A stretch of 64,000 nucleotides of DNA, from contig NZ_OUNR01000003.1 in assembly GCF_900403705.1 (NCBI RefSeq), forward strand, positions 1-64,000, in the 5' to 3' direction. Numbering within the stretch: the stretch's first letter is position 1; each line of letters begins with the position of its first letter. This DNA comes from Nitrospira lenta. Its GTDB lineage: Bacteria > Nitrospirota > Nitrospiria > Nitrospirales > Nitrospiraceae. The translations under genes were made by a program, and so were the position numbers. Positions 1 to 64,000 of this stretch are shown here, in pieces. The notes beneath the pieces are model-generated. The model searched no databases. It was given only the letters and a program-made list of their open reading frames with translations, and had not been told where the DNA came from.

Positions 1-140
1 CATGATCTCGTGGTTATGTCGTACACACATCTGCGACTTCTAGTGCTGTGTTCAGAGCTCTACTGCCTGAGGGTGTTCCGGGTATCCGGATCCAGAGTAG
101 CACACTCAGGACCCGGGTGGCCCGGCCTCCACATCGAACT
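1..140. other. Sequence downstream of nxrA, no gene seen
   Basis: Short stretch after the nxrA stop. I see no convincing gene and no clear terminator, which would fit continued transcription into a neighbour outside the window (nxrB by analogy with other Nitrospira, not shown here). Confidence 0.4.
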
Positions 141-3100
141 CTACACCTTGATCTTAATGTGCTCGCCTTTGAGCCACTTGATCATGAACTCGTTTTCCTG
201 ACCCGGCGTGAAGCCGGTCCGAACCGGTTCCCACGGACCGCGTGCCCCGATGCCGCCGTCTTCCGCCTTGGTGATGCGGATGAGACATTCCTTCGGGACC
301 GTGTTGATCGCGTGGTGGTCGACCTGATAGCCCCACTTAAACTTCCAGGCAATCGCGTGCTTGCCCGGGAGTGAGTCGGTTTGGTGCATCGGCATCAACC
401 AGTTCCGGGTAAAGGACTGTTGGGCCCCATACCGGAAGTTGGATTGATAGCCGGTGTCCACCGCGATGGCGCGTCCGTCCGGACGTGTCTCGTGGCCCTT
501 CACCGACTTCGGCGTCGACACGTACGGGGCATGCTTTGCCATCGTGACGTGGTACGGATAGGAGGGGTTGTACTTCGCCCGGATCATCAACCGCGCCACC
601 TTGTAGTACGGATCCGAGGGCTTCCAGCCGCGATACGGCCGGTCCACCGGGTTCCCGTCCACATAGACGTAGTCGCCGTCGTTGATGCCGCGGTCTTTCG
701 CGGCCTGCGGGTTGATGTGCAACTGGTGTTCGCCGACCCCTGGCGTCCGCTTGTCCATGCGGTACGGATCGCCGAAGTTCGACTCATAGATCTGCACCCA
801 GTCATTCACCGACCACTGGCTGTGCACCCGATGCCGGGTCTTCGGGGTGACGCAGTAGAACTGGTACCCTTTTTCCCACAACGGGTTGCTGTGCCGCTTG
901 ATCTCATCCCACGACAACTTGATGTTCCGAACGGTCTTGTCATCGTGATGTTGCGCCGTGATCGGAATCCCGTAGTCATCCGGACGAACATAGGGGTTCG
1001 TCGTAAAGATGGCGTTGGGCAAGTACGCGGTCGCTTCCGGTCCCTCACGGTGAGAGATGAAGTTTTCGCCGTACTCGATGGCTTCCGGTTCCACCCGGTA
1101 ATTTTCATACCGGCCAGACCTCGTCCACATCGGCTTGCTTTCGTTCGTCTCCTCCCAGAACGGATGTCTGGGATAAGTACGAACCATGACCATCCAGCCC
1201 TTTTCCGACTTCAGCATGACGTCTGCTGAATAGCCGTAGAAGGTCGAGGAGGCATCGAGCATCCGCTGCGCATAGACGTCCACGCGGTTGGTATAGACCA
1301 TCGCGAAGTAGTCCTTCATGCGCTTGTCGCCGGTCATCTCCGACAATTTCGCCGCCACGCCTGCGAAGGTATCGAGGTCGTTGCGCGTGTCGTACAAGGG
1401 ACGAATCCCGCCCTTCCAAATCTGCACCCACGGATTGGACACCGTCACGGTCATTTCCGGATAGGTGAACTCCATCCAGGAGTTACAGGCAAAGGCGATA
1501 TCGTTGTGGTTGACGTCCGAGGTCATCTCGATATCCTGCGTGATCAGGGTCTCGATGTTCGGATCCACGTTGCGCACCATGTCGTAATGGTGCTTGGCGT
1601 TGTTCAAGACGTTCACGTTCACGACCCAACGGAATTTGCTGGGCGTGGGCATGTGCGTCTTGCCCGTGAACACTTTCCGGCCATACTTCGGCGTATTGAC
1701 GATCAAGGCGGTGTCGCCGTGGTTCCAATAGCCGACCTCTTCGCCGTAGTAGTACGACTTGGTCTTGATTTCCTTCCCGTGCGCGTTCGGATCCGTCGTG
1801 ATGTTGAACGGATCTTCTCCGGTGTGCACGGCCAGACCCGCGCCGGACCAGGGGGTGGCGGTCCATGTTCCGGCTTTGTAGTTACCGGCCCATGTATGCT
1901 GTCCCGTTCCGAACTTACCGACGTTCCCGGTGATGATGAGCACCATCGCGGCTGCACGTCCGGTCGAAGTCATGTGGAAGTAGTGACAGACACCTTCACC
2001 GTTGTGGATCGCGGCCGGCTTGATCGTGCCTGAGTCGCGGGCCCACCGGACGATGAGGTCCTTCGGGGTCCGGCAAATCTGATGCGTGGTATCCAGGTCG
2101 TAGTCCTGGAAGTGCACCAGATACATCTGCCACACCGGCATCACGTCGATCTCACGACCGTTGAGCAGCTTCACACGGAACGTGCCGTTGAGGGCTGCGT
2201 CGATACCGCTGTTCGTATAGTGCCATCCCACCTGCTCACGATGGAGAGGTATCGCCGCCTTTTTATTGAGATCCCAGACCATCATGCCGCCGAGCCGTTC
2301 GATCTGCTCCGGCTTCAACGATTGCATGCGGCCCGAGTAGCTCTTCGAGAAGTCGGGGAAGGCATAGTCCTTCACCACATCCCGCGGATCCAGATACTGC
2401 AACGTATCCGTGCGAATAAGGATCGGAGCATCGGTAAAGGACTTCAGGAAGTCCATGTCGTGCATGTTTTCATCGACGATGATCTTCATCGCCCCGATGA
2501 ACAAAGCACCGTCTGACTCCGGACGCAGCGGCATCCAGTAGTCGGCACGATAGGCGGTCGGATTGTATTCGGGCGTGATGACGACCACACGGGCGCCGCG
2601 CTCGATACATTCCAACTTCCAGTGCGCTTCCGGCATCTTGTTTTCGACGAAGTTCTTACCCCAGCTGGTGTTCAGCTTGGAGAAGCGCATGTCGGACAGG
2701 TCGATGTCGGACCCCTGCGCCCCGGACCACCAGGGCTGGGCGGGGTTCTGGTCGCCGTGCCAGGTGTAGTTCGACCAATACCGGCCGCCCTGCGCCTGTT
2801 CCGGGCTCACCTTCCGAATCCAGGTGTCCAACAACGCGTTGATACCACCGTTCATGCGGGTGTTGCCCATCTTACCGAGAATACCGAGCACCGGCATACC
2901 AGCGCGATGCTTGAAGCACCGGGTCCCTGCGCCCTTCATCATTTCGATCATTTCCGGAGCATAGCCCTGCTCGCGGAGACGACGCGCACCGGCCTCACCG
3001 CTATACCGCGTGGCAATGATCACCATCGCCTTGGCCGCATAGGTGAAGGCCGTATCCCAGGACACGCGGAGCATGTCGTCTAGGAAGCGACTGTCAAACT

Positions 3101-3578
3101 TGTATTTCCGCTTGGTGTCTGGCGTCAGCTCGGGGGAACCGTCGTCCACCCACGCCTTCCAGCCTTTCCGCATCAACGGACCCTTCAAACGATAGGGGCC
3201 GTACACGCGGCGATGGAAGGTGAACCCCTTCAAGCACATGCGCGGATTGTGCGCGAACGTGCCGCGGTTGCCGTAGAGGTCTTCATAGGTTTGGTGGTCG
3301 TAGTTCTGCTCGACGCGCATCACCACACCGTTCCGGACGAAGGCCCGAATACGGCAGGCATGCGTATCGTTCGGCGAACAACACCACGTAAAGGATGAAT
3401 CGTACCGGTATTGGTCGTGATAGACACGCTCCCACGACCGATCCGGGTAGTCACCCAGCGGGTTCCCGACTTCGATGACCGGCTGCAGCGCGGTCAACGC
3501 CAGGACCTTGTCGGCCACCGCCACCGCGGCAACCGTTCCCGCAGAGACTTTCAAAAACTGTCTGCGTGATAAAAACAT
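141..3578 (-). CDS. nxrA: Nitrite oxidoreductase alpha (catalytic) subunit NxrA
   Basis: Molybdopterin subunit of nitrite oxidoreductase, which oxidises nitrite to nitrate and is the central energy enzyme of Nitrospira. The protein is 1145 residues from the chosen ATG. It opens with a twin-arginine signal (SRRQFLKVSAG, residues 4-14), so it is exported folded to the periplasm. A Cys-rich segment (C66, C67, C75, C115) fits the N-terminal Fe-S site of type II DMSO-reductase family enzymes. Start 3578 is chosen because GGAGGA sits 9 bases upstream and the Tat signal begins there. In-frame upstream ATGs at 3638 and 3668 exist, and the one at 3638 also has a strong AAGGAGG. nxrB is expected further left, outside the window. 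Family assignment is secure from the sequence; the periplasmic location is inferred from the signal. Confidence 0.95.
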   Translation of the reverse strand: MFLSRRQFLKVSAGTVAAVAVADKVLALTALQPVIEVGNPLGDYPDRSWERVYHDQYRYDSSFTWCCSPNDTHACRIRAFVRNGVVMRVEQNYDHQTYEDLYGNRGTFAHNPRMCLKGFTFHRRVYGPYRLKGPLMRKGWKAWVDDGSPELTPDTKRKYKFDSRFLDDMLRVSWDTAFTYAAKAMVIIATRYSGEAGARRLREQGYAPEMIEMMKGAGTRCFKHRAGMPVLGILGKMGNTRMNGGINALLDTWIRKVSPEQAQGGRYWSNYTWHGDQNPAQPWWSGAQGSDIDLSDMRFSKLNTSWGKNFVENKMPEAHWKLECIERGARVVVITPEYNPTAYRADYWMPLRPESDGALFIGAMKIIVDENMHDMDFLKSFTDAPILIRTDTLQYLDPRDVVKDYAFPDFSKSYSGRMQSLKPEQIERLGGMMVWDLNKKAAIPLHREQVGWHYTNSGIDAALNGTFRVKLLNGREIDVMPVWQMYLVHFQDYDLDTTHQICRTPKDLIVRWARDSGTIKPAAIHNGEGVCHYFHMTSTGRAAAMVLIITGNVGKFGTGQHTWAGNYKAGTWTATPWSGAGLAVHTGEDPFNITTDPNAHGKEIKTKSYYYGEEVGYWNHGDTALIVNTPKYGRKVFTGKTHMPTPSKFRWVVNVNVLNNAKHHYDMVRNVDPNIETLITQDIEMTSDVNHNDIAFACNSWMEFTYPEMTVTVSNPWVQIWKGGIRPLYDTRNDLDTFAGVAAKLSEMTGDKRMKDYFAMVYTNRVDVYAQRMLDASSTFYGYSADVMLKSEKGWMVMVRTYPRHPFWEETNESKPMWTRSGRYENYRVEPEAIEYGENFISHREGPEATAYLPNAIFTTNPYVRPDDYGIPITAQHHDDKTVRNIKLSWDEIKRHSNPLWEKGYQFYCVTPKTRHRVHSQWSVNDWVQIYESNFGDPYRMDKRTPGVGEHQLHINPQAAKDRGINDGDYVYVDGNPVDRPYRGWKPSDPYYKVARLMIRAKYNPSYPYHVTMAKHAPYVSTPKSVKGHETRPDGRAIAVDTGYQSNFRYGAQQSFTRNWLMPMHQTDSLPGKHAIAWKFKWGYQVDHHAINTVPKECLIRITKAEDGGIGARGPWEPVRTGFTPGQENEFMIKWLKGEHIKIKV

Positions 3579-3688
3579 GAAGGATTTCCTCCTTGCCAAA
3601 ATGAATAAGTCGGATGAGCGCTTATAAGCTCGCCGCATGGGCTTTTTGCACCTCCTTTCATGCACCACGCCCGACTAGTCCTTATATG

Positions 3689-3703
3689 GCATGGTGACCA
3701 TGC
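3689..3703. promoter_or_regulatory. 15-bp perfect palindrome in nxrA leader
   Basis: GCATGGTGACCATGC is a perfect odd-length palindrome centred on 3696, just downstream of the predicted sigma-54 start near 3708. It could be an operator or a 5' hairpin of the nxrA transcript. Role unknown. Confidence 0.35.
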
Positions 3704-3719
3704 GGCCCTATCGAAGCGC

Positions 3720-3735
3720 GCAAATTCCATGCCGA
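3720..3735 (-). promoter_or_regulatory. Candidate sigma-54 promoter of nxrA
   Basis: Read on the minus strand, TCGGCATGGAATTTGC matches the sigma-54 pattern TTGGCACG-N4-TTGC, with the required GG (3733-3732) and GC (3721-3720) separated by exactly 10 bases. Transcription would start near 3708, giving a leader of about 130 bases before the nxrA ATG. The adjacent gene encodes a sigma-54 activator and rpoN is in the same window. No start site has been measured. Confidence 0.5.
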
Positions 3736-3806
3736 TTGGCCACTAGCAACCAGTGCCGTCAACGTCTTGAATTTAAAGAACAGCGCTTGAATATCACCTC
3801 AACGAC

Positions 3807-3833
3807 GTCGCGAACTGTCGCGATAAATCGCGA
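3807..3833. repeat. Three TCGCGA sites at 10-bp spacing, candidate activator sites
   Basis: TCGCGA occurs at 3808-3813, 3818-3823 and 3828-3833, exactly one helical turn apart. The sites lie about 100-125 bp upstream of the predicted nxrA start, the usual place for sigma-54 enhancer sites. Each hexamer is itself a palindrome. The assignment to the neighbouring activator is inference. Confidence 0.45.
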
Positions 3834-3965
3834 AGACGCCGCGAGAATTGAGTGTGCGCGATGCTTGGGATTGCCCGGCGCATAAAAAGAACGGCCGCAG
3901 AACCAACCCACAGCACAGACGCCTGGCTCGCAATCTCCCAGTGCCGATGCAGGGAGAGACGGCGG

Positions 3966-4217
3966 TCATTCGACCCCAGTTCTACGCCAACCTTTCGGGC
4001 GCCAGGCACTCTGTCCTTTGGATCGAACATACGGCTGCCAATCGGCCAAGTCGGCAATGATGCAGGACATTCGGTTTGCGCGTATCACGGGATCGTCCAT
4101 GAATCCGCAGTTGATACACCGATATCCCTGGAGTGATGACCAAGCCTTCTCCTTGTCGAGTTCGGCTACGATTTCGTTGTCAGGGATCAGCAATCCGCCG
4201 CATCGAGGACATGCCAT
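3966..4217 (-). CDS. Small zinc-ribbon protein, function unknown
   Basis: An 83-residue protein with two CxxC motifs, CPRC near residues 3-6 and CINC near residues 34-37, spaced as in a zinc ribbon. The ATG is preceded by AAGGAGG at good spacing. It lies directly upstream of nxrA on the same strand, separated by about 390 bp that hold the candidate sigma-54 promoter. The C-terminal half is basic and rich in Trp and Arg. No specific family is recognised. A role in regulation or in assembly of a nearby enzyme would be a guess based on position only. Confidence 0.65.
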   Translation of the reverse strand: MACPRCGGLLIPDNEIVAELDKEKAWSSLQGYRCINCGFMDDPVIRANRMSCIIADLADWQPYVRSKGQSAWRPKGWRRTGVE

Positions 4218-4641
4218 GAGAGGCCTCCTTTCCTGCCGTCGATAGCCAGTTCCTTCTGCTGCACCTCGCGATTCATCTCGGCTTGCATCTACGTGTCAGG
4301 GCACGAGCTTCAGAAGACTGGGCGGCGCGACCCCGCTGTCAGATTTCTGCACGAAGTCACGCTGTCAGTGATGGGGTCATTGCCACGCGATGCTCCGAAC
4401 TCGCGCACAGGCAGATGCGATGCGGTTCTGCACACACGAGACATAGTCTTATCGCTATGACCGCAAGCCACGTGCCAGTCTTCCCAAGCATGCGTCCGAG
4501 TGAAAACTTTCCGCGACTTTCAAGGGATCGAGCCAAGTTCTGCGTGAACTTGCATCGGAGGATCCACTGCTGATGCAGCTCGAATCGTGACCGCTCACGG
4601 TTTTTCGCGAGCGGCCGACGGTGTGACGATCGGAGGATTAA
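4218..4641. other. Intergenic region, no supported gene
   Basis: About 420 bp between the zinc-ribbon gene and the sigma-54 activator. A plus-strand ORF at 4283-4573 has no ribosome site and unconvincing composition. An inverted repeat CCGCTC/GAGCGG (4591-4596, 4609-4614) lies after the activator stop and could be a weak terminator, but no T run follows on the minus strand. TCGCGA also appears at 4266 and 4605. Confidence 0.5.
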
Positions 4642-6213
4642 TTATGAGGGGAAGACTTGATCAGGCGGAGAGGACACGGAGGGACGGGATAGCCCTAACT
4701 TCTTCATTCGACTACGCAGCGTACTAGGATTCACGCCCAATCGGGCAGCGGCACCCAACGGACCATAAATCCGCCAAGCCGCCCATTGGAGAGCATCGAG
4801 AATGTGCCGGCGTTCTGAATCTTGCAACGTCACCGGCCGTTCAGGAACGACCGTCTGCTTGAGGCTGGGAGCCAGCACGCGTTCGTCGATTTCCACGACA
4901 TGCGTCGTCGCAAGAATGGCCGCACGCTCAACCACATTCTGCAATTCACGAATATTCCCAGGCCAGTCATACCGCGCCAATCGTGGGATCGCCGCCCCAT
5001 CAAACATAAGGTTGCTGCGGGTCAGCTTGGTCTTGCAAAGTTGAAGAAAATGTTCAGCTAAAAGCGGAATGTCCTCTCTGCGATCGCGCAACGGGGGAAT
5101 CACAAGAGGAAACACCGTCAGCCGGTAGTATAAATCTGCTCGAAACCGTCCCTCGGAGACGGCTTGCGCAAGATCGACGTTGGTTGCGGCAATCAGGCGG
5201 ACATCCACCCGGATCGATTGCGTGCTCCCGACCCGATCGACTAATTGATCTTCCAACACCCGCAACAGCTTGGCTTGGACCGACAACGGCATTTCTCCGA
5301 TTTCATCGAGAAAAAGCGTCCCTTCATGCGCCAGCTCAAACCGGCCGTGATGCCGCTGCACGGCACCGGTAAAAGCGCCCCGTTCATGTCCGAATAATTC
5401 ACTTTCGACCAGACCGCTCGGCAGCGTCGCGCAATTGAGTCGCACAAACGGTTTCTTCCGCCGCAAACTGCCCTCGTGAATAGCGTGTGCGACCAACTCT
5501 TTTCCTGTGCCGGTCTCGCCCATGATCAGCACCGTCGAAGGAGTCGCGGCGACGGCCTCAATCTGGGTCAGTACCGTACGAAACTCGTCGCTTTTGCCGA
5601 CCAGGAGTCCGAAATTGCATTTCTGCTTAATTTCTTCGGTGAGATAGGCGTTCTGCTTGGTCAGTTGCAGGCTCAACCGTGTCAGCTGCTCGTAGGCTTG
5701 AACATTCTCAATCGCGAGACCGACCTGAATCGCGATCTGGCGTAAAAACTCCAAAGTCACGGCATCCGGCTGGCCCGATGCGATACTCCCGATGTTGAGA
5801 GTGCCCAGACACCCTCCGCGCACAAGCAGCGGAAGATTCACCATCCGTCCAAGCCCCTCCTTGGCGTAGAACTGATCCTCTAAGAAGACTTGTTCCTGCT
5901 GGAGATTCGGTCGAACATGAACCTCACGGTTGTCATAGACCCATCCCACCGCACTGCCGCTTCGTGGAATAACGATGTCCTGTTTGAGAAACCGTTTCGG
6001 CAAACTGGTCTCCAGTGCATGGAACCGAAAGCCGTCATCCTCCGAGGCGTATAACATGATCCCGGCTCGTTCCCACGCCACAACCTCTTTGATATGCTGC
6101 GTGCATACTTGCCAGAGACTATCCAGTTTGCGCTGGGAGTTCAGCACGTTCGTGACTTCCAGCAATGCGTGATACCGGCGATCAACGGGAATCATAGCTG
6201 CCGACTCTTGCAT
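4642..6213 (-). CDS. GAF-domain sigma-54-dependent transcriptional activator
   Basis: Enhancer-binding protein of 523 residues. It has an N-terminal GAF sensor (about residues 15-170), a short helical linker, and an AAA+ domain with Walker A GETGTGKE (232-239), the sigma-54 contact loop GAFTGA (279-284) and Walker B LFLDEIGE. The C-terminal Fis-type helix-turn-helix ends in [14 protein letters not shown]. There is no receiver domain, so the signal is probably a small ligand or redox state sensed by GAF, as in FhlA/NorR-like proteins. The ATG follows GGAG. Its place two genes upstream of nxrA, and the candidate sigma-54 promoter there, suggest it controls nxrA; this is inference. It could instead act elsewhere. 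Confidence 0.92.
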
Positions 6214-6246
6214 GAGAACTCCGTCATGACAGAGAATTGTAAGAAC

Positions 6247-6259
6247 AACCCATTGGGTT
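6247..6259. promoter_or_regulatory. 13-bp palindrome upstream of the sigma-54 activator
   Basis: AACCCATTGGGTT is a perfect palindrome 34 bp upstream of the activator start codon, a plausible operator for autoregulation. No binding protein is identified. Confidence 0.3.
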
Positions 6260-6622
6260 ATCGTACAGTGAATCAGAGAACACTATAGTAACACGATATT
6301 TATCCGCAACCTTCGCCGGCAATTTCTGCACTCCTACGTGACCCTCACCTGCTCCAGAATGCGTAACAGACACCCCTATTAGAGGAACACCCTCTTAATA
6401 AGAGCGGTGGCTTCGGTTGTTCATCATGTGGAATGTATCCTTGCGACGCCCTCTTTCCCAACACGATGCCCCTCATGATGGATTTCCGGTGAGCGCAGGG
6501 AGCGCAGAATAAAGATGCCGAGAGTACCACGCAATGGATTTCTGGCACATCGGGAGCAAAGCCGAACCCATCAGGAATCTCGGCAAAAGGAATGAGGCGC
6601 ACAAGCCAGCAGGGGGAAGATA
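6260..6622. other. Intergenic region with a 13-bp palindrome, no supported gene
   Basis: This stretch separates the activator from the lipoprotein gene. CTCTTAATAAGAG (6392-6404) is a perfect palindrome. A minus-strand ORF of 98 codons (6345-6641) lacks a ribosome site, overlaps the terminator hairpin of the next gene and has no recognisable features, so it is not called. Confidence 0.4.
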
Positions 6623-6661
6623 GGGACACGCCTTCCCTCATCGCGAGACAAGGCGCGTCCC
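6623..6661 (-). terminator. Hairpin after the lipoprotein gene
   Basis: Arms GGGACACGCCTT (6623-6634) and AAGGCGCGTCCC (6650-6661) pair over 12 bp with one G-U. It lies 7 bp after the stop of the minus-strand gene. The following T run is poor, so efficiency is uncertain. Confidence 0.55.
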
Positions 6662-6668
6662 ACTTCCG

Positions 6669-7301
6669 CTAGAACTTTGCGGGGAACTGCTGGGCCAAGG
6701 CACCGGTCAAGGTATCTGCCACAACATAGATGTGCTTCTTCATGCCGGTCCAGGTCTCTGCCTCCTGAGCATACTCACCGGTTTTCAACTGCTGAAACTG
6801 TTGGATGTGGTGTGCCGCATGAGCCATCAAGAGTCCCATCACGGCGTCTTTCGGCAGATAGGGATTGGCGCTGCTCAGGAACGCGGAAATCTCTCCGGCA
6901 TTGGCGGTGAGCGCCTTGACCGCCGCCTCCTGCTGCGCGGCATTACCCGCCACAACTGCGTCAAGATCGTCGCGGATCGCCCCGTAGTGCCCGGCCAACA
7001 GACTGAATAACTTGTCCGCTGCCGGCTTCCCGTAAAATGGTTCGATGGATTGGGCTATCTGCTGGGCATTCGCCACCACGGATTTTTCAGCACTTTCACG
7101 GGCCGCGACATTCTTATCCATCGTGGCGACGGCCACGTTGCGGATGCCGAGAATATGACCGAGCCAGAGATCGCGCAACACCGCCTTCGTATCGGCGATC
7201 TTGGCCGGCGACGCGGAGACTACGGGAGCCTGAGGCGTCGTGCAGGCGACCGAGATGAGGATGACACCGAGGACGAACAAGGCACGAAACGAGCGAACCA
7301 T
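6669..7301 (-). CDS. Predicted lipoprotein, function unknown
   Basis: A 210-residue protein with a basic N-terminus, a hydrophobic core and a lipobox ISVAC at about residues 16-20, so it should be lipidated at Cys20. The rest is alpha-helical and Ala-rich with several His residues (LWLGHILGIRN, AHAAHHIQQF) that could bind a metal or cofactor. The ATG is preceded by AGGAGG. It is divergent from the SufR-like regulator gene, and a palindrome lies in the shared region, so the regulator may control it. I do not recognise a named family. Confidence 0.75.
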   Translation of the reverse strand: MVRSFRALFVLGVILISVACTTPQAPVVSASPAKIADTKAVLRDLWLGHILGIRNVAVATMDKNVAARESAEKSVVANAQQIAQSIEPFYGKPAADKLFSLLAGHYGAIRDDLDAVVAGNAAQQEAAVKALTANAGEISAFLSSANPYLPKDAVMGLLMAHAAHHIQQFQQLKTGEYAQEAETWTGMKKHIYVVADTLTGALAQQFPAKF

Positions 7302-7401
7302 ACGAAACCTCCTGGTTGGAAACCCTAGAATGCCTGACCGGGCCCGAGACTACTGACCCATGAGATAGTTTGTCAATATATATATGTTACAAGCATATCA
7401 A

Positions 7402-7416
7402 TAGCCAATTTGGCTA
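7402..7416. promoter_or_regulatory. Palindromic candidate operator between divergent genes
   Basis: TAGCCAATTTGGCTA is a perfect 15-bp palindrome 33 bp upstream of the regulator ATG. An imperfect palindrome starting TTGTCA and ending ACAA lies just upstream (about 7370-7392). Both sit in the region between the lipoprotein and the SufR-like regulator, where an autoregulatory operator is expected. Confidence 0.45.
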
Positions 7417-7449
7417 GTTTTCTGTATACTTCACTCGGAGGTTTGCACG

Positions 7450-8082
7450 ATGCGGACACAGGGTTCCCGGCGAGACCAGCTCCTGCGATTACTCCTGGAG
7501 AAAAAGACCGGTCGCACGATCGATGAGCTCGCGCGCGGGCTCCACGTGTCGCGCAATGCCGTTCGCCAGCATCTCACCTCCCTCACCGCAGAAGGGCTCG
7601 TCACGAAAGGCCCGGTGCAAGCGACCGGAGGCCGGCCGGAACAACTCTACATACTCAGCGCGGAAGGCCATGAGGGATTTCCCCGCAAGTACTCGTGGTT
7701 TTCCGAGTTGCTTTTAGACTCGCTGAAATCTGAAAAGGGAGAGGCCGCGTTGATCGCGCGGTTTGAAAAACTCGGAGCACAGGTCGGCGCGCAGTTACAC
7801 CATGCTCACCATCTTCCGGGCCCTGCCGCTGAACGGATTACCCGCCTGGCGACGGCGATGCACGAACTCGGCTATGAGGCGTCATCAACGGCGGCCACCG
7901 GCCGGCAGCTCCCGATGATCGAGGCATCCAATTGCGTGTTTCACCACCTCGCCACCCGCTTTCCTGAAGTCTGTCATTTCGATCTGGCCCTGCTTTCGAC
8001 CTTCGTCGGACGCCCGGTCGAGCATGATGAATGTATTGTCCGTGGCGGCCATCTCTGTCGATTCAAATTCAAGCCCGCATGA
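7450..8082 (+). CDS. SufR-like DeoR/ArsR-type transcriptional regulator with C-terminal Cys cluster
   Basis: A 210-residue regulator. The N-terminal winged helix-turn-helix (about residues 5-70) contains TIDELARGLHVSRNAVRQHL and the wing GLVTKG..GGRPEQLY. The C-terminal part carries four Cys (162, 175, 195, 203), spaced C-x12-C-x19-C-x7-C. This resembles the [4Fe-4S] ligands of SufR-type repressors (C-x12-C-x13-C-x14-C in the cyanobacterial protein), though the last two spacings differ. It may sense iron, oxygen or nitric oxide through a cluster; this is inference. GGAGG precedes the ATG. No suf genes lie in the window; the adjacent genes are the divergent lipoprotein and downstream ada. Confidence 0.85.
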   Translation: MRTQGSRRDQLLRLLLEKKTGRTIDELARGLHVSRNAVRQHLTSLTAEGLVTKGPVQATGGRPEQLYILSAEGHEGFPRKYSWFSELLLDSLKSEKGEAALIARFEKLGAQVGAQLHHAHHLPGPAAERITRLATAMHELGYEASSTAATGRQLPMIEASNCVFHHLATRFPEVCHFDLALLSTFVGRPVEHDECIVRGGHLCRFKFKPA

Positions 8083-8164
8083 GCCGCGTTCATTACTTCT
8101 GCGCTGCAAGTTTGACCGCAAGATTCGGATAGTCCCCGGCCCTGGTCAGGCGGTATCATGATCC

Positions 8165-9247
8165 ATGACGTTCGATCTCACAGGAGACCTGGCTGCCGTG
8201 GATCCTCTCGCAGCCTGGCACGCGGTACTGAATCGTGACCGCCAATTCGATGGACGCTTCGTCTATGCCGTTTCCTCCACTCAGGTCTACTGTCGCCCTT
8301 CCTGCCCATCTCGCCGTCCGGCCCGCCACCGCGTGAGCTTCTTTCCATCGCCGCAACAGGCAGAAGCCGCGGGCTTCCGTGCCTGCCGGCGTTGCCGACC
8401 TCAATCTACTCAGGGCTCCTTGCCGGACCAGCGAATCGAACAGGCCCGTCAATACCTGGACGACCATGCAGATGAGACGGTCACGCTCCGTCGATTAGCC
8501 GATCACGTCACACTCAGCCCGTTTCACTTACAGCGAGCCTTTCAACGCACACTGGGCCTCTCACCCAAGGCCTATCAGGATGCTAAGCGCATCGAACGAT
8601 TTACCGCCTTACTGAACCAGGGCGCCAGTGTCACGCATGCGACCTACGCCGCAGGCTTCGGTTCCAGCAGTCGCGTTGCGGAACGCGTGTCGGACACACT
8701 CGGAATGACACCGTCCGCCTATCGATCGGGCGGCAAAGGTGTGACCCTGCGCTATACCACGGCACGCACAGCGGTCGGACGAGTGTTGATGGCCGGAACG
8801 GAACGAGGGGTTGTCTCGGTGAGTCTGGGAAAAAGTGACGCAAGCCTGCTTGCCTTACTCCACGATGCGTACCCACAGGCCACGCTCTCCCGCGATCAGA
8901 ACGGATTGAAGCGACAGATGCAGGCCCTGCTCCAGTGCCTCAACGGCAGGCCACTCTCAGATGCGCTGTCACTGGATATGCAAGGAACGGCTTTTCAGCG
9001 GAAAGTCTGGAAGGCGCTTCAGGATATTCCTCGCGGATCGACCCGAACCTATCGTGAGATCGCACGGGAAATCGGGCAACCGACGGCCGCCCGCGCCGTA
9101 GCCAGAGCCTGCGCAACCAATCCAGTTGCCATCGTCATCCCCTGCCATCGTGTTGTGCGGGAAGGCGGCAACTTGGCTGGCTATCGTTGGGGGCTTGAAA
9201 GGAAGAAACAGCTCCTGGCGCTCGAACGAGAGCGCCAGGATATCTGA
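8165..9247 (+). CDS. ada: Bifunctional Ada: methyl-phosphotriester / O6-methylguanine DNA methyltransferase and AraC-type regulator
   Basis: Repairs alkylated DNA and induces the adaptive response. Full three-part Ada of 360 residues: an N-terminal zinc domain with C43, C47, C74 and C77 (CRPSC..CRRC) whose methylation switches the protein to an activator; an AraC helix-turn-helix region (about 95-185); and a C-terminal O6-alkylguanine transferase with the PCHRV active site, Cys327. It follows the SufR-like regulator by 82 bp on the same strand and is probably its own unit. All key Cys residues are present, so it should be active. Confidence 0.96.
   Translation: MTFDLTGDLAAVDPLAAWHAVLNRDRQFDGRFVYAVSSTQVYCRPSCPSRRPARHRVSFFPSPQQAEAAGFRACRRCRPQSTQGSLPDQRIEQARQYLDDHADETVTLRRLADHVTLSPFHLQRAFQRTLGLSPKAYQDAKRIERFTALLNQGASVTHATYAAGFGSSSRVAERVSDTLGMTPSAYRSGGKGVTLRYTTARTAVGRVLMAGTERGVVSVSLGKSDASLLALLHDAYPQATLSRDQNGLKRQMQALLQCLNGRPLSDALSLDMQGTAFQRKVWKALQDIPRGSTRTYREIAREIGQPTAARAVARACATNPVAIVIPCHRVVREGGNLAGYRWGLERKKQLLALERERQDI
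9215..9238 (+). other. Perfect 9-bp hairpin inside the 3' end of ada
   Basis: CTGGCGCTC and GAGCGCCAG pair around a six-base loop within the last codons of ada. It may act as a terminator or 3' stabiliser, but no T run follows. Confidence 0.3.
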
Positions 9248-9352
9248 CGAGACAGGCATCCGATCAACCTGAGCTGAACACGGGATGAGTCGAGCGACTC
9301 ACACCGTAGATTCAAAGCACCTCGCCGTACTACGAGTCACAACAACCGGCTC

Positions 9353-9715
9353 CTATTGACAGGCGACGGTCAGCGCCTGTTTGCTGGCAGCCGCCAGTTG
9401 CTCCAGGTCGCGAGCCTTTGCCCGATAGGTTTGCGCCGCCGTCAGCAGTCCACTCTTCACAAACCCTTTCGGGTCAACGTATTCACTCTGTACTGCGGCT
9501 CGTCGTTCATACGTGGCCGCTTCCGCATAGTTGGCTTCAGCCTGATCGCAATACGACTGTGCCGTCTCATGATGCGCCTGCGCCCCGACCGCTTCCTGAG
9601 CACCGGCGATCGCCTGGGACGCGATTCCGGAACAGCCGAACAAGACAGCGCTGAATAGCATGACGCCACCCATCACCGTAGACCGCCGATTGTCCAACTT
9701 CATGTTGTTGCTCAT
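9353..9715 (-). CDS. Small predicted lipoprotein, function unknown
   Basis: A 120-residue protein from the ATG at 9715, which has GGAGG at good spacing; a longer frame reaches 9769 but lacks a site. A signal segment ends in a lipobox LFGC, so the mature protein is membrane-anchored. The mature part is alanine-rich and helical (AEANYAEAATYERRAAVQ, TYRAKARDLEQLAAASK), likely coiled coil. No family is recognised. It lies between the two-component genes and the convergent ada gene. Confidence 0.65.
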   Translation of the reverse strand: MSNNMKLDNRRSTVMGGVMLFSAVLFGCSGIASQAIAGAQEAVGAQAHHETAQSYCDQAEANYAEAATYERRAAVQSEYVDPKGFVKSGLLTAAQTYRAKARDLEQLAAASKQALTVACQ

Positions 9716-9827
9716 CACATACCTCCGTAGGTTACGTCCGCCTTTGAGCTGAACCCTTAAGTGCAGCATACCGCCACGTCGGTACTGGCACTAGACGGTA
9801 GATACCGTATGGAAGCGCGAGCATTTT

Positions 9828-9856
9828 CCTTGGGTGGCACCAAGGGATTCCCTTGG
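9828..9856. repeat. Three alternating complementary arms (CCTTGG / CCAAGG / CCTTGG)
   Basis: CCTTGG (9828-9833) can pair with CCAAGG (9840-9845), and CCAAGGG (9840-9846) can instead pair with CCCTTGG (9850-9856). The two hairpins exclude each other. The site lies between the response-regulator stop and the small lipoprotein gene and could be a terminator or a switch. No T run follows. Confidence 0.35.
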
Positions 9857-9897
9857 TATGTGAGAAAGAAGAACCGTAGAAAGAGAGGGGGAGTGCC

Positions 9898-10560
9898 TTA
9901 GGAATCTACCGCAACCAGACCGCTGCGAATCGCATAGCGAACGAGCCCGGCGACATCGTGAATCTCCAATCGCCGCATCAATTCTGCGCGGTGCCCTTCT
10001 ACCGTTTTGACGCTCAAATCGAGCTTGCCCGCAATTTCCTTCGTGGACCCGCCTTCGGCGATCAACTTCAACACTTCACACTGCCGCGGAGATAACACCG
10101 CGCCTTTGTTCTGCGCCGTCCCCTGCCTGAGATAGTCGTCCACTACCTTCTTGGACACACTAGGCGCCAGATAGGTCTCTCCCCGCATGACCGCCTTGAG
10201 AGCCAACTCCAACTCAGGCGGCTCGGCTCCTTTCAAAAGGTACCCGGAAGCACCGGCCCGGAGCGCTTGGCGGACATACTCTTCGTTGGAATGCATGGAG
10301 AGAATGATGACCCGCACCTGTGGCCACGATGCCGTGATGCGGGCAGCCGCCTCGATGCCCGAAAGACCGGGAAGGGCGATGTCCATCAACACTAGATTGG
10401 GTCGATCTCGCTCGACCAGCTTGATCGCGTCAGGCCCGCTTCCGGCTTCGGCAACAACCTGTACCCCCTCAAAGCTCTGGAGCAGCGCGCACAGTCCGGC
10501 TCGAAAGAGGGCATGATCGTCAACCAACAGAATCCGCACCGCCTTTGAGGTGGCTCGCAT
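9898..10560 (-). CDS. NarL/FixJ-family response regulator
   Basis: DNA-binding response regulator of 220 residues: receiver domain with the acidic pair VDDH (13-16) and phospho-acceptor Asp60 (LVLMD), then a LuxR-type helix-turn-helix near residues 150-210 (LSPRQCEVLKLIAEGGSTKEIAGKL and following). It lies 15 bp after the histidine-kinase gene, so the two are one operon and a cognate pair. Target genes are not evident; the neighbouring CBS and nitrite-reductase genes are possible but unproved. Confidence 0.93.
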   Translation of the reverse strand: MRATSKAVRILLVDDHALFRAGLCALLQSFEGVQVVAEAGSGPDAIKLVERDRPNLVLMDIALPGLSGIEAAARITASWPQVRVIILSMHSNEEYVRQALRAGASGYLLKGAEPPELELALKAVMRGETYLAPSVSKKVVDDYLRQGTAQNKGAVLSPRQCEVLKLIAEGGSTKEIAGKLDLSVKTVEGHRAELMRRLEIHDVAGLVRYAIRSGLVAVDS

Positions 10561-10575
10561 ACTCCCCCCTCTCCT

Positions 10576-11775
10576 TCAAACGGCTTCGTCGAACGGAATC
10601 ATCGCCGACAGCTTCGTGCCCTTCCGCTTTTCCGAACTGATCTCAAATTGCCCGTTAAACGCCCTGATTCGTTCTTGAATTCCGATTAATCCCAGATGCG
10701 ACCGTTCTCCGGAAACCCGCAACACTTCGTTGGGAGAAAATCCGATGCCATCGTCTTCGATGACCAGCTTGACGCCTTTCTTGATAGGCCGCAGCGTGAC
10801 GGCCATCCGGCTCGCCTTGGCATGCCTCAGGATATTGGTCACGCCTTCTTGGACAATCCTAAAGCAGGCCACCAACGCATCAGGAGACAACCCCCGAGGG
10901 ATGGCCACGGAATCGACCTCCGTTCGAATCCCGGCCCGCTCGCCCTGCTTGCCGACATACCACCGCACGGCGGAGGCCAATCCAAAATCGTCAAGCATGG
11001 ACGGACGCAAATCGAGCGCCATGTCGCGCACGCGCGCGACCGTCTGATCGATGATCATAAAGCTGTCGTTGAGAGAGGCGGTTTGGCGTGTCGAATCCGT
11101 GGTTCTCTGAATCGCCTGCAAATTCACTTTGAGCGTCGTAAAGGCTTGGCCGATTTCATCATGCAGATCGAGCGCCAACTGCCGCCGCTCTTGCTCCTGC
11201 AAGCGCATCGACTGTTTGGACAGCGCTTGCAGCCGCTCATGAGCCACCAACAGCTCCTCTTCCGCCCGGCGTCTGGTCAAATAGGAGGCACAACTGTCGG
11301 CCAATGAATTGATCAGATCCCGCTCCTCTGCGAGAAAGGGCCCTTCGCTTTCCGGCGGACGTTTCGCCCGATAGACCACCTCAAGCTTCCCGCGGCGTCC
11401 GTCGGGCGTCGTAAAATCAGCCCGCTGTATCCACGCCGTCCGTCTGAACCCGGCGGTAGGGAACCGCATCCCGTCAACCGTCAAGCAGGCTTCGGTCACC
11501 TCGGGATACTGCCACGCAGGAGGAATCAGCGAGACAATTTCACGCAACACGCTCGATACTGGCTTGACGTTGTCCTGCATCAAGCGAACGGTGCGATGCA
11601 GGGCGCTGAGCTCCTTCACCCGTTCAACGAGCAAGTGCGCCACCCCCCCGCGCGTCGAGTGGATGGTCTCAGCCTTCTCCGTGCGCGGTTTCTTCAACCC
11701 TGCGCCGGCGGCGGAACGAGCGCCTCTTTCAACCGGTCGCGGCAGTCGTTTCGATCTGCGCTTCGATGAATTCAT
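10576..11775 (-). CDS. NarX/DegS-type sensor histidine kinase (soluble)
   Basis: A 399-residue kinase. The N-terminus is basic and Arg/Lys-rich; a GAF-like region follows (about 50-165), a coiled coil (170-195), the HisKA_3 phospho-acceptor His205 in LALDLHDEIGQ, and a HATPase domain with the G1 box IEDDGIGF near residue 340. No transmembrane segment is visible, so it probably senses a cytoplasmic signal. GGGGAG precedes the ATG. It is cotranscribed with the response regulator downstream. Confidence 0.92.
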   Translation of the reverse strand: MNSSKRRSKRLPRPVERGARSAAGAGLKKPRTEKAETIHSTRGGVAHLLVERVKELSALHRTVRLMQDNVKPVSSVLREIVSLIPPAWQYPEVTEACLTVDGMRFPTAGFRRTAWIQRADFTTPDGRRGKLEVVYRAKRPPESEGPFLAEERDLINSLADSCASYLTRRRAEEELLVAHERLQALSKQSMRLQEQERRQLALDLHDEIGQAFTTLKVNLQAIQRTTDSTRQTASLNDSFMIIDQTVARVRDMALDLRPSMLDDFGLASAVRWYVGKQGERAGIRTEVDSVAIPRGLSPDALVACFRIVQEGVTNILRHAKASRMAVTLRPIKKGVKLVIEDDGIGFSPNEVLRVSGERSHLGLIGIQERIRAFNGQFEISSEKRKGTKLSAMIPFDEAV

Positions 11776-11944
11776 GCTCCCCTTTCAAGCACGTCAGATC
11801 GACGCCGACGGCAAGCGTATTCGCAGGGCGGCCCCACATCTCGTCCTACGTTACGCTCACGGCCTCTCCGGAGCTCCACAGGTTGTCGGGCTTCAGAAAA
11901 GTGAGCATGCGCGCGGCAATGACCGGATAGCCAATGCGACTCGG

Positions 11945-12715
11945 CTACGGCGTGGCATCCTGGAATGCGCGCACTAAGTCAGAGACCGACAGCACGCCGA
12001 TGACGGTACCGTCGGCAGTCACCGGTAAATGCCGGATCCCTTGTTTTTTCATCAAGGCCATCGCCTCGGATAGGGGTTCGTCTTCCTCGATCGTGACGAA
12101 CGATTTGCTCATGCAGGCTGATACCGCCGTCGTATTTGGATCGAGCCCTTTCGCGACGGCTTTGCGGCTGAGATCGGCGTCGGTGATGATCCCGATGTAG
12201 CGGGAGCCGTCATCCACCATCAACGAGCCTACTTTATGCTTCAGCAACAGCTTCCCGGCTTCCTTTATCGTCGCCGCGCGATGGATACTCCGCACGTCAT
12301 GCGACATATAGGCCTCCACGGTCGCGCGCAACCCTCCCTTCCCGTGACGGCTGCTTTCCCGCGTCGCCTGCACCCGGCGACGCAACTCCAAATCAGCCAG
12401 ACAACTGGCGAGCACTTGGCGGCGCTGCTGAAGCGTTTCCCGCTCCACATCGTGCATCCCGCTCTCTTGGGCCTCTTCCGGGAGCATGATCGACTCCCCG
12501 CTCTTCGCGTAAAAGTAGGCTTCGGATTCTTCCGATGCGGCGCCGAACACCTGTCCGATCAGATCCTCGGCGGCTTCGTCAAAGTCTTCCAATGACGCGG
12601 TTCCTCGCTTGCGCGAGAGAAACGGCTGGAACTTCACGAGCATCTGTTTGACGCGCTCAATATATCGATCAAGAATATCGCTGCGTGTTAAGCCTGTACG
12701 AACTCGCTTTGGCAT
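11945..12715 (-). CDS. Twin CBS-domain protein
   Basis: A 256-residue protein from the ATG at 12715, chosen because GGAGGG lies just upstream; the open frame extends further but overlaps nirA. The N-terminal half (1-120) is charged and helical and not recognised. The C-terminal half has two CBS motifs (about 130-185 and 195-250; GSLMVDDGSRYIGIITDADL and GIRHLPVTADGTVIGVLSVSDL), which usually bind adenine nucleotides. It follows nirA by 61 bp, the same gap as between other genes of that operon, so it may be its last gene and could sense energy state. Confidence 0.85.
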   Translation of the reverse strand: MPKRVRTGLTRSDILDRYIERVKQMLVKFQPFLSRKRGTASLEDFDEAAEDLIGQVFGAASEESEAYFYAKSGESIMLPEEAQESGMHDVERETLQQRRQVLASCLADLELRRRVQATRESSRHGKGGLRATVEAYMSHDVRSIHRAATIKEAGKLLLKHKVGSLMVDDGSRYIGIITDADLSRKAVAKGLDPNTTAVSACMSKSFVTIEEDEPLSEAMALMKKQGIRHLPVTADGTVIGVLSVSDLVRAFQDATP

Positions 12716-12776
12716 AAGGTCCCTCCTGCGTGATACGCGAGGATATCCCATGCGCGGCACAGCCTCAAGCCTTCCC

Positions 12777-14339
12777 CTACGCCGCGGGCGAAATATTCGT
12801 TTCTTTACCCGCCAGCACTTTCCTGGCGCCTCCGCCGCGGACGCGGTGCATTTTCTCTCGCGTGTGATACGGCAACAGGCCTTCGAGCACTGCCGGAAGC
12901 TTGTCGCAGGGTACATCTTCCATAATCTTGAGGGCCAGCTTCGGATCGGGCCCCGAGCGGCCGCCGATGTAAATATCGACGGCCTCGACGACCTTTCCGT
13001 CGATTTTTGCTTTTTTCCCCAATAACCCCACATCGGCGACCAAGTGATTGCCGCAGCTCGCGGGACAGCCGGACCAGTGCATGGTAATCGGCTTGAGCGA
13101 AGCGCCTAGCCGTCCTTCAAGCGCCTTGGCCACCGCAACTGCCCGCCCTTTGCTTTCGATCACCGCCAGATTGCAGTAGTCACTGCCGACACAACTGACC
13201 AGGCCTTTATAGAGGGCGGAAGGATTGTAGGCGAATTGTTTCAAGAGCGGCTCATCCGCCAGATCTCCGACGGTTCGGTCGCTGATATTGGGGATGATCA
13301 ATGCTTGACTCGGGGTAATCCTGATCTCCCCGTTGCCATACTTCTCCGCCAAGCTTAGGATTTTCACGAGGTCCGCCGCTTTGACCCGCCCGACCAACAC
13401 CTTCAGTCCCGCATAATTCATCCCCTGTTGCCGTTGACGGAAAATCCCGACATGGTCCTGCTCACCCGCCTTCCGGGCATCTATTCCGGCAGACGCGAGT
13501 CGTTTTCCCACACGGGCTTCCACTTCGGCACGGAATCGGGCTTCGCCCCATTCCTCGATCAGGAACGCGAGACGGGCTTGAGTGCGGCTCTCCCTCGGCC
13601 CATGATCGCGGTAAATTCCCAGAATCGCGCGGCAGACATCCAGCGCCTCGGAGGGATTGACGAACACGTCCAGCGGCGTGGCGATCCGGTACCCGCCCGA
13701 TCCCAGCTTGCCACCTACGAGCACATTGAATCCCACGCAGCGATCATGTCCCAAATCGTAGTGCGCCGGTACGAGCGCCAGATCCTGCGTTTCCATATGC
13801 ACGCAGTTATGCGGGCAGCCGGTCACCGCGACATTCAGTTTGCGCGGCAAATTAGAGTAGGCCGGCTTGCCGAGAATCTCCTCGTTGATCGCCCGCACCA
13901 GCGCCATGGTCTCGACAACCTCATCCGGGTTGAGGCCGGAAATGGCACAGGTCATAACGTTGCGAACATTGTCCATCCCGGTTTGCATGGAGGTCAGCCC
14001 GACCCCGTCCATCTTGGCAAAGACCGCCGGCACGTCTTCGATCTTGATGTTCCGGAGCTGCACTTGTTGTCTGGTCGTCAAGTCCAAGACGCCATTGCCA
14101 TACGTCGAGGCAATCTCCGCCAGAGCCCGCAATTGATACGATGTGGTCTGACCTCCGGGAATCCGCACCCGCACCATGAAGAACCCAGGCGTCGGGTTGC
14201 GCAAAAAGAGGCCGCACCATTTGAGCCGCTGGATATCGGCCTCAGGAATCGCTTCCCACCCAGTCGTCGCGTAGTGAGCGATCATCTCCCGCACCGTTAA
14301 TCCATCGCGCTCCGTCTTGATCGCCTCGATCTTGTTCAT
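12777..14339 (-). CDS. nirA: Ferredoxin-type assimilatory nitrite reductase
   Basis: Reduces nitrite to ammonium for assimilation with siroheme and a [4Fe-4S] cluster. It has 520 residues, typical of NirA. Cluster ligands are C383, C389 (CVGSDYC) and C425, C429 (CPASC), the C-x5-C...C-x3-C pattern. Two ferredoxin-like half-domains each carry the TRQQVQLRNI / ITPSQALIIPN strand. The ATG at 14339 is preceded by GAGGAGG; a longer frame to 14426 overlaps the upstream gene. It lies downstream of FNT channel and cyanase genes, so nitrite uptake, cyanate-derived ammonium and nitrite reduction are coexpressed. Confidence 0.95.
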   Translation of the reverse strand: MNKIEAIKTERDGLTVREMIAHYATTGWEAIPEADIQRLKWCGLFLRNPTPGFFMVRVRIPGGQTTSYQLRALAEIASTYGNGVLDLTTRQQVQLRNIKIEDVPAVFAKMDGVGLTSMQTGMDNVRNVMTCAISGLNPDEVVETMALVRAINEEILGKPAYSNLPRKLNVAVTGCPHNCVHMETQDLALVPAHYDLGHDRCVGFNVLVGGKLGSGGYRIATPLDVFVNPSEALDVCRAILGIYRDHGPRESRTQARLAFLIEEWGEARFRAEVEARVGKRLASAGIDARKAGEQDHVGIFRQRQQGMNYAGLKVLVGRVKAADLVKILSLAEKYGNGEIRITPSQALIIPNISDRTVGDLADEPLLKQFAYNPSALYKGLVSCVGSDYCNLAVIESKGRAVAVAKALEGRLGASLKPITMHWSGCPASCGNHLVADVGLLGKKAKIDGKVVEAVDIYIGGRSGPDPKLALKIMEDVPCDKLPAVLEGLLPYHTREKMHRVRGGGARKVLAGKETNISPAA

Positions 14340-14356
14340 CCCGTCCTCCTCACGGC

Positions 14357-14578
14357 CTAGTGAATTAACTCTACGCGGTATCCGGTGACCTCTCGTACCA
14401 ATCGCACGATCCCCGCCCGGCTCCATCGATCGACGGCGAGAAACACCTGCGCCTCACAATCGCTCCCCAGCACGCCGGCAATATCGTCGAGCCTCAGCGT
14501 GCGTCGGGCGCGGAGTAGATCGCCGAGGGTCTGTTCCAGTCCCACGTGTGTCCGATCGCCGGTTCGTTCCATGTTCAT
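14357..14578 (-). CDS. 73-residue winged-helix-like small protein
   Basis: Small protein between cynS and nirA, from an ATG with GGAGG upstream. The segment LRLDDIAGVLGSDCEAQVFLAVDRWSRAGIVRLV..TGYRVEL looks like a winged helix-turn-helix with a beta wing, but it is too short to say more. The nirA start follows 18 bp after its stop, so translation is probably coupled. It could be a small regulator or partner of the operon's enzymes. No family name can be given. Confidence 0.6.
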   Translation of the reverse strand: MNMERTGDRTHVGLEQTLGDLLRARRTLRLDDIAGVLGSDCEAQVFLAVDRWSRAGIVRLVREVTGYRVELIH

Positions 14579-14639
14579 CGCCGCCTCCTTTCCTTCGTTC
14601 CGTCCACACCATAACGCCGGCACCCCGGCGTCGCTCCTA

Positions 14640-15080
14640 CTAGAAGGTCTTATATTCAAGCCACTTCCCGTTCAGCGTAATCTTGCAGCGGGCTTCGCCC
14701 TGACTGCCGGTCACCTTTTCCATATCAAGCGTGAAGTCGATCGCGCTCATGATGCCGTCACCAAACATCTCGTTCGCTTGCTCACGCATCGAATCTCCAT
14801 AGACTCCGATGATTTCCAGCAGTCGGTACTTAAAAGGATCGGTCGCATTCGGGAAATCGGCCCGCACCGGAAACTTGCTGAGCGACGCGGTCAGATCGGC
14901 ATCCAGGCCGATGAGATCACCGATCTTCTTGGCTTCATCGGCCGTGAACTTATGATTCCCGTTCAACGCCGCCGAGACAAACGTCGGATTCTTCCCCACC
15001 GTTTTGGCGATGTCGGCAATCGTCACCTTCTTGGCCAACCGCTTCTCCTTGATCGCCTTTCTGATTTCATCCTTCGACAT
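14640..15080 (-). CDS. cynS: Cyanate hydratase (cyanase)
   Basis: Converts cyanate and bicarbonate to ammonia and carbon dioxide. It has 146 residues, close to the usual 147-156. The N-terminal helical DNA-binding-like domain is followed by the catalytic domain with R86, E89 and S112, in the same spacing as the Arg-Glu-Ser triad of the E. coli enzyme (R96, E99, S122). The ATG at 15080 lies 9 bases after AAGGAG; two in-frame upstream ATGs are less likely. The AT-rich stretch before it is unlike its surroundings. Operon with the FNT channel and nirA. Confidence 0.95.
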   Translation of the reverse strand: MSKDEIRKAIKEKRLAKKVTIADIAKTVGKNPTFVSAALNGNHKFTADEAKKIGDLIGLDADLTASLSKFPVRADFPNATDPFKYRLLEIIGVYGDSMREQANEMFGDGIMSAIDFTLDMEKVTGSQGEARCKITLNGKWLEYKTF

Positions 15081-15141
15081 GGTCACCATCTCCTTTTTAA
15101 AATTAAAAAGTTTACGCCCCAAGAATCCTGACTCTCCCGCT

Positions 15142-15972
15142 CTACGACTGCGCCGCCACCGACACGGCCGGCACCGGAACGGCGACCGGCTCCGCGGCTT
15201 CGACCCGATAGGGACTCACAAGCCAATAGAGTCCTCCGACGAACAGTCCGCCGCCGACTACATTGCCCAGCACGACAAAAAACTGGTTATACCAAAAACC
15301 CGCCCAGGTCACGGCAGCCTCATGCGGCATGAACAGCGCCATGCCCAGGAACGATTGATTGGCAATGCTGTGCTCAAACCCAATCCCGATAAAAGCGAAC
15401 AGACACCAGAAAATCAACATGATCTTCGCCGCGTCACTGCTGGTCCGCCCCGCCGTCCAGACCGCCAGACAGATGAGCCAGTTACACAGGATGCCGCGCA
15501 CAAACAACTCCCAGGGTCCCAGCGACATCTTCACACCGGCCACGCGTTGAATCATCTCAGCCGCCGGCCCCTTGGCAAACACGCCCGATTCCACTACCAG
15601 CCACGCCAGCGCCAGCGAACCCGCCAGATTCCCCAGCCATGCCCAGAAATTGATCCGAAACACTTGCCCCCAGGTGACGCTGCCCGAAAGCCCGCCGATC
15701 ACCCCGATCATGTTGTTGCCGGTGAATAGCTCTGAGCCGGCGAAGATCACCAGCGTCAACGCAATCCCGAACGAGGCGCCCATGACGAGTTTCACCGCCG
15801 GCGATCCGGCGGCAGCCAGCGGCGCGCCCAGGCTAACGATCAGCGCGATCCCGAATCCCAGATAGATGCCGGCCATGGCCGACAGAACGAGATAGCCCAT
15901 CGGCGATGAATCGAGAAACCCGAGCTTCTTCTTCGCGACTCCCGCAATCCGTTCATGATCTGCATGATGCAT
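15142..15972 (-). CDS. Formate/nitrite transporter family channel, likely nitrite uptake
   Basis: A 276-residue FNT-family membrane protein with six predicted helices. Family signs are FAGSELFTGNN (about residue 78) and the second-half motif GIGFEHSIANQ (about 196). It probably carries nitrite (NirC-like), since nirA is in the same operon; formate is less likely here. The ATG at 15972 has GGAGGG upstream. It is the first gene after two tandem ANTAR-type leaders, so its expression should depend on antitermination. Confidence 0.9.
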   Translation of the reverse strand: MHHADHERIAGVAKKKLGFLDSSPMGYLVLSAMAGIYLGFGIALIVSLGAPLAAAGSPAVKLVMGASFGIALTLVIFAGSELFTGNNMIGVIGGLSGSVTWGQVFRINFWAWLGNLAGSLALAWLVVESGVFAKGPAAEMIQRVAGVKMSLGPWELFVRGILCNWLICLAVWTAGRTSSDAAKIMLIFWCLFAFIGIGFEHSIANQSFLGMALFMPHEAAVTWAGFWYNQFFVVLGNVVGGGLFVGGLYWLVSPYRVEAAEPVAVPVPAVSVAAQS

Positions 15973-16013
15973 GGTGCCCTCCAGGTTAAGCCGGCCGCCG
16001 CCTGTCCGAAAAA

Positions 16014-16052
16014 CACAAAAGGCGTCCCCCTCCCTCACGGGAGAAGGACGCC
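16014..16052 (-). terminator. Attenuator of leader 2
   Basis: GGCGTCC pairs with GGACGCC around a GC-rich inner stem, followed by TTTTGTG. It overlaps P2 of leader 2 and ends about 40 bases before the FNT start codon. Confidence 0.8.
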
Positions 16053-16118
16053 TTTGTCCACCTCACGACAGGTCTGCCGCGACCTGCCTCTATACGCAAG
16101 GCTTCGACGAAGAAGCCT
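16021..16118 (-). promoter_or_regulatory. ANTAR-type leader 2, in tandem, before the FNT gene
   Basis: P2 is GGAC-AAAGGC-GTCC (16046-16059), with the same loop as leader 1. Two upstream hairpins with six-base loops could be P1: CAGGTC-GCGGCA-GACCTG (16069-16086) and AGGCTTC-TTCGTC-GAAGCCT (16099-16118). Both have G at loop position 4 but lack A at position 1. No separate promoter is seen, so RNA must pass leader 1 first. Confidence 0.7.
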
Positions 16119-16135
16119 CACTGGCTCAGAAATTA

Positions 16136-16174
16136 AAAAGGCGTCCGCCACTCTTTGCAGAATGACGGACGCCT
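16136..16174 (-). terminator. Attenuator of leader 1
   Basis: GGCGTCCG and CGGACGCC pair to form a strong stem followed by TTTTT on the minus strand. The stem overlaps P2, as expected for an antitermination-controlled terminator. Confidence 0.85.
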
Positions 16175-16222
16175 TTGTCCGTTGCCTTATGTCGAAAACT
16201 TTGACCGAGGCGCCTTTGCCTC
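16136..16222 (-). promoter_or_regulatory. ANTAR-type leader 1 of the FNT-cynS-nirA operon (P1, P2)
   Basis: P1 is GAGGC-AAAGGC-GCCTC (16207-16222) and P2 is ACGGAC-AAAGGC-GTCCGT (16165-16182). Both loops are six bases with A at position 1 and G at position 4, the pattern bound by ANTAR proteins. A 24-base linker separates them. The 3' arm of P2 is also the 5' arm of the terminator, so P2 and the terminator exclude each other. Confidence 0.85.
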
Positions 16223-16263
16223 AATCAACTCAAGGCCGATTTGTATCACGCCCCAGGTCCACC

Positions 16264-16269
16264 CGTCAA
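16264..16269 (-). promoter_or_regulatory. Promoter of the FNT-cynS-nirA operon
   Basis: On the minus strand -35 TTGACG (16264-16269), an 18-base spacer, and -10 TACAAA (16240-16245) preceded by TG (extended -10). P1 of the first leader begins 17 bases after the -10 box. The spacer and layout repeat at the other leaders. The -10 box is at 16240-16245. Confidence 0.7.
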
Positions 16270-16300
16270 CCTATCTGTTCGAATAGGCCGCGGCAATGCT

Positions 16301-17710
16301 CTAGATGTCGTAGTACAAGTAGAACTCGTACGGATGCGGACGCAACCGCATCGTATCGACTTCCTTCGTGCGCTTGTACCCGATCCAGGCCTCGATCAGA
16401 TCCTCCGTAAAGACTCCGCCCTTGAGCAAGAATTGATGATCCTTCTCGAGGTTGTTGAGCGCCTCATCCAGGCTGCCTGGCATGGTCTTGATCTTGGCCG
16501 CTTCCTTCGCCTCAAGATCGTAGAGATCCTTCTCGGCCGGTTCGCCCGGATTGATCTTGTTCTCGATGCCGTCCAATCCCGCCATCAACATGGCTGCAAA
16601 CGCCAGATACGGGTTGGCGCCGGGATCCGGGAACCGCACTTCGATCCGCTTCGCCTTGGGGCTCGGTGAATACATCGGGATGCGGATACCCGCCGACCGG
16701 TTCCGGCTGGAGTAGGCCAACAACACCGGCGCTTCAAATCCTGGGGTCAACCGCTTGTACGAATTCGTCGTCGGGTTCGTGAACGCCGCCAACGCCGGCG
16801 CGTGCTTGAGGATGCCGCCGATGTAGTGGAGACACATCTGCGACACGCCCGCGTATTCCTTGCCCGCGAACAACGGCTTGCCGTCTTTCCAGATGCTCTG
16901 GTGCGTGTGCATGCCCGAACCGTTGTCGCCGAAAATCGGCTTCGGCATGAAGGTCGCCGTTTTGCCGTGACGACGCGCGACGTTCTTGACGATGTACTTG
17001 TACATCATCATTTTGTCGGCCGTCTTGACCAGCGAATCGAAGCGGATGTCGATTTCCGCCTGACCGGCCGTGGCCACTTCGTGATGATGCTTTTCAACTG
17101 AGATGCCGGCCTTCTCCATCTCCAGAATCATCTCAGTCCGGATATCCTGCTGTGTGTCGGTTGGCGCCACCGGGAAATAGCCTTCCTTGGAGCGAATCTT
17201 TCCGCCCAAGTTGACGCCCTCTTGCCCCATGTTCCAGACGCCTTCTTCGGAATCGATGAAGTAGTAACCGCTGTGATTCGTCTGGTCATAACGGGCTTGA
17301 TCGAAAATGAAGAACTCGGCTTCGGGCCCCCAGTAAGACGTGTCGCCGATCTTGGTGCTCTGGAGGTACTTCTCCGCCTTCTGCGCGATGAAGCGGGGGT
17401 CGCGATTGTAGGTCTCGCGGGTGATCGGATCGACGACGTTGCCGATCAGACTCAGCGTCGGGACGGCGCAGAACGGGTCCATGCAGGCGGTCGAAGGATC
17501 GGGCACCACCAACATGTCGCTGTTGTTGATCGCCTTCCAGCCGCGGATCGACGAACCATCGAGGCCTGACCCATCCTTGAACAGGTCTTCCGTCAACTCC
17601 CCGAGCGGAATGGTAAAATGCTGCCACGTCCCGATCAGGTCCACGAACTTCAGATCGACTACTTGCACCTTGTTCTTCTTCGCATACTCCAACACTTCAC
17701 GAACGTTCAT
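16301..17710 (-). CDS. glnA: Glutamine synthetase type I
   Basis: Makes glutamine from glutamate and ammonium. It is 469 residues, the usual GSI length. Tyr397 lies in KDLYDL, exactly at the adenylylation position of GSI-beta enzymes, so activity is probably controlled by GlnE (not in the window) together with GlnB and GlnD next door. Active-site segments [19 protein letters not shown] and NRSAGIRIP are present. The ATG is preceded by AAGGAGG. It follows glnD by 53 bp and is likely the last gene of the porin-amt-gln operon. Confidence 0.97.
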
Positions 17711-17763
17711 CCCCTCCTCCTTTCAGGCTCTCCACAACAAGCTGCGTGAGACCTTTTCGACGG

Positions 17764-20795
<3,032 letters not shown>

Positions 20796-20884
20796 TCACC
20801 GACAGTCTTGCGAATCGACGGCCCGCTCTCGACGCCGCCGCCCCAAGCTCCGGCATGATCGTGTAGAATAGTGTCATCCACAAT

Positions 20885-22276
20885 TTATGAATAGGCGCGC
20901 TCATCGTGTTGACTCAAGTCCAACCCCGTGGATTCGTCCTCGGGAGAGACCCGCAATCCGACGCTCGCATCCACTACTTTCAGAATTAACCAGGTCCCCA
21001 CGACAGAAAACGCCGCGACGGCGACGACCATGACCGCCTGAATACCGAACTGGGCCGCGTTGCCATAGAACAACCCGTCCGCCCCGGCGGCGTTGATGGC
21101 CTTCGACGCAAAGAGCCCCGTCGCCAGAACGCCGAACACGCCGCCAACACCATGAATTCCCACGACATCAAGGGAGTCATCATAGCCCATCCTCCCCTTC
21201 CAAACAACGGCGAAATAGCACGAAACCCCTGCAAATACGCCGATTGCAATCGCCGACATCGGTCCGACATACCCGGCGCTCGGGGTCACGGTCGCCAACC
21301 CGGCCACGGCTCCGCTCGCCACGCCCAGAACGGTCGGCTTCCCTCGATGCATCCATTCCGTACACATCCACACGAGCGCGCCGGTCGCACCCGCTGCATG
21401 CGTCGCCAGAAAGGCGCTGCCGGCCAATCCATTGGCGCCTAACGCGCTGCCTGCATTGAAGCCGAACCAGCCGAACCATAAGAGGCCGGTTCCCAACAGC
21501 GTAAAGGGAAGGTTGTGGGGCGCCATGTAATCCGTCCCGTATCCCTTCCGTTTTCCGAGGACGATCGCACACACCAGCGCGCTGACGCCGGAGCTGATGT
21601 GCACCACGGCGCCCCCTGCAAAATCCAGAGCGCCCATTTTGCCCAGCCAGCCGCCCCCCCAAATCCAGTGGGCGACCGGCGCATAAATCACCACGGACCA
21701 GAGCGCCGCGAACAACAGCAATGCGGAAAACCGCATGCGCTCCGCAAACGCGCCCGTAATCAACGCCGGAGTGATGGCGGCAAACATCAGTTGGAACAGC
21801 ATGAACACTTGATGCGGAATCGTCGGCCCGTACACCGGATGCGGATCGCTGCCGACGCCGTTGAGCCCGACCCAGTCCAGCCCTCCGATCACTCCCCCCT
21901 TATCGGGGCCGAAGGCCAGACTGTATCCGAAGAAAATCCAGATAAGACTGACCAACGAGAGAATAATCAGACTCTGCATGATCGTACCCAGAATGTTCTT
22001 GCTCCGGACCAACCCACCATAGAACAACGCCAGCCCCGGTATCGTCATTGCCAAGACCAGCGCGGAGGACATGAGCACCCAGGCCGTATCTCCCGTATCG
22101 ATTTTCAGCACGGGAGCGGCGCTCCCGACAACGGCCGCGGTATCCTGAGCCGATACCACCGACCCGGCACCGGCCGCCAACGCGCCCAGCATCACGGCCG
22201 CAATAGTCCAGGCAACCATCTTGTGGCTCCTGCGACTCCGGCCTGCGCCATCACGCTCACGATTCTGGTCAGCCAC
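20885..22276 (-). CDS. amt: Ammonium transporter Amt (copy 1)
   Basis: Ammonium channel of the Amt/MEP family, 463 residues including an N-terminal signal-like segment. The pore His pair is present in VVHISSG and VGIHGVGG, along with the conserved GLALFYGGLVRSKN and the AFAERM turn. It starts with GTG, chosen for AAGGAGG upstream. A close paralogue is the next gene upstream, and both end in GLDLSQHDERAYS. The neighbouring PII protein probably gates it. Confidence 0.96.
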   Translation of the reverse strand: MADQNRERDGAGRSRRSHKMVAWTIAAVMLGALAAGAGSVVSAQDTAAVVGSAAPVLKIDTGDTAWVLMSSALVLAMTIPGLALFYGGLVRSKNILGTIMQSLIILSLVSLIWIFFGYSLAFGPDKGGVIGGLDWVGLNGVGSDPHPVYGPTIPHQVFMLFQLMFAAITPALITGAFAERMRFSALLLFAALWSVVIYAPVAHWIWGGGWLGKMGALDFAGGAVVHISSGVSALVCAIVLGKRKGYGTDYMAPHNLPFTLLGTGLLWFGWFGFNAGSALGANGLAGSAFLATHAAGATGALVWMCTEWMHRGKPTVLGVASGAVAGLATVTPSAGYVGPMSAIAIGVFAGVSCYFAVVWKGRMGYDDSLDVVGIHGVGGVFGVLATGLFASKAINAAGADGLFYGNAAQFGIQAVMVVAVAAFSVVGTWLILKVVDASVGLRVSPEDESTGLDLSQHDERAYS

Positions 22277-22309
22277 CTGCTCCCTCCTTCTCTCCGGTCG
22301 CTCGTCGCA

Positions 22310-23698
22310 TTACGAATAGGCCCGCTCATCGTGCTGACTGAGATCCAACCCCATTCGCTCTTCCTCTTCTTTCACGCACAAGGGCATCATCATTCCAATC
22401 AGTTTCAAAATCGCAACCGTCCCCACAAACGCAAATCCCGCCGAGATCAAGACCGTGACCGCCTGAATACCGAACTGGGCCGGATTGCCGTAGAACAGCC
22501 CGTCCGCCCCGGCGGCGTTGATGGCCTTCGACGCAAAAAGCCCTGTCGCCAGTGCGCCCCAGATCCCGCCGACTCCATGAATCCCGACGACGTCGAGCGC
22601 GTCATCGTACCCGCATTTGGCTTTCCAGACTACGGCCAGATAACACAGTCCTCCTGCCACCAATCCGATCATGACTGCCGATAGTGGACCGACAAACCCG
22701 GAGGCCGGCGTAATGGCGACCAATCCTGCCACAGCACCGCTCGCCGCGCCAAGCACCGTGGGCTTGCCGCGATAGATCCATTCCACGGCCATCCACGCCA
22801 GCGCCGCCGCCGATGCCGCCACATGGGTGACCACAAAGGCACTGGTTGCCAATGCCCCCGACGCGACCGCACTGCCGGCATTGAAACCGAACCACCCGAA
22901 CCAGAGCAATGACGCACCTAAAACCGTCATCGGCAGATTGTGCGGCACCATATGCTCTTTCCCATATCCCAGTCGTTTCCGTAACACGAAGGCGCAGGCC
23001 AGGGCGGACGCGCCGGAACTGATATGGACAACCGTGCCGCCGGCAAAATCCAACGCCCCCATGTTTCGCATCCAGCCGCCGACCGCCCACACCCAATGGG
23101 CCAGCGGATCATAAATGAGCGTCGACCACAGCAGCGTAAAGACGAGAAAGCTGCTGAACTTCATCCGTTCGGCGAACGCACCCGTAATAAGGGCCGGCGT
23201 AATGACAGCAAACATCATCTGGAAGATCATGAACGCCTGATGCGGAATAGTGGCCGCATAATCGGCATTGGGCTCAAGCCCCACACCGTTCAGTCCCAAC
23301 CATTCGAGTCCTCCGATCAGATGCCCTTTGTCGGGCCCAAACGCGAGCGAATAGCCCAGGAGCACCCACTGGACACTGATCAGGCAGAGAATAATGAAGC
23401 TCTGCATGATCGTACCCAACGCATTTTTCCCTCGGACCATCCCGCCATAGAACAAGGCCAGCCCTGGAGCGGTCATGGCCAGCACCAAGGCGGTCGACAC
23501 CAGCACCCACGTGGTATCTCCGGTATCGATCTTCGGTGGAGCCGGAACGGCCGCCGGAACTTCGGACGCAGCGGCAACTGGCGCGGACGCCGCCGGGGCG
23601 CCGCCTTCTTGGGCGAGTCCCTCTGTCGTCCCCGCCATCAGGGCAAGACAGGCCAGAATCGGTAGCATCGCGGTCATGAGACGGCATAGTGGCTTCAT
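22310..23698 (-). CDS. amt: Ammonium transporter Amt (copy 2)
   Basis: Second Amt of 462 residues with the same pore motifs (VVHISSGASAL, VVGIHGVGG) and a longer Ala/Pro-rich linker (about residues 30-55) after the signal segment. GGAG precedes the ATG. It differs from copy 1 along its whole length, so the duplication is not recent, but the C-terminal tail is the same, suggesting both bind the same PII protein. It lies between the porin gene and copy 1, with gaps of about 20-35 bp. Confidence 0.96.
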   Translation of the reverse strand: MKPLCRLMTAMLPILACLALMAGTTEGLAQEGGAPAASAPVAAASEVPAAVPAPPKIDTGDTTWVLVSTALVLAMTAPGLALFYGGMVRGKNALGTIMQSFIILCLISVQWVLLGYSLAFGPDKGHLIGGLEWLGLNGVGLEPNADYAATIPHQAFMIFQMMFAVITPALITGAFAERMKFSSFLVFTLLWSTLIYDPLAHWVWAVGGWMRNMGALDFAGGTVVHISSGASALACAFVLRKRLGYGKEHMVPHNLPMTVLGASLLWFGWFGFNAGSAVASGALATSAFVVTHVAASAAALAWMAVEWIYRGKPTVLGAASGAVAGLVAITPASGFVGPLSAVMIGLVAGGLCYLAVVWKAKCGYDDALDVVGIHGVGGIWGALATGLFASKAINAAGADGLFYGNPAQFGIQAVTVLISAGFAFVGTVAILKLIGMMMPLCVKEEEERMGLDLSQHDERAYS

Positions 23699-23718
23699 GA
23701 TGGCTCCTTCTTCCTTGC

Positions 23719-25068
23719 TCAGAATAGGTACACGAGTTGGACCGACAACGTTTCTTGGTTGTTGGCCGGCCGGCTTCCATGCAAGAACACATTCTTGTTG
23801 GAGTGGTCATACCGGAATTCCGCCCGCGTGATGAGAGAAGGAAACGGCTTGTATTGAAGCGTGTACGTATTCTCCCAGAGTGTCTGAGGGATACCGCCCG
23901 CTCCCGCGTTCGTCACCCCTACCGCCGAACTGCCGCTGGCGCAGGTATTGGCGCCTCCCGCGAAACTGATTCCTCCGGTACATGTCCGGGTGCCCCCCGC
24001 ATCCTCAAAAATCTCTCCTCGGAACCTGACACTCCACTCTTCGTCAAAATCATGGATCAGATACCCCGCGATTCCGTTCCATCGCGCATTCTGAGATTGA
24101 CTGACTGTGCTGGCGTTGCCCTCATTCACATAATAGGGTTCCAGGACCACGGTATCCTTGGCCGTCGGCTTCAGTGTAATGATCGAACCGACGACGAAGC
24201 GTTTTGCACGGGGATCGTTTCCTGTCGTATACGGCGTGCAGGTCGGGCTTCCACCTTGACAGTTTGCTTGCTCGGCTCCATAGGAGCCATAGAAACTGAT
24301 CCCGGCTTTCTCATGCGGGGTCAGTGCGACCAGCCACTCAAGGGTCTTCCCCCTGTTATTGTCGTCGACATTGTCCCAACCGTTGATCAAGCCGAGCGAC
24401 GCGGTCACGACCGGATTGAACGTATAGGTGAACCGGATGCCGGTCGTCGTGAAGGCCTGGCCCACACCGAACATAAAGCTGCGCGAGAAGTTCGCATTCT
24501 CAAAACTATTGATGACCTCGTATCCGATCAGTGTATTGATCTTGCCGGCTTGAACCTTCAGACCATTGCCGATCGGAACGACGTACTCGCCGTAAACCTC
24601 TTGGAAATCGAGCTCATTGTTGCTGGTATTCGGCGCAAAATTCGTTCGCGCCTTCGTCACCCTGGCATCCAAGCCGAAGTTCAGCCGGGCGCGGAACCCG
24701 AGCCGGTCCATGCCGCTTCCGGCTCCGTCCGCGGGCCGCTCCAGCATGAGTTGCGCCATGTGAGTCGAAAAAGAATTCGCGTCGGTATCGAAGATGTGCA
24801 GCTGATTGAGATTGGTGTTGGGATTGTTGAAATTGTGGGTATAGGCCACATCCAGAAACCCGGACGCCTTGAACCCCAATGCTTTCCAGAGTGAGGGGGC
24901 TTCTACTTTCTTTTCAAGCGCATCCAACCGCTCGTGCAGGGTCGGCGGCGCGTCGGGAGCCGGCGCAGGCGGCGCGGAGACTTCTCCCCACGCAGATGGG
25001 CTGCCTACGAAGACGATGGCGAGCAAACCGATGGTCAGGAACCGCAGGGTCCTCTTCACGACATACAT
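23719..25068 (-). CDS. Outer-membrane beta-barrel porin of the ammonium operon
   Basis: A 449-residue protein with a signal peptide (about 1-28, ending PSAWGE), a Pro-rich linker and short coiled coil (TLHERLDALEKKVE), then a barrel with alternating strands and an aromatic end (VQLVYLF). Start 25068 is chosen for GAGGAG; the frame extends upstream through the leader and is not coding there. It is the first gene after an ANTAR-type leader and precedes amt, so it may let ammonium or other small solutes through the outer membrane. Substrate is inference. Confidence 0.85.
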   Translation of the reverse strand: MYVVKRTLRFLTIGLLAIVFVGSPSAWGEVSAPPAPAPDAPPTLHERLDALEKKVEAPSLWKALGFKASGFLDVAYTHNFNNPNTNLNQLHIFDTDANSFSTHMAQLMLERPADGAGSGMDRLGFRARLNFGLDARVTKARTNFAPNTSNNELDFQEVYGEYVVPIGNGLKVQAGKINTLIGYEVINSFENANFSRSFMFGVGQAFTTTGIRFTYTFNPVVTASLGLINGWDNVDDNNRGKTLEWLVALTPHEKAGISFYGSYGAEQANCQGGSPTCTPYTTGNDPRAKRFVVGSIITLKPTAKDTVVLEPYYVNEGNASTVSQSQNARWNGIAGYLIHDFDEEWSVRFRGEIFEDAGGTRTCTGGISFAGGANTCASGSSAVGVTNAGAGGIPQTLWENTYTLQYKPFPSLITRAEFRYDHSNKNVFLHGSRPANNQETLSVQLVYLF

Positions 25069-25180
25069 GACGATCTCCTCAATCGAGTGGTGATGATGAT
25101 CCAGTGGTCGCTCGCACACTACCGTGACATCATCGTCGTCACGCACGCCGTTGTGCCCATTCTTCACACACCGACAGGGC

Positions 25181-25231
25181 AAAAAAAAGTCCTCAGGTCT
25201 CTTTCGGTGAAAGAGGCCGGAGGACGTCATT
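25181..25231 (-). terminator. Attenuator before the porin-amt operon
   Basis: GTCCTC...GAGGAC encloses a second stem CTCTTTC/GAAAGAG and is followed by eight T on the minus strand. It ends 113 bases before the porin ATG. Confidence 0.88.
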
Positions 25232-25282
25232 GTCCTTGCCAGGCACGTAAAGCGGCCGTTAGAGAAACGCCATTGTCCCTCT
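25181..25282 (-). promoter_or_regulatory. ANTAR-type leader of the porin-amt-gln operon
   Basis: P1 is an 8-bp stem AGAGGGAC/GTTTCTCT with loop AATGGC (25261-25282). P2 is AGGAC-AATGAC-GTCCT (25221-25236). Both loops have A at 1 and G at 4. The linker is 24 bases, the same as in leader 1 of the FNT operon. P2 and the terminator share GTCCTC. Confidence 0.88.
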
Positions 25283-25318
25283 AAACAGGCACGGCTTGTA
25301 CCATGGCCGTCAAACCGC

Positions 25319-25324
25319 TGTCAA
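25319..25324 (-). promoter_or_regulatory. Promoter of the porin-amt-gln operon
   Basis: On the minus strand -35 TTGACA (25319-25324), an 18-base spacer and -10 TACAAG (25295-25300) with TG one base upstream. P1 of the leader follows 12 bases after the -10 box. Confidence 0.65.
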
Positions 25325-25504
25325 CTTGGCCCTTGGCGGCGCTGATCTCAGGTCTCCCGCTGTCCGGAAGAATCAACCCTGTACCGATGACACGCCCCGT
25401 TGCTTGCCCCGGCATATCCCCCGCAAAGAATTGCGCGCGGCTCCCCACGTGTTCCGGCTCAACCTGACGCCACCCCGTCACCTGTGGTAGATTCGCGCTC
25501 ACTC

Positions 25505-26488
25505 ATGAATGCCTTACGCCATCAACCGACTAGAAATACGCCCTTGCGCCGCCTCCTCTTGCTCACCCTCATCCTGTTAGGTCTGGCGGGAGCAGGCTGC
25601 AATACGGCCCCGGCAGTCGGCACAGTTCTCTTTGAAAGCCCGCAGGGGACCGTGTACCTTCAGCACCTGCCCGATCGGGCCTTCCAGGCCAGTCACCCCA
25701 TCACACTTGAACCGGCCCTCCTTGCCAGAATACTGCAAGGCCTGCAAATTCAAGAACGGGAGCGCGTGCTCCAGAGCCTCCTGGCAGGATCGCCCTCTCC
25801 GGTCTCGGTCTTCTCAGAAGACCAGATTCGCTTCCTCGCGCCATTGATTGCTGAAGGGTTACGGACGGCGACGCCTGATCAGCGTGTCGAGTATCGCCTT
25901 CGTGCGCAACGCAACACGTTGGCATCGGAATCCTCGAGCGTCGAAACCACGGCAGGGTCGGTATACGCCTACGGCCCAGCGCTCTACGTTTCACTCTCTC
26001 AATATCGCTATGAGCCGAGCCTGACTAACACCGACGATATTGCTCACCGACGTCTCCCCGACGCCTCCGGCATGGCGAATCGCACGCTCGTCTTCACTCC
26101 ACTTGCGGCCGTACTGCCGGGAACCGGCCGGTCAGGTGAACGGCTGGTTGCAATCGACCTTCGACTGTTGCAGGAATCGGCCCCTTCGGCGAAAGCACCG
26201 GCCCAGGCCACCCCGCAAGCTGAACCTCTTGGAAAGCCGGTTCCCGCGCCGCAGGCTGCCGTTCGCCCATCCGCCCCTCCGGCTGTCTCGGCAGAACTTC
26301 TGGAAGCAAAAGATGCAGAAATCCGCTCGCTTAAGGACCTGGTCATCAAGAAGGACTTGGAGTTGGATGCGCTGAAGAACGAATTGCAATCGAGTAAACG
26401 GCAGCCCAGCAACCGGGCCACTACACCGCAGGATAGCTCGGCCCGTAAAAATAAACGGCCTCCGAGCCGGCAGGAACCAACCCCCTAG
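25505..26488 (+). CDS. Predicted lipoprotein, paralogue A
   Basis: A 327-residue protein from the ATG at 25505. A signal segment ends in lipobox LAGAGC, so it should be anchored in a membrane. The centre contains VFSEDQIRFLAPLIAEGL, which matches VFTEEQVQFLAPLLTEGL in the protein at 43748-44584; both also share a GTVYAYG..LYV segment and a C-terminal coiled coil before a basic tail. The C-terminal 100 residues are Pro/Ala-rich, then charged. It is divergent from the ammonium operon and convergent with nadE. Function unknown. Confidence 0.8.
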   Translation: MNALRHQPTRNTPLRRLLLLTLILLGLAGAGCNTAPAVGTVLFESPQGTVYLQHLPDRAFQASHPITLEPALLARILQGLQIQERERVLQSLLAGSPSPVSVFSEDQIRFLAPLIAEGLRTATPDQRVEYRLRAQRNTLASESSSVETTAGSVYAYGPALYVSLSQYRYEPSLTNTDDIAHRRLPDASGMANRTLVFTPLAAVLPGTGRSGERLVAIDLRLLQESAPSAKAPAQATPQAEPLGKPVPAPQAAVRPSAPPAVSAELLEAKDAEIRSLKDLVIKKDLELDALKNELQSSKRQPSNRATTPQDSSARKNKRPPSRQEPTP

Positions 26489-26512
26489 TAACGCGCTGGC
26501 GAGCAGTACCGG

Positions 26513-28285
26513 CTAAGAAATGCGGTACCCACTCGTGATCGGCATCCGCCGGTCTTTCCCGAACGCCCGATGCGTAATCTTGATCCCGATCGGCGCCTGT
26601 CGCCGTTTGTATTCGCTGCGATCCACCAAACCAATCACTCTGGCCGCCACGGCCCGATCGAATCCCATCGCAACGATTTCCTCCAGCGATCGGTCCTCCT
26701 CCACATACGCCTTGAGGATCGGATCCAACACGGGATACGGCGGCAGACTGTCTTCGTCTTTCTGATTTGGCCGCAACTCGGCGGTCGGTGCGCGATCGAG
26801 AACGCGCTTTGGAATCACCGGCGACTTGCCGGCCGCATTGCGCAGATGCGACAGCTCATAGACCATCGTCTTCGGCACATCCTTGATGACGGCAAACCCA
26901 CCGGCCATATCGCCATAGAGTGTCGCATAGCCCACGCTCATCTCGCTCTTGTTGCCGGTGGTCAATACAAGATGGCCGAACTTGTTCGAGTAGGCCATCA
27001 ACAGATTTCCTCGAATCCGTGCCTGGAGATTCTCCTCCGTGACATCGACAGGCCGTCCGGCAAACGCCGTGGAGAGGGCGTGGCGATAGACGTCGAACAT
27101 CGCGGTGATCGCAATCGTGTCGCAGGCAATTCCCAGCCGCCGGGCCAACTCCGCCACATCCTCGCCGCTTTCCTGTGACGTATAGGGCGAGGGCATGAAG
27201 AGACCGAGCACGTTGTCCGCGCCCAGCGCATCGACCGCGATCGCAGCGGTGATGGCCGAATCGATCCCGCCGCTCAATCCAATGACAGCCTTCTTAAATC
27301 CGTTTTTCCGCACGTAGTCCCGCACCCCGAGCACCAACGCGGCATATACCTCGTCCAGCTCATCCCACAGCGGCTCCAGCGCAGAAACGACGAACGTGCG
27401 TTTCGGCGCGGCGGGCAGCCGGACCGTCATCCGCTCGACCGCACCCGCCTGCTTGGCGCTCAGCGCCTTCGTCCGCCGCTGCACCATGCGGTGACGCGCC
27501 ACAGCATCGACGTTCAAATCCGCCACCAGGAAATCTTCCTGGAATGATTTGGCCCGCGCAACGACCGCGCCGGTCTGATCGAGGACCAGACTGTTGCCGT
27601 CAAACACCAGTTCATCCTGCCCGCCTACGGTATTCGTGTACGTCACAATCACACCGTTCTCGCGGGCGCGCGTGGCCAGCATCTGTTCGCGAATCCGGCT
27701 CTTGCCGATCTGGAAGGGGGACGCATTGATGTTGATGATGACATCCGCTCCGGCAGCGGCCTGCAACCGCGTCGGACCGTCCGGGAACCAGATGTCTTCG
27801 CAGACCGTGAGGCCGACGGTCGCGCCGCGAAGGGTGATAATCGGCAGGGTTCTCCCGGGATGAAAATACCGGCTCTCGTCGAAGACCCCGTAGTTCGGCA
27901 GGAGCCACTTGCTGTACCGGCACAACACGCCGCGCTCGCCGATGAGCGCCGCGGCATTGGTCAGTTCATGCTGTCCCGCGGCGACCACCGACTGCCTGAA
28001 CGTCCCGTTGGCCGCCGGCCCCTGGCCGACATGGCCGACCACCGCCAACACGCCGATACAGGCTTTCGCGATGTCGTCCAACGCCCGCAGATTGTCCGCG
28101 ACAAAGCGCGGCTTCAGCAACAAATCTTCAGGAGGATACCCGGTGACCGCCAGCTCAGGAAACGCGACCACATCGGCCTTGGCCTTCCGGGCCTCCTTGA
28201 TCCAGCGCTTGATCGCACGGCTATTCCCGGCAATATCGCCGACCGTAGGGTTCATCTGAGCCATCGCCACTCGAAGTATACGCAT
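26513..28285 (-). CDS. nadE: Glutamine-dependent NAD+ synthetase
   Basis: Last step of NAD synthesis, amidating deamido-NAD with ammonia taken from glutamine. The 590-residue protein has an N-terminal nitrilase-type glutaminase with E44, K126 and C162 (AFPELAVTGY, YSKWLLP, VCEDIWF) and a C-terminal synthetase with the pyrophosphate loop GLSGGIDS. The start at 28285 has a weak ribosome site; an ATG seven codons in is possible. An ANTAR-type leader and a repeat element lie upstream, which links NAD synthesis to the nitrogen circuit. Confidence 0.95.
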   Translation of the reverse strand: MRILRVAMAQMNPTVGDIAGNSRAIKRWIKEARKAKADVVAFPELAVTGYPPEDLLLKPRFVADNLRALDDIAKACIGVLAVVGHVGQGPAANGTFRQSVVAAGQHELTNAAALIGERGVLCRYSKWLLPNYGVFDESRYFHPGRTLPIITLRGATVGLTVCEDIWFPDGPTRLQAAAGADVIININASPFQIGKSRIREQMLATRARENGVIVTYTNTVGGQDELVFDGNSLVLDQTGAVVARAKSFQEDFLVADLNVDAVARHRMVQRRTKALSAKQAGAVERMTVRLPAAPKRTFVVSALEPLWDELDEVYAALVLGVRDYVRKNGFKKAVIGLSGGIDSAITAAIAVDALGADNVLGLFMPSPYTSQESGEDVAELARRLGIACDTIAITAMFDVYRHALSTAFAGRPVDVTEENLQARIRGNLLMAYSNKFGHLVLTTGNKSEMSVGYATLYGDMAGGFAVIKDVPKTMVYELSHLRNAAGKSPVIPKRVLDRAPTAELRPNQKDEDSLPPYPVLDPILKAYVEEDRSLEEIVAMGFDRAVAARVIGLVDRSEYKRRQAPIGIKITHRAFGKDRRMPITSGYRIS

Positions 28286-28304
28286 GCACTACCCGTTTCT
28301 ATGA

Positions 28305-28422
28305 GAATGCTCAACACAGTCGCCGGCAAGGCCGCAGCGACGAGAGGAACCGAGGCGTACAAGTCCGGTACGCCAAGGTTCCGAGCGAGCGAGAACGAAG
28401 CCGGCGGCTGTGTTCAGCATTC
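28305..28422. repeat. Intergenic palindromic repeat element, copy 1
   Basis: About 118 bp bounded by 23-base arms (28305-28327 and 28400-28422) that match at 21 positions in inverted orientation. The interior contains AAGGCCGCAGC, GACGA and GGCGTAC, also found in the element at 32941-33061. It lies between the attenuator and the nadE start codon. It looks like a non-coding REP/MITE-like element; I recall similar sequences being common in Nitrospira genomes, which should be verified. Confidence 0.7.
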
Positions 28423-28427
28423 ACCAC

Positions 28428-28488
28428 AAAAAAAAACGTCCTCTGGCGTTTCATCCCATCACCGTGGGGGAAATGCCGGAGAACGTCA
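28428..28488 (-). terminator. Attenuator before nadE
   Basis: ACGTTCTC pairs with GAGGACGT (one G-U) around a longer imperfect stem, followed by at least eight T on the minus strand. Its 5' arm is the 3' side of P2. Confidence 0.85.
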
Positions 28489-28535
28489 TTGTTCGCCTAG
28501 TTCGATCAGTGCGCCAGGAGACGCGGTTGTCGCCC
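28428..28535 (-). promoter_or_regulatory. ANTAR-type leader of nadE, P1 degenerate
   Basis: P2 is GAAC-AATGAC-GTTC with two outer pairs (28478-28497) and a canonical loop. The P1 candidate GGGCGAC-AACCGC-GTCTCCT (28516-28535) starts 16 bases after the -10 box but its loop has C, not G, at position 4. A competing hairpin CGCCCG/CGGGCG overlaps it (about 28531-28550). Confidence 0.7.
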
Positions 28536-28575
28536 GAAATGTACCGGGCGATTTATAGCAATCGCCCTTCTCATC

Positions 28576-28581
28576 TGTCAA
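28576..28581 (-). promoter_or_regulatory. Promoter of nadE
   Basis: On the minus strand -35 TTGACA (28576-28581), an 18-base spacer and -10 TATAAA (28552-28557) with an extended TG. It is the strongest of the four promoters of this design in the window. Confidence 0.75.
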
Positions 28582-28632
28582 TGGCAAACCACGGCGAGGC
28601 TCAAAAACCAACAAGCGATTCCGATCGGATAC

Positions 28633-28663
28633 CTCTGCCAGGCTGTCCTCACTCCAGGCAGAG
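28633..28663. other. Inverted repeat after the chemoreceptor gene
   Basis: CTCTGCC and GGCAGAG (28633-28639, 28657-28663) could form a hairpin downstream of the minus-strand chemoreceptor gene. No T run follows, so a terminator role is doubtful. Confidence 0.3.
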
Positions 28664-28728
28664 CCCCCGTTCGCTACAGCGCTCCGCTCACAACGTTGAC
28701 GCCCTCCCTGATCGAGCCGTCGGATCCG

Positions 28729-30411
28729 TCAGAGCTTGAAGCGCCCGATGAGGGTCTGGAGATTGACCGTGAGGCCATCCAATTCGCTGGCCGCGCCGGC
28801 GATCCGCTGTGTTTCTTCCCCCGTGGTGGCGATCACGCGCGAGATCACCTCCATGTTCATCCCGATCTGCCCGCTGGCCACCGTCTGCTCTTCCGTCGCC
28901 AGGGCAATCTGCACAATCATGTCGGTCACATGTTGCGAATTTGTCACGATCTCCTTCAGTGCGAAACCCGCCAGATCGGCCAACTCCACGCCGCTCTCCA
29001 TTTCCTTGGTCCCGGCGTCCATCGCGCTAATCGCGCCGGAAGTCTCCCCCTGAATCTGCTTAATCATGGACGCAATTTCTTTCGTCGCTTTGGACGTCCG
29101 CTCAGCCAGCTTCCGAACCTCATCAGCCACGACCGCGAACCCGCGCCCCTGCTCTCCTGCTCGCGCGGCTTCAATCGCCGCGTTGAGAGCCAGCAGGTTC
29201 GTCTGATCCGCGATATCGTCGATCACAAGGATAATTTCGCCGATTTGATCGCTGGACCGGCCCAAGGTCTGCACCGTACTGGCCGACTGGTTCACGACAT
29301 CGGAGATGCGCCGGATGCCGGCGATCGTAGCATTGACGCCGTGACCGCCTTTTTCCGCCGCAGCCTTCGCCGCCTTGGCCGCATCGGCCGTCTCGGTCGC
29401 GTTGTGCGAGGTTTCCGATATCGTCTTCGACATTTCCTGCACAGCCGCGGCGGCGCCGCTGGCCTGTAGCGTTTGCTCTTGGGCTCCGCGAGCCAAATGA
29501 TCGGCGCTCTGCGAAATGCGGGCGCTGGCGTCGGCCACATTGTGCGACATCTCCGCCACCTGACGGAGGGTTTCGCGCAAATCCATCACCATTTTATTGA
29601 ACGACTGTGTCAGCTGCCCGATTTCATCGCTCGGCCTCGACGAGGTTGCGGAGATGTCGATGGTGAGATCGCCCTGCGCCACCTGCACCGTCACATCGCG
29701 CAACCGGGCGACCGGCTTTGTCACCTTATGCCGGATGATCAGGAAAGACGCCAACTGCAAGACCCACAGCAACATCAGCATGACGATGATCGACTGAAGA
29801 TATTCATAGCTTTGCGCGGAGGCCTCCTCAACCTCCCGCTTGGTGCGCGTATCGAGCATACTCACAAATTCGGCCACCGGGGCCATGATCGTCGCTTTAT
29901 CCTGATGGTACTTGTCGTCGAACATGATGCGGCGAGCCTGCTCGAAGTCCGGCGCCGCCTTCCGCGTATACCCGCCTTGCCCATCGCTGAACTGTCCTTT
30001 GACGGCATTCATGGCGATCGTTTCGGTCGTCACCAACGAGTTGGAATTGTCTTCCGCTTCCTTCAGCTTGCGGAACTCGTCTTCGGTGAATCCCGCCTGC
30101 TGCATCAAGGTGCGCAACGCCACCTTCTGCCCGTCCAGACGAGTCGCCACGCCGTTGCGGACGGCCAGAATATTAAAGTATTCCGCTTCGTGCTTCTCGT
30201 TGCCGGTGATCACATAGGTGCGTGCCAGGCGCGTCAAATCATCCGACCCTTGACGGAGCTCATCGGCCAGCAGGTAGGACTCATAGCGGTTCACTTGAGC
30301 GGCCTCCAAGGTACGCTGGCCCTGCAACATGAGCACGGCCGCCACGCATAGGCCGGCCAGCAGTAATACCGTGACCGCAAAAATGGCCGTGACTATCTTT
30401 TGTAATGACAT
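28729..30411 (-). CDS. Methyl-accepting chemotaxis protein
   Basis: A 561-residue transmembrane chemoreceptor from the ATG at 30411, chosen for GAGGGAG; the frame extends 18 codons further. Domains: a first membrane helix (about 5-28), a periplasmic four-helix sensor region (30-215), a second helix (about 220-240), a HAMP domain, and a long cytoplasmic signalling coil with the hairpin tip [20 protein letters not shown]. It lies just downstream of ureD, so it could respond to urea or another nitrogen compound; that is inference. No che genes are nearby. Confidence 0.93.
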
Positions 30412-30655
30412 ACGACGCTCCCTCTCTTGCCCAATGGACGCGCAACCGCTCTTACGCCACGACATCGGTAGGTAAACTCTCAGACTTGAGGCCCTATCGG
30501 CCGAATTCCATAAGAAATCGCAATTTAGATCAGTTGGCGGGCCGCACGTCGGGAAAGGCGGTTAACAGGCCGCTCTCAGGATAGGCCTGTCACGCACCCA
30601 TCAGAAGGCATCGGAACAGAAGACATCAGAAACAGATCGTTACAGGCAGGCTCGG

Positions 30656-31507
30656 TCAATACCGCCGCAACAACGGAGCGGGCAGATCCCAAAGGATCAG
30701 CCGCAGATGGCTCCAAGCGGCTTCTACAAATGCGGTGAGGGCCGGGGCCGATCGCGCCACGACTTTTACCACGAGTCCAGGCACAGCCGGCTTGGATACT
30801 CCCCCGAGTAACTGCTCCGGCTGCTGCCCACACAATTCAACCAGTTCATCCTCCAACGCGGCCAGTCTCTCCGGCCCGACCGCATCCCCGATCACAAAGA
30901 GCGACCCGACATAGTCCCAGCTCTTCACCAGGCCGCCGACGGAATCGGGCGTCACCGACAGCCGCTCGACGACCGAGCGTCCGGAAGCCATCCGAATGAC
31001 AATCTCATTCTCATAGCTTGCAAATGCCCACCGCTCCGCTCTTGCCACGCGCCCGGAAGCCATCGCATCCCACAGCACCACCGTCGCTCCCGGCGCCAGC
31101 TCGACATGGATCGATTGGCGAAATCGAGAACCGGCAAAAGGAATCGTCACTTCCGGCAGCCATTCCAGCCGCGCACCGGCACCGGCCGTCACACGGATCT
31201 CTTGCACGGCCGGCTCGCCTTCGCTCCGGTACACCCGAGTAGCCGAGGGACTCGTCATCAACACATGCGTATCTGCCTCCAGTCGCGCCGCCACCGTCAC
31301 ATGATCGCCGCCGACCAGACCGCCGGACGGATTCACCAGCCAGGTGTAGGCGCACCCGCTGTCATCGAGGAAGGAAGGAGGAAAGTAGTGCCACGGGCTT
31401 GAACAGGACGACTGGGTAAGGACCGTACGCGGCCCCTGCCGCTCAAACACATAACTCAGCGCACCCCGCCGTCCAACAGCATCCAGAACCGGATCATGTG
31501 CACTCAT
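30656..31507 (-). CDS. ureD: Urease accessory protein UreD
   Basis: Scaffold protein that binds apo-urease with UreF and UreG during nickel insertion. It has 283 residues from the ATG at 31507. The family segments TWLVNPSGGLVGGDHV, PSATRVYRS and the central LEWLPEVTIPFAGSRF are clear. The ribosome site is weak; a frame reaching 31585 overlaps ureG and is less likely. It is the last gene of the urease cluster, 22 bp after ureG. Confidence 0.93.
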   Translation of the reverse strand: MSAHDPVLDAVGRRGALSYVFERQGPRTVLTQSSCSSPWHYFPPSFLDDSGCAYTWLVNPSGGLVGGDHVTVAARLEADTHVLMTSPSATRVYRSEGEPAVQEIRVTAGAGARLEWLPEVTIPFAGSRFRQSIHVELAPGATVVLWDAMASGRVARAERWAFASYENEIVIRMASGRSVVERLSVTPDSVGGLVKSWDYVGSLFVIGDAVGPERLAALEDELVELCGQQPEQLLGGVSKPAVPGLVVKVVARSAPALTAFVEAAWSHLRLILWDLPAPLLRRY

Positions 31508-31529
31508 TGAACGCACCGCAGGCCTTTCG

Positions 31530-32201
31530 TCAATGATGGTGGGAGTGGCCTGGAATGAACGGCTCGATCCAGGCGACGACATCATTGAGGCCCTGGCCGG
31601 TCTTCAGGTTGGTGAAGATAAACGGCAACTCGCCGCGCATCTTACGACTGTCGCGATCCATGACAGTAAGATCAGCGCCGACATGCGGAGCGAGGTCGAT
31701 CTTATTGATCACGAGCAGGTCGGAACGTGTGATGCCGGGACCGCCTTTACGCGGGATCTTGTCTCCGGCAGCGACATCGATGACATAGATGACTTTGTCC
31801 GCCAGTTCGGGGCTGAAGGTCGCAGCCAGATTATCGCCGCCACTCTCGACAAACATCAGTTCGACTTCGGGATGCCGCTTCAGCAAATCGTCCAGCGCCT
31901 CCTGATTGTGCGAGGCATCTTCGCGGATCGCCGTGTGTGGACAGCCGCCGGTTTCAACGCCGAGGATCCGGTCTTGCGGGAGCGCACCGCGTTTGGTGAG
32001 AAACTCGGCGTCTTCCTTCGTGAAAATATCGTTGGTGACCACCGCGAGGCTATAGCGATCCCGCAGCGCCAGGCAGAGCGCCTCCACCAACGCCGTCTTG
32101 CCGGATCCCACCGGACCGCCGACACCGATGACCGGAATGCGCCGCGCCCGCGCCGCCGTTACTCGTCCTGTGCCACAAAAATGCTCGTCTTCCCGATGCA
32201 T
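31530..32201 (-). CDS. ureG: Urease accessory GTPase UreG
   Basis: GTPase that drives nickel delivery to urease. It has 223 residues with P-loop GGPVGSGKT (about 28-36), the metal-binding CPH of [11 protein letters not shown], and the [10 protein letters not shown] guanine motif. The protein ends GHSHHH, an unusual C-terminal His tail that could bind nickel, notable because no ureE is present in the cluster. GAGGG lies upstream of the ATG. Confidence 0.96.
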
Positions 32202-32216
32202 GGTTCGATCCCTCTG

Positions 32217-32903
32217 TTACGACCGAAACAACCGCGACTCCAATCGACTATGCCGCATCGCATAGATATCCTGAACCGGCGACCAGGAGCGCATCGCGCA
32301 TGGCTCCGCCGCCTGCCGGCTCACACGTTCGATGACTTCCAGCCAGCCGTCCAGCAACCGTTGGCCTTCGCGTTGCCCTACCGGGATCAGCTTCATGGCG
32401 GCAGCGACATACCCCGTCGCGACTTGATAGAGAAAGGCGGCAATCGAATCAGTTTTCGACCACCCGGCGGCCGCCAGCGTGAGCCCCATAGCAACGGCAA
32501 TATGTCCCGGCGTCTCATCCGCCTCGACCGCAGCCTGATAATCCTCGATCAATAGAGACCTGTCATTCTGTTCCGCCGCCAAGCGAATCACCTGCCGCCC
32601 CATCTGGCGGCTTGCCATTCGGCCTTCATACCCAAGCTTCATCGCATCCAGTTCATGATCGGCGGTCATCGCCGGTTCAAGGATTCCTGAAATGAATGCG
32701 CGATGCGCCATCCCCACGGCCACCGCTTCACGCTCGCCGATCCCGGCCGTCAACGATTCCGTGACAAAGCGAGCAAGGTCATCTGATGTCTTGACCGCCC
32801 CACCCTGCACCGCCGCCTCGAGGCCGGATGAATAGGCATAGCCTCCGGACGGAAAGAAGCTATCGACGAAGCGGAGACCTGTGAGCAGTGATCGCGTGTT
32901 CAT
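32217..32903 (-). CDS. ureF: Urease accessory protein UreF
   Basis: Helical chaperone that links UreD and UreG. It has 228 residues from the ATG at 32903. The opening LRFVDSFFPSGGYAYSSGLE is the family signature. The open frame continues upstream through a repeat element (32941-33061) that separates it from ureC, and that part is not considered coding. GAAGGA is the only nearby ribosome site. Confidence 0.93.
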   Translation of the reverse strand: MNTRSLLTGLRFVDSFFPSGGYAYSSGLEAAVQGGAVKTSDDLARFVTESLTAGIGEREAVAVGMAHRAFISGILEPAMTADHELDAMKLGYEGRMASRQMGRQVIRLAAEQNDRSLLIEDYQAAVEADETPGHIAVAMGLTLAAAGWSKTDSIAAFLYQVATGYVAAAMKLIPVGQREGQRLLDGWLEVIERVSRQAAEPCAMRSWSPVQDIYAMRHSRLESRLFRS

Positions 32904-32940
32904 TCGTCTGGCTGATCCTTCGGACCGCTCCTTCGAATAA

Positions 32941-33061
32941 GGCTGCTCAAAACGTTGTCCAGCAAGGCCGCAGCCGACGAACGCACCGGAGGCGTACCCT
33001 CTCGGGTACGTTGAGGATGCGTTCAAGGCAAGAACGCCGCTGGGCGACGTTTTCAGCAGCC
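32941..33061. repeat. Intergenic palindromic repeat element, copy 2, inside the urease cluster
   Basis: About 121 bp bounded by 23-base inverted arms matching at 20 positions (GGCTGCT..AAAACGT). The interior shares AAGGCCGCAGC, GACGA and GGCGTAC with the element at 28305-28422. It ends 1 bp from the ureC stop codon and fills the ureC-ureF gap, so a strong hairpin would form within the urease mRNA and could lower expression of the accessory genes. Confidence 0.7.
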
Positions 33062-33062
33062 G

Positions 33063-34790
33063 TCAAAACAGGAAATACCGCTGCGCCATGGGCAACACCG
33101 CGAGCGGATCACAGGTGAGGATTTGCCCGTCGGCCTTCACGACATACGTTTCCGGATCGACTTCAATATGCGGCAGCGCATCGTTCAGCTTCATATCCCG
33201 CTTGCCGATCCCGCGGCATTTCTTCACGGTGGCCACGCGCTTCTGCAAGCCAAGTTTCGTATGGACCTCTTGCTCCATGGCTGACTTCGAGAGAAAGGTC
33301 AGACTCGTGGCAAAGGGCGCCCGGCCAAAGCTGCCGAACATCGGCCTGGTCAAGACAGGCTGGGGCGTCGGAATCGATGCGTTCGGATCGCCCATCGCCG
33401 CCGACATCGGGAACCCGCCCTTCAACACGATGTCAGGCTTGACGCCGAAGAAGGCCGGTTTCCACAACACGAGGTCGGCGAGTTTCCCGACTTCAATCGA
33501 TCCGACTTCATGCGCGATTCCGTGCGCAATCGCGGGATTGATCGTGTACTTGGCCACATACCGCCGCACGCGGAAATTATCGTTGCTGCCGGACAGCTTC
33601 TCCGCCGCCGTCTGCGACAGATGCCCGCGTTGCACTTTCATCTTATGCGCCGTCTGCCAGGTGCGGATGATCACTTCGCCCACCCGCCCCATCGCCTGCG
33701 AATCGGAGGACATGATGCTGATCGCACCCATGTCGTGCAGAATATCTTCGGCGGCAATCGTTTCGCGGCGGATGCGCGACTCCGCGAAGGCAATATCCTC
33801 GGGCACGCGCGGATTCAAATGGTGACAGACCATGAGCATGTCGAGATGCTCGTCCATCGTATTGACGGTGAAGGGCATCGTCGGGTTGGTGGACGACGGC
33901 AGGACATTGGCCTCGCCGCATACTTTGATGATATCCGGCGCATGCCCTCCGCCCGCTCCTTCCGTGTGGAAGGAATGGATGGTGCGCCCCTTGAACGCCT
34001 TGATGGTGTCTTCGACAAACCCGGCTTCATTCAACGTGTCGGTATGGATCGCCACCTGCACGTCATAGTCTTCCGCGACATCGAGACAGGTCGAAATCGC
34101 CGCCGGTGTCGTCCCCCAATCTTCGTGCAGCTTGAGGCCGATCGCGCCGGCTTCGATCTGTTCCCGCAATCCCTCCGGCAACGACGAATTGCCTTTCCCT
34201 AAAAATCCGAGATTGACCGGAAACCCGTCAGCCGCTTCCAGCATGCGATGCAGATTCCACGCGCCCGGCGTACAGGTCGTCGCATTCGTCCCCGTCGCGG
34301 GACCGGTCCCTCCACCGATCAACGTCGTCAGTCCGTTCGCAATCGCTTCCGTAATGATTTGCGGACAGATGAAATGGATGTGCGTGTCGATCCCCCCCGC
34401 CGTGATGATCTTTCCCTCGGCGGACAGGACTTCAGTCCCCGGTCCGATTTCCATGCCCTTCGTGACTCCGTCCATGAGATCGGGATTGCCCGCCTTGCCG
34501 ATGCCGACAATACGGCCATCGCGAATCCCGATGTCGGCCTTCACGATCCCCCACCAATCGATAATGATCGCATTGGTGATGACGAGATCGAGCGCGCCTT
34601 TGGCGCGAGTGGCGGAAGGCGATTGTCCCATGCCGTCGCGGATGACTTTGCCTCCGCCGAATTTGGCTTCTTCGCCTGGCACCGTCAGGTCGCGGGTGAT
34701 TTCGATCAGGAGCTCCGTATCCGCCAGACGCACGCGATCGCCGGCTGTCGGCCCGTAGAGATCGTTGTATTGGCGTCGGGTGAGTTTCAT
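33063..34790 (-). CDS. ureC: Urease alpha (catalytic) subunit
   Basis: Hydrolyses urea to ammonia and carbamate at a di-nickel site. It has 575 residues, close to the usual 567-573. Metal ligands are visible: H137 and H139 (DTHIHF), the carbamylated K220 (GLKLHEDWG), H249 and H275, and the flexible-flap catalytic His in VCHHLNP (323/324). The start overlaps the ureB stop by 4 bp. All key residues are present, so it should be active once nickel is loaded. Confidence 0.98.
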
Positions 34791-35257
34791 AGTCCCGTCC
34801 CCTTCCCGATAAAGCCCGACTCCTTGGCCCTGGCTATCGCCTGTTGCTTTACGTTCGGATCATCCAGCCGGCCATTCACCAGGCCATTGATCCCGTACAC
34901 CACCCGATTGCCACCGAATGCCACCAACGTCACGCGCTTGTCTTCGCCCGGCTCAAATCGCACCGCCGTTCCGGCCGGCACTTGCAAGCGGAAGCCATAC
35001 GCCTTCTCGCGATCGAACCGCAACGCCCGATTGGCTTCGAAGAAGTGACAGTGCGACCCCACCTGAATCGGCCGGTCACCGGTGTTTGCGACGGTCAGCT
35101 CGACAAGCGGCCGGCCGTTGAGCGCAATGATGTCGCCTTCGCCGAGGATGACCTCACCGGGAATCACCGCGGCAGGCTGGAGAGACACTTTCTTCACCAC
35201 CTTCACAGCGGCTGCCCGCTTGGCCGGCTTTTTCTTGACCGTCGAGGACTTCTTCAT
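34787..35257 (-). CDS. ureB: Urease beta subunit with a basic N-terminal extension
   Basis: Structural subunit of urease, 156 residues. The core from about residue 30 ([18 protein letters not shown]) to [14 protein letters not shown] is typical of UreB, which is normally about 100-110 residues. The first 25 residues are Lys/Ala-rich ([20 protein letters not shown]), an extension not needed for the core fold. The overlap with ureC and the 10-bp gap from ureA show an operon. Confidence 0.95.
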
Positions 35258-35267
35258 ATGACACCAC

Positions 35268-35570
35268 CTATCGAATCGGTTCGTGAACGGTCACGAGTTT
35301 TGTCCCATCCGGAAATGTGCCCTCTACTTGAAGCTCGGGAATCATCTCCGCCACGCCGGACATGACGTCGCTTTTCTTCAACAGCGTCGCGCCATAGCTC
35401 ATCAAATCCGACACCGCGCGGCCGTCGCGAATCCCTTCTAGAATCGCCGCGGTGATGTAGGCCATCGCTTCCGGGTGATTCAACTTCAACCCGCGCGCCT
35501 TCCGCTCCTTCGCCAGATTGGCCGCGACATAAATCAGGAGCTTTTCTTGTTCTCTCGGCGTCAGATGCAT
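35268..35570 (-). CDS. ureA: Urease gamma subunit
   Basis: Structural subunit of urease, exactly 100 residues from the ATG at 35570, the standard length. It begins [20 protein letters not shown] and contains [21 protein letters not shown], the family signature. GAGG lies upstream. A longer frame to 35639 overlaps the preceding gene and is not chosen. Confidence 0.97.
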
Positions 35571-35577
35571 GAGATCC

Positions 35578-36036
35578 TCACTCCGATGGCAGTACACCAA
35601 AGTCTTTGGCAATCGCACGAACGAGTGGATTGAGTGCAAATGGATTGAGGTTGGGAACGAAGATCGTCACTTTCATCCAAACCTTCTCCCCCTTCACAAT
35701 CCAGAGGCCATTCACCATCGGCGGTTTCAAAAGGCAGTTCCCTCTGACGAGAACATCGACGAAGCCGGTATCGTCCTTCAGCGTGACGAAGTAACTTCCG
35801 ATACAAGGGCTTACTAATCGCCAATCGTCGAAATTCTCTTCAGTAATTGGTTCAACGGCCTCGACGACACCCGACAGAATCAGATCGCGCCCGATCAGAG
35901 CACTCGTTCGTTCCCGCAACTCCTTAATCGGCAGCTGCCGGCCGGCTGGAAGATCCGCCGCAGCAACGGAACCGGATAACGTACTGACAACGACCATCAC
36001 ACCCATACAGACAGTCAGTATACCCGGCCACTTCAA
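35578..36036 (-). CDS. Exported hypothetical protein between urtE and ureA
   Basis: A 152-residue protein with a signal peptide (about 1-27, cut near VAAADLP), so periplasmic. The body has the length and beta-rich look of an OB-fold ([33 protein letters not shown]). Two Cys (about 78 and 101) could form a disulfide. It starts with TTG, supported by AAGGGG upstream; an ATG ten codons in is possible. It lies between the urea transporter and urease genes with tight spacing, so it is probably cotranscribed. Function unknown. Confidence 0.7.
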
Positions 36037-36090
36037 TCGCGCACCCCTTAGTACCCACTCTCAACCGTCCCCACTGCCCGGACAGCTACT

Positions 36091-36801
36091 CTATACCACC
36101 AGATGCCGCTTCACCTCTTCGGCGCTCAATTCGCTCGTCTTGCCGGCGGCCACGACCGCTCCTTTCGCCATGATGACGTAGGCGTCGGCCAACCGCGCGG
36201 CAAAGTGCAGCCCCTGTTCGACCAGGAGAATAGCGAAACGCCTGGAGTTTTTGAAGCCGATTATCACGTCTTCGATCTGATCGACGACGGAGGGCTGAAT
36301 CCCTTCAGTCGGTTCGTCGAGCAAAAGAACTTTAGGATCGGAGAGGATCGCCCGGCCGATTGCTAATTGCTGCTGCTCACCGCCGCTCAAGACGCCGCCC
36401 GGCCGCTCCAGAATTTGCGTCAGCTTGGGAAAAAGTCGATACACCTCATCGAACGCCGTTTTCTCCGTCGCGCTATCGCCCTTCGTGGCCCGCGCCCAGA
36501 AGCCGAGCTGTAAATTCTCGCGCACGGTGAGATGCGGGATGATCTCACGCCCTTGGGGGACATAGGCCAGTCCCTTCCTCGCCCGCCGGTCTGTCGCCTC
36601 GTTCGTAATATCCATCCCGTTCAGCGCGATCTGCCCGGACCGCACCGGCAGCAATCCCATAATGGCCTTCAACGTGGTGGTCTTGCCCACCCCGTTGCGT
36701 CCCATGAGACAAGCAACCTGCCCCGCCTCAATCGTGAACGAGACTTCGCGCAAGATGTGACTCTCGCCGTAATAGACGTTGATGTTCTGTAGCTGCAACA
36801 T
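36091..36801 (-). CDS. urtE: Urea ABC transporter ATPase UrtE
   Basis: Cytoplasmic ATPase subunit of the urea importer, 236 residues, LivF-like. It has Walker A GRNGVGKTT, signature LSGGEQQQLAIGRA and Walker B VLLLDEPTEGIQP. The start follows urtD by 2 bp. It forms the heterodimeric motor with UrtD. Confidence 0.96.
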   Translation of the reverse strand: MLQLQNINVYYGESHILREVSFTIEAGQVACLMGRNGVGKTTTLKAIMGLLPVRSGQIALNGMDITNEATDRRARKGLAYVPQGREIIPHLTVRENLQLGFWARATKGDSATEKTAFDEVYRLFPKLTQILERPGGVLSGGEQQQLAIGRAILSDPKVLLLDEPTEGIQPSVVDQIEDVIIGFKNSRRFAILLVEQGLHFAARLADAYVIMAKGAVVAAGKTSELSAEEVKRHLVV

Positions 36802-36803
36802 CC

Positions 36804-37568
36804 CTAATGTCCAACCTTCTGACGGCCAAGGTAAATTTCCCGCACCCGCTCATTCGCCTGGATGACATCGACCGTGCCTTCGCAGATCACCGTCCCCTCA
36901 TGCAGAACCGTGACGGTGCGGGCAATCTGCCTGACGAATTCCATGTCATGCTCAATGACAATGACCGCATGTTTCTCCGCGAGCGTCTGGAGCAACACTC
37001 CGGTCTGCTCGGTTTCTTTATCCGTCATGCCGGCAACCGGTTCATCCACAAGCAACAGCGCCGGATCCTGCAAAATGACCATGCCGATTTCCAGCCACTG
37101 TTTCTGCCCGTGCGAGAGCGAGCCGGCCCGCCGGTGCGGATGCTCCTGCAGCCCAATCGTTTCCAGCGTCGCCTCGATTCGCTCCCGTTCAGCGGGGGTT
37201 GATTTGCTCAGGAGCGTGACGAACACCCCTTTGCTGTCCCGCTTCAACGATAGATCCAGATTCTCCCAGACCGTCAGGTTGCTGTAGATCGACGGCGCTT
37301 GGAACTTGCGGCCGATCCCCAGCTTCGTAATTTCATCTTCCCGCTTCCCAATCAGATCGACATCCTTGCCGAAAATCACGCGTCCGTGAACCGGCTTCGT
37401 TTTGCCGCAGATCACGTCCAGCAATGTCGTCTTCCCGGCGCCGTTCGGTCCGATGACCACGCGCAATTCGTGATAATTAACAATGAAGTTCAGGTTGTTG
37501 AGCGCCTTGAATCCGTCGTAATCGACAATGACGCCTTCCAGATAAATGATGGAACCTTTGTCGCTCAT
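36804..37568 (-). CDS. urtD: Urea ABC transporter ATPase UrtD
   Basis: Second ATPase of the urea importer, 254 residues, LivG-like. Walker A GPNGAGKTT, signature LSHGQKQWLEIGM (the Ser-His-Gly variant common in UrtD) and Walker B LLLVDEPVAGMTD are present. Its start overlaps the urtC stop by 4 bp. Confidence 0.96.
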   Translation of the reverse strand: MSDKGSIIYLEGVIVDYDGFKALNNLNFIVNYHELRVVIGPNGAGKTTLLDVICGKTKPVHGRVIFGKDVDLIGKREDEITKLGIGRKFQAPSIYSNLTVWENLDLSLKRDSKGVFVTLLSKSTPAERERIEATLETIGLQEHPHRRAGSLSHGQKQWLEIGMVILQDPALLLVDEPVAGMTDKETEQTGVLLQTLAEKHAVIVIEHDMEFVRQIARTVTVLHEGTVICEGTVDVIQANERVREIYLGRQKVGH

Positions 37569-38731
37569 GACGCTGCTCCTTCCGGCTCAGGCTTGGCTTT
37601 TCTGAATCGTTTCCGGATCGTGTCGATATGCATGCGCCGCATGAGGCCCACCAAGCCGTCGGGAAACAGCAGCACCACCGCAATGAAGAGACCGCCCAGA
37701 AAGAAGGGCCAGAGCTCGGGGAAATAATTCGTCAGGATGCTGCGGCCGAAGTTGACGCCGACCGCACCGATGATGGCGCCGATCAAGGTACCTCGTCCCC
37801 CGACTGCAACCCAAATCACCATTTCCAGCGAAGGCAGCACACCGATCTGCGCGGGCGTAATAATCCCCACCTGCGGCACATACAAGAGTCCGGCGAGTCC
37901 CGCGAGCCCGGCCGACACCACAAACACAAACACCTTATAATTCGACGGCGAATAACCTGAGAATAGGACCCGCTGCTCGCTGTCGCGCACCGCGACCAGC
38001 ACCTTGCCCGCGCGTGACTGGATGATCCACCGGCAGAGGAAATACGCCCCGCCCAGCGCCAGAACGGTGACGACGTACAGCGTGCGTTGCGTGCCCGGAT
38101 CGCTCAGTCGGAACCCCAGGAGCTGCTTGAAATCCGTCAATCCGTTGGTTCCACCCAGGTTGGTTTCGTTGCGATTGAACACCAGCCAGGCCGACAGGGC
38201 CACAGCCTGCGTGATGATCGCGAAATACACCCCCTTGATCCGGCTCCGAAACACCAGCAGGCCGAAAACCCAGGCGCAGGCCATGGGGACGAGAATGCCC
38301 AACCCCACCGCCGCCAGAAAACTGTAGAACGGCGTCCAGAACAGGGGCAATTCCTTGACCTGGTTCCACACCATGAAATCCGGCAGGGCACTGCCATAGA
38401 CGCCTTCCGATCCGATCGTGAGCATCAGGTGCATGCCGATGCAGTAGGCGCCGATACCGAAAAACACCCCTTGCCCCAGACTCAGAATGCCGGTGTACCC
38501 CCAGATGAGATCCAACCCCAGGGCCAGAATGGCGAAGGCGAGAAACTTCCCGAATCGGTTCAGCGTGAAATCCGAGACGTACAGCCACGAATCTTCAGCG
38601 GGCAGGAGGTTCAACGCCGGCAGGACGACAAGGAGCACCAACCCGACGAGCCAGAAGAGAAGCCCCTCACGTTCTGGTTTCGGTTGCGTTTCGATCGAGG
38701 TCTCGTTGATCGTGTTCATGTTAGTCCGCAT
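37565..38731 (-). CDS. urtC: Urea ABC transporter permease UrtC
   Basis: Inner-membrane permease of the LivM type, 388 residues, with about ten hydrophobic helices and the motif VRDSEQRVLFSGYSPSNYKVF before the later helices. It begins with a hydrophilic N-terminus and overlaps the urtB stop by 11 bp. With UrtB it forms the urea channel across the inner membrane. Confidence 0.95.
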   Translation of the reverse strand: MRTNMNTINETSIETQPKPEREGLLFWLVGLVLLVVLPALNLLPAEDSWLYVSDFTLNRFGKFLAFAILALGLDLIWGYTGILSLGQGVFFGIGAYCIGMHLMLTIGSEGVYGSALPDFMVWNQVKELPLFWTPFYSFLAAVGLGILVPMACAWVFGLLVFRSRIKGVYFAIITQAVALSAWLVFNRNETNLGGTNGLTDFKQLLGFRLSDPGTQRTLYVVTVLALGGAYFLCRWIIQSRAGKVLVAVRDSEQRVLFSGYSPSNYKVFVFVVSAGLAGLAGLLYVPQVGIITPAQIGVLPSLEMVIWVAVGGRGTLIGAIIGAVGVNFGRSILTNYFPELWPFFLGGLFIAVVLLFPDGLVGLMRRMHIDTIRKRFRKAKPEPEGAAS

Positions 38732-40334
38732 GCCGCCCCTTAATGGCGAAAAGACCGGAAGGGCGCCGTTGCAGGAACAAGATCACCAACCCCAGAATGA
38801 AGACTTTACCGTAGACGGCGCCGAAGCTCGGTTCAAGAAATTTATTGAGGCTGCCGATGCCTAATGCCGCGACGATCGTACCAGCGAGCTTGCCGACTCC
38901 GCCGGTCACCACGACCATAAATGAATCAACGATGTAATTTTGCCCCAGGCCAGGCTCGACATTTCCCACCAGCGTGAGGGCGCACCCGGCCAATCCCGCG
39001 AGCCCGGATCCGAATGCAAAGGTGTAGGCATCGACTTTTCTCGTCGGAATGCCCAGACAAGCGCTCATGTTCCGATTTTGAGTGACCGCTCGCACCCGCA
39101 ACCCGAGGCTCGATCGAAAGAGCGCCAGATAAATCCCGATGACGCAGACGATCGAGAGCGCGATGATAAACAGACGGTTGTACGGGAAATAGACGCCGGC
39201 CAGCACTTGCACGCCGCCGCTCAGCCAGGCCGGAGCGGTCACGGCGGTCACATCTCCGAACAGCACCCGCGCCAACTGAATGAGCACCAGGCTGACGCCC
39301 CAGGTCGCCAACATTGTTTCCAGGGGACGGCCATACAGAAAGCGGATCACGGTCGCTTCGATAAACAGGCCGCAAGCCCCGGCTACAAGAAACGCGACGG
39401 GAAGCGACGCCAGGAAATACGCATCGAAGATCGACGGGGGTAAGTAGGCTTTGAACAACTCCTGGGTCATGAACGTGGCATAGGCCCCCACCATCATCAG
39501 CTCGCCGTGAGCCATGTTGATGACGCCCATGAGACCGAACACGATCGCCAGGCCTAACGACATGATCAACAGAATGGAGCCGAGGCTCACGCCTCGAAAC
39601 AGCGTTTCGAACACCCCGGCCCAGGTACTCCAGAGCTCGATCCGCTCAATCGCCTTTGTGACGGCAAGCCGGACCGGACCGTTGGATTCGAGCGCGCCGG
39701 CGTTGCCGGACAACTGCTGCGCCAGTTCTTTCAACGCCGGAAGCGCGTTTTGACTTTTCAACTCTCCCAGCTTTTCGGCGGCGGCAATCCGCGCGGCGGG
39801 ATCCTCCTCCGCAAGCCGGAGTAAGGCCGCCCCCTCTTCCATGGCATAGCGAACCCAATACTGTGGCTCCTTAACCGCAGCGGTCTCCAGCCAGGCTCTC
39901 GCCACCGGTTGACCGGACGTCCCGAGGTCGCCGGCCGCCGCGCGCCGCACGGCCTCATCGCCGCTGGCAAGATTCAGCTTATTCTTCAACAGGGTCTTGA
40001 TCGGTTTGACCGCCACCCGCGTCGCGCGATCGGCGTCGTCAAGCGCGCGCTCCAACCGGCTGAGCGTCGCGGCATCACCCGTATCGACCAGCGCATGCAC
40101 CGCCTGCTGGCGCACGTCGGCATCCTCGCCGGCGAGCTGCCCAATGAGCCTGTTGATATGTTCCATCTCTGCCGCATCGGCCGCCGCTGGCGGAGAAGAA
40201 GTGACCTCGTCCAGGCCGGCTGCCCGAGCCGTCATCCCCCACGCAACAAGTACCACCACGGCAAGCACTGCGAACCCCTGGCGAATCCCCAATCCTGTTA
40301 TCGTCACGCTACAACCACCATGTTCAGTGTTCAT
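38721..40334 (-). CDS. urtB: Urea ABC transporter permease UrtB with N-terminal helical repeat domain
   Basis: LivH-type permease of 537 residues. An N-terminal signal segment is followed by a HEAT-like helical region (about 45-225; DVRQQAVHALVDTGDAATLSRLERAL), then the membrane part (about 240-535; MSLGLAIVFGLMGVINMAHGELMMVGAYATF). The extra periplasmic domain is typical of UrtB and separates it from amino-acid permeases. It follows urtA by 93 bp. Confidence 0.95.
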   Translation of the reverse strand: MNTEHGGCSVTITGLGIRQGFAVLAVVVLVAWGMTARAAGLDEVTSSPPAAADAAEMEHINRLIGQLAGEDADVRQQAVHALVDTGDAATLSRLERALDDADRATRVAVKPIKTLLKNKLNLASGDEAVRRAAAGDLGTSGQPVARAWLETAAVKEPQYWVRYAMEEGAALLRLAEEDPAARIAAAEKLGELKSQNALPALKELAQQLSGNAGALESNGPVRLAVTKAIERIELWSTWAGVFETLFRGVSLGSILLIMSLGLAIVFGLMGVINMAHGELMMVGAYATFMTQELFKAYLPPSIFDAYFLASLPVAFLVAGACGLFIEATVIRFLYGRPLETMLATWGVSLVLIQLARVLFGDVTAVTAPAWLSGGVQVLAGVYFPYNRLFIIALSIVCVIGIYLALFRSSLGLRVRAVTQNRNMSACLGIPTRKVDAYTFAFGSGLAGLAGCALTLVGNVEPGLGQNYIVDSFMVVVTGGVGKLAGTIVAALGIGSLNKFLEPSFGAVYGKVFILGLVILFLQRRPSGLFAIKGRHAD

Positions 40335-40427
40335 CCGCCGGGCCAGAACTCCGGCCGCCCTGAATTCCCCTCACGGCAGGGAAACAGAACGGCCGGGCTG
40401 GTTCAGCTGGAAAAGCGCCTCCCTCTC

Positions 40428-41801
40428 TCAGCCCTTCTTCGAGTATGTCCCCTGATGCGTAATCCAATCGCACCCCTTATCGGGACTGGTGTACTCACTC
40501 CAGGGCTCCGGTTTCACCAGCCCTTTTGAGCGTGACACGATCTTAAACTGACCGTCTTTGAGAATCTCGCCGATCAGGACCGGCTTGTGCGTGTGATGAT
40601 TCCCCTGATCCATCAGGATCTCTCCGCCAGGGGCAAGAAACTTCTGGCCATAGACGGCCTTGCGCACCTTATCGACATCGATGGAGCCGGCTTTCTCAAC
40701 CGCCTGCTTCCAGACATGCACGCCGAAATACGCGGCTTCGATGGGATCGTCGGTCACCCGCTTCTCGCCGTCCGGCAAATTATTCTTCTTGCAGTAGGCC
40801 TTAAAGTTCGCCACGAACTGCTTGTTCTGCGGCGTCTCCACGCTCTGATAGTAGTTCCACGCCGCCAGATGACCGACCAGCGCCGTGGTATCCATTCCAC
40901 GCAATTCATCTTCTGCCACGCTGAACGCCATGATCGGCGCATCTTCGGCTCGCAACCCTTGATTGGCGAATTCTTTGTAGAACGGCACGTTACTGTCGCC
41001 GTTGATCGTGCTGATCACCGCCGCGCCGCCACCCGCCGCAAACTTCTTCACCTTTCCGACAATGGTCTGATAATCCTGATGATGAAACGGGGTGTACTCT
41101 TCCATGATGTTCGCTTCCGGCACTTTTTTCGCCAGCAGCATGGCGCGCAAGATCTTGTTCGTGGTGCGCGGATAGACGTAGTCCGTCCCGAGGAGATAGA
41201 ACTTCTTAAATCCACCCCCCTCCTTGCTCATCAGATACTCCACCGCCGGCACCGCCTGTTGATTGACCGCCGCGCCGGTATAAAACACATTGCGCGAGCA
41301 CTCTTCCCCCTCGTACTGAACGGGATAGAACAACAGTCCGTTGTTCTTTTCGAACACCGGCAACACCGACTTCCGGCTGACAGACGTCCAACAGCCGAAC
41401 ACGACTGCAACTTTATCCTGCAGCAGAAGCTGCTTGGCTTTCTCTGCAAAGAGATCCCAGTTCGAGGCCGGGTCGACGACAACCGGCTTGATCGGCCGCC
41501 CCAACACCCCGCCCTTGGCGTTGATCTCTTCGACCGCCATCAGTACGGTATCGCGGAGCGACACTTCACTGATGGCCATGGTCCCACTCAGTGAGTGCAG
41601 AATACCGATCTTGATCGGCTCCTTGTCAGCCGCATAGGACAAGGCCCAATTCCCAAGATTGCCGAGCAACGCCGCGATCCCAATGCCGGCGGTCATACGC
41701 GCCCCCTTCACTAGGAAATCCCGGCGCGAGGGGTCGGACTGATCGGTTGATGCCGTCACACCTGCTTCGACGATGGTTGAATCAGAATGGTCTTGAGCCA
41801 T
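40428..41801 (-). CDS. urtA: Urea ABC transporter substrate-binding protein UrtA, Tat signal
   Basis: Periplasmic urea-binding protein of 457 residues. A long N-terminus carries a twin-arginine motif (SRRDFLVKG, about 25-33) followed by a hydrophobic stretch, so it is probably exported folded by Tat. The mature region IKIGILHSLSGTMAISEVSLRDT and the FGCWTSVSRKSVLPVFE segment mark UrtA. First transporter gene after the porin, with a 55-bp gap. Confidence 0.96.
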   Translation of the reverse strand: MAQDHSDSTIVEAGVTASTDQSDPSRRDFLVKGARMTAGIGIAALLGNLGNWALSYAADKEPIKIGILHSLSGTMAISEVSLRDTVLMAVEEINAKGGVLGRPIKPVVVDPASNWDLFAEKAKQLLLQDKVAVVFGCWTSVSRKSVLPVFEKNNGLLFYPVQYEGEECSRNVFYTGAAVNQQAVPAVEYLMSKEGGGFKKFYLLGTDYVYPRTTNKILRAMLLAKKVPEANIMEEYTPFHHQDYQTIVGKVKKFAAGGGAAVISTINGDSNVPFYKEFANQGLRAEDAPIMAFSVAEDELRGMDTTALVGHLAAWNYYQSVETPQNKQFVANFKAYCKKNNLPDGEKRVTDDPIEAAYFGVHVWKQAVEKAGSIDVDKVRKAVYGQKFLAPGGEILMDQGNHHTHKPVLIGEILKDGQFKIVSRSKGLVKPEPWSEYTSPDKGCDWITHQGTYSKKG

Positions 41802-41856
41802 GATGGAACTCCTCTACTCTATATTTCGAGTTGCTATTCAATCATTGTGACTGGGG

Positions 41857-43227
41857 TTAGTACTGAAACTGGAAGGCGAGGACAAATCGATTGACCTTAT
41901 CGCCCACCGCATTTTGCGCATAGTTGAATAACCCTTTGGTCGCAATATCGCCATACTGCCAGAAGGCGGATACGCGCGAGTTATACCCGTCGATCACATA
42001 GTTCAGACCGCCTTCCCATTCGCTTCGCTGGTTGCTTTGATCCGGCGCAATATAGGTATAGCGGCCGTACGGCTGAAAGCGGCCAATTCCGACCACTTGC
42101 GGGAAGAGATACAAGGCATACCCCGTGTAAGAATTCCCCCGAAACATGCCGAAGTTGTTCCCCCCTACGCCGACGACACCACCGACGCCGGGACTGCTAA
42201 AGGCGCGCACATCGTAATCGGCAAAGTAGCGCTTGAATTCCGCGTTGATCGTCAGGACGCCCATGTCGTTCGGGAGGAGTTTCTCAAACAGCAGATCACT
42301 CGTGAAGATAGTCATATCAGATCGAAACTGGTAGGACCCAGCGCCGTTACTCTGATGGTTGAAGCCGGCGGCTAGCGCGAGAATATCCCCTGCTTTCCCG
42401 TAGTACGTGCCACTGGTGTAATACCCCGGGTTTTTTTCTGGATTCCATAGGTTGTAGGTCAATCGACCGGCATACAGCAAGTTCCCGCTTTGATTCGGCC
42501 CGCATGGGCCGCCACAGCCAGATCCTGCCGACTGGAGACCCGTGAAGACTCCGAACGAATATTGCAGATGTCCATACCCGGGATCGACTTGTCCCCAAAT
42601 CACCGCGCCGTTGTCACGGCCATAGAGTCCCGCGCCCCCCTTCCCGAAGTTCCCGCTAAAGTCTGCGGAATTGAACGGCGTCTTAAAACCGTCAAACACG
42701 GCGTGAAAATACGGACCGTTCAGCTCGCCGCGTTCTCCCGGAACGAGTAAGCGCCCCACCCACAGGTTCACATAAGAGTTGTATTCAAACTTTCCAATCG
42801 CATCAAGAATACCGATGGTGGAATTGCCCCCAAAAAAATTCGTCGCAGAGGGACTTTGCCCTCCCCCTGAACCGTTACCGCCGCCGCCGCCGTTGATTGA
42901 ACTGGGGCAATTGAAGCATTCGGTATTGAATTCGAACTTGAGATACCGGTTGAGCTGCCCGTTCATATAAATACGAGCATTCTGAATGCCGAAGTTATTG
43001 CTATAGTTCTTTCCATTCGCCGACGCATCCTGGAGTGCGGAGAATTCTGCCCGCACGCCCATTCCAATGCTGATCCATTGCTGCTGGTCCGCGCTCGAAA
43101 TCTTCCCGCCTGACGGAAAGATATCGGCATAGCTGTTCGGCGCGGAGAAGATACTCCCCACTAGCAGTGCCAGGCTCATCTGTATCGCTAAGAGAATTGT
43201 GCGCCCTCGAGAGTATTGCGGATTCAT
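41857..43227 (-). CDS. Outer-membrane porin of the urea operon (FmdC-like)
   Basis: A 456-residue beta-barrel protein with a signal peptide (about 1-35), strand-like repeats of alternating hydrophobic residues, a Gly/Ser-rich loop (about 113-126), two Cys in CFNC that may form a disulfide, and a C-terminal aromatic end FQFQY. Porins of the FmdC type are known next to urea genes in Nitrospira and are thought to admit urea and short amides; matching this one to that family is inference from context and length. AAGGAGG precedes the ATG. First gene after an ANTAR-type leader. Confidence 0.85.
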   Translation of the reverse strand: MNPQYSRGRTILLAIQMSLALLVGSIFSAPNSYADIFPSGGKISSADQQQWISIGMGVRAEFSALQDASANGKNYSNNFGIQNARIYMNGQLNRYLKFEFNTECFNCPSSINGGGGGNGSGGGQSPSATNFFGGNSTIGILDAIGKFEYNSYVNLWVGRLLVPGERGELNGPYFHAVFDGFKTPFNSADFSGNFGKGGAGLYGRDNGAVIWGQVDPGYGHLQYSFGVFTGLQSAGSGCGGPCGPNQSGNLLYAGRLTYNLWNPEKNPGYYTSGTYYGKAGDILALAAGFNHQSNGAGSYQFRSDMTIFTSDLLFEKLLPNDMGVLTINAEFKRYFADYDVRAFSSPGVGGVVGVGGNNFGMFRGNSYTGYALYLFPQVVGIGRFQPYGRYTYIAPDQSNQRSEWEGGLNYVIDGYNSRVSAFWQYGDIATKGLFNYAQNAVGDKVNRFVLAFQFQY

Positions 43228-43323
43228 GCAGACCGCCTCCTTTTAACTAAGCCGTTCGCTCTCCGATACAACTGGTTTCAATCCAGTCCCTCAGAAATCA
43301 ACCAACTTGCCGAGGTGCCACGC

Positions 43324-43360
43324 AAAAAAAAAGCCCTCAAGCCCCGTTGGGCTGGAGGAC
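43324..43360 (-). terminator. Attenuator before the porin-urt-ure operon
   Basis: GTCCTC/GAGGGC (one U-G) with an inner stem AGCCC/GGGCT and an AACG-type loop, followed by nine T on the minus strand. It ends about 97 bases before the porin ATG. Confidence 0.88.
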
Positions 43361-43442
43361 TTCATTGTCCGCCACTCTGATGTGCTCTAGATGTACTGCT
43401 GAGGAACTGCCGTATCACAAACGGGACACTACGTTGTGCCCC
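43324..43442 (-). promoter_or_regulatory. ANTAR-type leader of the porin-urt-ure operon
   Basis: P1 is a 7-bp stem GGGGCAC/GTGTCCC with loop AACGTA (43423-43442). P2 is GGAC-AATGAA-GTCC (43357-43370). Both loops have A at 1 and G at 4. The linker is 52 bases, much longer than in the other leaders (18-24). P2 shares its 3' arm with the terminator. Confidence 0.82.
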
Positions 43443-43481
43443 AAATACGTAGGCCGCAGTCTAGCCTCGAACGGAATTCCC

Positions 43482-43487
43482 TGTCAA
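43482..43487 (-). promoter_or_regulatory. Promoter of the porin-urt-ure operon
   Basis: On the minus strand -35 TTGACA (43482-43487), an 18-base spacer and -10 TAGACT (43458-43463). P1 begins 15 bases after the -10 box, at the very start of the RNA. Confidence 0.7.
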
Positions 43488-43747
43488 TAGTCTCCCCGAA
43501 GACCGCCCCTCTCTCAACACAAACTCAAGCCATCGGGACAGACATGAACGGTTGAAGCCGCCACGATATCTGCGGCGACCGTTATTCTACAGGCCTAATC
43601 GGTCGGCACCATGCGGCGGCACGGCCACTCATCACTGCGCGTACCCCGCTCATAAGATTCAGCGTGAGGCGTAAGGCAGTCCCTCATCATTTCACTGCGC
43701 CCGTTGCTGTGCTAGACTCTCCAGCGAAATTCTACGAGGACTCACGC
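43488..43747. other. Intergenic region between divergent promoters
   Basis: About 260 bp between the urea-operon promoter and the plus-strand lipoprotein gene. No gene is supported. The promoter of the lipoprotein must lie here, but no convincing -35/-10 pair was identified by eye. Confidence 0.4.
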
Positions 43748-44584
43748 ATGCGACTCCCCATCTTGGCTTATTGCATTGTCAGTCTTTTCTTTGCCAGTGC
43801 CTGTTCTTCGACGGCATCCCTCGACATTATGCTCAAAGAAACCGATCTCGGATCCGTGTATCTTGAACGGTCCCCTGCTCGTATCCCCCCGGCCGCTCAT
43901 CCGATCAGAATTCAACCGGAGGTGATGACTCAAATTCTTCGCGGGATCACTGCGCAAGAAGAATCCGGACTCTTGGGGAAATTTGCAGGCAGCAAGTCGG
44001 AACCGGTCCGAGTCTTCACCGAAGAGCAGGTGCAATTTCTCGCGCCACTCCTGACTGAAGGTCTTACGAAAGCTGCATCGGACCAACAGATTGGATTTCG
44101 CCTAGGCCCAACACGTGCCTCAACGGAAATCCAACAAGGGACGGTCTATGCCTATGGACGGTCACTCTATGTCACGTTGCCGTGGCTGTCCACGGTTGCC
44201 CGATATGGAGCCGGCGGGAGGCCACTAGCAAAAACCATCGGCTTCACCCCTGAATCCGCCAGGCGACCGGACAGCTACCGCACGGGACCCGACAGTGAGG
44301 CGCTCGTCATCATCGACTATGAGCTTCTCGCATTGCAGCCGCAAATCCCCGCCCTCATTCCGTCCCCCACTCCGACCGTAATCCCTGCTCCAGCTTCATC
44401 CGATCAAGGCAAGCAAGGAACGGACGCTCAACTGCGCGCCTTACAGGAACAGATGCGTCAAAAAAATGAGGAAGTGGATGGGCTAAAAAAGGAACTACAG
44501 GATATCCGCAGGCAACTTACTGAGCCATCAACCGGCACAAAACGAGCACTCCCCAAGTCGAAATCAACACAGGAATCACGATAG
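43748..44584 (+). CDS. Predicted lipoprotein, paralogue B
   Basis: A 278-residue protein from the ATG at 43748, with GAGGA upstream. The signal segment ends FASAC, a lipobox. It is a clear paralogue of the protein at 25505-26488: both have a GSVYLER/GTVYLQH strand, VFTEEQVQFLAPLLTEGL, GTVYAYGRSLYV and a C-terminal coiled coil (LRALQEQMRQKNEEVDGLKKEL). It is divergent from the urea operon and convergent with the ANTAR gene. Function unknown. Confidence 0.8.
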   Translation: MRLPILAYCIVSLFFASACSSTASLDIMLKETDLGSVYLERSPARIPPAAHPIRIQPEVMTQILRGITAQEESGLLGKFAGSKSEPVRVFTEEQVQFLAPLLTEGLTKAASDQQIGFRLGPTRASTEIQQGTVYAYGRSLYVTLPWLSTVARYGAGGRPLAKTIGFTPESARRPDSYRTGPDSEALVIIDYELLALQPQIPALIPSPTPTVIPAPASSDQGKQGTDAQLRALQEQMRQKNEEVDGLKKELQDIRRQLTEPSTGTKRALPKSKSTQESR

Positions 44585-44598
44585 CCTCGCCAAGCCCT

Positions 44599-45870
44599 TT
44601 ACGGCCTGGCTCCGCTGCCTGCCCGCTCTTCAATCGAACTGGCCAATAAAATCGCCTCAGCGATCTCCCGCATCGACTTCCTCAAATCCATACTCTGACG
44701 CTGGATTAGCTTGAACGCTTCATCCTCGGAGAGCTTTTTCGATCGCATCAAGCAGCCTTTCGCCCGTTCGAGCAATTTCCGCACGGCCAGCGCTTCCTGC
44801 ATTTCGAATGATTTCTCTAATAACGTCGTATGCTCAATGGAGATCGCCGCTTGATTGGCGATGGCTTGCATGAGCCGCACTTCTTCCGACGTGAAGGTAC
44901 GGGGAACCGACGTGTAACTATTGATCACGCCCACGCACTTTTCCCGCATCATCATCGGCACCGAAAGCAAGGAGCAGAGCCCTTCCTTCGCCGCCAAGTC
45001 CGGATACATATAGTCCCGCTCTTTCGTCACCTCGGGCACAATAATCGACCGGCGCCCCTGGACGGCCCTGCCGCTGATGCTCTGTCCGACCTTGAGATTG
45101 GGCTTTCGCCGGTACTCTTCACTCAAGCTTTGTGTCGCCACAATTCGCAGTTCTCCGCTGGCTTCGTCCAGCAGCATGATCGAACAGATTTTCGACCCCA
45201 ACATCTGCGCGGTCATGGTCACGATGAGCTGCAACACATCCTCGGTGATCCGGTTCGAGGCAACCGTCTCGGAGACTTGCGAGAGCGTCTCCAACTGCAG
45301 CGCCTTCCGGCGCATCTGGTCGTAGAGTCGCGCATTCTCGATCGCCCCGCCGACCTGATTGGCAATGGTCGTGAGCAGCGCAAGTTCATCCTCTCGATAC
45401 CTGCGCGAGCGTTTATGCTGCACATTGATAACGCCGCTGACTACTTTCTTGGCAAGAATCGGCACGGATACAAACGCTTGATAGCGATCTTCCGGAAGGT
45501 TGTTGAAAAACTTGAACCGAGGATCCTCACTGGCGTTGCTGGGAATCACCACACGAGTCCGCTCGCGGGCCACCCAGCCGGTGATGCCTTCGCCTAATCC
45601 GATCGTAATGCGCCCAATCAATCTGGGGTGCGGATTCTTTGATGCCCGCAGGATGAGCTCATCCCGTCCATCGGACAGCAGATATAGCAGACAGGCGTCC
45701 GCTTTCGTCACCTCGACCACGACATCCACAATGTGCCGAAGCACGGACTCAAGATCGAGGGTGTTACTAATCGATTCACTGATCCGATGCAAGACATCTA
45801 CTTCACGAATTTTTTCCCGCAATGCTCGCTCTAGGTGTGCCGCTGAAAGCTTTTTTGATTCCATACCCAT
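44599..45870 (-). CDS. GAF-GAF-ANTAR transcription antiterminator
   Basis: A 423-residue RNA-binding antiterminator candidate. Two tandem GAF domains (about 30-165 and 185-345) are followed by a C-terminal ANTAR domain (about 355-410) with LLERAKGCLMRSKKLSEDEAFKLIQRQSM, matching the family's ERAKGxLM...SEDEAFxLL pattern. ANTAR domains bind pairs of hexaloop hairpins and prevent terminator formation (NasR, AmiR, EutV families). GAF domains should sense a ligand; which one is unknown. ATG 45870 is chosen because it lies 22 bp after the aroB stop; an ATG two codons later is possible. The window contains five matching RNA leaders. Confidence 0.93.
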   Translation of the reverse strand: MGMESKKLSAAHLERALREKIREVDVLHRISESISNTLDLESVLRHIVDVVVEVTKADACLLYLLSDGRDELILRASKNPHPRLIGRITIGLGEGITGWVARERTRVVIPSNASEDPRFKFFNNLPEDRYQAFVSVPILAKKVVSGVINVQHKRSRRYREDELALLTTIANQVGGAIENARLYDQMRRKALQLETLSQVSETVASNRITEDVLQLIVTMTAQMLGSKICSIMLLDEASGELRIVATQSLSEEYRRKPNLKVGQSISGRAVQGRRSIIVPEVTKERDYMYPDLAAKEGLCSLLSVPMMMREKCVGVINSYTSVPRTFTSEEVRLMQAIANQAAISIEHTTLLEKSFEMQEALAVRKLLERAKGCLMRSKKLSEDEAFKLIQRQSMDLRKSMREIAEAILLASSIEERAGSGARP

Positions 45871-45892
45871 AGATCCCACGAGAGAACGTCTC

Positions 45893-47029
45893 TCACTGCC
45901 CCCGTTTCGCTGTGTACCGTGATCGTCCGCTTCCCCCAACCGAAACCGTTTTAAACCACTCCGCAAACGTGCCTCGCTCAATCGGGACAATCCGAACTCG
46001 ACCGATCGCGTTCGGCCACACGCCTACGACTTTCCCTTGCGAGACCTTCTTGTCATGCTGCATGGCCGACCACACCTTCTCCAGAGAAGGACTAGTCAGA
46101 CGATCGGACAAACCGGCAGCACGGACGACCGACCTGATTCGATCAACCGTCTTGGAATTGCAATATCCCTGATGCCTGGCTAAATCGGCTTCAAGCACCA
46201 GTCCAATGCCGACAGCCTCTCCATGAATCAACGATTGATAGCCGCCTAAGGCCTCCAGCGCGTGTCCGATTGTATGCCCATAATTCAAAATTCTTCGACG
46301 ATCAGACTCCTGCTCATCCGCCGCCACCACCTGAGCCTTAATCTCACAGGAGCGCTTCACAATCTGCATGACAGCCCGAGGCTCAAGCTTCAAAATGGCT
46401 GGCATCGTTCGTTCGAGATATACAAAGAACCTCTTGTCGGCAATGATGCCGTACTTAATCACTTCGGCCAGACCTGCGATCCATTCCCGCTTCGGAAGTG
46501 TGCCCAGAAACTTCGTATCAATCCATACGGCCTTGGGCTGATGAAATGCTCCGATAAGATTCTTTCCCAACCGATGATCGACGCCGGTTTTCCCGCCGAC
46601 ACTCGAATCTACTTGCGCGACCAGTGTAGTCGGCACTTGGACGAACGGAATCCCTCGCTGGTAAATCGCGGCAGCAAACCCTGTCATATCTCCGACAACC
46701 CCACCCCCCAAGGCCATCAGCAACGACTTCCGTTCGAAGCGCTCCCTCGCCAGGACATCGAGAATCTTCTCAACGGTCGCAAGCGTCTTATTCTTTTCCC
46801 CTGGTGGCAATACGATTGAGACCGGATGGAGGCCGGCTTGTTTACATTGCGAGACCACTGCGGAGAGGTAGTGCCGAGCGACATGGCGATCTGTCACAAT
46901 ACCGACACGTTCCGTCGAGGCAAGCGACTGAAGGCGCACCCCAAGCTCGTCGATCAAGCCTGGTTTGATGACAATGTCGTAGCTTCGCGACTTAAGCGAC
47001 ACAGACACTCGCTGTTCTATTTTCCCCAT
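45893..47029 (-). CDS. aroB: 3-dehydroquinate synthase
   Basis: Second step of the shikimate pathway. It has 378 residues from the ATG at 47029, with GAGGAGTG upstream; a GTG four codons earlier overlaps that site and is unlikely. NAD-binding and active-site segments are seen: LPPGEKNKT, LMALGGGVVGDMTGFAAAIYQRG, VPTTLVAQVDSSVGGKTGVDH, and the metal ligand NYGHTIGHALE. It is coupled to the ANTAR gene downstream, an unusual partner. Confidence 0.96.
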   Translation of the reverse strand: MGKIEQRVSVSLKSRSYDIVIKPGLIDELGVRLQSLASTERVGIVTDRHVARHYLSAVVSQCKQAGLHPVSIVLPPGEKNKTLATVEKILDVLARERFERKSLLMALGGGVVGDMTGFAAAIYQRGIPFVQVPTTLVAQVDSSVGGKTGVDHRLGKNLIGAFHQPKAVWIDTKFLGTLPKREWIAGLAEVIKYGIIADKRFFVYLERTMPAILKLEPRAVMQIVKRSCEIKAQVVAADEQESDRRRILNYGHTIGHALEALGGYQSLIHGEAVGIGLVLEADLARHQGYCNSKTVDRIRSVVRAAGLSDRLTSPSLEKVWSAMQHDKKVSQGKVVGVWPNAIGRVRIVPIERGTFAEWFKTVSVGGSGRSRYTAKRGQ

Positions 47030-47241
47030 AGTTCTCAACACTCCTCAGAAATCTCCTCAGGCCATACGACGGCTCTTCAGGATCCACACACTACAGAATA
47101 TGCGCCAGCGGTGAGGTTGCTCCCAAGGAAAAACCGCGTGGATCGTAGCATAGGTTCGGACGAACTAAAAGGTGATCACTTCACTAGTCACCAGAAGCGC
47201 TACCATCAGCCGCTGCATAACGCAGACAACTCCTCCAAAAT

Positions 47242-47288
47242 GAATCAGCCCGTACTCGTTGCCAGCTGCAACAAGTACGGGCTGATTC
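47242..47288 (-). terminator. Terminator after pilQ
   Basis: A 21-base inverted repeat (GAATCAGCCCGTACT.. and its complement, one mismatch) starts 20 bp after the pilQ stop. A mixed A/T stretch follows. It may also end transcription from the opposite side. Confidence 0.7.
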
Positions 47289-47308
47289 AAAGCCGCATTG
47301 CTATCCGA

Positions 47309-49303
47309 CTATGTCGTGCGAATAATCGTCGGAGTCATGAATATCAACAATTCCTGTTTCGACACGCTCTCCGATTTATTCTTAAACAGCCATCCCAGGA
47401 CGGGAATTCGTGACAGGTATGGGACTCCCTGCACGTTGTTATTCTGAGTATCAACAAACACACCACCGATTACCATCGTCTCGCCATCTCGGACAATAAC
47501 CTGGGTCGTCGCTTCACGACGATCAATACTCGGACCAGCGGGGTTGCTTCGAGCACCGACCGCATTTCGAGTGGCACGAACCTTCATGAGAATCTGCTTC
47601 CCTACTTCCTTCGGGTCGCGCGACGTAATCTGCGGAGTGACGTTAAGCTCAAGGTTGGCATCCACAAACGTAGTCTGCGTTCCCTGGAGCGACGTAGTTT
47701 GGAACGGAATCGATTCACCCTGCGAAATCTTTGCTTCACGTTTATCCAGTGTGGTGATCTTGGGGGCCGCGATCACTTTGCTCAATCCCAACAACTCTCC
47801 GGCAGACAGCCGTAAATCTAAGGCAAAGCCAGGAGCTAACTTGCCAAACTGATACCCGATGGCCGGAACCGCTGGAAGTCCGCCGACCTGCGCGGGAAGA
47901 TTGACGATAAAGTCTCGAGGGATTGTGGTTGTGCCAGTACCTCCGGTTGGAGCAAATGCGCCCGTCGAATTCCCAAAGAAGTTGAATGAGTTGGAACCAA
48001 AGTCACCGTTTTGAATGCCCCATTGAATACCCATACCACGAGCGTACACCGTATCAGCTTGAACGATGCGCGCTTCGATTTGAACCTGAGGAACCTGGAG
48101 ATCCAAGCCATCTACCAATTGTTTCATCACTGCAAGCTTGGTTTCGGTATCTCTCACAATTAGCGCGTTGCTTCCTGCGCTGATATTCATGACTCCGCGA
48201 GGACTCAAATACTGCCGCAAAGCCGTTTGAAGCTCCTGCGCCTGGAGGTTCCTGATATAGAACACTCGGTCAACCAGCTCCTCGGCTTTGGTCTTCGCTT
48301 CTTTTGCGCGGGCTTCTTCATCCTGCTGCTTGGCAATGTTCGTCAGCGTATCAACCCACACAATCGTTCCCTGGCGAATCATGCCCAGCCCATTCATCTT
48401 GAGCAGCATGTCCAGGGCTTGATCCCATGGTACACTGACAAGCTTCATGGTTACCTTAGCCTTAACCCCCTCGCCCACCACGATATTAAATCCACTAACC
48501 TCAGCAATGAGCCGAAGAATGTTGGTGATATCAGCCTGCTGAAAATCTAACGAGATCCGGCGGCCGGCAAAGCGTGTCTGCCCGGCAACCAGATCATCTC
48601 CTCGGGGATCGCTTTCAGGAACGGTACTCTCCGTAGCCATCTGAACGGTTCGGATCTTAAACTTCCCTTGAGCAGACCCTATGATCTGTCCCTTCTTGAC
48701 TCGCGTCTCCCTCGGCATCACCTGTCCAGGATCTGCAAAACCACCACCGCCAATTCCAACAGGATCGGCAATACTCCCCGCGATTGAAGTGGCCCCATTC
48801 ACTGGAGCAACACTTGCCTCCACCGCTCTCGGTTTTAGCGAAACCAGAATGTCATGTCCAACGGGAGTGACCGAAAATGAGGGGCGTCCAAGCAGTTCGA
48901 GAACAAGGCGAACTTTATCCGCATGATATCCAACTCTGACTTTCTTAAGAAGCTGATGCTGGCCTGACACAAGGGGTGATTTGAGCGCCGACGACACCGA
49001 GATAAGATCGACGATCAGCCGATTCTCGTCTAACAATCGAGCGGAAGAGAATAATTTCCCATCGCCCTTCACAAGAACTGTCACCTCATCCCCTTCCGGA
49101 CGGACTTCAATCTTGGTCACCATTTGAGCTGGAACATCGATCGCATTCGGCGCGATGGGTGCCTGGCTATACGCCCGTTCCTCAAGACCAGCCGCTTGAG
49201 GAGACAAGGCCTCGGCTTGAATATTCTGAGCACTCAGCAAAACGCCTATCATGCCCAACCACCATGCCCGGCGAAACGAAGTATCTGCCACTAGTGTTTT
49301 CAT
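47309..49303 (-). CDS. pilQ: Type IV pilus secretin PilQ
   Basis: Outer-membrane ring through which type IV pili pass. It has 664 residues: signal peptide (about 1-31), an AMIN domain (about 60-160) that binds peptidoglycan, a secretin/TonB short N-terminal domain, an N1 domain (VFYIRNLQAQELQTALRQYLSP), and the C-terminal secretin barrel ending in a signature near QELLIFMTPTIIRT. It overlaps pilP by 4 bp. Confidence 0.96.
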   Translation of the reverse strand: MKTLVADTSFRRAWWLGMIGVLLSAQNIQAEALSPQAAGLEERAYSQAPIAPNAIDVPAQMVTKIEVRPEGDEVTVLVKGDGKLFSSARLLDENRLIVDLISVSSALKSPLVSGQHQLLKKVRVGYHADKVRLVLELLGRPSFSVTPVGHDILVSLKPRAVEASVAPVNGATSIAGSIADPVGIGGGGFADPGQVMPRETRVKKGQIIGSAQGKFKIRTVQMATESTVPESDPRGDDLVAGQTRFAGRRISLDFQQADITNILRLIAEVSGFNIVVGEGVKAKVTMKLVSVPWDQALDMLLKMNGLGMIRQGTIVWVDTLTNIAKQQDEEARAKEAKTKAEELVDRVFYIRNLQAQELQTALRQYLSPRGVMNISAGSNALIVRDTETKLAVMKQLVDGLDLQVPQVQIEARIVQADTVYARGMGIQWGIQNGDFGSNSFNFFGNSTGAFAPTGGTGTTTIPRDFIVNLPAQVGGLPAVPAIGYQFGKLAPGFALDLRLSAGELLGLSKVIAAPKITTLDKREAKISQGESIPFQTTSLQGTQTTFVDANLELNVTPQITSRDPKEVGKQILMKVRATRNAVGARSNPAGPSIDRREATTQVIVRDGETMVIGGVFVDTQNNNVQGVPYLSRIPVLGWLFKNKSESVSKQELLIFMTPTIIRTT

Positions 49304-49938
49304 TCTGCGCCCTCTTTCGGGTGAAGAAGCTTCACGTATTCTCGCTCCTGTTTCTTCCCATAGACATCGGTAAACCGTTCTTGCACGATAATTCCTCGCT
49401 CCGTAATGGCACTCACGACACCATTATTCTGCCCTAAGCGGGTCCCTCGTCTAACCGCATATCCATACCCCTCAGGAGTCTGAACCATCGCGGTGTACCC
49501 ATACGCCCCCCACACAATGGCGATCAAATTCAGCTCCGTCAAATTGACGCGTTGCAGTGGAGGAAGGTTGACATCCATTTTCCCCGGCTGCAGTTGCTGC
49601 ACAACCGGCGCAAACGGATCTCGACGACCTGATGGATCATATCCAAATCCGCTCCCACCTTCAGAAAAAGAGGACGGAGATGAGAGCACTGCCTCTCCTT
49701 CAACCGAAGGATTGGCCATCAACGTCGGAGCTATGGTTTGTCGTTGGACTTCGGGAACGGCAGGCAACTTGATCGAATCTTGTCGTAGCGGGTTGATTTG
49801 ACTTGGTGGACTCAACGTCCCTGCACCGACTTCCTCGCCTACTCCCACAAGGACACATAGCATCATTCCGCTAAGGAAGATAGTGCCCACTGAAATCCTG
49901 GATACACTGACTATCCGTGCCACACTAGACATTTGCAT
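49300..49938 (-). CDS. pilP: Type IV pilus lipoprotein-like assembly protein PilP
   Basis: Periplasmic assembly protein, 212 residues, that joins the PilN/PilO inner ring to PilQ. A signal-like hydrophobic segment (about 10-36) is followed by a disordered region and the beta-domain RRDPFAPVVQQLQPG...LIAIVWGAYGYTAMVQTPEGYGYAVRRGTRLG. GAGGAG lies close to the first ATG; the ATG two codons later has better spacing. Confidence 0.93.
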   Translation of the reverse strand: MQMSSVARIVSVSRISVGTIFLSGMMLCVLVGVGEEVGAGTLSPPSQINPLRQDSIKLPAVPEVQRQTIAPTLMANPSVEGEAVLSSPSSFSEGGSGFGYDPSGRRDPFAPVVQQLQPGKMDVNLPPLQRVNLTELNLIAIVWGAYGYTAMVQTPEGYGYAVRRGTRLGQNNGVVSAITERGIIVQERFTDVYGKKQEREYVKLLHPKEGAE

Positions 49939-49951
49939 AGCTCCTCAATCG

Positions 49952-50593
49952 CTATTTGCCCACCGGAGCTGGCGTCCCAACATTTGCCGCCGAAATTGCG
50001 GCAACCTGCTTTTCCGGGGGAGCCGCATATGCCACAAGATCAAAATGCGCCTGAGACACGATTCTCCCCTGCTCCATCTTCGGCGTTCCCATCTTGAGAC
50101 CAGAGACCGTAATGATTCTGGGCAACCGATTAATACGATCAAAAAAAAGTGCGGTTGTATGATAGGCTCCGCTGGCTTCGACCGCGACAGGCATCTTCAC
50201 GAAAAGCTTCGACGCGTCTTCGATCTGAGCTCCCGGCCTCCACAACTTAATATCAAGCCCCAGACGGACACCGAGATCAGATACTTGCTTCAGCAGCATG
50301 ACCGCTTCTTCTTCCGGAGGAAGTCGCTCCTTCTTCTTAGCCAATTCGATTTCAAGCTGCTTGTTAGCAGCGAGCAGTTCGTCGAGATGCTTCGCCTTGA
50401 TCGTGAGGGTCTGAACTTCTCCATCCAATCGCGCATTATCCGCTTGAAGCATGTCAATCGAAGCAGCTTTTGGCTCTGCAATATAGAAGTAAAACCCGGC
50501 CAGCAGCACCCCCACGAGCAGCCCCAGCAAGGCCAGCTTCTGTGGAGCAGGGATACTGCGGAGCGTCTCCAAATTGATAGAAGGCAACGCCAT
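49952..50593 (-). CDS. pilO: Type IV pilus assembly protein PilO
   Basis: Inner-membrane alignment protein of 213 residues with one transmembrane segment (about 18-38), a coiled coil (AKHLDELLAANKQLEIELAKKKERLPPEEE) and a ferredoxin-like periplasmic domain. It lies between pilN and pilP with 2- and 13-bp gaps, the standard order. Confidence 0.94.
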   Translation of the reverse strand: MALPSINLETLRSIPAPQKLALLGLLVGVLLAGFYFYIAEPKAASIDMLQADNARLDGEVQTLTIKAKHLDELLAANKQLEIELAKKKERLPPEEEAVMLLKQVSDLGVRLGLDIKLWRPGAQIEDASKLFVKMPVAVEASGAYHTTALFFDRINRLPRIITVSGLKMGTPKMEQGRIVSQAHFDLVAYAAPPEKQVAAISAANVGTPAPVGK

Positions 50594-50595
50594 AC

Positions 50596-51147
50596 TCAGC
50601 CTTTCAGGCGAAATGCCAGTTTGAACTGATAAATATTGATCTGGTTTTCTACTGCAGCCTTACTTTCTTGTAGACTGATGTTTGCAAAAAAATCGGTCCT
50701 GCGTAGATTATTGACGAACTCGACCACATCGTCATTCGTCAACGCCTTCCCTTCCACCTCTACATTTTCAGCGGATAGCTTCAAATTGGTGAGCCAGACT
50801 TTCAAAGGCTCGATGCTTTGGCTCACAAAGTCCAAAACCTTGACCGGCCCAACTCGTGCCGAATCAAGCTGATCAATCACGCGATTCTTATCCTCTAGCA
50901 GTTTCTTCTTCTGCTCAAAGTCCTGAACCTGCTTCACCTGCTCTTTGAGCTGTACCACTTGTTTCTCTTTAGCAAGCTTCTCCTCCTGCCGAGCCTCGAT
51001 TGTTTCGTCAAGAGAAGACGAATACCACCAACAACCTGCAATCGTGATCAGAAGCACACCGACACCCAGGAGAGCCTGCGCTCGAACATCATACTGAGGT
51101 TTGGCGGTGCGCCCTTTAGGCCCAGGCAGTAGATTAATGCGAATCAT
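50596..51147 (-). CDS. pilN: Type IV pilus assembly protein PilN
   Basis: Inner-membrane protein of 183 residues. The cytoplasmic start MIRINLLPGPKG is the conserved PilM-binding peptide, followed by one transmembrane helix (about 25-45), a coiled coil and a periplasmic domain with VEVEGKALTNDDVVEFVNNLR. It overlaps pilM by 4 bp. Confidence 0.95.
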   Translation of the reverse strand: MIRINLLPGPKGRTAKPQYDVRAQALLGVGVLLITIAGCWWYSSSLDETIEARQEEKLAKEKQVVQLKEQVKQVQDFEQKKKLLEDKNRVIDQLDSARVGPVKVLDFVSQSIEPLKVWLTNLKLSAENVEVEGKALTNDDVVEFVNNLRRTDFFANISLQESKAAVENQINIYQFKLAFRLKG

Positions 51148-52250
51148 CGGTCCCCCACTGATCTCAAGGCCAGCCCCACCGCAACAGAAGCGAGCGGCGC
51201 TATTTCAGCCAGGGCATCCTGATCAAAGTCACTTCCCGATGTATCAATTTCACCAAACGGATTGGCAACTTCGACCGGCGTTTGCATGCGGTCGCTCAAC
51301 TGCTGCACGAGCCCACTGACACGCGCAACCCCGCCGCATACTAAGACGCGATCCAGTCCCACGTTTGAAGCAGAGGTCTTGAAATAATCAACTGTTCGGG
51401 CAATCTCTGACGCCACTTCTCCATTAACGCTGTCAATCACACTGTCAAGAGAACCCCCAGCAGCCATCCCACTTCGCTCGCCCTTCTTGGTCTCTTCGGC
51501 CTCTTCATAGGACAGGCCCATCTCTCGCTGAATCGCTTCAGTATAACGATTCCCACCCAACGGGATATCTCGGGTAAATAAGGACACGCCACCGCGAATA
51601 ATATTGACATTCATCACACTGGCACCCAAATTTACCAGAGCCGTCGTCTCATCCTGGGCCAGGGGATAGTTAATCGCGTGCATGTTTTCAATTGCAAAGG
51701 CATCGACATCCATAACCATCGGCGTCAATCCGGCACCCTTGACCAACTCGGTCAACTCATTAATCTTATCTTTCTTTGCCGCCACAAGAATAACCGACAT
51801 CTCCCCGGACCCCTCGCCTGAGGCATCAACAGGGAGTACATGGAAATCAATATTCACTTCATTAATATCGAACGGGATGTATTGCTCCGCCGCCAATCTC
51901 ACTTGCCCCTCCAGCTCCTCATCGGGCATGGGAGGCAAACTGATTTTCTTCACAATGACGGCATGACCTGATATGGATACCGCGACCTGCTTGTTCTTGA
52001 CGTTCGATTCCTCGAACAGCTCGCGAATTGCTGAGACAACCCGTCCTTCGTCCATGACCGTCCCATCCACGATCACTTCTGGCTCCAACGGCTTCATGCC
52101 AAACTTCTGGAGATAGTATCGCCCCTTACTTTCTCTCAGCTGCACCAATTTAATTGCGCTCGACCCGATGTCGAGCCCAACCAACTGACGCTTGGGGGTC
52201 AGTAAGGACACAATGTCGGTTTCAAACATGTTTTTAAAAGTGCTTAACAT
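51144..52250 (-). CDS. pilM: Type IV pilus assembly ATPase-like protein PilM
   Basis: Actin-like cytoplasmic protein of 368 residues that binds PilN and links to the pilus motor. The FtsA/PilM nucleotide motifs are seen: VGLDIGSSAIKLVQL, VNLGASVMNVNIIRGG and VLVCGGVARVSGL. The start is uncertain among a GTG at 52259, the ATG at 52250 chosen here, and an ATG seven codons later. Confidence 0.94.
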   Translation of the reverse strand: MLSTFKNMFETDIVSLLTPKRQLVGLDIGSSAIKLVQLRESKGRYYLQKFGMKPLEPEVIVDGTVMDEGRVVSAIRELFEESNVKNKQVAVSISGHAVIVKKISLPPMPDEELEGQVRLAAEQYIPFDINEVNIDFHVLPVDASGEGSGEMSVILVAAKKDKINELTELVKGAGLTPMVMDVDAFAIENMHAINYPLAQDETTALVNLGASVMNVNIIRGGVSLFTRDIPLGGNRYTEAIQREMGLSYEEAEETKKGERSGMAAGGSLDSVIDSVNGEVASEIARTVDYFKTSASNVGLDRVLVCGGVARVSGLVQQLSDRMQTPVEVANPFGEIDTSGSDFDQDALAEIAPLASVAVGLALRSVGDR

Positions 52251-52267
52251 ATCCCTCACCCGCTACT

Positions 52268-52480
52268 CTACAGGACAAACTTTCGAGCGCGAATCATTTT
52301 CTGAATTTCAGCCACATTCTCCCGCGTATACAGCCGCCAGTTTCGCCAGTCGCGAGGAGGCCCAGAAATCAACCCCTCGCGCTCCCACCGAAACAACGTG
52401 GCTTTGGATATATCGAACAAGTCGCACACCTGATTCGTCTTATACCCTGAGATCTTGCGAATCGCGTTTCGTTTCTTCAC
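52268..52480 (-). CDS. Small MerR-type helix-turn-helix protein
   Basis: A 70-residue protein made almost entirely of a MerR-like DNA-binding fold: YKTNQVCDLFDISKATLFRWEREGLISGPPRDWRNWRLYTRENVAEIQKMI. It lacks the dimer coil and effector domain of full MerR proteins. It starts with GTG and has a weak ribosome site. It lies just upstream of pilM on the same strand, so it may regulate the pilus genes; this is inference. Confidence 0.75.
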   Translation of the reverse strand: MKKRNAIRKISGYKTNQVCDLFDISKATLFRWEREGLISGPPRDWRNWRLYTRENVAEIQKMIRARKFVL

Positions 52481-52609
52481 GTGAGAAAGTGCCTGAGGGA
52501 AGCTGGGTTCTGCAGGTACAGGGTAAGTATAGTCAATATGCTCGACCTGTCAAGCAACGCGACCAAACTGGCAGGAAGTAGCTCAAGCTCCAACGGCTCA
52601 GAATCCTAC

Positions 52610-53476
52610 TTAAGACTTCTGCAGATCTCGATGCTTAAGAATCACTTCGTGGCCGATTGCGCCAAGGCTTTCCCGAAGCCGGCCGGCAATCGCTACCGAT
52701 CGATGACGCCCGCCGGTGCACCCAATAGCAATGGTGAGATAGCTGCGCTGTTCACGTTCGTAGAGAGGGATCAAGAACTTCAACATACTCTCCAACTGCG
52801 CCAAGAGATCAATGGCGTCAGGATCGGACAACACAAAGGCGCGAACCCGCGGGTCATCTCCGGGAAGAGGCTTGAGGTCGGGAACGAAAAATGGATTCTT
52901 CAAAAACCGAACGTCAAACAGCAAGTCAATATCGTAGGGAACACCAAATTTGTATCCAAACGTCAGCAACGTCACCGTCAACCGCCTAGTGACGGGGCCA
53001 CGAGAAAACTCCTTCGTCAAAACGTCACGAAGTTCGTGCACAGTCAGATCAGACGTATCGATAATCCGATCAGCATGGCGGCGCAACTCCGCAACCCGTT
53101 CCTTCTCAAACCGAACTCCCTCTAAAACTGGCAAATGTGGCAACAACGGATGCGGGCGACGCGACTCAGAAAATCGCCTAACAAGAACTTCATCCCGGGC
53201 TTCCAGAAAGAGCAGACGAATCGCATACCCGAGAGCTCTCACCCGCTCAAGCGTCCCGACTAAATCAGCAAAGAAGACTCGTTCGCGAACATCGACACCC
53301 AGTGCGACGTTCGAGATCTCCCCGCCTTGCTGATTGCATAATTCCACGAACGTCGGGATCAACGCAGGAGGGAGATTATCGATACAGAAATAGCCGGCAT
53401 CCTCGAACGCCTTCAGTGCGTGCGACTTGCCGGATCCTGAAAGGCCACTGACGATGACGAGGTTCAGCTGTGCCAT
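52610..53476 (-). CDS. rapZ: RNase adapter protein RapZ (YvcJ family)
   Basis: Nucleotide-binding regulatory protein of 288 residues. The P-loop GLSGSGKS (about 10-17) and the C-terminal IAIGCTGGRHRSVAIA are the family marks. In enterobacteria RapZ directs cleavage of small RNAs controlling amino-sugar synthesis; the role here may differ. It lies near hpf and rpoN, as in many proteobacteria. Confidence 0.95.
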   Translation of the reverse strand: MAQLNLVIVSGLSGSGKSHALKAFEDAGYFCIDNLPPALIPTFVELCNQQGGEISNVALGVDVRERVFFADLVGTLERVRALGYAIRLLFLEARDEVLVRRFSESRRPHPLLPHLPVLEGVRFEKERVAELRRHADRIIDTSDLTVHELRDVLTKEFSRGPVTRRLTVTLLTFGYKFGVPYDIDLLFDVRFLKNPFFVPDLKPLPGDDPRVRAFVLSDPDAIDLLAQLESMLKFLIPLYEREQRSYLTIAIGCTGGRHRSVAIAGRLRESLGAIGHEVILKHRDLQKS

Positions 53477-53599
53477 ACGACTCTAGTGGAGACCACGCAC
53501 GGTGCTTGGGAAGAGAACCAAACAATACACACTGATAATACCCGCAGTTTTCCGTTCGCCTGAACCGAAGCTAGGAGTTGCCGCCTTCAAGGCGAACCA

Positions 53600-54163
53600 T
53601 CACTCTCCGGCTCCCGGGAAGGAATGCCCCCGTCGCCCCTCTGCGAAAGGCTCAATCAACACTACCCGCCCGCTGACACTCCGCTGAAGCACGTGAAGAC
53701 TCCCAGTCTCCACATTTGCAAACAATAGAAAGGCCTCACTGTGACCGCCAAATCGGTCATGCGCCTCTGAGAAGGAGAGAACCGGCACTGCTCTTCGTTC
53801 CACCTTGAAGACTGGGACTTCTTGCCACTCAGCAGCCAACGCGCGCACCGATCGGACTCGGGTCGCCTTGGCAGGCTTATGACTGACCAAGCGCTCTTTC
53901 AGTTTTCTGAGTTGCCCGTCAATGCGATCCACCAACGCGTCAATCGTCGCATACATTTCTCGCGTCGAGGTTTTCGCTTGCACGCGCTTCCCGTGGACCA
54001 TACAAACGGCTTCCGCCTTATGCTGAAGCTTCTCCACGCTCAAGACAACCTGAATCATCCCCGCTTTCACTTCGTACCGATCAAGCCGATCGAAACGTGT
54101 CTCAAGATACCGGCGAAGTGCCGACGTCACATCCATGTGGCGACCAGTAATTCGTAGCTTCAT
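53600..54163 (-). CDS. hpf: Ribosome hibernation promoting factor, long form
   Basis: Stops ribosomes in slow growth by dimerising them to 100S particles. It has 187 residues from the ATG at 54163, with AAGGAG upstream. The N-terminal S30AE domain (1-100) is followed by a linker and the C-terminal dimerisation domain (about 125-185, VPVFKVERRAVPVLSFSEA). It sits directly after rpoN, the common order. Confidence 0.94.
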   Translation of the reverse strand: MKLRITGRHMDVTSALRRYLETRFDRLDRYEVKAGMIQVVLSVEKLQHKAEAVCMVHGKRVQAKTSTREMYATIDALVDRIDGQLRKLKERLVSHKPAKATRVRSVRALAAEWQEVPVFKVERRAVPVLSFSEAHDRFGGHSEAFLLFANVETGSLHVLQRSVSGRVVLIEPFAEGRRGHSFPGAGE

Positions 54164-54216
54164 ACGTAATGTCTCCTTACGTGAACTATCTCTGCCCCAC
54201 ACTCACCGGGTGCAGA

Positions 54217-55725
54217 CTAAAAATGGCGTTTCCTCTGACTGGCAGAAGGAATGTTGTCCTCGGCGCGATATTTCGCCACCGTGCGCCGCGCGATCAGCAC
54301 TTGCTGAAGTTTCAAACGCGCCGCGATTTCCTCATCCTTCAGTGGACGCTGCGTATCCTCTTCGGCAATCATCTTCCGGATCATTTCTCGGACCGATACG
54401 GACGACATCATGTCAGACGGTTGATCCGCCCGCTGAAGTCCCGCGTTAAAGAAGAACTTCAGTTCAAGCATCCCTTGCGGACAATACATATACTTATTGG
54501 CGGTAACACGACTGATCGTCGATTCGTGCATTCCGATATCTTCCGCCACCTGCTTGAGAACCAACGGCTTCAGATGCTCAATCCCTTGCTCGAAAAACTG
54601 CTCCTGAAATTTCACAATACTCGTCACAACTTTGACGATCGTCTTATTCCGCTGATCGATGCTCCGAATCACCCATTGGGCGGCTCTGAGCTTTTCATCG
54701 AGATACGACTTGGTTTCAGCAGTCCCTCCGTCTCCAGCCGTGATCAGTTGCTTATAGTACGGACTGATCCGCATACGGGGCAGGCCGTCATCATTCAGTA
54801 ATACGACCCATTCCCCTTCGTTCTTGACGACAAACACATCCGGCACAATGACGTAATTCTGAGTATTCGTGAATGGACGGCCGGGCTTGGGTTCAAGATC
54901 TCCGATCAACTTCGTCGCTTCGAAGACTTCCTCAACAGTGACACTCAAGGCTTTGGCGATCTTGGCATACTGTTTTTTTTCAAGATCCTTGAGGTGATGC
55001 TGGATAATACTTTCGACCACGGCCCCCTTCAGTGCACCCGGCCTTGCGCCGAGCGACCCCATCGGGTTTTTGCCCAGGTGGCCGAGTTGAAGCAGGAGGC
55101 ACTCTGGCAAGTCCCGCGCTCCGACGCCAGTGGGATCAAAGGTCTGAATATCTTTGAGAACCGATTCAGCCTCTGTTTCCGCAAACTCGCTTCCATTCAC
55201 GACTTCAGCCAGAGTGATTCTCAAATAGCCATCGTCATCTAAATTTCCGATGAGTAGACGTCCAACCGCCTTCTCTCGCTCTGAAAGACCTGAGAGTGAG
55301 AGCTGCCATAGCAAATGCTCTTCCAGCGACGTCGCTTTGGCCACCGTCTGCTCATAGGAGGGAAACTCATCTTGAGAAGAGGAGGGATATTCCGAATCCC
55401 CGGCGCGACGATCAGAACCAAAGTATTCTTCCCAACCCGAAGCCGAAAACTCTTCGGGCGAACCTCGCTCTTCCGGCGTTCCCGCCTCTTCCGCGTTATC
55501 CTGTGTAGCCGCTGTGGCGGGGTCTTCCGTTTTTCCCTCCGCTGCCGCCGCTTCAGCCTCCTCAACTTCAGCCTGCACTTCGTCGAGAAGCGGATTTTCG
55601 AGCAGGTGCTGAGTCAGGCTTTGCTGCAACTCAAGCCGAGAGAGCTGCAACAGCTTAATCGCCTGCTGCAACTGCGGCGTCATAATCAGCTTCTGGCTCA
55701 ACCTCAAATCGAGACGAAGTTTCAT
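54217..55725 (-). CDS. rpoN: RNA polymerase sigma-54 factor
   Basis: Alternative sigma factor for GG-N10-GC promoters, 502 residues. Region I is Gln/Leu-rich (LRLSQKLIMTPQLQQAIKLLQLSRLEL), region II acidic (about 55-115), and region III carries the core-binding part, an HTH and the RpoN box ARRTVAKYRAEDNIPSASQRKR at the end. It follows lptB by 18 bp, the classical lpt-rpoN-hpf arrangement. It supports the sigma-54 promoter proposed at nxrA. Confidence 0.97.
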   Translation of the reverse strand: MKLRLDLRLSQKLIMTPQLQQAIKLLQLSRLELQQSLTQHLLENPLLDEVQAEVEEAEAAAAEGKTEDPATAATQDNAEEAGTPEERGSPEEFSASGWEEYFGSDRRAGDSEYPSSSQDEFPSYEQTVAKATSLEEHLLWQLSLSGLSEREKAVGRLLIGNLDDDGYLRITLAEVVNGSEFAETEAESVLKDIQTFDPTGVGARDLPECLLLQLGHLGKNPMGSLGARPGALKGAVVESIIQHHLKDLEKKQYAKIAKALSVTVEEVFEATKLIGDLEPKPGRPFTNTQNYVIVPDVFVVKNEGEWVVLLNDDGLPRMRISPYYKQLITAGDGGTAETKSYLDEKLRAAQWVIRSIDQRNKTIVKVVTSIVKFQEQFFEQGIEHLKPLVLKQVAEDIGMHESTISRVTANKYMYCPQGMLELKFFFNAGLQRADQPSDMMSSVSVREMIRKMIAEEDTQRPLKDEEIAARLKLQQVLIARRTVAKYRAEDNIPSASQRKRHF

Positions 55726-55743
55726 AACTGGATAGCAACCCTT

Positions 55744-56526
55744 CTACAGCTTGAATCGCTCCCCGAGATACACGGCCCGAGCGGTTTCACTCTTTACAAT
55801 AGCCTCCGGAGAACCGGATTCCAGGATCAATCCTTCATTAATAATGTAGGCACGATCGGTAATCGATAACGTTTCTTGAACATTATGATCCGTAATGAGA
55901 ATCCCAATCCCCTTGTCCTTCAGACGAAGGATAATCTGCTGAATATCGGCTACCGCAATCGGATCAATTCCGGCAAACGGTTCATCCAAGAGCATGAAAG
56001 ATGGGCTTGTCGCTAAGGCTCTGGTGATTTCCAATCGACGCCGTTCTCCCCCTGACAGTGCGTATGCCATACTGCCACGAATATGCAGGAGATCGAGATC
56101 CTTGAGCAACTCATCGACCCGCGCCATCCGCTCACCACGAGGATAGCCTAGGATTTCCAAAATCGCCAAGACATTCTTCTCTACGGAGAGGCGGCGAAAG
56201 ACCGACGATTCCTGCGGGAGATACCCGATCCCTCGCCTGGCCCGTTGATACATCGGTAGGTCCGTGATGGACTCGCCGTTAAACGTAATTTCCCCCTCAT
56301 CCGGCTGGCAGAGGCCCACGACCATATCGAAGATCGTGGTTTTCCCGGCACCGTTCGGACCGAGAAGCCCGACCACTTCACCGGCACGCACTTCAATAGC
56401 CACGCCCTTCACGACTTTTCGCCCGCGAAAACTTTTCTCTAACCCGCGCGCACGCAAGCACGATGTGTGTGGACCGGCTACCGAATCCGGCATCTCGACT
56501 AATTTCGATTCAGTTCCCTGACTCAT
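55744..56526 (-). CDS. lptB: LPS export ABC transporter ATPase LptB
   Basis: Drives lipopolysaccharide transport to the outer membrane. It has 260 residues with Walker A GPNGAGKTT, signature LSGGERRRLEITRA, Walker B FMLLDEPFAGIDP and H-loop ITDHN. The first 25 residues are an extension. The start overlaps the lptA stop by 4 bp. Confidence 0.96.
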   Translation of the reverse strand: MSQGTESKLVEMPDSVAGPHTSCLRARGLEKSFRGRKVVKGVAIEVRAGEVVGLLGPNGAGKTTIFDMVVGLCQPDEGEITFNGESITDLPMYQRARRGIGYLPQESSVFRRLSVEKNVLAILEILGYPRGERMARVDELLKDLDLLHIRGSMAYALSGGERRRLEITRALATSPSFMLLDEPFAGIDPIAVADIQQIILRLKDKGIGILITDHNVQETLSITDRAYIINEGLILESGSPEAIVKSETARAVYLGERFKL

Positions 56527-57152
56527 TTCACTCCGCCATGTTCGCCATCGATCAGGAGATGCGACCCTCCCTCAACAACACTGCGATCTTCATCAAGATA
56601 TATAACAATCTTCTCTCCACTGACTCGTGTTCCCTTCTCCCAAGCCACCGGATCCCCAGTCAAGGTCACCACCCGACGACTATTGTCGAACACCGCCTTG
56701 TTAGACGTCGCATTTCCGGTCTCTTTTTCGATGCGCACATGGCCAGTCGCTTCAATCTGCTTGACGGATCGCCCTGAGGCTCCCGGCATCACATCGGCGC
56801 CCTTGCCCATTGGCTTGGTTGCAACAGAGGGTTCATTCTTTTTGATGTCACCGGGCTCCCCTTTCTTGGCATCCTCGGACTGAGGGGAAAACGAGACGAC
56901 CATCTTGTCAGAATAGACCATCAATGTCCCTTGAGTCAGAATGACGGACCCTTCAAAAACGGCCTGACTATCCTGATTGCGCACAGTCATTTTTTTTGCG
57001 GTAATGGTTGTCGGCGCCTGGGTTGGGGTTGGGGTTGGGGTTGGAGCTGGGCCTGCCCCTTTAGCAACAGCGGCACCCGCTGTTGCGACAGATTCGGCTG
57101 TGACTGGAGCCAAGAAGCTAAGAACCAGAAACGAGATCCACATGAACATCAT
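56523..57152 (-). CDS. lptA: LPS transport periplasmic protein LptA
   Basis: Periplasmic bridge protein of LPS export, 209 residues from the ATG at 57152, with GAGG upstream. A signal peptide (about 1-19) is followed by a low-complexity Pro-Thr repeat (PTPTPTPTQAPT, about 37-48) and then the jellyroll LptA/OstA domain. The longer frame to 57317 lies inside lptC and is not chosen. The start overlaps lptC by 35 bp. Confidence 0.88.
   Translation of the reverse strand: MMFMWISFLVLSFLAPVTAESVATAGAAVAKGAGPAPTPTPTPTQAPTTITAKKMTVRNQDSQAVFEGSVILTQGTLMVYSDKMVVSFSPQSEDAKKGEPGDIKKNEPSVATKPMGKGADVMPGASGRSVKQIEATGHVRIEKETGNATSNKAVFDNSRRVVTLTGDPVAWEKGTRVSGEKIVIYLDEDRSVVEGGSHLLIDGEHGGVK
57018..57045 (+). 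repeat. GGTTGG-type tandem repeat in lptA (G-quadruplex-like)
   Basis: Plus strand has several GGGGTT units in a row, giving at least four G-runs with TT spacers, which fits a G-quadruplex pattern. It encodes the Pro-Thr repeat of LptA on the other strand. The unit may vary in number by slippage. Confidence 0.6.
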
Positions 57153-57690
57153 CAAGTACCTCAAACTCTTCTGACTCCGTCCGTCCCAACAATCCGATCC
57201 CGGTAATCTCCAATCCATTGCCGACAATGCGGACAGGATCACCGGTCTGAATAATCTTGGTGGCATCGGTCCAGGCCAGGTGATTGGTATAGATTGTATA
57301 TCCACTTCCGGTTGCAATAATCAGCGGATCCGTTCGATTCGCCAACACAAAGTTTTTCGTCGCTGTATCGAGGGCGCCCTCGTCTCCAAGAACAGTCACC
57401 TCTTTTCCGGCTTGCCCATACAATGTCACTTCAACATCGCTCAGAACTGCGCGCTTCTCTTGTTCAAACAAGCGTGCCTGCTTGGCCTGCACTCGCCATT
57501 GCACCACATCGCCCTTGGTCTGCGTGAAGGTAAAGTCCGAGATCTTTGCGTCTGCACTTTCAATAGCGCCTGGCGCAGCAGACTGATTTGTGGGAGCCGA
57601 ATCAGCGTTTACAAACAACAGATAAACCAGGAATGCCGCCAGCGCTCCACTCACAGTAAGGAGGCTTCGCCTGGCTAATACGTCCCACAT
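57118..57690 (-). CDS. lptC: LPS export protein LptC
   Basis: Inner-membrane anchored periplasmic protein that passes LPS from LptB2FG to LptA. It has 190 residues: one N-terminal transmembrane helix (about 8-27) and an LptC/OstA-like beta domain (KISDFTFTQTKGDVVQWRVQAKQARLF). First gene of the lptC-lptA-lptB-rpoN-hpf-rapZ row. Confidence 0.93.
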   Translation of the reverse strand: MWDVLARRSLLTVSGALAAFLVYLLFVNADSAPTNQSAAPGAIESADAKISDFTFTQTKGDVVQWRVQAKQARLFEQEKRAVLSDVEVTLYGQAGKEVTVLGDEGALDTATKNFVLANRTDPLIIATGSGYTIYTNHLAWTDATKIIQTGDPVRIVGNGLEITGIGLLGRTESEEFEVLDDVHVDLVSGS

Positions 57691-57784
57691 ACATCACCCT
57701 AGCCACCTGATAAGTTCATTGAAATTCTGGCACGATAGTAGCACCGAGGATCAGGCAAGTAAACGCCTGTAACTGGCCAGAAAC

Positions 57785-57825
57785 AGAAAGAGCTCCTCAC
57801 GCATATCACGCGAGGAGCTCTTTCT
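57785..57825 (-). terminator. Terminator after rplQ
   Basis: A 14-base perfect inverted repeat AGAAAGAGCTCCTC / GAGGAGCTCTTTCT starts 26 bp after the rplQ stop, with T-rich arm ends. It separates the ribosomal operon from the lpt genes. Confidence 0.85.
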
Positions 57826-57850
57826 ATTCAACACACAAACAAGTCTAGCG

Positions 57851-58279
57851 CTAGGCAGAGGCTTCTGGAGCAGCGACAGGAGTAGTCGTTGCAGGAACCG
57901 TGGCGGCCTTGGAAGCCTTCTCCACCATCGTCACCAATTCGATCGCCACCATTTCAGCGCCATCGCCGATGCGGCGGCGAGTCTTCACCATACGGGTGTA
58001 TCCGCCCTGCCGATCCTTGAATCGTCCGGCGACATCGCTGAACAGCTTTGAGACCACATCCTTGCTTCGGATAAACGCGAGGGCTCGCCGGCGAGCCGGC
58101 AGGGTTCCTTCCTTCCCTAACGTAATCATCCGATCAGTAAATCCGCGGATCTCTTTTGCCTTCGCTTCGGTCGTCTCAATGCGTTCATGCTCCAAGAGCG
58201 AGGTCACAAGACTCCGGAACAAGGCCCATCGATGCTTCGTCTGCCGACCAAGTTGACGGCCTTTTTTTCTGTGTCGCAC
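57851..58279 (-). CDS. rplQ: 50S ribosomal protein L17
   Basis: Ribosomal protein of 142 residues. [25 protein letters not shown] is the conserved start. An Ala/Thr-rich tail of about 20 residues follows the conserved part. Last gene of the secY-rplQ operon. Confidence 0.97.
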
Positions 58280-58300
58280 GGCATTCCCCTTCGCTGAAAA

Positions 58301-59302
58301 TTACTCTGACTGCGAACTCCCGTTGCTGGAGGATCCGGCTTCAACCCGTCCTCCCAGCGTGAGCCCCATCTCCAACAATATTTCTTTGATCTCATTCAGC
58401 GACTTCTTGCCGAAATTCTTCGTCTTGAGCATTTCGTTTTCCGTCTTCTGGACCAGATCACGAATGGTCTTGATGTTGGCATTCTTCAAGCAATTCGCCG
58501 CTCGAACGGAGAGCTCGAGCTCATTCACGCTCCGAGAGAGATTCTTATTCTCTTCAAGTTCCGACTCATCATATCCCGCCTCGCGCTTGCCTTCACCGCG
58601 CTCTTCAGGGTTGATGAAGATATCGAGATGATCGCGCAAAATATTCGCCGCCGTCGACAACGCATCGCGTGGACTGATGGTCGCATCTGTCCAAATCTCC
58701 ATCGTCAACTTATCATAGTCCGTCATGCGACCGACGCGCGCATTTTCCACATGAAAGTTCACACGCTTAATGGGCGAGAATACGGAATCGATCGCGATAA
58801 CACCGATCGGCAATCCTTCTTCTTTATTGCGCTCGGCCGGGACATACCCGCGACCATGCTTTACCGTCAATTCAATGTCCAGCGTCGCATCCTTATCCAA
58901 CGTGGCAATATGCAAATCAGGCGTGAGAATGGTCACATCGGCATCGTGGATAATATCGGAACCCTTGGCTTCGCCTGGCCCCTTCTTTCTCAAACGAATC
59001 GTCTTGGGCTTATCAGTGTGCAACGCCAATCGCAGGCTCTTGATGTTCAAGATAATGGACGTCACATCTTCCGTGACACCCGGGATTGTCGAAAACTCGT
59101 GCAGTACGCCCTCAATTTTCACCGTCGTCACGGCGGCTCCGGTCAACGACGACAACAACACACGACGAAGTGAATTTCCAATCGTGGTACCGAACCCCCG
59201 CTCAAACGCCTCGGTGGTGAATCGACCGAACACTGGGGAATTCGCATCTTTATCGACTTCAACCCGCATCGGGATCTGAAAGTCTTTCATCGCTTTAATC
59301 AT
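58301..59302 (-). CDS. rpoA: RNA polymerase alpha subunit
   Basis: Core RNA polymerase subunit, 333 residues. The N-terminal assembly domain ([22 protein letters not shown]) and the C-terminal domain ([26 protein letters not shown]) are complete. GGGGGAG precedes the ATG. Confidence 0.98.
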
Positions 59303-59386
59303 GACTCCCCCTTCACAACCATCGAGTGACCAGCATACCGATAGGGATGATGCAAAACGTAGGCGGCTCCCTACCGGCCCAATGTG

Positions 59387-60013
59387 CTATCGAGAATACA
59401 ATTCGACGACCATCTGCTCGTTGACAGGCAGCGTGATCTGTTCCTTTGTCGGCAAAGCGCGGATGGTGCCCTTGAGCGTACCCTTATCGAGTTCCAGCCA
59501 ATCAGGAATCCCGCGTCCATCGACACCTTCTAATGACGATTGGATGGAGAGCAAATTCCGGCTCCGCTCACGCACTTGAATCACATCCCCCGTCTTGACC
59601 GTGGCTCCGGCAACATTGATTTTCTTGCCGTTCATGGTCAAGTGACCGTGACTCACAATCTGCCGGGCTTGCTTGCGAGACGCGCCAAATCCGAGACGGT
59701 AGGCCACATTATCCAAGCGACATTCCAACAACCGCAACAAAGCATCGCCGGTGACACCAGATTGCCGCTCCGCCTTTTCAAACAGACCGCGGAATTGGCA
59801 CTCTTGCAATCCGTAAATTCTCCGCAGTTTCTGCTTTTCGCGCAACTGCAAGCTATAGTCAGAATTCCTGGGGCGCCCCTGACCGTGCTGCCCTGGAGGA
59901 TAACTCCGCCGCTCGATGGCACACTTTTCGGTCATGCACCGAGTGCCCTTCAAAAAGAGCTTCTCGCCTTCGCGCCGACAGAGACGGCAAACTGGACCCC
60001 GATACTTAGCCAC
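59387..60013 (-). CDS. rpsD: 30S ribosomal protein S4
   Basis: Ribosomal protein of 208 residues from a GTG start at 60013, chosen because GGAGG precedes it and the protein then starts (V/M)AKYRGPVCRLCRREGEK as in the family. It has the zinc-type Cys set (CRLC...C...C), i.e. the C+ form. The open frame from an upstream ATG is not supported. Confidence 0.96.
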   Translation of the reverse strand: MAKYRGPVCRLCRREGEKLFLKGTRCMTEKCAIERRSYPPGQHGQGRPRNSDYSLQLREKQKLRRIYGLQECQFRGLFEKAERQSGVTGDALLRLLECRLDNVAYRLGFGASRKQARQIVSHGHLTMNGKKINVAGATVKTGDVIQVRERSRNLLSIQSSLEGVDGRGIPDWLELDKGTLKGTIRALPTKEQITLPVNEQMVVELYSR

Positions 60014-60091
60014 TGCATTACCTCCGGTTACAGGACGCCTGAATTCTGGCGCCAACATTGCTGCAGACTCGAACCTTGACGCTCCCCGCGG

Positions 60092-60475
60092 CTAGACACG
60101 CCTCCGCTTCGGTGGACGGCAACCGTTATGGGGAATCGGCGTAACATCGCGAATCAGATTGATGCGCAGGCCAGCGGCCTGAAGCGAGCGAATGGCTGAT
60201 TCACGACCAGCCCCAGGCCCGTTCACGTACACATCGATTTGACGCATGCCACTCTCCATGGCCTTACGGGCAGCCGCTTCACCGGCACGCTGTGCCGCAA
60301 AGGGGGTACTCTTGCGAGAGCCCTTAAAGCCCTGATTGCCAGAGCTGGCCCAGACGACCGTATTACCGCCCATGTCGGTAATGGTGACAATCGTATTATT
60401 GAAGGATGCCTGGACATGCGCCACACCGGCCTGAACGATCCGGCGTTCCTTCTTCTTGCCCTTCTTCACACTCAT
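60092..60475 (-). CDS. rpsK: 30S ribosomal protein S11
   Basis: Ribosomal protein of 127 residues. The ATG at 60475 has AAGGAG 5 bases upstream; a GTG two codons earlier overlaps that site. Typical segments are [15 protein letters not shown] and the C-terminal [11 protein letters not shown]. Confidence 0.97.
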
Positions 60476-60514
60476 AGACACTCCTTCACTTCAGAGCACG
60501 AGCGATCCGCTCGA

Positions 60515-60895
60515 TCATCTGGCTGTCGGTTTCGGTTTGCTTGTCACACCAGCGCGTCGGCCCTTGCGCGTTCTGGCATTGGTCTTCGTGCGCTGGCCAC
60601 GCACAGGCAAGCCTTTTCGATGGCGAAGACCTCGATAGGTCCCGGTGTCGATCAATCGCTTGATGTTCAGGGACGTTTCCTTGCGAAGGTCCCCCTCGAC
60701 ACGGTGATCGCGATCAATAATTTCTCTGAGCTTGACGATCTTATCTTCACTCAGATCCTTGATCCGAATCGAGCCATCCACGCCAGCCTTCCGCAGAATT
60801 TCTCGTGCGGCGGCCCGCCCAATTCCGTAGATGTACGTGAGGCCGATATCGGTCCGCTTGTCTCTTGGCAAATCGATGCCTGCGATGCGTGCCAT
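60515..60895 (-). CDS. rpsM: 30S ribosomal protein S13
   Basis: Ribosomal protein of 126 residues, beginning [26 protein letters not shown] and ending in the basic tail [19 protein letters not shown] precedes the ATG. Confidence 0.97.
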
Positions 60896-60948
60896 GATCT
60901 CTCCTCTTTCCTATTCCCTAGACGAGCACAGACCAACCCTGCCCGGTG

Positions 60949-61062
60949 TTATCCCTGACGTTGCTTGTGCCTGGGGTTCTCACACAAAATTCGCACGACA
61001 CCCCGGCGACGAACGACCATACATTTGGCACAAATCGGCTTGACTGAAGACTTTACTTTCAT
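60949..61062 (-). CDS. rpmJ: 50S ribosomal protein L36
   Basis: Encodes 37 residues starting [17 protein letters not shown] and ending RHKQRQG, with the zinc-binding CAKC, a later Cys and His. Length and position between infA and rpsM are standard. The four-ligand set makes this the zinc-binding form. Confidence 0.95.
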
Positions 61063-61080
61063 GACGCGTCAGCGCTCCTA

Positions 61081-61299
61081 CTACTTGAAACGGTAAGTGA
61101 TTCGGCCTCTCGTCAAATCGTATGGAGACATCTCCACCGTGACTTTGTCGCCCGGAAGAATTCGGATGAAGTGCATCCGCATCTTTCCAGAAATATGAGC
61201 TAGAAGGATATGACCATTATCAAGTTTCACACGAAACATGGCATTGGGTAATGTCTCTGCTACCGTTCCCTGTATTTCGATAATGTCTTCTTTTCCCAC
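61081..61299 (-). CDS. infA: Translation initiation factor IF-1
   Basis: An OB-fold factor of exactly 72 residues, the usual length. It begins [24 protein letters not shown] and ends [11 protein letters not shown]. Confidence 0.98.
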
Positions 61300-61328
61300 G
61301 TACTCCCATTCCTCTATCTGTACTGCAA

Positions 61329-62093
61329 TTATGCGGCGTTTCGTACTCTCTGACTGAGTACCAGCGCCGGACCAGTCGGCTGAATTGCTATTGTATGCTC
61401 AAAGTGGGCTGAAAGGCTACCGTCAGCCGTCACCGCCGTCCAGCGATCCTCCAGCACACGCACTGCACTGCCGCCCACATTGACCATCGGCTCGATTGCC
61501 AGGACCATCCCGTACTGCAAACGTGGCCCCTGCCCGGCCTTTCCATAGTTGGGAACCTGAGGCTCTTCATGAAGTTGACGACCAATGCCATGGCCGACAA
61601 ACTCCGTCACGACCGAATATCCAGCGGCTTCAACGTGCCGCTGTACTGCATGAGAAATATCGGTCAATCGATTCCCGACAATCGCCTTCTGAATACCTAG
61701 GTCTAGTGCCTCTTGCGTCACCTGAATCAGTCGAGCCACCGATTCGCTGGTTTCTCCGACCGCCACAGTGACGGCCGAGTCCCCATAAAACCCACCGACA
61801 ATCGCACCCAGGTCTAGCCCGATGATATCGCCGTCCTTCAGCTTCCGTTTCGACGGAATTCCATGAACCACCTGTTCATTCACGGAAGCACAGAGCGTCT
61901 TTGGGTAACTGCGATACCCTTTAAATGCCGGGATCGCCCCACGATCACGAATAGCTTGCTCGGCAATACGATCAAGATCGTCGGTTGTCACGCCTGGCCG
62001 CACAGCGCTCCTCACGACTTCTAGCGCTTCAGCAACCACCTTCGACGCCTGAGCCATCACATCAATTTCTGCAGGCGTCTTGAGAATGATCAT
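61329..62093 (-). CDS. map: Methionine aminopeptidase type I
   Basis: Removes N-terminal Met from new proteins. It has 254 residues with the metal ligands visible in [23 protein letters not shown] (two Asp), [14 protein letters not shown] (His), [13 protein letters not shown] (Glu) and HFEHTIAI (Glu-His). Its start overlaps the adk stop by 4 bp. Confidence 0.97.
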
Positions 62094-62746
62094 ACTTTCT
62101 TATATGGCGTCAGCACTCTCGTCAAATTCTGATAGACCGCCTCGACCGCACCCGCACCATCTAGCTGCGTCAAGAGATGCTTGGAATCATAGTACGCAAT
62201 CAACGGAGCAGTTTGTTCTTCATAAACCCGCAGCCGCGTTTCAATCGCATCGCGCTTATCATCGCTGCGCTGCACGAGCGCTTCGCCACATCGATCACAG
62301 CTATCACTCTTCTTCGACGGTGCAAACTCGACGTGGAAGGTGGCCTGACATTTTGGGCAACTACGTCTGCCACTGAGCCGACGAACCACATCTTCACGCG
62401 ATACTTGAAAGTTGATCACGCGATCAAGACGAATATTATGCTGTGAAAGAACATGGCCCAATTCTTCAGCTTGCGGAACGGTCCGTGGAAAACCATCAAG
62501 CACGAAACCATTGGCACAACTTGGATCGCTTAGCTTGTCACGGACCAACCCGATGACGACAGAATCAGGAACCAACTTTCCCTGATCCATATAACTCTTG
62601 GCATCTTTCCCAAGAACCGTCTGCGCCCGAACTGCTTCTCGCAGCAAATCACCCGTCGAGATCTTGGCGATTCCAAATTGGGCGGCAACCTTCTCTGCCT
62701 GCGTGCCCTTCCCCACTCCTGGGGCGCCAAGAAAGACGAGACGCAT
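62090..62746 (-). CDS. adk: Adenylate kinase
   Basis: Balances AMP, ADP and ATP. It has 218 residues with P-loop GAPGVGKGTQ (7-16), AMP site DGFPRTVPQAE, and a LID domain with four zinc-type Cys (CPKC...CDRC). Six bp follow secY, so it belongs to the same operon. Confidence 0.98.
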   Translation of the reverse strand: MRLVFLGAPGVGKGTQAEKVAAQFGIAKISTGDLLREAVRAQTVLGKDAKSYMDQGKLVPDSVVIGLVRDKLSDPSCANGFVLDGFPRTVPQAEELGHVLSQHNIRLDRVINFQVSREDVVRRLSGRRSCPKCQATFHVEFAPSKKSDSCDRCGEALVQRSDDKRDAIETRLRVYEEQTAPLIAYYDSKHLLTQLDGAGAVEAVYQNLTRVLTPYKKV

Positions 62747-62752
62747 TACTGA

Positions 62753-64000
62753 TTACCCGTTCCTGCCGCGTAACGGAGCCATCCCCTTGCCTAGAAACCC
62801 CTCATAGTTACGCATCAACATATGAGACTCGATCTGCTGAGCCGTATCCAACCCTACTCCGATGACGATCAAGAGGGACGTCCCACCGAAATAAAACGGC
62901 ACGTTCATCTTATAGATCAAGAATTCAGGAATAACGCACACAATGGCAAGATAGATAGCCCCAGCGAATGTAATCTTTGTCAGCACATTATAGATATAGT
63001 CGGAAGTCCTCTGTCCAGGCCGAATGCCAGGAACAAATCCTCCGTACTTTTTCATGTTGTCAGCCATATCAACAGGATTCAAAACCACGGCCGTGTAAAA
63101 GAAACAGAAGAACAGGATGAGCCCGACATACATGAGCGTATAGAGTAAAGATCCTGGCGCAAGCTGCGCTCCAATCGCCTTTACCCAAGGAGTCTCGAAG
63201 AAGCCCGCAATCGTTGCCGGGAATGCTATAATCGATGAGGCAAAGATCGGTGGAATGACACCAGCCGTATTAATCTTCAGCGGAATATGTGTACTCTGCC
63301 CACCAAAAACGCGACGCCCTACGACACGCTTTGCATACTGAACAGGTATCTTCCGACGCCCGCTTTCAAGAAAGACAATCGCAGCCACCACGGTGACCAT
63401 CAACACAGCAAGACCGACCAGCAAGATTATATTAAGCTGTCCGACCTTGTAGAGATCAAAGGTCTGGGCTACTGCTGCTGGCAGACGGGCAACAATGCCT
63501 GAGAAAATGATGAGCGAAATTCCGTTACCGATTCCGCGTTCGGTAATCTGCTCGCCGAGCCACATGAGAAAGCCAGTACCGGCCGTGAGCGTAATGACCG
63601 TCATCAGACGGAAGGCCCATCCTCCGTTCAACACGAAGGCGCCTTGGTTCATTTGCTCAAGTCCAATCGCAATACCAAACCCCTGAATCAATGCGATAAC
63701 GATCGTCCCAAAGCGGGTGTACTGAATAATTTTCTTGCGACCACGCTCCCCCTCTTTCGCAAGCTTCGAGAGGTGCGGCACAACCACGGTCAGCAACTGT
63801 AGAATAATAGACGCACTGATATAGGGCATAATGCCCAATGCGAAAATCGTCAGTCTGGAGAGTGATCCGCCCGAGAAGATGTCCAAGAATCCGAGGAGCG
63901 CGCCACCCTGCTTTGCCAAAAAGTCGGAGAGCGCATCGCCATTGATGCCAGGTGTAGGAATGTGAGCTCCCACTCGATAGACAACGAGCATCCCCAGCGT
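62753..64000 (-). CDS. secY: Protein translocase subunit SecY (5' end outside the window)
   Basis: Central channel of the Sec translocon. The frame stays open to the right edge: the codons before the first visible Met read T-L-G, matching the usual TLGMLVVYRVGAHIPTPGIN region, so about 25-30 N-terminal residues lie beyond 64000. Plug and pore helices (SGGSLSRLTIFALGIMPYISASIILQLL) and cytoplasmic loops are intact. The C-terminus MRNYEGFLGKG is typical. Confidence 0.97.
   Translation of the reverse strand, partial: TLGMLVVYRVGAHIPTPGINGDALSDFLAKQGGALLGFLDIFSGGSLSRLTIFALGIMPYISASIILQLLTVVVPHLSKLAKEGERGRKKIIQYTRFGTIVIALIQGFGIAIGLEQMNQGAFVLNGGWAFRLMTVITLTAGTGFLMWLGEQITERGIGNGISLIIFSGIVARLPAAVAQTFDLYKVGQLNIILLVGLAVLMVTVVAAIVFLESGRRKIPVQYAKRVVGRRVFGGQSTHIPLKINTAGVIPPIFASSIIAFPATIAGFFETPWVKAIGAQLAPGSLLYTLMYVGLILFFCFFYTAVVLNPVDMADNMKKYGGFVPGIRPGQRTSDYIYNVLTKITFAGAIYLAIVCVIPEFLIYKMNVPFYFGGTSLLIVIGVGLDTAQQIESHMLMRNYEGFLGKGMAPLRGRNG

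Follow-up and report, generated by a model that had tools for sequence, protein, structure and literature searches.

The window analyzed here, a stretch of 64,000 nucleotides from Nitrospira lenta, carries on its minus strand the gene glnA and, downstream of it, an operon that begins with a gene coding for a formate/nitrite transporter (FNT). The spacer between the glnA stop (16301) and the FNT start (15972) harbors a promoter and then two P2/terminator units, termed here unit 1 and unit 2, with the hairpins of the latter denoted by a prime. This arrangement agrees with the original prediction of two ANTAR-type attenuators in series before FNT-cynS-nirA, since the two units are both real and conserved and go together with an ANTAR protein. 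The features of the locus are as follows.

16301-17710, minus strand: glnA, directly upstream of the leader (PF00120, 6.7e-140)
16240-16269, minus strand: sigma70-type promoter, read directly from the sequence, with TTGACG at 16269-16264, a spacing of 16 to 18 nt and the -10-like GATACAAA at about 16247-16240
16201-16228, minus strand: P1 hairpin of unit 1, TTGATTGAGGC-AAAGGC-GCCTCGGTCAA, with an 11-bp stem and a hexaloop with A1 and G4
16165-16182, minus strand: P2 hairpin of unit 1, ACGGAC-AAAGGC-GTCCGT
16127-16176, minus strand: terminator T1, with its stem at 16176-16137 and the tail TTAATTTCTG, mutually exclusive with P2
16096-16121, minus strand: hairpin A, candidate P1 of unit 2, with the hexaloop TTCGTC (loop 16111-16106; U1, G4)
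16067-16088, minus strand: hairpin B, second candidate P1 of unit 2, with the hexaloop GCGGCA (loop 16080-16075; G1, G4)
16046-16059, minus strand: P2' hairpin of unit 2, GGAC-AAAGGC-GTCC, possibly reaching over 16041-16064 if a U-U mismatch is allowed
16008-16055, minus strand: terminator T2, with its stem at 16055-16018 and the tail TGTGTTTTTC, mutually exclusive with P2'
15142-15972, minus strand: FNT formate/nitrite transporter gene, first of the putatively controlled operon (PF01226, 1.4e-65)
14640-15122, minus strand: cynS cyanate lyase ORF (PF02560, 1.3e-29)
12777-14426, minus strand: nirA-type ferredoxin nitrite reductase ORF (PF01077, 6.9e-54)
25221-25279, minus strand: second putative regulon member, a single canonical P1-P2 unit with loops AATGGC and AATGAC and a terminator that has eight T in a row
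44599-45990, minus strand: gene of a GAF-GAF-ANTAR protein, the presumed regulator (Pfam domain search)

The promoter lies where it had been proposed, and a TTGAC promoter-like site occupies the corresponding place in 45 of 51 tandem leaders. The loop AAAGGC attributed to both P2/terminator units was likewise recovered on the minus strand, within a hairpin core, GGAC-AAAGGC-GTCC, that is identical in P2 and P2'. The spacing of the units requires correction: the two loop starts are 121 nt apart in the window and not about 110, a value that is typical of the relatives. P2 and T1 exclude each other because the 5' half of T1 begins within the P2 loop. Both terminators are strong when compared with shuffled sequences, with 18 pairs and -31.6 kcal/mol for T1 (z -7.8) and 17 pairs and -34 kcal/mol for T2 (z -6.6). 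Hairpins A and B, both stable, are placed between T1 and P2', the latter candidate sitting 25 nt 5' of the P2' loop. Unit 1 has the elements of a canonical dual-hexaloop ANTAR target, namely A1 and G4 in both loops, a P2 that overlaps an intrinsic terminator and a co-occurring ANTAR gene.

The tandem is not due to chance. Three copies of the string GGACAANGRCGTCC are found in the window, one in each leader unit and one at 25222-25235, within the single unit, against 0.01 copies expected from shuffles. With E values of 3e-13 and 2.6e-8, two full units in the window were the only ones that a P1-P2 covariance model retrieved genome-wide, the next best match having an E value of 0.29. Unit 1 served to build this model and is matched by construction, which does not apply to the absence of units elsewhere or to their distribution in relatives. 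Unit 2 was scored by the same model through its P2' half only (E 0.5) and is therefore not a standard dual-hexaloop unit.

A genome-wide Pfam search identified a single ANTAR protein, the one encoded inside the window. Its ANTAR domain keeps R142, K143, K149, E160, M172 and R175 of the EutV residues described as RNA contacts (PMC8934654), with Y164 replaced by F, when aligned with a position offset of 2 that we assigned. The single unit at 25221-25279 precedes genes for a porin and two ammonium transporters (porin-amt-amt). The leader outlines a putative regulon of nitrogen assimilation under the single ANTAR protein of Nitrospira.

Distribution of the tandem leader and the ANTAR gene

A pattern search of 175 Nitrospiraceae genomes located the tandem in 52 of them, spread over eight genera and always as one per genome, and the reversed pattern yielded zero matches in the same set. 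A record named Ca. Nitrospira defluvii is among the carriers, and the named records closest to them belong to Nitrospira. Of 50 FNT genes inspected for their upstream region, 36 had tandem leaders, 12 had single units and two had no unit, and a few far relatives possess the same FNT but no such units (L026, L080 and most of L131-L160). All these genome counts are non-independent and the counts of changes on a tree given below are the safer numbers, the tree itself being a quick one with several weak forks.

The RNA unit goes with the ANTAR gene in the host genus, where it is present in 14 of 14 ANTAR-positive genomes versus 2 of 65 ANTAR-negative ones (79 genomes; Fisher 9.6e-14; kinship of the genomes inflates this value, although it points clearly in one direction). 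Of the two exceptions, G062 (leader L003) has a complete tandem leader and no detected ANTAR gene in an assembly that is 87% complete.

Several variants of this organization were noted in passing. Some genomes, such as G065, carry a tandem leader before a set of ABC transporter genes and cynS, and a further single unit before FNT; in the corresponding sequence (L180, 2081-2137 and the region upstream of FNT) three ANTAR units lie in one string of genes, in the order tandem, ABC transporter genes, cynS, single unit and FNT. By eye, other Nitrospirales (L113, L122, L125, L126 and L130) also appear to have a two-unit leader upstream of FNT, the first P2 of which displays a 7-nt loop (AATTGGC, AATAGGC or AATGGAC) instead of a hexaloop. 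Single P2/terminator leaders are found upstream of FNT in L111, L112 and L120, preceded by a GG-N10-GC site that resembles a sigma54 promoter, and P1-like hairpins with the stem GGGTC/GACCC or similar occur upstream of FNT in L117, L119, L127 and L111, where the loops AGGGTA, GAAGGA and GTCGCT have A or G at position 1 and always G at position 4. Finally, L009, L014 and L016 contain between T2 and FNT an insert of about 160 bases of similar sequence, found partly near L183 and L187 as well, which resembles a dispersed repeat.

Loop constraints in unit 2

In the relatives, the loops of unit 1 are invariant for A1, A2, G4 and C6, a statement in which the P1 counts are set by a search pattern that fixed A1, so that only the counts for P2 and P2', obtained from a search fixing nothing but the GGAC/GTCC stem, are without bias. 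The P2' hairpin of unit 2, a hexaloop with A1 and G4 that overlaps the intrinsic terminator T2, obeys the rule seen in P1 and P2. Traced on a tree built from 46 FNT genes, its loop underwent no change at positions 1, 2, 4 and 6, and changed 12 times at position 3 and three times at position 5. Because the bases of the P2' loop also form part of the T2 stem, pairing could in principle conserve them. Nevertheless, on the tree the T2 base that faces position 4 has alternated between C and U eight times, and all 36 leaders have G at position 4, including 15 in which A would pair better, so that stem pairing alone does not account for the conservation. These results support the view that P2' behaves as an ANTAR target under an ANTAR-type constraint.

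The P1 of unit 2 is less regular. The original prediction had pointed to two candidates, with loops TTCGTC and GCGGCA, that lack A1; both exist, and across the clade A1 is mostly absent while the hexaloop and G4 are kept. Of 36 leaders, 34 present hairpin A with a hexaloop, and G4 is kept in 34 of 35; position 4 changed once on the tree and the remaining loop positions 4 to 12 times, position 1 being G in 26 leaders, U in six and A in three. Hairpin B has a conserved helix with covariation, which supports the pairing, and a hexaloop with G4 in the genus of the window and a few others (L193, L196, L197). In other large genera its place is taken by a helix whose loop varies from 3 to 9 nt, and, with loop length changing 17 times on the tree, hairpin B was rejected as a general P1' outside the genus of the window. 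Within the window, both hairpins qualify as P1' by their hexaloop and G4. A hexaloop-G4 hairpin is also present in most of 16 further tandem leaders, sometimes at the place of hairpin B (assessed partly by eye). Overall, 44 of 51 leaders contain such a hairpin between the units, compared with a mean of 2.5 in shuffles, and the other seven have none at the threshold used. A1 accompanies G4 in the inter-unit hairpin of only 7 of 51 leaders, so that in unit 2 the A1 rule of P1 does not hold. Hence, a putative P1' exists as a hexaloop with G4, mostly without A1.

The distance between the two hairpins of a unit also bears on function, as the linkers of EutV targets span 5 to 12 nt, and lengthening them by 20 nt abolishes antitermination. 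Hairpin B of the window is separated from P2' by some 9 nt, about within this range, and hairpin A by a longer linker that measures about 40 nt in most genera; the linker of unit 1, of about 18 to 28 nt, exceeds the EutV range too. In the EutV structure G4, which stacks on Tyr164, is the sole loop base contacted, and no specific contact is seen for A1 (PMC8934654). According to EutV genetics, on the other hand, induction falls when either loop carries A1U or G4A (PMC3369931), and P1' without A1 may therefore not work. We infer that P1' would be a weakened but working recruiting hairpin, which is consistent with both the structure and the genetics of EutV.

Serial attenuation and its alternatives

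Taken together, these features argue for the glnA-FNT spacer being a leader with two serial ANTAR-controlled attenuators, both of which would have to be disarmed, unit 2 being probably the stricter lock; on the sequence evidence, we assign this reading a probability of about 0.72. In the absence of active ANTAR protein, polymerase arriving from the leader promoter or by read-through from glnA would halt at T1, and transcripts passing T1 would halt at T2. The active GAF-GAF-ANTAR protein would bind and stabilize P1/P2, abolishing T1, and then P1'/P2', abolishing T2, so that transcription would reach FNT and the genes for nitrite uptake and reduction would be on only when both events succeed. 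Since P1' keeps the hexaloop and G4 mostly without A1, it would probably recruit the protein less well, making unit 2 the stricter lock. That repression by the two terminators in series would multiply, as originally envisaged, is plausible. A more specific proposal is that, across Nitrospira, the second lock with its recruiting hexaloop devoid of A1 gives two terminators with different thresholds for one protein (or a hand-over of dimers) and hence a steep response; we regard this as a tentative idea with slightly less than even odds.

Among the alternatives, unit 2 might be a plain backup terminator against read-through from glnA, with P2' a relic of duplication on which no protein acts. The tandem is found in 50 of the 60 units located directly after glnA versus 2 of the 90 other units, so that T2 stands where transcription comes in from upstream, and unit 2, devoid of a canonical P1, is a poor match to the P1-P2 model. 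This placement suggests that the second lock guards against glnA read-through, but a single origin at the glnA locus explains it equally well, and because of such a possible single origin the 50 cases may not be independent. In addition, the P2' loop retains G4 and its other fixed positions despite the eight changes of the paired base and the many changes at positions 3 and 5. Expression of the operon, moreover, requires relief of T2 unless this terminator is leaky, because the only visible promoter is located before T1 and the distance from T2 to the FNT start is only about 45 nt; a strong T2 that is never relieved would silence the operon. We thus consider an unregulated backup terminator unlikely.

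Control by the ANTAR protein could also be exerted differently, with dimers recruited at the strong P1/P2 of unit 1 remaining near the polymerase and passing to P2', in which case unit 2 would require no private recruiting hairpin and would work only downstream of unit 1. The EutV model, in which the dimer shifts from the recruiting to the antiterminator hairpin (PMC8934654), offers a precedent for such a transfer, and a canonical P1 is always present in unit 1 and mostly absent from unit 2. Yet P2 and P2' are 105 to 130 nt apart, which is difficult to reconcile with the linker limit of EutV, and a hexaloop-G4 hairpin is retained between the units nonetheless, making this transfer a rather improbable one. 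It is even harder to credit unit 2 as a distinct attenuator that responds to another RNA-binding protein or signal and places the operon under the control of two signals. The P1' loop does differ systematically from that of P1 (mostly G1), but the P2' loop follows exactly the rule of P1 and P2, and the genome encodes a single ANTAR protein, no other candidate regulator having been found; we deem this highly improbable. Serial control of both terminators by one ANTAR protein remains, therefore, our preferred reading.

Comparison with known attenuators

The claim that a tandem use of ANTAR targets is undescribed stands in part. A search of the open-access literature returned no paper on two serial ANTAR terminators in one leader and no description of ANTAR regulation in Nitrospira; several attenuators per operon had, on the other hand, been predicted before. 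The papers searched gave no account of a conserved pair of units sharing a leader, the second of them asymmetric; serial ANTAR terminators within an operon are already known (eut) or predicted (Desulfotomaculum acetoxidans). Like the EutV attenuators of the Enterococcus faecalis eut genes, the Nitrospira leader combines hexaloop hairpins, a P2 overlapping an intrinsic terminator and an ANTAR protein. The four E. faecalis terminators, however, belong to units that precede eutP, eutG, eutS and eutA and that all carry A1 and G4 in their two loops, whereas Nitrospira has two units in one leader and a second P1 without A1. For D. acetoxidans, at least 13 ANTAR attenuators have been predicted in six transcription units (Ramesh et al. 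2012; PMC3369931). The resemblance to this predicted regulon lies in nitrogen genes and in attenuators outnumbering transcription units (13 vs 6), a comparison by counts. In the bgl operon of E. coli, the antiterminator BglG acts on the terminators t1 and t2, which flank the first gene. The likeness there is that of one antiterminator for two terminators in one operon; the RNA motif and the protein are different, and so is the position of the terminators.

Nitrospira are major nitrifiers, and unit 2 constitutes a natural experiment on the reason for two hexaloops in ANTAR targets. With the EutV structure pointing to G4 as the only contacted base and the genetics indicating that A1 matters, Nitrospira retains G4 but has, for the most part, lost A1 from one of the four hairpins, which makes the need for A1 and for a private recruiting hairpin directly testable.

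A relaxed Rfam search matched RF00625 P11 to unit 1 (8e-6, 33.7 bits) and to unit 2 (3.8e-4, 27.2 bits). The P2 core of P11, GGACAAAGGCGUCC, is matched exactly by unit 1 and almost exactly by unit 2, and the terminator arms are nearly identical. Both scores are below the Rfam gathering threshold of 70 bits, at which the leader has no match, and we therefore do not claim membership. We take P11 to be the NasT-controlled nirBD leader of Pseudomonas (NalA). The Pseudomonas nirBD leader is controlled by NasT, with a sigma54 promoter and NasS-NasT sensing (PMC12830290). It shares with the Nitrospira leader an operon for assimilatory nitrite reductase and the presence of A1 and G4 in the hexaloops of both P1 and P2, but it is modelled as one unit, in contrast to the two units, the sigma70-type promoter and the GAF-GAF-ANTAR protein found here. 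The sole Rfam match above the gathering score in the window is 5_ureB_sRNA, at 34349-34641 on the plus strand (101.8 bits).
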